From: an uncultured Thiothrix sp.
GTDB taxonomy: Bacteria > Pseudomonadota > Gammaproteobacteria > Poriferisulfidales > GCA-002705445
Direction of reading: 5' to 3'
NCBI GenBank assembly: GCA_902559815.1
Contig: CACEJE010000001.1
Coordinates: forward strand, 1 to 36,464
DNA length: 36,464 nucleotides
The notes under the pieces were generated by a model. That model searched no databases and was not told the DNA's origin. It saw only the letters and a program-made list of their open reading frames with translations. The translations under genes and the position numbers were made by a program. Positions 1 through 36,464 of the stretch are shown here, one piece after another (the stretch's first letter is position 1; each line of letters begins with the position of its first letter).

Positions 1-140
1 ATCCAAAAAACCCCGAGAACAACAAAAAACATAATGATTGTCTCACCAAAACTAGGGTCACTGGGGTGTGGCATGTAACGATTTGCAAACACCTGTGAAG
101 AAAATAAGAGCAAAAAGATTGTGAGTAGTTTGGTTTTCAT
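1..140 (-). CDS. Small secreted/membrane protein, truncated by window edge
   Basis: Minus-strand translation from ATG at 140: MKTKLLTIFLLLFSSQVFANRYMPHPSDPSFGETIIMFFVVLGVFW..., a signal peptide with A-x-A-type cleavage site followed by a hydrophobic segment; open to window edge. Not in the ORF track. Confidence 0.6.
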   Translation of the reverse strand, partial: MKTKLLTIFLLLFSSQVFANRYMPHPSDPSFGETIIMFFVVLGVFW

Positions 141-249
141 ATTTAGAATATAACACAATTTAAAAAATTATGTTATTATGGTTTTAGGTATTTAATCAAT
201 CAACTTGTACACCTTGGCATATTGCCTAAAGTACTAAAGCGGAGGCAAG

Positions 250-462
250 ATGAAAAAAATTTCTAAGGTATTTCCATTTTCTAAATTCATTGAAAAAAAA
301 TATGTAAAGTCTAGAGAAAAAGAGACAGGTCATAAAAATATCTTTTTTGAAAAAATTGGTTCAAGTAATTCCTCAAGAGAAGAAAGATTGAAAGAATTAG
401 TAGAGGCGTTACAAAAACAAGGTTGGACACTCAAAGAAGAATCAAACAACGATAAGAAATAA
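250..462 (+). CDS. Hypothetical small basic protein (70 aa)
   Basis: ORF preceded by a good Shine-Dalgarno (gcggaggcaag); no family recognised. Confidence 0.55.
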   Translation: MKKISKVFPFSKFIEKKYVKSREKETGHKNIFFEKIGSSNSSREERLKELVEALQKQGWTLKEESNNDKK

Positions 463-548
463 TTTAGTAATCTTTTATTAGAGATTGCACTATCACCTCC
501 TAAAACTATTCCGCTGTAGGGTACTGTTGTTAAACAGTGTTTTTGTAA

Positions 549-761
549 TTATTCATCTTTTTTATTTTTACTAGTTTTCTTTTCTTCTTTTCCAATTATT
601 TTTTGTCTTTTTTTAAAATCTTGCTGATAATAATTAGTCCAACCATTTCCATTATTCTTATAACCACTTTGATAGTATTCTTTGTTACCAATATCTTTCT
701 TCTCTGCAAACGCTTGCGAGGTAAATAAGAGCAAACAGATTGCGAGTAGTTTAGTTTTCAT
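549..761 (-). CDS. Hypothetical small secreted protein (start probably the second Met)
   Basis: MKTKLLAICLLLFTSQAFAEKKD...: clear Sec signal peptide with AFA cleavage site, charged C-terminus. The ORF-track start (770) adds only MKS. Confidence 0.6.
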   Translation of the reverse strand: MKTKLLAICLLLFTSQAFAEKKDIGNKEYYQSGYKNNGNGWTNYYQQDFKKRQKIIGKEEKKTSKNKKDE

Positions 762-811
762 ACTTTTCATTTTACCCTCTGGTTGGAAAATTACAAAATC
801 GCTACTTATAT

Positions 812-2635
812 TTATTCCACCGTGACTGACTTTGCTAAGTTCCTAGGCATATCTACATTAGTACCCTTAATAATGGCACAATGATAAGCGAGAAGCTGAA
901 GAGGTATTGTAAATAATATTGGGGCAACTGGATTCATTGGAGCATCAATTTCAAAAACTTGCGATATTTCATCACTTTTAAAACCTGCTTTTTTATCAGC
1001 AAAGATATAAAGTTTTCCGCCTCGAGCTTTAACTTCTTCTAAATTAGATTTAAGTTTTTCTAGAACGACATTGTTCGGAGCTACAGCTACTACCGGCATA
1101 TTTTCATCTACGATTGCAAGCGGGCCATGCTTTAATTCTCCAGCTGCATATGCTTCTGCGTGTATATAGGAAATTTCTTTTAACTTTAAGGCACCCTCTC
1201 TTGCAATTGGGAAATGAGAACCTCTTCCTAGGAATAAAGCATGCTCTTTGTCAGAAAATATTTTAGCAAGTTCTGCAATCTTTTGATCCAGTGCTAAAGT
1301 ACTTTTTATTTTATCCGGTAAAGTCTTAAGTTGCATACACAATGAATTTTCAAGATCGGGTGTAATTTCAAACCTTTTCCCAAGAACAATTACTAATAAC
1401 ATTAAAGCTGTCAGTTGAGTAGTAAAAGCTTTAGTAGAAGCCACCCCAATTTCAGGCCCTGCATGTGTAATTAAAGTTGAATCACATTCTCTAGCCAAAG
1501 AGCTTTCTGGCACATTACAAACTGCAATTGTTCCAACATAATAATCTTCCTTTTTTATCTCTCTCAATGCTGACAATGTATCTGCTGTTTCACCAGACTG
1601 TGAAATACAAATTAGCAAAGTATCTTTTTGAACAGCATGACGACGGTATCTAAATTCACTTGCTATTTCAGCATGACAAGGAATTCCTGCAAGTCTCTCT
1701 AACCAGTGCTTAGCGACAAGTGCAGCATGGTAGCTTGTTCCGCAAGCAATTATTTGTACTACTTTAAATTTTTCTAAATACTCTGCAGCATTTGGCCCTA
1801 ATATTTCTTTTGGGACAACATTATTTATTATTCTATTTTCAATCGTAGATTTTACTGCATTTGGTTGCTCAAAGATTTCCTTAAGCATAAAGTGATCATA
1901 ACCATCTTTTGAATGACTATTTAAAGACAAGCTACTTTTTTTTGTTTCTCTTCTTATATTTTTTTTATTTTTATCATATATCTTTACTTCTTCTGAACTC
2001 ACTGTTGCTAAATCACCATCCTCTAAATATACAAATCTATTCGTATGTTCTATTAATGCAAGCGCATCAGATGCAATAAAATTTTTCTCTTCTCCAAGCC
2101 CGATTAATAAAGGACTACCATTTCTAGCGACTATTATTTTATCTGGATTATTTTTATCTAAAACTGCTAGCGCGTAAGATCCCTGTACTTCAGCCATTGC
2201 AAGGTGAACAGCATCAAGAATTTCGTTATCTTTTGAAAAATGATTTATTAAATGAGCTAATATTTCTGAATCAGTATCTGATAAAAATTTATAATTTTTT
2301 AAAAATTTATTTTTTATATCTAAATAATTTTCAATTATTCCATTGTGTACAATTGCAATGGTGTCATTTGCAATATGCGGATGAGCATTTTCTTTTGAAG
2401 GTTTCCCGTGAGTTGCCCACCGTGTATGAGCAATACCAATATTGGAGTTAGCTGTAGCATCTAATAATTTACCAAGCTCTTCAACATTTCCTTTTTGACG
2501 ATAATTATTTAAAACATTATTTTTTAAAATAGCTATACCAGCTGAATCATAACCTCTATATTCTAGATGCTTCAATCCCGCCATCAATATATCAGTAACG
2601 TTTGTTTTAGATGCTGCTGCAACAATTCCACACAT
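812..2635 (-). CDS. glmS: Glutamine--fructose-6-phosphate aminotransferase (isomerizing)
   Basis: N-terminal MCGIVAA Ntn-glutaminase motif, SIS domains (ACGTSYHA, SQSGETADTL), C-terminal PRNLAKSVTVE. Confidence 0.98.
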   Translation of the reverse strand: MCGIVAAASKTNVTDILMAGLKHLEYRGYDSAGIAILKNNVLNNYRQKGNVEELGKLLDATANSNIGIAHTRWATHGKPSKENAHPHIANDTIAIVHNGIIENYLDIKNKFLKNYKFLSDTDSEILAHLINHFSKDNEILDAVHLAMAEVQGSYALAVLDKNNPDKIIVARNGSPLLIGLGEEKNFIASDALALIEHTNRFVYLEDGDLATVSSEEVKIYDKNKKNIRRETKKSSLSLNSHSKDGYDHFMLKEIFEQPNAVKSTIENRIINNVVPKEILGPNAAEYLEKFKVVQIIACGTSYHAALVAKHWLERLAGIPCHAEIASEFRYRRHAVQKDTLLICISQSGETADTLSALREIKKEDYYVGTIAVCNVPESSLARECDSTLITHAGPEIGVASTKAFTTQLTALMLLVIVLGKRFEITPDLENSLCMQLKTLPDKIKSTLALDQKIAELAKIFSDKEHALFLGRGSHFPIAREGALKLKEISYIHAEAYAAGELKHGPLAIVDENMPVVAVAPNNVVLEKLKSNLEEVKARGGKLYIFADKKAGFKSDEISQVFEIDAPMNPVAPILFTIPLQLLAYHCAIIKGTNVDMPRNLAKSVTVE

Positions 2636-2640
2636 TTATT

Positions 2641-3996
2641 TTATTTTTTCCAATTTTTCTTTTCTTGTTGTCTTGATCTTGCAATTAATAAACTATCTTT
2701 TTCAGAATTATCTGTAATAGTTGATCCCGCCGCTATAGTTACTCCTTCTTCTACAACAATAGGTGCTATCAGCTGAGAGTCAGAGCCTACAAAAACATTA
2801 TCTTTTATAATAGTTTTATGTTTATTTACTCCATCATAATTACAAGTTATAACTCCAGCCCCTACATTGACATTCTCACCAATATCAGTATCGCCTAAAT
2901 AAGTTAAATGATTTGCTTTTGTATTTTTCTTTATTGAGGTTGCTTTAACTTCAACAAAATTGCCTATTCCCACATTTTCTTCAAGTTTGCAATTTGGCCT
3001 TATTCTTGCAAACGGTCCGATGCTACAATTACTACCTATTGTAGAATCTTCAATAATTGAAAATGTTTTTATTTCTGTTCCACTTGAAATTTTTGTGTTT
3101 TTTATATTTGTATTTGCTCTAATTTTAACGTTATCTTCGATTTTAACAGTCCCTTCAAAAACAACATTTTGCTCAATTTCTACATCCTCTCCTATTGAGA
3201 CATTGCCTTTAAAGTATACTGTTTGAGAATCTAACATAGTTACACCCTGACTTAGAAAATGGTTCCTTTTATTATTTTGAAAAATCTTTTCTGTTTTTTC
3301 TAATTGAATTTTATCATTTACACCTAGTAAAGAATTAGATTCTTTAGCTAACAAAGGTACTACCAATAAATTATTTTTATTTGCAATACTTACAATATCT
3401 GTTAAGTAATATTCTTTTTTCGAATTTTTGTTATCTACTTTGCTAATTAAATTTTTTAAAGTTGTTGAATCACTAAATATAATTCCTGTATTACATTCTT
3501 TAATATTTTTTTGTATATGATCAGCTTCTAATTCTTCAATAATTTTTGCAACGATTTCTTCTTCTGCTTGCTCCCTTACTATTCTGCCGTATCCAAATGG
3601 ATTTTCTAAATTTACCGTAAGAACTTTAACATCACTTTTTGGCATATATTTTATAAATTTTTCTAAAAGCTTATGATCTATCAATGGAGTATCAGCATAC
3701 AATACTAATACTTTTTCATTGATAGCTAAGTGAGGTAGTACAGTTTTTACAGCATCAGCTGTTCCATTTTGTTTTAATTGTATATACCAATTTACATCAT
3801 ATTGTTCGAAGGATTTTTTTATATCATCAGTTTTAGAATTTATTACAACATTAATTGTTTTAGGCTTTAATTTTTTTGATGCAATTAAAACATGTTCAAG
3901 CATAGTTGACCCACCAACTTTATGCATGACTTTTGGTAAAGAACTATGCATTCTTCTACCTTTGCCAGCTGCAAGAATTATTATATTTAAACTCAT
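2641..3996 (-). CDS. glmU: Bifunctional UDP-GlcNAc pyrophosphorylase / GlcN-1-P acetyltransferase
   Basis: LAAGKGRRMHSSLPKVMHKVGG nucleotidyltransferase motif, left-handed beta-helix hexapeptide repeats, ITCNYDGVNKHKT. Confidence 0.97.
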   Translation of the reverse strand: MSLNIIILAAGKGRRMHSSLPKVMHKVGGSTMLEHVLIASKKLKPKTINVVINSKTDDIKKSFEQYDVNWYIQLKQNGTADAVKTVLPHLAINEKVLVLYADTPLIDHKLLEKFIKYMPKSDVKVLTVNLENPFGYGRIVREQAEEEIVAKIIEELEADHIQKNIKECNTGIIFSDSTTLKNLISKVDNKNSKKEYYLTDIVSIANKNNLLVVPLLAKESNSLLGVNDKIQLEKTEKIFQNNKRNHFLSQGVTMLDSQTVYFKGNVSIGEDVEIEQNVVFEGTVKIEDNVKIRANTNIKNTKISSGTEIKTFSIIEDSTIGSNCSIGPFARIRPNCKLEENVGIGNFVEVKATSIKKNTKANHLTYLGDTDIGENVNVGAGVITCNYDGVNKHKTIIKDNVFVGSDSQLIAPIVVEEGVTIAAGSTITDNSEKDSLLIARSRQQEKKNWKK

Positions 3997-4077
3997 TTTA
4001 GTTTTGATTTTGTTTTAATGGCTTTATTCTACTATGAGTTTACAAAATATGCACAAAATCTGTGGGAATTAAGAAAA

Positions 4078-4497
4078 TTACTTACTTTTTTTCCTTAAGT
4101 TTTCGATCATTTTTAGTTGCGCTGTTGCCTGAGCCAGCTCAGCCAAGGCTTTGGCAGCGTCTATTTTATCATTTTTGTCAGCCAAAGCTTCTTCTGCTCT
4201 TTTCTTTGATTCTGCAGCTTTAGCTTCGTCTAAATCTTCTCCTCTAATAGCAGTATCAGCTAGAACAGTAACTATATCAGGCTGAACTTCAAGAACTCCT
4301 CCAGAAACAAAGATAAAATGCTCTTCTCCATCTTCAGTTATAACTTTTATTTCGCCAGGTTTTAATGGCGTTATCATTGGAGTGTGCTTTGGATGAATAC
4401 CAACTTCTCCCATCATTGCAGCTGCAACTATGTTTTTTACACTTCCAGAAAATATTTCTTCTTCAGCGCTAACTATATCTAAGTGCATTGTTGTCAT
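4078..4497 (-). CDS. atpC: ATP synthase F1 subunit epsilon
   Basis: MHLDIVSAEEEIFSG..., position at the end of the atp operon. Confidence 0.96.
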   Translation of the reverse strand: MTTMHLDIVSAEEEIFSGSVKNIVAAAMMGEVGIHPKHTPMITPLKPGEIKVITEDGEEHFIFVSGGVLEVQPDIVTVLADTAIRGEDLDEAKAAESKKRAEEALADKNDKIDAAKALAELAQATAQLKMIENLRKKSK

Positions 4498-4506
4498 TAT
4501 TTTTTC

Positions 4507-5898
<1,392 letters not shown>

Positions 5899-5905
5899 TT
5901 AATCA

Positions 5906-6769
5906 CTAAACTGCAGCTGCTCCAGCTACGATTTCTGAAAGTTCCTGCGTTATAGATGCTTGTCTAGCTTTGTTATAAATTAATTGTAATTCATCAATTA
6001 GATTACTTGCATTGTCTGATGCGCTCTTCATTGCTACCATTCTTGCTGACATTTCACATGCGACATTCTCAACTATCCCTCTGTAAACTAATGACTCAAC
6101 ATATCTAACCAACAAATTATCAATGACGCTTTTTGAATCCGGCTCATAAATATAATCCCAGTGATGAGAACGTTCATCTTCCTGGCTAGGCTCAGTTGGA
6201 ATAAGATGCGTCACCCCTGGCTCTTGCGACATTGTGTTAATAAATTTATTTTCTGCTAAATGCAATTCATCAATATTACCCTCAATATAATTGTCTAACA
6301 TAATTTTTATAGAGCCAATTACATCGTTTATTTCTGGACTATCTCCAAGGTGAGAAACTTGAGCAACTAAATTTACATCTAATCTTTTAAAAAACCTTTC
6401 TGCTTTTGAGCCAATTGCACAAACATCAACTTCAATAGAGTTCTTTTTCCATTCATTAATTTTTTTTAAAGCCTGCTTGAATAAATTTGTATTTAAACCT
6501 CCGCATAAACCTCGATCGGTACTTATGATAATAAGACCAACTCTTTTGACAGAATCTCTTTGAACCAAAAAAGGGTGCTTATACTCAGGATGTGCATTAG
6601 CCAAGTGGCCAACTACATTCTTAATCATCTTAGCATATGGCCTTGCAGCAGACATTCGCCCTTGAGCTTTTTTCATCTTACTTGCCGCTACCATTTCCAT
6701 AGCTTTAGTTATTTTCTGAGTATTTTTAATACTCGAGATCTGTCCTTTTATTTCTTTTCCGCCTGACAT
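5906..6769 (-). CDS. atpG: ATP synthase F1 subunit gamma
   Basis: [31 protein letters not shown]-terminal [21 protein letters not shown]. Confidence 0.98.
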
Positions 6770-6774
6770 CTACT

Positions 6775-8316
6775 TTACCAAGTTTGTGTTGATACAAATT
6801 TTTCTAACATCTCTTTTAATGTTGACCCAATTTCATCGTTATAATCTCCAGATTCTTCTATTGAATTCATAAAATCAGCATATTCAGAAGTAGCAAAACC
6901 AATTAGCGCTTTTTCAAAGTCTTTTATTTTATTAACTTCAATATTATCTAAATATCCTTCATTTGCTGCATAAAGAACTAAACCCATAGATGAAATATTT
7001 AATGGAGAGTATTGTGTTTGTTTCATTAATTCCATTACTCTTTCGCCACGTTCAAGTTGTTTTCTTGTTTGCTCATCTAAGTCAGATGCAAACTGAGAGA
7101 AAGCTGCTAGCTCTCTGTATTGCGCAAGAGCAAGTCTTACACCGCCCCCAAGCTTCTTGACTAATTTAGTTTGTGCAGCACCACCAACTCTTGAAACAGA
7201 TAAACCCGCATCTACAGCAGGCCTTAATCCAGAATTAAATAAATTAGTCTCAAGAAATATCTGCCCATCTGTAATAGAAATAACGTTAGTTGGAACAAAC
7301 GCAGAAACGTCACCAGCTTGAGTTTCAATAATTGGCATAGCAGTTAATGATCCGGTTTTACCTTTTACTTTTCCATTAGTGATTTTTTCTATATGTTCAG
7401 CATTAACTCTTGATGCTCTTTCAAGTAATCTTGAATGTAAATAGAATACATCTCCAGGATAAGCTTCTCTTCCAGGAGGTCTTTTCAATAAGAGCGAAAC
7501 TTGTCTATATGCAACAGCTTGCTTACTTAAATCATCATAAATTATTAAAGCATCTTCTCCCTTATCTCTAAAATATTCTCCCATTGAACAACCTGCATAT
7601 GGAGCAATATATTGCATTGCGGCAGACTCAGATGCGGTAGAAGCAACAACAATAGTGTGTTCTAAAGCACCATGTTCTTCTAATTTTTTAACTACATTGG
7701 AAACTGACGAAGCCTTCTGTCCTATGGCAACATAAATACATTTAACTCCTGTTCCTTTTTGGTTGATTATAGTGTCAATTGCAATGGCAGTTTTACCAGT
7801 CTGTCTATCGCCAATAATTAACTCTCTCTGTCCTCTTCCAATTGGTACCATAGAATCGATTGATTTAAGCCCAGTCTGCACTGGCTGATCAACTGATTGT
7901 CTTTGAATAACACCTGGGGCAATTTTTTCTATTGGTGAAAATTCATTTGCTTGTATTTCACCTTTCCCATCTATCGGCGCACCTAAAGAATTTACAACTC
8001 TTCCTATTAGCTCCTCACCTACTGGGACCTCTAGAATTTTTCCTGTACATTTAGCAATATCCCCTTCAGATAAATGTTGATAGTCACCTAGTATAACTGC
8101 TCCAACAGAATCTCTTTCTAAATTAAGAGCTAAACCAAATGTATTATTTGGAAATTCAATCATTTCTCCAGCCATAACATTTGACAAACCGTGAATTCTA
8201 ACAATACCATCTGTCACTGCTACAATTGTTCCCTCTGTCTTTGCTTCTGCAGATAAATCAGAACCATCAATTCTTTTTTTAATTAAATCACTAATTTCTG
8301 TTGGACTAAGTTGCAT
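6775..8316 (-). CDS. atpA: ATP synthase F1 subunit alpha
   Basis: [40 protein letters not shown]. Confidence 0.99.
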
Positions 8317-8335
8317 TATTTTTACCTCTATTGTT

Positions 8336-8869
8336 TCAAATTAATTGAGATTCTAGTTTTCTTAACTGTTCGCGAAGCGAACCATCTATCACTAGATCAT
8401 CAACTCTAACTACTGCTCCAGCCAAAAGTGCTGGGTCTACATTTTGTTCTAAACTAATTTCTTTTTTAAATCTTTTTTCCAAAGCTTGTTTGATATTTTT
8501 TAGCTGTTCTTCATCTAACTCAATTGCAGTATCAACCCTTGCTATTTTTAAATTTTTTTCGTCCTGGAAATAGCTATCATATAAATTTAAAATTTCTGAG
8601 ATTACATTTAATCTATTATTTTCTGCCAATAGTTTTATAAACCTTATAAAATTTTCATCTGTAGTATCATTTAGAATGTCTGACAAAAGATTTACCTTAT
8701 ATAAACTGCTATAAGAATCATTCTGTAAAATATTTTTTATACTTATTTCACTTGAAACTGCTTCTAAATTTTTTAGCATATCAAGATATGCATCGAGCAT
8801 ATTTTTTTCTTTGGCACTCTCAAAAAATGCTTTTGCATATGGCCTGGCTGTTGTAAGTAATTCAGACAT
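8336..8869 (-). CDS. atpH: ATP synthase F1 subunit delta
   Basis: [21 protein letters not shown]...; C-terminal [23 protein letters not shown]. Confidence 0.96.
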
Positions 8870-8873
8870 AATT

Positions 8874-9344
8874 TTATATTTTAGTTACCAAATCTTGAAT
8901 TGCTTTATCGTGAGCTTTCTTATCAATTTCTTTTTTCAAAATCATTTCCGCTCCCTCAATTACAAGCTTTGAGACATCCTTTTTTAAAGATTCTTTTAGT
9001 TTCATTGATAGTTGTTCCACTTCTTGCTCTGCTAACCTTAATTTTTTTTGAGCTTCCTCAGAAGCTTTAGTATTTGCTTCATCTAAAATATCTCCCTGTC
9101 TTTTTTCTGCCATAGATATTATATTTTTAGCCTCAGATTTTGCATCAGCAAGCTTTATACCAACTTCTTCTTTTGCCTTTTCCAAAGCTTGTTGCCCAAG
9201 CTCAGCTGCGGAGAGACCATCAGCAATCTTCTTTCTTCTTTCTTCTAAAGCTGAAGTCAACGGTGGCCAAACAAATTTCATACAAAACCATACAAAAATA
9301 GCAAATGATATTGCTTGCCCAATTAAAGTTAAATTAATATTCAA
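8874..9344 (-). CDS. atpF: ATP synthase F0 subunit b
   Basis: [44 protein letters not shown]. Confidence 0.97.
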
Positions 9345-9368
9345 TTTTTACTCCTGTTTATTAAATAT

Positions 9369-9611
<243 letters not shown>

Positions 9612-9637
9612 CTACTATTAATTGTCATTAAAAATAC

Positions 9638-10875
<1,238 letters not shown>

Positions 10876-10910
10876 AATCTCTTCGGGTATGCAGTATATT
10901 AAGAGTGTGG

Positions 10911-10949
10911 AAATTTATCAATATATTTAATAATGATATTGATAAATTT
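10911..10949. repeat. 14-bp perfect inverted repeat upstream of atpI
   Basis: AAATTTATCAATAT (10911-10924), 11-nt spacer, ATATTGATAAATTT (10936-10949). Confidence 0.85.
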
Positions 10950-10999
10950 AATGTATATGTAATCATTTTTTACGATTTTTAAGCAAATTTTGCAAAAAA

Positions 11000-11869
11000 C
11001 TATTTTTTATATCCTAATTTTTTCAAAAGCCCTTCTAAAACTTCTAAATTACTATATTTAAATATAATTTTGCCATTTTTTTTTGATGAAGAATAATCTA
11101 TTTGGGCATAAACCCCATATTTTTCACTTAATTGCTTTTCAATACTCAATAATTGTGAATCCTTCGCTTTTTTTGAGGATTTTCTCAATACGGGTGTTTT
11201 TTTTGCATTTACAAGATTTTCTACATCCCTAACAGATAATTTTTGATTGACTATCTTGTCAGCAAAAAGTTTTTGTGAGTTTTTAGCTAAGGGTAACAAA
11301 GCCCTTGCGTGACCCATATCAATCTTTTGCTCGGACAATAGTTTAATTACATATGTATCCAACGATAATAGCCTTATCAAGTTTGAGATATGTGATCTTG
11401 ATTTACCAGTCTTCTTAGATAAACTTTCTTGAGTAAACTTAAATTTCTTGATCAGTTTTTCTAACCCTATAGCTTCTTCGATCGGATTTAAATTTTCTCT
11501 TTGAACGTTTTCTAGTAAAGCATATATAGCAGCAGATTCATCTCCCACAAGTTTCACAATTGCAGGAACTTTCTTATGCCCCAAAATCTTTGCAGCTCTT
11601 AACCTCCTTTCACCGGCAATAAGTTCATACTCATCTTGTTTTGTTTTTCTAAGCAATATTGGCTGTATAATTCCTTCCTCTCTTATAGACTCAACCAGAG
11701 ATTTAAGACTTTCTTCATTAAAATTTGTTCTTGGCTGATATGGGCTTACACCAATCTTTGAAACTTCTATTTCTTGAGAGGCTTCATTGGCTTTTACTTT
11801 TTTAGCTTTTGACGAGCTAAAAAGAACTTCAACCCCTTTATTTCCTAAACCACTTTTTCTTTTTGCCAT
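11000..11869 (-). CDS. parB: Chromosome partitioning protein ParB
   Basis: YQPRTNF, ELIAGERRLRAAKILG, ENVQRENLNPIEEA, HTH FTQESLSKKTGKSRSHISNLIRLL. Confidence 0.97.
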   Translation of the reverse strand: MAKRKSGLGNKGVEVLFSSSKAKKVKANEASQEIEVSKIGVSPYQPRTNFNEESLKSLVESIREEGIIQPILLRKTKQDEYELIAGERRLRAAKILGHKKVPAIVKLVGDESAAIYALLENVQRENLNPIEEAIGLEKLIKKFKFTQESLSKKTGKSRSHISNLIRLLSLDTYVIKLLSEQKIDMGHARALLPLAKNSQKLFADKIVNQKLSVRDVENLVNAKKTPVLRKSSKKAKDSQLLSIEKQLSEKYGVYAQIDYSSSKKNGKIIFKYSNLEVLEGLLKKLGYKK

Positions 11870-11876
11870 TTTGTTG

Positions 11877-12647
11877 TTACCTTGCTTTTGAAATTTTTAC
11901 CAGCTCACCTGCAAGAGCTAAGTATGACATAGAGCCTTTAGAACCTCTATCATAACTAATTATAGACGTACCGTGACTTGGAGCTTCTGCTAAGCTAACA
12001 TTTCTAGGAATTATTGTCTTTAATACATCTTTCCCAAAATGGTTTTTTAATTCCGAAGATACATCTTGCGCCAAATTATTTCTTGGGTCATACATAGTTC
12101 TTAAAATACCCCCAACCTTTAAGCTTTCATTCACCGACATCTTAATTTTATCAATTGTTTCAAGTAGAGCTGTAAGGCCTTCGAGCGCAAAATACTCGCA
12201 TTGTGTTGGAATTATCACAGAATCTGAAGCAGCTAAAGAATTCACTGTTAATATATTTAGTGATGGTGGGCAATCAATTATTATAAAATCATAATCTTTT
12301 TTAATTTCTGAAATTACCGTTTTTAAAATTAACTCTCTATCGTTATTTTCTAATAGTTTTACTTCAGCTAATGTAAGAGACTGATTTGATGGTATTAAAT
12401 CGTAACCTTCTTCTGCTTTCTTCAATATGCTTTTTATGTTTGTATTATGGTCTAAAAGCAAATCTGCTGAAGAATACTCCAGCTCATATTTATTAACACC
12501 TGATCCCATGGTTGCGTTACCTTGAGGATCCATATCTATTAATAATACATTTTTATTATTTAAAGATAACGCTGCAGATAAATTAACGCTCGTAGTTGTT
12601 TTACCAACTCCGCCTTTTTGATTACATATAGAAAAAATCGTACTCAA
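11877..12647 (-). CDS. parA: Chromosome partitioning ATPase ParA
   Basis: ICNQKGGVGKTTTSVNLSAAL deviant Walker A; LLIDMDPQGNAT. Confidence 0.97.
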   Translation of the reverse strand: MSTIFSICNQKGGVGKTTTSVNLSAALSLNNKNVLLIDMDPQGNATMGSGVNKYELEYSSADLLLDHNTNIKSILKKAEEGYDLIPSNQSLTLAEVKLLENNDRELILKTVISEIKKDYDFIIIDCPPSLNILTVNSLAASDSVIIPTQCEYFALEGLTALLETIDKIKMSVNESLKVGGILRTMYDPRNNLAQDVSSELKNHFGKDVLKTIIPRNVSLAEAPSHGTSIISYDRGSKGSMSYLALAGELVKISKAR

Positions 12648-13282
12648 TCTTCATTCCTATTTTTTGACATTATCACAGCATGTCTTTCAGCTGAAAGACC
12701 TGGCACTATAAGCTTCTCAACTTTATAATTAATGTTTTTATCTAACTCTGAGAGCTCTTTATCAGGGTATTTGCCTTTCATAGCTATAATAATACCTTCT
12801 TTCTTTAAATGATTTTCAGAATTTTTAAAAATTGTAGATAATGTGGAAAATGATCTACACACAATTGAATCAAATGACCTTTTATCATCAAAATTCTCTA
12901 TTCTCTCATGAACTAAATCAACGTTTCTTATATTTAAATTTATCTTAACATGGTTTAAAAAAATAATTTTTTTGTTATTTGAATCCAGTAACAAGAAATG
13001 TGATTCTGGAGAAAGAATTGCAAGAGGTATCCCCGGGAAACCCGCGCCTGAACCTATATCTAAAATTTTATTTCCCTCTAGCAAATGTTTTATAGATAAA
13101 CTATCAAGAATGTGTTTTGTAAGCATATCTTTTGTTTTTGTTATAGATGTAAGGTTATGAAGCTTATTTGCTTTTTTTATATACTCACAAAAATTAATTA
13201 ATTTATCTGCAGCTACTTCTATGTCACTTGTGAATTTTGATATGGATTTATAAAAAAATTCTTTCTCGATATTATTTTGCAT
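12644..13282 (-). CDS. rsmG: 16S rRNA (guanine527-N7)-methyltransferase
   Basis: LHNLTSITKTKDMLTKHILDSLSI, ILDIGSGAGFPGIPLAI; between mnmG and parA. Confidence 0.96.
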   Translation of the reverse strand: MQNNIEKEFFYKSISKFTSDIEVAADKLINFCEYIKKANKLHNLTSITKTKDMLTKHILDSLSIKHLLEGNKILDIGSGAGFPGIPLAILSPESHFLLLDSNNKKIIFLNHVKINLNIRNVDLVHERIENFDDKRSFDSIVCRSFSTLSTIFKNSENHLKKEGIIIAMKGKYPDKELSELDKNINYKVEKLIVPGLSAERHAVIMSKNRNED

Positions 13283-15098
13283 TATTTTGAAAAGCTTTTA
13301 TTTGTACTTTTAAAATTGATATAGCTGCTGGAGTAACTCCCGGAACCCTTGCTGCTTGTCGCAAGTTTTGAGGTTTAACCATTGCGAGATTTTCTCTTGC
13401 CTCAATTGACAATGCTGTTATTTCGGAATAATTCATCTTATCTGGTAATGTCATTTCTTCGTCTTTTTTATTTTTAATAACTTCTAATTTTTGTTTTTGT
13501 ATATAACCCTCATATTTAATTCTTATTGAGCAATTCTCTCCTATATCTTTTTCGGCCAAACGATAATCTGAAGAATAAATACTTAAATCTTGATATGATG
13601 TTTTTGGTCTTTTAAGGAACTCTTTTGCTGAAATTTTTCTATTATTTTCCATTATTTTAAAATCAGCAAGGCGTTGAATCTCTGTATCTATTTGTTCTTG
13701 TTTTTTATTATAAATATCATATCTTGTTTCTTCTACCGAGCCCAATTTCCAGCCTATAGGAGTTAACCTTTTATCAGCATTATCCTCCCTTAAATAAAGC
13801 CTATGCTCAGCCCTACTTGTAAACATGCGATAAGGTTCTGGAGCGCCTTGGGTTATTAAATCATCAATCATCACTCCAACATAAGAATTTTCCCTGCTTG
13901 GCGACCACATATTTTTTGTTTGAGAACGCATGGCGGCATTAATGCCAGCAACAATTCCCTGGGAAGCTGCCTCTTCATATCCTGTTGTTCCGTTTATTTG
14001 CCCAGCCATAAAGAAACCAGAAATTTTTTTATTCTCTAAATTTGAATTTAGCCCTCTTGGGTCAAAAAAATCATATTCGATCGCATAACCATAATTCTCT
14101 ATGATTACGTTTTCGAGCCCCTCTATTGTTCTTATAAAATTCTCCTGGTCTTTTTTAGGTAAGCTCGTTGAAATTCCGTTTGGATAGATTAATTTCGAAT
14201 TTAACCCTTCTGGCTCTAAAAATATCTGATGAGATTCCTTGTCTGCGAACCTTGTGACCTTATCTTCTATAGAAGGACAATACCTCGGTCCTTTGCCAGT
14301 AATCACCCCGTTAAAGAGGGGCGAGCGATCAAGAGATTGTTTAATAGTAGCGTGAGTCTTCTCATTTGTGCGCGCTATATAACATTTAATTTGTTTTGGA
14401 TGATCTAGGGTGCTGCCAACGAAAGAGAAAACTGGTCTAGGCTCATCTCCTGGTTGTTCTATAAGATTACTAAAATTAATTGAGTCTACATTTAATCTTG
14501 GAGGCGTGCCTGTTTTTAATCTGCCCATTTTTAAATCAAGATCACGCATCCTATCTGCAAGTTTATTTGAAGCCTTTTCTCCAATTCTGCCCGCTGAAAT
14601 TTTTTGGTCTCCTATATGTATAATTCCAGATAAAAAAGTTCCTGCAGTTAATATAACATTTTTGGTTTTAATTATAGTTCCATCATTAAGCTCTACGCCT
14701 GATATAGAATATTTTTCCATGATGATGTCAACTACCTCATTCTCGAGTACATCTAGATTTTTTTGTTCTTTTATTTGTTTCTGGATAAAGAATTTGTAAA
14801 GATCTCTATCAGCCTGAGATCTAGTTGCCCATACAGCTGGACCTTTCTTCTTGTTTAACGTTCTAAAGTGAATGCCGGCTGCATCTGCCGCCCTTGCCAT
14901 TACGCCGCCAAGGGCATCTACTTCTTTTGTCAAATGACCTTTGCCAATACCTCCAATTGAAGGGTTGCAACTCATTTGGCCTACAGTATTAAATGACTGG
15001 GTTAAAAGCAAAGTCCTACTTCCGCATCTTGCGCTAGCTAAGCTCGCTTCTGTTCCAGCATGCCCTCCGCCGATTACTATTACATCGTATGTATTCAT
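13272..15098 (-). CDS. mnmG: tRNA uridine-5-carboxymethylaminomethyl modification enzyme MnmG (GidA)
   Basis: YDVIVIGGGHAGTEASLASARCG, CNPSIGGIGKGHLTKEVDALGG, TSRAEHRLYLREDNAD. Confidence 0.98.
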   Translation of the reverse strand: MNTYDVIVIGGGHAGTEASLASARCGSRTLLLTQSFNTVGQMSCNPSIGGIGKGHLTKEVDALGGVMARAADAAGIHFRTLNKKKGPAVWATRSQADRDLYKFFIQKQIKEQKNLDVLENEVVDIIMEKYSISGVELNDGTIIKTKNVILTAGTFLSGIIHIGDQKISAGRIGEKASNKLADRMRDLDLKMGRLKTGTPPRLNVDSINFSNLIEQPGDEPRPVFSFVGSTLDHPKQIKCYIARTNEKTHATIKQSLDRSPLFNGVITGKGPRYCPSIEDKVTRFADKESHQIFLEPEGLNSKLIYPNGISTSLPKKDQENFIRTIEGLENVIIENYGYAIEYDFFDPRGLNSNLENKKISGFFMAGQINGTTGYEEAASQGIVAGINAAMRSQTKNMWSPSRENSYVGVMIDDLITQGAPEPYRMFTSRAEHRLYLREDNADKRLTPIGWKLGSVEETRYDIYNKKQEQIDTEIQRLADFKIMENNRKISAKEFLKRPKTSYQDLSIYSSDYRLAEKDIGENCSIRIKYEGYIQKQKLEVIKNKKDEEMTLPDKMNYSEITALSIEARENLAMVKPQNLRQAARVPGVTPAAISILKVQIKAFQNNAK

Positions 15099-15110
15099 AT
15101 TTAAATTATA

Positions 15111-16457
15111 TTACTTTCCAATACAAAAGTTTGAAAATATTCCGCTTAAAACTCTATCATTGTCTTCATTTTCTATTATCTTGGATAGATTTTGTTGCGC
15201 GGCTTTCAAAAACTCTGCAACGATCTCTAAATTACTCAAATCTAATTCTATATTATTGACATCATTATATGCGGTTTTTAAAAAAGCCAGATGTTTTACC
15301 TGCATTACTCCTGGCGAGCTATCATTTGTTTTTGTCTTTAGCGTACCAGTAATTTTTTCTATCATTTTTTCAATATTAATATTTTTTTTAATAGATATAG
15401 ATATGCTTTCTTCTTTTTGGTCGATTAAAAAAGAATTTGGTTTTTCAGCAGCTAAATCAACTTTGTTTCCAATAATTAAAAGACTAGTATTTATTTTTTT
15501 TAATTTTTTAATAGTTAAAAAATCATCGTTTTGCAAACCTTTAGTAATATCATATAAATACAAAATTACATTTGATTCGGCGGCTTGATCAAAAGCCTTG
15601 TGCGTGCCTTCTTGTTCAATCTGATTATCGGTTTCCCTTATGCCGGCAGTATCCTGGATAATCACCGGCATTCCTCTAATATTAAATATTTTAGATACTA
15701 CATCTCTTGTTGTTCCGGCCTCTTTATTTACTATGGATACATTTTCTTGTGTAAGAAGATTTATTAAAGACGATTTGCCTGTATTTGGTTTTCCCATTAT
15801 TATTATTTTGCTCACTTCAAAAAATAGTTTATTTTTTTCGATTTTTTCAATTAAATTTTTTATTTTATTTTTAATGGCAATTAATTGATTTTCAATTTCG
15901 GAAAGCCCTTCTGTTTCTATGTCTTCCTCTGAAAAATCTAGCAAAGCCTCAACCTGTATTCTTGTTTTTAACAGCTTTTCATCTATTCCGAGTATCTCTT
16001 GTGACATCTTGCCTGATAAAGAACTTCTTGCTGCCAGAGCGGCTTCTTCTGTTTTCGCGTTTATCAGTGCGCATATTGATTCGGCCTCTAGCAAACTAAT
16101 TTTATTATTTAAATATGCTCGCTCACTAAATTCGCCTGGTTTTGCTAATCTGAAATCAGATAATGTCAAAATTTCCTTTATGAGCATTTGATAAATTACA
16201 GGTCCTCCGTGGCAAGTAATTTCAAGCATATCCTCTCCTGTATAAGATTCTGGCGCCTTGTAATAAATTGCTACAACGTCATCAAGCGTTTCATTATTTA
16301 TTTTGAAATTTATATGATAAGCATATCTTGGCTTCAGGCTTTTATGAAAGAAAGTCTCTATGATATTTTCTACACCTTCGCCAGAACATCTAATAATTGA
16401 AAGAGCTCCTGTTCCAATAGGTGTGGCTAAACTAACAATACTATTAACATCCTTCAC
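15111..16457 (-). CDS. mnmE: tRNA modification GTPase MnmE (TrmE)
   Basis: GKPNTGKSSLINLL G1 motif, TAGIRETDNQIEQEG, C-terminal FCIGK. Confidence 0.98.
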   Translation of the reverse strand: MKDVNSIVSLATPIGTGALSIIRCSGEGVENIIETFFHKSLKPRYAYHINFKINNETLDDVVAIYYKAPESYTGEDMLEITCHGGPVIYQMLIKEILTLSDFRLAKPGEFSERAYLNNKISLLEAESICALINAKTEEAALAARSSLSGKMSQEILGIDEKLLKTRIQVEALLDFSEEDIETEGLSEIENQLIAIKNKIKNLIEKIEKNKLFFEVSKIIIMGKPNTGKSSLINLLTQENVSIVNKEAGTTRDVVSKIFNIRGMPVIIQDTAGIRETDNQIEQEGTHKAFDQAAESNVILYLYDITKGLQNDDFLTIKKLKKINTSLLIIGNKVDLAAEKPNSFLIDQKEESISISIKKNINIEKMIEKITGTLKTKTNDSSPGVMQVKHLAFLKTAYNDVNNIELDLSNLEIVAEFLKAAQQNLSKIIENEDNDRVLSGIFSNFCIGK

Positions 16458-16463
16458 TATAAT

Positions 16464-18113
16464 TTATTTCGAGCTGGTTATTATCTTTGTTATTCTCCAT
16501 TGCTGAGCAATAGATAGCAAATTATTAACAACCCAATATAGAACTAAACCAGAAGGGAAAAACGCAAAAAATGCAGTAAAGATTATGGGCAACATTTGCA
16601 TGATTTTCGCTTGCATAGGATCAGGTGGCGCTGGATTAAGTTTTTGTTGAAAGTACATTGAAGCACCCATTATTAGCGGAAGAACATAATAGGGGTCTTT
16701 GGTTGAAAGGTCATTTAGCCAAAAAATAAACTCTGCCTGTCTAAGCTCAACACTCTCTAATAACACCCAATAGAGAGCTATAAATACAGGTATTTGGATT
16801 AAAATTGGCCAACATCCGCCCAAAGGATTAATTTTCTCTTGTTTATACATATCCATCATTGCTTGATTCATTTTTTGTCTATCGCTTCCGTATCTTTCTC
16901 GAATAGACTGAATTTTTGGCGAAAATTGCTTCATTTTTGCCATTGACCTATAGCTTGTTTCCGACAATTTATAAAACGCTAATTTAATTAAAATCGTGAG
17001 CAAAATGATTGCCCAGCCCCAATTTCCTACCATTAAATTAATTTTATCTAACAGCCAAAATAATGGTTTTGCAATAAAAGTTAAGACTCCATAGTCAATT
17101 GTTAATTCTAAACCTTCTGAAATTTGCTCTAATTCCTTTTGTAACTTTGGGCCAACATATAGCGAGGATTCAAATATAGCATTTTCATTTGGTTGAATAA
17201 TTAAAGCTTCAGATCTTGCCCCCATAATATAGTCTTTTCTGTCGCCTTCAGCATTAACTTCTTTTGTATAAAATAAATTATTTTCTTTCTCAGAAAAATA
17301 CCAAGACGAAACAAAATAATGTTCCATCATAGCAACCCAGCCACCTTGTACATTTAGTTTTGGCTTTTTCTTAGAAATCTCGTCATAAGAAATCTTATTG
17401 TAAGTTCCGTCATAATATGCTCCACCCGTAAATGTTGGAGTCACCCAAGATCGCCCTTCGCCGCTGCTTTCTCTTCTGATTTGTCTGTATTGTCTTCCTG
17501 CCCAAGCTCTTCTTGAGTTGTTTATAACTTGGCTTGTCACTTCAACATTAAAGCCCGCGTCATTAAGTTTAATTTTTTTAATAACGCTTATATCTTTGTC
17601 TTTGGTTAGCCACTTCAAAGTAACGCTATCGCTAGTTTTGTTTAAAACCTCATACAGATCATGATGATTAGGAGCTAACTTAGTCTTTTCATTTTTGCTT
17701 GAAGTTTTATCATGAAGCAAGCCTGATTGCGCCACATAATATTCATCCTCATAATCAAATAAGTTTATATTTTCGCTATCTTCTTCAGTCGTTTTAAAAT
17801 AATTTAAAAGCTTTGATTTTTTAATAGTTCCACCCTGAGTGCTTATCGTTAGCTCAACATCAGAATTAGTTATTGTAAGATTTTCACCTTTATTTTTAAC
17901 ATTCGAGACAGGTTCTTCTTGATCGGGGCTCTTAATCTTTGATTTGTCCAACAAAGCTTCTTCAGGAATATCACCCTCGGGCTGTTGAGATTGTTTAGTT
18001 TTTTCTATTTGGCTCTGTGTCTGAAATTGTGGGTTCTGCTCAATATTCCATTGTTGCCAAATCATAAAAAGCACCAAAGAAAAAGCCACATATAATAGGA
18101 ATCTATTACTCAT
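16464..18113 (-). CDS. yidC: Membrane protein insertase YidC
   Basis: MSNRFLLYVAFSLVLFMIWQQW, PLGGCWPILIQIPVFIALYWVLLESVELRQAEFIFWLNDLS. The start at 18113 overlaps the yidD stop as ATGA; the track start (18161) runs into yidD. Confidence 0.97.
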   Translation of the reverse strand: MSNRFLLYVAFSLVLFMIWQQWNIEQNPQFQTQSQIEKTKQSQQPEGDIPEEALLDKSKIKSPDQEEPVSNVKNKGENLTITNSDVELTISTQGGTIKKSKLLNYFKTTEEDSENINLFDYEDEYYVAQSGLLHDKTSSKNEKTKLAPNHHDLYEVLNKTSDSVTLKWLTKDKDISVIKKIKLNDAGFNVEVTSQVINNSRRAWAGRQYRQIRRESSGEGRSWVTPTFTGGAYYDGTYNKISYDEISKKKPKLNVQGGWVAMMEHYFVSSWYFSEKENNLFYTKEVNAEGDRKDYIMGARSEALIIQPNENAIFESSLYVGPKLQKELEQISEGLELTIDYGVLTFIAKPLFWLLDKINLMVGNWGWAIILLTILIKLAFYKLSETSYRSMAKMKQFSPKIQSIRERYGSDRQKMNQAMMDMYKQEKINPLGGCWPILIQIPVFIALYWVLLESVELRQAEFIFWLNDLSTKDPYYVLPLIMGASMYFQQKLNPAPPDPMQAKIMQMLPIIFTAFFAFFPSGLVLYWVVNNLLSIAQQWRITKIITSSK

Positions 18114-18328
18114 TTTGCTTTTGGAACCTCGTCTATGCCGCCAGAACACCAAGGATGACATTTAGATATTCTTTTAGAGCCTAGGTAAATGCCTCGAATA
18201 CAACCATGTTCTGATATTGCTTGCATAAAATAGGCTGAGCACGAGGGCGTAAATCTGCAATTATTTCCCAAAAAAGAGCTAAGAGCATACTGATAAAATT
18301 TAATTATTTTTATTAATAAACGACTCAT
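18110..18328 (-). CDS. yidD: Membrane protein insertion efficiency factor YidD
   Basis: IKFYQYALSSFLGNNCRFTPSCSAYFMQAISEHGCIRG...KCHPWCSGGIDEVP. Confidence 0.96.
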   Translation of the reverse strand: MSRLLIKIIKFYQYALSSFLGNNCRFTPSCSAYFMQAISEHGCIRGIYLGSKRISKCHPWCSGGIDEVPKAK

Positions 18329-18636
18329 TTTTTTACCAATTTATTAAAAATCTCATTTATAAGGTTATAGCAATTCTCTTGATCGTAATTTTTTTCATAT
18401 TTAAGCAACAAAACAATATCTAACCCCGTAATATCACTTTTTCTAAAAATTTCTCTGGCAACTCTTTTAATTCTATTTCTTTCAACAGCTTTTTTAATTT
18501 TATTCTTTGCAACGCTTATGCCCAATCTAGAATGCTGGCTGCCGTTATCTAAATAATGTAGCACAAAAGCTTCGTTTTTTATTTTTTTGCCATTTGTAAA
18601 ACAATTTCTAAAGTCTTTAGGACTATTTAATCTCAT
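18325..18636 (-). CDS. rnpA: Ribonuclease P protein component
   Basis: GISVAKNKIKKAVERNRIKRVAREIFR RNR motif; between rpmH and yidD. Confidence 0.95.
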   Translation of the reverse strand: MRLNSPKDFRNCFTNGKKIKNEAFVLHYLDNGSQHSRLGISVAKNKIKKAVERNRIKRVAREIFRKSDITGLDIVLLLKYEKNYDQENCYNLINEIFNKLVKK

Positions 18637-18670
18637 GACTTTTGTTATGAATACATTTTTTGCTGTATTT

Positions 18671-18805
18671 TTAAGCAGAAAGACGTTTTCTTCCTTTGGC
18701 TCTTCTGGCGTTGATCACTGCTCTTCCGCCGCTAGTGCTCATTCGAGACCTAAATCCATGTGTTCTTTTTCTTTTAATTTTACTTGGCTGATATGTTCTT
18801 TTCAT
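18671..18805 (-). CDS. rpmH: 50S ribosomal protein L34
   Basis: Hand translation: [44 protein letters not shown] (44 aa). Too short for the supplied ORF track. Confidence 0.97.
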
Positions 18806-18892
18806 TTTTTAATTCCTTTGTATTCTGCACGCGACCTTACGTCTATACCCTATATTTGTCAATACTTACTTTATCATATATTTTTACATTAC

Positions 18893-18942
18893 TTATCCAC
18901 AATTTTTACACAGATTTGTTGATTTATTTCTGCTGTGGATAA
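18893..18942. promoter_or_regulatory. Two perfect, inverted DnaA boxes in the rpmH-dnaA intergenic region (candidate oriC / dnaA autoregulation)
   Basis: TTATCCACA at 18893-18901 (+) and TGTGGATAA at 18934-18942 (minus-strand TTATCCACA) in AT-rich DNA upstream of dnaA. Confidence 0.8.
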
Positions 18943-18995
18943 GTATAATATAATTAAAAATAATAATAATTCTTTACTTTGGGGGACCATATAAA

Positions 18996-20309
18996 ATGCA
19001 ACCAGGCTTTTGGGAACAATGTCTTGACGAACTTCAAAGTAACTTTGATGAACAGCAGTTTAATACCTGGGTACGACCACTTCAAGCAGTAACCAAAGAC
19101 AAAACTATAAAAATTACAGCGCCTAACCAATACGCTTTGGACTGGGCAAATGAAAATCTAACAGAATATTTTATAAAAAGACTTGAGAACTCAGATTATA
19201 GCTTTAATTTTGAGGTTGGAGGTATTTCACAGAAATTAGAAGAAGATATATCAAATATTGGCGAAGATAAAAGAAGTTCTTTTAATATTAATAAAAGTTT
19301 TGCTTCTGACTATACGTTTGATAATTTTGTCACTGGAAAATCAAATGAGTTGGCAAGGGCTACTGCCATTCAAGTCTCTAGCAATCCTGGCAAGACATAT
19401 AATCCTTTTTTCATTTACGGTGGTGTAGGTCTTGGGAAAACACACCTTATGAATGCCATAGGCAATAACATTTTGAAGCAAAACAAAGATGCAAAGATAA
19501 TTTATCTACATTCTGAAAAATTTGTGGCCGACATGGTTAGAGCTCTCCAACATAACAAAATAGACACCTTTAAAGAATATTACAGGTCTGCTGATGCCCT
19601 CTTGATAGATGACATTCAGTTTTTTGCTGGCAAAGAAAGATCACAAGAAGAATTTTTTCACACTTTTAATGCGCTTCTAGAAGGAGGATGCCAAGTTGTT
19701 TTAACTTGTGACAGGTACCCAAAAGAAGTTAATGGTCTTGATGAAAGATTAAAATCAAGGTTTGGCTGGGGACTTACTCAGTCTATTGAGCCGCCTGAAC
19801 TTGAAACCAGAGTTGCAATTTTACAAAAGAAAGCATCTTCAATTGGAACAAATCTTGATACTGAGGTAGCCTTTTTTATTGCAAAGTGCATACAATCAAA
19901 CGTAAGAGAGCTTGAAGGAGCTTTGAGAAGGGTTATAGCTAACTCGCAATTTACAGGAAAAGAAATATCTTTAGATTTTGCTAGAGAAGCTTTACACGAC
20001 CTTATATCCCTTCAAAACAAAATGGTAACAATAGAAAACATTCAGAAAACGGTTGCAGAATATTATAAAATTAGAATATCTGATTTGCTATCAGCAAAAA
20101 GAAACAGGTCTTTAGCAAGGCCACGCCAACTTGCGATGTCACTAGCAAAAGAACTAACAAACCACAGCTTGCCAGAAATTGGGGATGCTTTTGGAGGAAG
20201 AGATCATACAACTGTATTACATGCTTGCAAAAAGATCGTGGAAGTCTCAATAACAGACAACAAAATAAAAGAGGACTTAATTAATTTAAGGAGAGCATTA
20301 AGCACTTAG
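18996..20309 (+). CDS. dnaA: Chromosomal replication initiator protein DnaA
   Basis: [19 protein letters not shown] Walker [15 protein letters not shown]-terminal [15 protein letters not shown] box-binding signature. Confidence 0.99.
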
Positions 20310-20323
20310 AGCAAAATTGTTAG

Positions 20324-20359
20324 AAAACTGTATATACTTTTATAACAAAACTGTATATA
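20324..20359. repeat. Direct repeat AAAACTGTATATA x2 between dnaA and dnaN
   Basis: 13-bp identical copies at 20324-20336 and 20347-20359, 23-bp period. Confidence 0.8.
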
Positions 20360-20494
20360 TATTTAATAAAGATTTAACTAACACGAAAGAAAAAGTTATA
20401 AACAAGATAATAATTACATAAGTATTTGTTTTTATTATATAAAAAGACATACTTAACAGAAATTGGTCACAATAATAATAATTAATATATATAT

Positions 20495-21607
20495 ATGAAA
20501 ATTATAATAACTAAAGAAAACTTAATCAAAGCTCTACAAAAAATAATTGGTGTTGTTGAAAAAAGACAATCAATGCCAATATTGAGCCATATTCTTTTTA
20601 GAAAGTCTGATAAAGGGTATGAGGTTGTAGCGTCTGATCTTGAAGTTCAACTATCCTCAGTTATTGAGGTAAATGACGCTCAAGACTTTACGGGCGACAT
20701 AACAATTCCGGGTAGGAAATTATTTGATATAGGCAAAGGTTTGTCAGACGAATCATTAATTGAAATTGATAAAATAGATGAAGCAAAAATACAGATAAAA
20801 TCAAAAAAAAGTAAGTTTATCCTATCAGCTTTAGATGCAAATACTTTTCCAATGATGGAAACGCTAGAAGAGGGCAGCATCTCTTTTTCAATGAAAACTA
20901 GCGAACTTAAAGAAATAATAGGCAAAACATCGTTTGCAATGGCACAACAAGATGTAAGATATTATTTAAATGGTTTGTATTTGTTTGCATCTAATAATGA
21001 GATTTCTGGAGTTGCAACAGATGGCCATAGATTGGCAAAAGCTGGCATTAGTACTCAAGGGCAAGAGCTTGAAGGCGTTAGCGCTATAGTTCCAAGAAAA
21101 GGAGTTATCGAAATAGATAAACAGCTTGATGGTGAAGAAGAAGAAATTAATGTTATTGTGTCAAAAAACCATCTTAAAGTTAGCAATAAAAAAACAATGG
21201 CTATATCAAAACTTATTGACGGCACATTTCCAGACTATGAAAAGGTGATCCCTGCAGACGTTGATAAAAAAGTAATTGTGGACAGCAAATTATTTAAAGA
21301 AGCCCTAATTAGGGTGTCTATCCTTTCTAATGATAGGTTTAGAGGCGTAAGGCTCAATTTCGAGAACAATGAAATAAAAGTGAGTGCAAATAATCCAGAG
21401 AAAGAAGAAGCCTCAGATGATATTAAATCAACTTACGAAGGTGACGCTATAGAAGTGGGTTTTAATGTAAACTATTTAATTGATGTTCTAAGCGTTATAA
21501 AAACAAAGAACGTTCAAATACTTCTAAAAGACGCAAATAGCAGCGCATTATTGGCCCCCGAAAATGACGTCTCATCAAGCTATGTAGTAATGCCTTTGAG
21601 ATTATAA
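20495..21607 (+). CDS. dnaN: DNA polymerase III beta sliding clamp
   Basis: KRQSMPILSHILF, ATDGHRLAKA, C-terminal YVVMPLRL. Confidence 0.98.
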   Translation: MKIIITKENLIKALQKIIGVVEKRQSMPILSHILFRKSDKGYEVVASDLEVQLSSVIEVNDAQDFTGDITIPGRKLFDIGKGLSDESLIEIDKIDEAKIQIKSKKSKFILSALDANTFPMMETLEEGSISFSMKTSELKEIIGKTSFAMAQQDVRYYLNGLYLFASNNEISGVATDGHRLAKAGISTQGQELEGVSAIVPRKGVIEIDKQLDGEEEEINVIVSKNHLKVSNKKTMAISKLIDGTFPDYEKVIPADVDKKVIVDSKLFKEALIRVSILSNDRFRGVRLNFENNEIKVSANNPEKEEASDDIKSTYEGDAIEVGFNVNYLIDVLSVIKTKNVQILLKDANSSALLAPENDVSSSYVVMPLRL

Positions 21608-21608
21608 A

Positions 21609-25057
<3,449 letters not shown>

Positions 25058-25076
25058 AAAAGGACGGATTTAAAAA

Positions 25077-27119
25077 ATGGCAAAAGTAAAAAATAGTCTC
25101 TTGGCTCGTTCTTCTCTGCCCCTTTTTGCTAGCCTAAAAACCAAGGACATGTTTTCAGCCATAAAATACCTTATAAATGAAAATACAATTCTGCTAAAAA
25201 AACTAGAAAAACAAAAAAAACTTACCTGGGAGAATTTTGTTTATAAACTCGAAGAGTCCGATGATAAAATTTCAAAAGCTTGGGCTCCTATTAGGCATTT
25301 AAATTCCGTAATGAATGATAAAAATGTTAGGGAGCAATATGACAAAAGTCTTCGTCTCCTAACATCGCATTATGGAAAAATTGGCCAAAATCAAAGATTG
25401 TTTAAACAGTACGAAAGGTTTTATGAAGAAAATAAGAAAACTCTAAATGCTAAACAACGCAAGCTGATTTCTGATACGTTACGTAGTTTTCGTCTTTCTG
25501 GGGTTGATTTAGATGCTGGAGACAGAAAATTATTTAGAGAATGTAAAGAAAGAATTTCAGAACTAGAATCAAAATTTGAACAAAATATTTTAGACTCGAC
25601 AAACGCTTGGTTTTTAAATTTTAATACGAAGAAGCCTTTAGCTGGATTGCCTTTAAACTCTCTTGAAATTGCTGCGGAAGTTGCTTCTTTTAGGGGCGAA
25701 AAAGGATATACACTAACTCTTGATCAACCTTGTTATACGGCAGTAATGACTTTCGCAAAAAATTCAAATTTAAGAAAAAAAATGTACATTGCGTATATCA
25801 GCAGAGCTTCGAAAAATTTTCCAATTAAAGGAGATTGGGATAATACGAATATCATAGAAGAAATATTATCTCTAAGACAAAAAGTTGCAAATATTTTAGG
25901 TTTCAAAAATTATTCGCAGCTTTCACTAGAAACAAAGATGGCCAATTCAACGGACGAGGTAATTAGGTTTCTTGATGGCTTAAAAAAGAAAGCAATTGGT
26001 AAGTCAAAAACCGAAATAAAAGTGCTAAAAAAATATGCAAAGAAAAACTTAAATTTAGTAAATTTAAATCCTTGGGATCTTGCTTACGTATCAGAGAAAT
26101 ATAAAGAAGAAAATTTTGGGGTGTCGCAAGAAGAATTAAAAAAATACTTTACAGTTGAGAATGTGATATCTGGCTTATTTAAACTGGTTCAATCTTTATA
26201 TGGAATAAAAGTAACGTTAAGCAAAACTAAGGATGTATGGCACCCAGATGTGAGGCTGTATGAGATATATGATAAAAAAAATCAACTAAGAGGAAAGTTT
26301 TATTTTGATTTATATGCAAGACAAAATAAACGCGGTGGAGCATGGATGGATGAATGCATTCAAAGAAGAATAAAAATTAATGGTTTAATTCAGCCCCCTG
26401 TTGCTTTTATTACTTGTAATTCGAGCCCTCCTACAAAAAACAGTCCTGCTTTTTTCTCTCATTATGATGTAGAAACTTTATTCCATGAGTTTGGACATGG
26501 GTTGCAACACATGCTCACAAAGATTGATTATGCTGGAATATCTGGAATATCTGGGGTCGAATGGGACGCCGTTGAGCTACCTAGTCAATTTATGGAAAAT
26601 TGGTGTTGGGAAAAAAAAGTTTTAGATACATTTGCGTTCCATTATGAAACAAAACAAAAACTTCCAACTAGTCTATTTAAAAAATTATTAGCTACTAAAA
26701 ATTACAATTCCGGCATGGCATTGATTCGACAAATTGAGTTTTCCTTATTTGATTTTCTGTTGCATATGAATACCAGCAAGAATAAGAAAAAACTAGCTGA
26801 CAAGGTTTTAAATGATGTTAGAAAAGAAACTTCATTGATGCCAATAAACAAAAATAATAAGTTTCAGAACAGTTTCTCACATATATTCGCAGGCGGATAT
26901 GCTGCTGGTTATTATAGTTATAAATGGGCTGAAGTATTGTCAGCGGATGCGTTTATGGCATTCAAAGAGAAAGGCCTTGTTGATAAAAAAGTTGGAGCAA
27001 AATTTATGAAAAGCATTTTAGAAACAGGTGGTTCAAAACCGGCAAAGGAATTATTTATTACTTTTCGTGGCAGAGAGCCAAAAATAGAGCCTCTTCTAAA
27101 AAGTTTGGGTTTAAAATGA
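25077..27119 (+). CDS. prlC: M3 family metallopeptidase, oligopeptidase A-like
   Basis: LFHEFGHGLQHML zinc-binding HExxH, SGVEWDAVELPSQFMENW, FSHIFAGGYAAGYYSYKWAEVLSADAF. Confidence 0.93.
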   Translation: MAKVKNSLLARSSLPLFASLKTKDMFSAIKYLINENTILLKKLEKQKKLTWENFVYKLEESDDKISKAWAPIRHLNSVMNDKNVREQYDKSLRLLTSHYGKIGQNQRLFKQYERFYEENKKTLNAKQRKLISDTLRSFRLSGVDLDAGDRKLFRECKERISELESKFEQNILDSTNAWFLNFNTKKPLAGLPLNSLEIAAEVASFRGEKGYTLTLDQPCYTAVMTFAKNSNLRKKMYIAYISRASKNFPIKGDWDNTNIIEEILSLRQKVANILGFKNYSQLSLETKMANSTDEVIRFLDGLKKKAIGKSKTEIKVLKKYAKKNLNLVNLNPWDLAYVSEKYKEENFGVSQEELKKYFTVENVISGLFKLVQSLYGIKVTLSKTKDVWHPDVRLYEIYDKKNQLRGKFYFDLYARQNKRGGAWMDECIQRRIKINGLIQPPVAFITCNSSPPTKNSPAFFSHYDVETLFHEFGHGLQHMLTKIDYAGISGISGVEWDAVELPSQFMENWCWEKKVLDTFAFHYETKQKLPTSLFKKLLATKNYNSGMALIRQIEFSLFDFLLHMNTSKNKKKLADKVLNDVRKETSLMPINKNNKFQNSFSHIFAGGYAAGYYSYKWAEVLSADAFMAFKEKGLVDKKVGAKFMKSILETGGSKPAKELFITFRGREPKIEPLLKSLGLK

Positions 27120-27886
27120 AAATCGCATCTTGGAATGTGAATTCTTTAAGGGTTAGGCTCCCTCAAGTTTTAGACTGGCTTAAAGAAAGTGATATTGATA
27201 TTTTGGCAATTCAAGAAACAAAAGTTGAAGATGCTTCTTTTCCAATAGAGGAGATTCAAAATGCAGGCTACTTTTGTGATTACCTCGGACAAAAAACATA
27301 CAATGGCGTAACAACAATAAGCAAACTGCCAATAAAAAGCTCAATTAAATTAATAAATGGCAAAGAGCAAGAACAGAAAAGATTTTTACTTACAAGATAT
27401 TATAATAATCTAACGGTAATGAATCTGTATGTTGTGAACGGGCAAGAAGTTGGTTCGGATAAATATGAATATAAGCTTTCGTGGCTGGAAGATGTAAAAA
27501 AACACATAAAAAAAGATTTAAGTAAAACAAAATATTATGTAATTTTAGGAGATTTTAATATCGCTCCAAGCGATAAGGATGTGTACGACCCCGAGGCTTG
27601 GAACGATAAAATTCTTTGTTCAAAAAAAGAGAGAAATGCTTTAGAAGAAATTTTAAATTTAGGATTTTCAGATAGCTTTAGGTTATTTAATCAAGATAAA
27701 GACCTCTTTAGCTGGTGGGATTATAGAACCGCAGCTTTTGGGCGTAATAGAGGCTTAAGAATAGACTTAATTTTGACAAACCAAGCACTATCTAAAAAAT
27801 GTTTAAAAAGCTATATCGATGCTAATCCAAGAAAAAATGATAGACCATCAGATCATGCTCCTGTTATTTCTGTTTTCGATATTTGA
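27116..27886 (+). CDS. xthA: Exodeoxyribonuclease III
   Basis: MKIASWNVNSLRVRLPQVLDWL, LAIQETKVED, ILGDFNIAPSDKDVYDP, SDHAPVISVFDI. Confidence 0.95.
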   Translation: MKIASWNVNSLRVRLPQVLDWLKESDIDILAIQETKVEDASFPIEEIQNAGYFCDYLGQKTYNGVTTISKLPIKSSIKLINGKEQEQKRFLLTRYYNNLTVMNLYVVNGQEVGSDKYEYKLSWLEDVKKHIKKDLSKTKYYVILGDFNIAPSDKDVYDPEAWNDKILCSKKERNALEEILNLGFSDSFRLFNQDKDLFSWWDYRTAAFGRNRGLRIDLILTNQALSKKCLKSYIDANPRKNDRPSDHAPVISVFDI

Positions 27887-27960
27887 AATTAGACATCTTA
27901 TAAATTAGTGATAATATAAAAATATAAAGTAAAAATTTTAAACTACTTAATTCATAATTT

Positions 27961-28587
27961 ATGAGAAAAATATTGGTTTTAAATTCAAAGGGTGGTTCGG
28001 GAAAGACAACAATAGCAACAAATTTAGCTAGTTTTTATGCATCTATCGGTAAATCTGTGGCCCTAGTTGACTTAGATGTACAAGAAAGTTCTATGAGTTG
28101 GCTCAAAGCACGTTCTTCGGCAAAACCACCAATAATTGGTATTAAGGGACATGGGGGAAAAATTCGAAGAGGTGTAGATTATAAGATAATTGATGCTCCA
28201 GCTGGGCTAAACGGAGCAGCATTAACAAAAGTTTTGAATATGGCTGAAAGTGTAATTATACCAGTACTTCCTTCGCCTATTGACATTAGAGCTGCATCAG
28301 ATTTTATTAAAAATATCAAGAAACATTCAAGAGTTGTAAAGAAAAAGTCAAAGGTAGCATTAGTTGCAAACAGGGGCAGAGATTACACTAACGTTTACTG
28401 GGAGCTTGATGACTTTTTAGCAAGCCAAAAAATACCATTTTTGACTATGATTAGGGACAGCCAAAACTATATTCGCGCTGCTGAAAAAGGTTTAGGTATT
28501 TATGAAATGGGCCCATCAGCAACTGAGCTAGATAGAGATTATTTTGAGCCAATAATAGATTGGTTAAATAGCAAAAAAAGTAGATAG
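27961..28587 (+). CDS. Orphan ParA/MinD-superfamily ATPase (208 aa)
   Basis: NSKGGSGKTTIATNLASFYA deviant Walker A, VALVDLDVQESSMSWL, DYKIIDAPAG; no parB partner nearby. Confidence 0.88.
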   Translation: MRKILVLNSKGGSGKTTIATNLASFYASIGKSVALVDLDVQESSMSWLKARSSAKPPIIGIKGHGGKIRRGVDYKIIDAPAGLNGAALTKVLNMAESVIIPVLPSPIDIRAASDFIKNIKKHSRVVKKKSKVALVANRGRDYTNVYWELDDFLASQKIPFLTMIRDSQNYIRAAEKGLGIYEMGPSATELDRDYFEPIIDWLNSKKSR

Positions 28588-28601
28588 GAACTGATTCTCA
28601 G

Positions 28602-28910
28602 CTATTTTGCACAGCCATTGTCATCACATTTAACCACAAATTTTTCTGATTTTTTTACACAAATAACTTCGTAAAGAAGAGAGTCGCTATTCTTGGTTTC
28701 GATTATTTTTGCACTTGTGCCTGCAACACATCCATTTTTTGCTAAATAATCTTTTAAATTAGTCTTGCCAACTTTTGTGCTTTCTTTTGATGTTTCTTGA
28801 TATTCTTTCGTGCCTTCTTTTAACCAATCTTTAATGCTTGATGAATCAGAAGAACACCCTAAAAAATTTAGAGTAATAAAAGATATTAAAATTAAATTTG
28901 AAGTTTTCAT
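28602..28910 (-). CDS. Putative lipoprotein with C-terminal Cys-rich module
   Basis: MKTSNLILISFITLNFLGCSSD lipobox (FLGC); C-terminus LYEVICVKKSEKFVVKCDDNGCAK. Start at 28910 overlaps the upstream gene's stop as ATGA. Confidence 0.75.
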   Translation of the reverse strand: MKTSNLILISFITLNFLGCSSDSSSIKDWLKEGTKEYQETSKESTKVGKTNLKDYLAKNGCVAGTSAKIIETKNSDSLLYEVICVKKSEKFVVKCDDNGCAK

Positions 28911-29743
28911 TGAAGAACCTCGCAACCATTTGGCCCACAATCATAGATCATTCTTTTAACTTTGATAATGCAATTCACTTCATAAAGCTCCCTATTCTTT
29001 GTTTTTTTGACAAGATTAATTTCACTCAATTTATGACACGAGTGTTCATCTATTAAGCTTTCAGCAACTTTGCCTATGTACCTTTTTTTGTTAGTTTTAG
29101 TAATTTCAATTTTATCACTTAGTAAATCTTTTTCTAAAATAGAGTTTTGTGGCTTTTCAGTTAAGTCAGATACATCAATATCAATCTTAGATTCTGAGCT
29201 TGCTGTTGATGAAGAAATAGATGAGTCTTCGTTCTTTGCATAGCTAATGTCTCCTTTTTTGAAGGCTATTAAATGACTCCTTAAAAAATTATTAAAAGCA
29301 TAAAATTCTCTATCTATGAAATTGCTGCAATTTTTTGGGCATACCGCTTCTATTTGTATTATATTTTTTTTACCACTAGGAATTTTAGTAACCTCAAAAC
29401 TAATTTTATCCGCTTTCTTTTTGTTTGGAAAAGAGGTTGTTTTTAAGAAATTATTAGTATTTGTTTTAAGGTCGCCTCTATAATCTGATTTTTCCGTTAG
29501 CCATTCTTTGGCAACATCCCAGAGTAAATTACATTCCGTTGTGGTTGCACATTTTGCAAAATCTTTTGCTCCATCTTCTATTTCAAACCCGCCAAGCTCA
29601 TCATCATAGCCGTCAAAACTTTCATCTAAAACGTTGTTACTTACAGAATTATCAAAATCAAATTTAGGTAAGTTGGGCAGCGATGAACAACTAGTCATTG
29701 CAACGCTAATAATTAAAATAAATACTTTATAGTGTAATTCCAT
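28907..29743 (-). CDS. Putative lipoprotein with C-terminal Cys-rich module (278 aa)
   Basis: MELHYKVFILIISVAMTSCSS lipobox-like N-terminus; C-terminus LYEVNCIIKVKRMIYDCGPNGCEVLQ similar to the downstream neighbour. Confidence 0.75.
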   Translation of the reverse strand: MELHYKVFILIISVAMTSCSSLPNLPKFDFDNSVSNNVLDESFDGYDDELGGFEIEDGAKDFAKCATTTECNLLWDVAKEWLTEKSDYRGDLKTNTNNFLKTTSFPNKKKADKISFEVTKIPSGKKNIIQIEAVCPKNCSNFIDREFYAFNNFLRSHLIAFKKGDISYAKNEDSSISSSTASSESKIDIDVSDLTEKPQNSILEKDLLSDKIEITKTNKKRYIGKVAESLIDEHSCHKLSEINLVKKTKNRELYEVNCIIKVKRMIYDCGPNGCEVLQ

Positions 29744-29985
29744 TTATTAAATATTAAAAAAGTTAAAAATTAGAAAAAGTTATAATACAGGTTTAGAGTA
29801 TAAAATAAAGGAAAGTTAATCAATTTAAGAATACAGGTAAAAAAGATTTTAATTAGTTGTTTTAATTAAAGATTTTATGCAATGTTTATATAAAATAAAT
29901 CAGAAATCACTAATAAGCTAAATTAGAGTTTACTTATATATCATTGATTTTATTGTCAATATTTATGCAAAAAGGCTTATTTTTA

Positions 29986-30119
29986 TTGACTTGGGGGCCA
30001 AGAAAGGTCAAAATTACTGAATCCTGCAGTAATGTAGGAAATGCTATAGACAAGGATAGTCTGTATTTATATATGTGTTATGAAGTATAAATAATAATAA
30101 TAAAATATTGATAGCATTT
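29986..30119. other. Inverted-repeat cluster in the porin leader / intergenic region
   Basis: TTGACTTGG-GGG-CCAAGAAAGGTCAA (29986-30011); ATTACTG-N7-CAGTAAT (30013-30033); AAATGCTAT (30039-30047) with ATAGCATTT (30111-30119). Confidence 0.55.
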
Positions 30120-30193
30120 TAAGTGGGGGAAAATTTTTAATAACTTAAATTTATTCCTCTTAAAAATAATTAAGACAATTATTAGGAGTCCTA

Positions 30194-31510
30194 ATGAAAA
30201 TAAAAATCTTAGCAAGTATGCTAGCCGGAGCATTGGCCATGCTTCCTGTTACTGCAAACGCAGGCTGGGGCGGTGGTGGTGTTGGACCTTACGGGGATCC
30301 AATCACAATCTACGGATGGCAAAACCATACTTATGAAATCGTAGAGTCAGGTGCGGAAGGTTCGCAAGTTGACAGAACTATGATTAATGGTAACGCTGGT
30401 AACATTGGTTTTCTTGGTTTCGTTGATACAGGAATCGAAGGCTTAAAAGTTACATGGCGTTGTGAACAATTCACATACATGAACGACTATGCTGGTACAG
30501 GTGGTTGGTGTAACCGTAACTCAAAAGTTGGTATTTCAGGATCATTTGGTGAAATTATGTTCGCTAACTGGTTATTACCTTATAACGAAATGGTAGCTGG
30601 ATGGGTTGACCCATGGTATGACGCAGGTACAGCATCTCATACAAACATTATGGGATCTGTTGGTGCATACACAATCTTCTATAACTTAGGAGACTTTGGT
30701 TCACAAACATTCGTATCATATAGTGCGTATGGCGGAATCTATAATATGGGTTTCAACAGACGTCAAGAAGAAATCCTACAATATATGGGTTCAACAGGAA
30801 AAGTATCATACAGATTCGCTATGACAGCTGATAATAAAACAGATGCTACATCAGCTAGAGGAAGTGTGAAAACAGACCCTGTAATTTACTCAATGGGTAT
30901 CGCATATAGTGATGGTCCTTTCTGGGGCGCTGTAACTTATCAGAAACATGAAGAGTGGGCAGCAACAAAACTTGACGGTGCTACAATGTCTGACTCAGAC
31001 GCAGAATCATATCGTATAGCTGGTCGTTACATCGCTGACTTAGGTGGTGGAGCAAGCTTAACTTTATCTGCAATGTGGGAAAATGTTGAGTACAACTTTG
31101 ATAACACAACAACACCAGGCGCTGCGTTACAAGACTTTGGTTTTAGTAGCTCAACATTTGCTGGTGGTACTGCAAACACAGACGTATCTTTTGATCGTGA
31201 CGCATGGTTAATATCTGGTAAATTTGCTCCAGGTGGAAACTTTGACTTCCGTTTCATGTATGCAGAAGCTGATGAGCTAGATGTTACAGCTACAAGTTTA
31301 TCAACTGATAACTCTGCACAAACTGGTGCTGACACAACATTATTTGGTGTGTTCTATGCATTAGGTGATTCAACAGAGTTGAATATTTCATACATTGAAG
31401 TTGAAAACGACGCATATGGTCAATATGGTACTGGTATTAGTGCTTTACATTCTGGTACTTTAAATAACCAAGTTGAAGTAATTCAGTTTGGTATATTAAC
31501 AATGTTCTAA
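30194..31510 (+). CDS. Outer-membrane porin
   Basis: Signal peptide MKIKILASMLAGALAMLPVTANA; alternating beta-strand pattern (GNAGNIGFLGFVDTGIEGLKVTWRCEQ, YSMGIAYSDGPFWGAVTYQKHEEW); terminal Phe (QFGILTMF). Confidence 0.88.
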   Translation: MKIKILASMLAGALAMLPVTANAGWGGGGVGPYGDPITIYGWQNHTYEIVESGAEGSQVDRTMINGNAGNIGFLGFVDTGIEGLKVTWRCEQFTYMNDYAGTGGWCNRNSKVGISGSFGEIMFANWLLPYNEMVAGWVDPWYDAGTASHTNIMGSVGAYTIFYNLGDFGSQTFVSYSAYGGIYNMGFNRRQEEILQYMGSTGKVSYRFAMTADNKTDATSARGSVKTDPVIYSMGIAYSDGPFWGAVTYQKHEEWAATKLDGATMSDSDAESYRIAGRYIADLGGGASLTLSAMWENVEYNFDNTTTPGAALQDFGFSSSTFAGGTANTDVSFDRDAWLISGKFAPGGNFDFRFMYAEADELDVTATSLSTDNSAQTGADTTLFGVFYALGDSTELNISYIEVENDAYGQYGTGISALHSGTLNNQVEVIQFGILTMF

Positions 31511-31536
31511 TATAAATTAGAATTTTGTATTATAAG

Positions 31537-31568
31537 AACAGGCGTTGTAATGACGCCTGTTTTTTTTT
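31537..31568 (+). terminator. Rho-independent terminator after the porin
   Basis: AACAGGCGT-TGTAATG-ACGCCTGTT followed by a T tract. Confidence 0.93.
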
Positions 31569-31631
31569 GAGCTAATTCAATATATAGTGTTAAAATACAT
31601 AGCAGTAATTTATCTAGAAGAGAATTAATTA

Positions 31632-32534
31632 ATGAATGCAAAAAAATTTTATAATTTAGCAATAGGATTGTTATCACTACTAACTTCTTTTAATGTTCAT
31701 TCGGCCTGTAGCAAGGATGATATAAATTATTATTTAGAAAAAGGATTTACTACTGATCAGGTTACAGCACTATGTAGTGATGAAATAATAAGCTCTAAAA
31801 AAGAAGAGACTTATAGAGCTTTTTCAGATGAATATGCTGATGAGCAAGATGAAGAATACGTTAGAAAAATGAGAATAGAAAGACAGGTATTTTTTAAATC
31901 AGCGCTAGGGGCAACAAACGTAAAAATTCGAGGTGACAAGTTATCTTTTAATACTTACGAGTGTGCCAAAGACGGTCTTGCAAAACCAGGATCAGATTTA
32001 AATAAAAAAGGATGTGCGGTAGTATTATCAATAGTCAATTTGTCAAAAGTAAACGTGTCAGAAAAAGAATTTAAAGAAAAAGTTTTCTTTGGGTCAAGAA
32101 GCATTTTAGTTACTGGCGATGTCGTTAATAAAATTATCGGAGGCATGGAAGGATTATCAGATTATGATGCTAATGTATTAAAGAAAAAAGTTATGGCTAG
32201 AATGAGTAAAACAGAAGGCAGTGTTCTAGTTCCAATAAAAAAAGGGCTTAATTTTGATTATGCTCTAGAAACATTTAAAGAGATAGTCGCTTTTCACAAA
32301 GGGCTCTTAGATAAAAAGAAACTAGGACAAAATTTGGGTGGGCAATTAGAAGTAGATGATTTTGATTTATCGCAAGATGCCGAATACATAATTGAAGAGA
32401 AAAAATCTGAATTAAATTTTTCAAACGAAAAAGATGACAGTATAGATGGAACTATAGTTTTTGATGATATGCCATTAGATGAGAGTAATACGACAAATGA
32501 TAATGACGAAATTCCAGAGAGTGTTTTTGATTAA
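31632..32534 (+). CDS. Hypothetical secreted protein with N-terminal Cys-bounded helical motif and acidic tail
   Basis: Signal peptide ending NVHSA, then CSKDDINYYLEKGFTTDQVTALC; C-terminal DDSIDGTIVFDDMPLDESNTTNDNDEIPESVFD. Confidence 0.8.
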   Translation: MNAKKFYNLAIGLLSLLTSFNVHSACSKDDINYYLEKGFTTDQVTALCSDEIISSKKEETYRAFSDEYADEQDEEYVRKMRIERQVFFKSALGATNVKIRGDKLSFNTYECAKDGLAKPGSDLNKKGCAVVLSIVNLSKVNVSEKEFKEKVFFGSRSILVTGDVVNKIIGGMEGLSDYDANVLKKKVMARMSKTEGSVLVPIKKGLNFDYALETFKEIVAFHKGLLDKKKLGQNLGGQLEVDDFDLSQDAEYIIEEKKSELNFSNEKDDSIDGTIVFDDMPLDESNTTNDNDEIPESVFD

Positions 32535-34072
32535 TTTTTTTCAATCAAAGATTCGCCAGTCATTTCTTTCGGTTTTTTAATGCCCATTAAGGTTAATATA
32601 GTAGGAGCTATATTTGCTAATCCTCCCTCTTCTTTACAAATTTTCCATTCTCTTTGATTGTCTATAATTATACAAGGTACCGGGTTGCGGGAGTGTTGTG
32701 TATTTGGGTTTCCTGAAATAGGGTTATTAATTTCATCTACATTTCCATGGTCTGCAGTTATTAACGTTGATACATTTGCGCCGATAGCTTCACATACCAC
32801 TTCTCCAATAACAGAATCAAGTTCTTCCATTGCACGAACTATAGCTTTTTTTATAGCTGTATGTCCGACCATATCGCCATTTGCAAAATTTACTACGATT
32901 AACTCATACTCTGTATTTTTTATTGCTCTTATAACTTCATCCGCTACCTCGTGGCAGCTCATTTCTGGTTTTAAATCATATGTTGCTACGTTTGGCGATG
33001 GAATAAGAACCCTTTTCTCACCTGGATAAGGATCTTCCCTGCCCCCATTAATAAAATAAGTTACGTGAGGGTATTTTTCAGTCTCTGCGCAGTGAAATTG
33101 TTTAAGTCCAAGTTCGCTAATTATGCTCCCAAGAGTTACTTCAGGAGCTTTTGTTCTAAATGCGACAGGACAAGAAAGAAAAGGGTCATATTCTGTCATA
33201 GTGGTAATAGAATATGCGGTATTATTATTTGTTCTTTTAAAATTATCAAATCTTTCCACATTTAAAGCTCTTGCAATTTGTCTTGTGCGGTCATTTCTAA
33301 AATTAAAAAATAAAAGTGAGTCGTTTTTTTTCAAAGGTTTGGCACATTTTAAAATTGTTGGCAGTAAAAACTCATCAGTTATATTTTTATTGTATGATTT
33401 CTCAATTGCATCAATGCAGTCTTCAGCCTTTTCGCCTTTATTATTTACGATAGCGTCCCACGCCAATTCAGTTCTTGACCATCTTTGATCTCTGTCCATT
33501 GCGTAATATCTGCCAGAAATTGTATAAATTTCTGCATTATATTCTTCGATGTAATTATTTAAATCTTTTAAGATTTTAATTGCAGATTTTGGGTCATCAT
33601 CTCGTCCATCTGTAAATAAGTGTAATTTTGGAGAAACTCCATAAGATTTACACATTTTCAAAATCGCTATTAAATGATTTATATGGGAATGCACTCCTCC
33701 TGGAGAAGCAAGCCCAAGAAGATGTAAGTCATTATCATTGGCATTATTTTTTACCGATAAAATTGCATTTAATATAGCTTCGTTTTTATAAAAGCTTGAA
33801 TTTTCTATTGCCTCGTTGATAATTACTAAGTCCTGTTTAAAGATTTTTCCTGAGCCAATTATCATGTGCCCTACTTCAGAATTTCCCATTTGCCCTTCAG
33901 GAAGACCTACGCTTTTGCCAGATGCTTGAATAGAAGTAGAAGGGTAATCATTTAGAAGTAAATCAATATTTGGGGTATTTGCTAAGGACCAACCGTTATT
34001 ATTATTATCTGGCCCAATACCAACGCCGTCTAGTATTATTAAAAGGGCTCTATTGGTATTTTTTTTATTCAT
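32531..34072 (-). CDS. gpmI: 2,3-bisphosphoglycerate-independent phosphoglycerate mutase
   Basis: LLIILDGVGIG, LPEGQMGNSEVGHMIIGSG, LFTDGRDDDPKSA, ITADHGNVDEI. Confidence 0.98.
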   Translation of the reverse strand: MNKKNTNRALLIILDGVGIGPDNNNNGWSLANTPNIDLLLNDYPSTSIQASGKSVGLPEGQMGNSEVGHMIIGSGKIFKQDLVIINEAIENSSFYKNEAILNAILSVKNNANDNDLHLLGLASPGGVHSHINHLIAILKMCKSYGVSPKLHLFTDGRDDDPKSAIKILKDLNNYIEEYNAEIYTISGRYYAMDRDQRWSRTELAWDAIVNNKGEKAEDCIDAIEKSYNKNITDEFLLPTILKCAKPLKKNDSLLFFNFRNDRTRQIARALNVERFDNFKRTNNNTAYSITTMTEYDPFLSCPVAFRTKAPEVTLGSIISELGLKQFHCAETEKYPHVTYFINGGREDPYPGEKRVLIPSPNVATYDLKPEMSCHEVADEVIRAIKNTEYELIVVNFANGDMVGHTAIKKAIVRAMEELDSVIGEVVCEAIGANVSTLITADHGNVDEINNPISGNPNTQHSRNPVPCIIIDNQREWKICKEEGGLANIAPTILTLMGIKKPKEMTGESLIEKN

Positions 34073-34115
34073 TAGATTAGACCATTTTAAACAATTTTAT
34101 TGAATTATACAAAAA

Positions 34116-34853
34116 TTAACCAGCTTTTGACCCCTGTTTATCCTTTGTAATCAAGTGTGCTAAAAAAAGACCAAGTTCAAATAAAAGCCAAATTGGTATA
34201 GCAAGAAGAATTTGAGAAATAACATCTGGTGGAGTTAAGACCATGCCTACTATAAATGCAATCACAATAATATAAGGCCTCTTTTTTGATAAAGATTTCG
34301 CATTAGAGATACCAAATAAAACAATCATTAAAGTAATAACAGGAACTTCAAAAGCTAACCCAAAAGCAAAAAATAGTTTTATTACGAAGCTAAGAAAACT
34401 GTTTATATCTGTAGCAATTTCTACTCCATCTGGAGCAATGCTAGTAAAAAAACCAAACACTAATGGGAAAACTATATAGTAAGCAAATAAAATGCCTAAA
34501 TAAAAAAGTAAAGTACTCGAGATCAGAATTGGGGCTAAAAATTTTTTTTCTTTTTTATAGAGACCGGGGGCAATAAAAGCCCAAAAATTATAAATAGAAA
34601 TCGGAAAGGTTATAGCAATTGCCAGTAAGAATACAAGTTTGAACGGAGCTAAAAAAGGCGAGGCAACGTCAACAGCAATCATGTTTGAACCCGTTGGTAA
34701 AACAGCTAAAAGAGGTAATGACAAAAATTCATATATCGTATTTGCAAAAGGTAGCAATAAAATTGTGCAAGTGGCTATATAAGCAATAATTATTAATAAT
34801 CTATTTCTAAGCTCTAGAAGATGATCAGCCAATGATAATTTTTTATTTTTCAT
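34116..34853 (-). CDS. tatC: Sec-independent protein translocase TatC
   Basis: SLADHLLELRNRLLI, FAFGLAFEVPVITLMIVLFG, LTPPDVISQILLAIPIWLLFELGL. Confidence 0.97.
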   Translation of the reverse strand: MKNKKLSLADHLLELRNRLLIIIAYIATCTILLLPFANTIYEFLSLPLLAVLPTGSNMIAVDVASPFLAPFKLVFLLAIAITFPISIYNFWAFIAPGLYKKEKKFLAPILISSTLLFYLGILFAYYIVFPLVFGFFTSIAPDGVEIATDINSFLSFVIKLFFAFGLAFEVPVITLMIVLFGISNAKSLSKKRPYIIVIAFIVGMVLTPPDVISQILLAIPIWLLFELGLFLAHLITKDKQGSKAG

Positions 34854-35091
34854 CTGAATCTATGGAGTTTTCAAATTCAGTAAGTTCATCTTTTTGTTTT
34901 TCTATTATTTTTTTCAAATCATTCATTTTTGACTCATTTTCAATATTTGTTTTCACATTATTAGCAAAATCTTTTATTTTTTTTAATATTGAGCCGAGTT
35001 GAGATGCAAATGAAGGTAGCCTTTCTGGACCTAATACCACAAGGCTTATTAAGAGCACCAGTGCAATTTCCCAGAAACCAAAGTCAAACAT
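34843..35091 (-). CDS. tatB: Sec-independent protein translocase TatB
   Basis: MFDFGFWEIALVLLISLVVLGPERLPSFASQLGSILKKIK. Confidence 0.93.
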   Translation of the reverse strand: MFDFGFWEIALVLLISLVVLGPERLPSFASQLGSILKKIKDFANNVKTNIENESKMNDLKKIIEKQKDELTEFENSIDSDEK

Positions 35092-35106
35092 TATTATTGC
35101 ACCTTC

Positions 35107-35262
35107 TTAATCTTTATCTGATTTATCATCGTTAATTGACTTTTTAAAGTTTTTTATGGCACCACCAAGATCACCACCTATATTTCTGAGTTTCTTTGTG
35201 CCAAACAACAAAAGAACAATTACAAGAATCAATAATAACGACCATATACTTATACCAGCCAT
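35107..35262 (-). CDS. tatA: Sec-independent protein translocase TatA
   Basis: Hand translation: [51 protein letters not shown] (51 aa). [21 protein letters not shown] is the TatA signature; missing from the ORF track because it is short. Confidence 0.96.
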
Positions 35263-35279
35263 TTCATACTCCTAAGTTT

Positions 35280-35597
35280 TTAAGTATTTCTATTTTTTTT
35301 CTCCACGTGGCCTGATGTCCCAAACCTTTTTTCTAACTCTAATAATATATCATTTGAGGATATATTTTTCATTGATAATGAAACAAGGCTATGAAACCAG
35401 AGATCAGCTGTTTCAGAAATTATCCTTTCTTTTGTTTCATTTTTGATAGCATTTACTAATTCTTTAGATTCCTCATCAATTTTGTCGCAAGAAAAATTAA
35501 TTCCTTTATCGTATAAAGAGGAAACATAAGACTCTTCAGGGCTTTTATTTTTTCTGTCTTTAAGGATTAAGTCTAGTTTCTGTAATATATTACTCAT
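35280..35597 (-). CDS. hisE: Phosphoribosyl-ATP pyrophosphatase
   Basis: [14 protein letters not shown]...[12 protein letters not shown]...[13 protein letters not shown]; adjacent to hisF and tatA. Confidence 0.93.
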
Positions 35598-36372
35598 TTG
35601 TAACCCTCATATTTATACCTTTATTTGTTAAGTATTCCTTTGCCTCTTGTATTGTGTAATTACCAAAATGAAAAATACTGGCTGCCAAAACAGCATCTGC
35701 TTTACCTATAGCTATTCCGTCATATAGGTCATCTAAATTTCCAACACCACCGCTAGCGATAATTGGAATATTTACATTTTCATTAATGCTCTTCATTAAT
35801 TCTAGGTCAAAACCTTCTTTTGTTCCATCTTTATCCATGCTTGTAACTAATAGTTCTCCTGCGCCTCTTTTTTCCATTTCAATAGCCCAAGCAATAGCAT
35901 CGATGCCAGTTGGATTTCTCCCACCATGAGTATAAATTTCCCAACTAGGATTAGTTGAGCCACTAGTTTTTCTTTTAGCATCAATTGCAACAACAATACA
36001 TTGGTTCCCTATAGATTCACTAGCATCAGATATAAGATCTGGATTATGAATTGCAGAAGTATTTATAGTAATTTTATCAGCGCCAGAATTTAATAATGAT
36101 CTAATATCATCTAGTGATTTTATACCCCCTCCTACGGTAAGAGGAATAAATACTTGTGAAGCAACTTTTTCAACAACACTTAAGATTGTTTTTCGATTAC
36201 TAGAGCTTGCAGTTATATCAAGGAAAGTGATCTCATCTGCTCCCTGATCATTATATCTTTTGGCAACTTCAACAGGATTACCCGCATCTTTAATATTTAC
36301 AAACTTAACGCCTTTGACAACTCTTCCATTGTCAACATCTAAGCAAGGAATTATTCTTTTAGTTACTGTCAT
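35590..36372 (-). CDS. hisF: Imidazole glycerol phosphate synthase subunit HisF
   Basis: [44 protein letters not shown]. Confidence 0.98.
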
Positions 36373-36464
36373 TTTTAATATTTATTATTTTTTTTGCATC
36401 ACTTAAACCAAATTTTTTTTCATATAGTGCTCTACCAACTATAACTCCTGAAATACCAAATTTT
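36359..36464 (-). CDS. hisA: HisA (ProFAR isomerase), C-terminal fragment cut by window edge
   Basis: Minus-strand translation ...[34 protein letters not shown], matching the HisA C-terminal [10 protein letters not shown]; overlaps hisF start by 14 nt. Confidence 0.88.

Follow-up and report, generated by a model that had tools for sequence, protein, structure and literature searches.

Envelope proteins related to LpA

The closest described counterparts of the gene pair analyzed here, LpA–LpB, are proteins that share a domain with the N-terminal part of LpA. phrog_16082 and its plasmid and prophage relatives contain, like LpA, a domain with the signature C-x5-C-x3-W-x2-A-x2-[WF]-[VIL] (LpA residues 59-137), and the relatives read in this study also carry a lipoprotein signal, as LpA does. 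Proteins with this domain occur in several contexts: (i) small lipoproteins encoded by Enterobacteriaceae plasmids and Mycetohabitans megaplasmids, (ii) a lipoprotein adjoining the integron integrase of a Shewanella plasmid, (iii) proteins of lambdoid E. coli phages, encoded where a hok-type gene lies on one side and rem/ydfU on the other (of 5426 complete E. coli genomes, 250 contain close copies), (iv) a LysM protein of Acinetobacter plasmids, (v) a lipoprotein of genome G082 whose second domain is NTF2-like and (vi) the C-terminal part of DUF4124 proteins. Examples from outside the order of the studied bacterium (L074:2977-3381, L115:4974-5366, L070 and L071) thus present the domain either alone or fused to DUF4124, LysM or NTF2-like partners. 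No Pfam or NCBIfam model exists for it, and in its various contexts it carries only hypothetical annotation.

Each of these groups differs from LpA in architecture. The phrog_16082-type proteins stop after the domain, and LpA adds a disordered linker and a four-cysteine module. In the periplasmic DUF4124 (PF13511) proteins the same domain is placed behind DUF4124 and a long charged spacer, while LpA lacks both DUF4124, which a Pfam search found neither in LpA nor in its orthologue, and the coiled-coil-like spacer. The Neisseria DUF4124 protein TfpC is needed for type IV pili (PMC7593972), which shows that envelope assembly can depend on DUF4124 proteins and is uninformative on the LpA-type domain. 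In the Acinetobacter LysM protein (WP_086378351.1) and phrog_4186 the domain follows a LysM motif; unlike LpA, these show no lipoprotein signal and no four-cysteine module. The Francisella lipoprotein Flpp3 (PDB 6pny/2mu4) is, like the N-terminal part of LpA, a small alpha/beta lipoprotein domain, retrieved by Foldseek with probabilities of 0.91 and 0.84 but weak E-values (0.045 and 0.2), at 10-11% identity and without a sequence match; this resemblance of a predicted fold is a weak lead rather than an established relationship.

Organization of the LpA–LpB gene pair

The window, i.e., the whole analyzed stretch of 36,464 nucleotides of DNA, encodes LpA and LpB in two overlapping genes, whose neighbors are a ParA-like gene (27961-28587, plus strand) and a divergent porin gene (30194-31510, plus strand). 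The following features were distinguished:

28907..29743, minus strand: LpA coding sequence, predicted lipoprotein of 278 aa (open reading frame and orthologues)
29687..29743, minus strand: LpA signal peptide and lipobox (C19, invariant in 15 orthologues), from the sequence
29249..29581, minus strand: LpA N-terminal domain, residues 55-165, with Cys65, Cys71, Cys135 and Cys139 (profile matches)
29075..29248, minus strand: LpA linker, residues 166-223, predicted to be disordered (pLDDT 26-52)
28910..29074, minus strand: LpA C-terminal four-cysteine module, residues 224-278, with C236, C258, C269 and C274
28907..28910, minus strand: ATGA overlap of the LpA stop and the LpB start, suggesting translational coupling
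28602..28910, minus strand: LpB coding sequence, predicted lipoprotein of 102 aa
28854..28910, minus strand: LpB signal peptide and lipobox (C19, followed by Ser in every case)
28605..28772, minus strand: LpB C-terminal four-cysteine module, with C61, C84, C95 and C100

A preliminary description of this DNA had placed both minus-strand open reading frames here, with an ATGA overlap and a lipoprotein signal in each, and all of this proved correct. LpB starts with the ATG at 28910; the TTG at 28940, which opens a longer form of LpB in the list of open reading frames, is not the conserved start. A signal peptide and a lipobox with its cysteine at position 19 are present in both proteins, and C19 is invariant in the 15 LpA and 9 LpB sequences compared. 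LpA and LpB are accordingly predicted lipoproteins, and we infer their lipidation and location.

Domain architecture of LpA

The acidic tether that follows the lipid-bearing cysteine of LpA is poorly conserved (43% identity within the genus). Identity rises to 61% in the N-terminal domain (residues 55-165) and reaches 84% in the C-terminal module (residues 224-278), which is the most conserved part of the protein; the linker between them (residues 166-223) is 49% identical within the genus and 10% identical between families. In the AlphaFold2 model the N-terminal domain consists of a strand, a helix, four strands and a second helix (block pLDDT about 80-93), the linker is disordered, and the tail is folded, with moderate confidence (pLDDT about 62-71), into a helix and four strands. 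For the LpB tail, too, a helix followed by four strands is predicted (block pLDDT 77-89), so that the predicted topologies of the two tails agree. All eight cysteines of mature LpA and all four of mature LpB are invariant among the orthologues. Of 20 genomes of the order, 19 (that of the window among them) have a DsbB gene, which makes periplasmic disulfides in LpA and LpB plausible, and the topology of the model, taken by itself, suggests the pairs C236-C258 and C269-C274 in the LpA module.

By profile comparison, the N-terminal domain of LpA is a member of a widespread, unnamed family of proteobacterial periplasmic domains. LpA residues 59-137 match phrog_16082 (E 2.4e-4), and hhalign aligned the LpA domain with the set of outside proteins at E 7.5e-16. 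A profile built from the outside proteins only, with LpA excluded, retrieved LpA as the sole match in its genome (E 7e-12) and also singled it out in the other LpA-bearing genomes sampled. The family is recognized by a C-x4-6-C pair followed by Trp or another aromatic residue, and by a second cysteine pair past the last strand; in LpA these are Cys65, Cys71 and Trp75, and Cys135 and Cys139, all invariant in the order and aligned with the outside family. LpA is not a single-domain lipoprotein of about 130 aa, since a further 113 residues, including the four-cysteine module, are present, and it is a fusion variant of the phrog_16082, or C-x5-C-x3-W, domain family. It had been stated that the N-terminal parts of LpA and LpB differ greatly; LpA is indeed the longer one, but its second, putatively disulfide-bearing domain had been overlooked.

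A shared four-cysteine module

The two C-termini had been reported to align with the pattern C-x(21-22)-C-x10-C-x4-C, and this spacing was borne out: C236-x21-C258-x10-C269-x4-C274 in LpA and C61-x22-C84-x10-C95-x4-C100 in LpB, conserved among the orthologues. In a two-sequence BLASTP comparison the proteins matched at E 8e-6. Local alignment of the tails gave a score of 78, compared with 26 +/- 5 (maximum 50) for 2000 shuffles and at most 65 for shuffles that left the cysteines in place. Comparison of the LpA and LpB orthologue alignments by hhalign yielded a probability of 91% and E 9e-7 over 49 columns. The profile of LpB orthologues matches the LpA tail in all LpA-bearing genomes of the order; when run on 20 genomes of the order, it picked out LpB where this is present and otherwise the LpA tail (E 1e-5 to 3e-3), with the exception of a weak match in G003 (E 0.012). 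Reciprocally, the LpA and LpB profiles each recover the other protein in the same genomes. As judged from these sequence comparisons, the C-terminal modules of LpA and LpB are homologous. The shared region is short (about 50 residues) and its identity low (about 22-28%), as might be expected if two unrelated small secreted proteins had come to the same cysteine pattern by convergence or chance. This is extremely improbable, because the real score exceeds those of all shuffles, including the ones with fixed cysteines, and each profile picks out the other family alone in the genomes; chance similarity is ruled out by the BLASTP, hhalign, profile and shuffling results taken together.

Outside the order the module was not encountered. 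Searches of Pfam, NCBIfam and PHROGs returned no match for it, those of Pfam and NCBIfam with complete LpA and LpB gave nothing meaningful, and no convincing PDB match was obtained by sequence or by fold, including a Foldseek search with LpB. With three profiles, a sequence search of the PDB was empty for LpA and for its N-terminal domain; for LpB it gave only weak matches, or low-complexity-type ones in the spacer. Among viral structures the best Foldseek match of LpA was weak (E 0.012) and fell on an unnamed 132-aa protein. LpB was not found on plasmids, nor was the module seen in phages or plasmids. A search of 369 genomes of the class detected it in this order only; outside the order the hits were noise, the best one (E 0.005) lying in a broken frame. 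Its confinement to the order and the lack of database matches point to a small family specific to this order, which LpA carries in two bacterial families and of which LpB provides a second copy in one of these.

Distribution and synteny

An alignment-based scan of genome contigs recovered LpA where a single-sequence scan had found nothing. LpA is encoded in nine genomes of the same genus, the window included (the eight others at 52-59% identity), in a sister genus (G011), where the same end of LpA lies at a contig edge, and in six genomes of a second family (25-28% identity). The latter are Porisulfidus-type, sponge-symbiont relatives, two of them titled Candidatus Porisulfidus and the rest being untitled Gammaproteobacteria MAGs of that group. 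The locus order is gpmI - LpA - xthA - prlC - gyrB in the second family and gpmI - secreted protein - porin - LpA - LpB - parA-like - xthA - prlC - gyrB in the genus of the window. LpA is vertically inherited at this fixed housekeeping locus in both families. Two assemblies (G008 and G009) yielded no LpA; as xthA is likewise missing from both, this is uninformative and probably reflects assembly loss. A weak match in G009 (L021) was dismissed as chance, since it falls in a peptidase-like open reading frame, identified by eye from the sequence. In the two genomes of a third family (G014 and G016) xthA is present, and LpA was not found beside it.

LpB directly follows LpA in nine genomes, all belonging to the family of the window, and the pair is syntenic within that family. 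The junction is ATGA in eight of them and TAATG in one. LpB was not found in the second-family genomes. In one genome of the window's genus (G007, 98% complete) LpB has been lost, with the ATGA start and an open stub of 19 codons left, as read from the sequence; LpB is thus dispensable in one species. The view of the pair as a two-gene system is too strong, because neither the Porisulfidus-type genomes nor G007 have an LpB to accompany LpA.

Several neighboring genes deserve separate mention. In three same-genus genomes (L006, L007 and L008), LpB is separated from the parA-like gene by an inserted photolyase-like gene. The ParA-like ATPase (27961-28587, plus strand) is the second one of the window; its best NCBIfam match, ParA_partition, scored 132 bits, under the cut-off of 180, no ParB is adjacent to it, and a separate chromosomal ParA/ParB pair is located at 11000-12647. 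This gene is missing from the LpA locus of the second family. The secreted 300-aa protein (31632-32534, plus strand), with a CxKxDIxYYLEKGFTxxQVTALC start and no Pfam family, is conserved across the order (18 genomes including the window); it adjoins the porin in the window's genus and has another genomic location in the second family. The porin itself (30194-31510; L002-L009) has a signal and first ~30 residues that are nearly identical throughout the genus, while the residues beyond fall into different types, a contrast that points to swapped domains or a strongly constrained start.

Origin of LpB and alternative explanations

LpB probably arose from the 3' end of LpA by partial tandem duplication of the module, which would have gained its own lipid anchor. 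The preliminary description had spoken of duplication of a small disulfide module, and the homologous tails fit this, but neither the direction of the event, which we infer, nor the choice between duplication and fusion is decided by the module tree. This tree (unrooted, 58 columns) separates LpB, with full support, from the LpA modules of both families. Its shape is also what would be seen if a stand-alone four-cysteine lipoprotein had come first and a copy of it had joined a lipoprotein with the N-terminal domain, giving LpA and leaving LpB as the surviving original; the occurrence of the N-terminal domain alone in many bacteria agrees with such a fusion. We regard it as possible but doubtful: it requires the loss of LpB in the Porisulfidus lineage, while duplication within the window's family requires no loss, a stand-alone module gene was not found outside that family, and the tree that favors it is short and without a root. 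Duplication is preferred because LpB is seen in one family only. The age of the event is another matter: the modules are only about 24-27% identical and LpB is about equally distant from both LpA groups, so that an ancient duplication with later loss, or the fusion, would fit as well as a recent partial duplication.

Two other readings bear on LpA itself. The match of its N-terminal domain to phrog_16082, and the relatives flanked by hok and rem/ydfU in lambdoid E. coli phages, beside the integron integrase of the Shewanella plasmid and on other plasmids, could indicate that LpA–LpB descends from a mobile phage-derived lipoprotein cassette (serving, e.g., superinfection exclusion) that was later fixed in the chromosome. 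This is unlikely, given the vertical inheritance of LpA at a housekeeping locus of two families, its absence from the phage records and viral contigs searched, and the failure to find the C-terminal module in phages or plasmids; that LpA is a present-day phage gene is ruled out by the locus and by the lack of copies in the phage and viral collections. Even less credit can be given to LpA being a divergent or second BamC, accessory to outer-membrane protein assembly. The divergent porin adjoins LpA in the window's genus, and the fold of the N-terminal domain weakly matches those of small alpha/beta proteins, the lipoprotein Flpp3 among them; against this, 19 of 20 genomes of the order encode a genuine BamC (PF06804) at another place, Porisulfidus-type genomes do not have the porin next to LpA, and BamC-like folds are missing from the top 50 PDB matches. 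The lack of a PF06804 match in LpA and the separate BamC genes exclude LpA as BamC or its replacement.

Proposed role of the pair

In the explanation that we favor, with a probability of about 0.6 for its three parts together (the domain architecture of LpA, the partial tandem duplication that gave LpB, and docking of the module to an envelope partner), LpA would be an outer-membrane-anchored lipoprotein in which a short acidic tether leads to a disulfide-bearing periplasmic domain, and a disordered linker joins this domain to the order-specific module, folded as one helix and four strands with two disulfides. LpB would consist of a lipid anchor, a short spacer and the module only, and be translated straight after LpA through translational coupling. 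The module may dock to an envelope partner, which could be the module itself or a protein other than LpA and LpB. LpA would display the module on a long tether alongside the generic domain, and LpB would contribute more copies of it, or altered ones, at the membrane in a fixed ratio. The combination of an anchor in the membrane, a flexible linker and a slowly evolving, cysteine-stabilized tip fits a periplasmic docking module, and the strongest constraint within the genus, falling on the C-terminal module (84% versus 61% and 49%), fits a binding role; the Foldseek search of the module, which found no convincing match, adds no structure in support of docking. A more specific version, in which streamlined marine bacteria have in this module a small fold of a new type, bound to an abundant envelope partner (e.g., the adjacent porin) that an LpA–LpB complex controls, with LpB tuning this partner by competition for the site, seems improbable.

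LpA and LpB make up a small cell-envelope gene pair that has no name yet, not a system of a new kind, and LpA is better described as a known but unnamed envelope domain with a lineage-specific disulfide tail. The pair newly defines a small cysteine-rich module, retained by marine genomes of about 1 Mb that have been stripped of most accessory genes. Through its N-terminal part, LpA ties together an unnamed domain found across prophages, plasmids, an integron locus and the ends of DUF4124 proteins, and a named model of this domain would re-annotate many envelope proteins.
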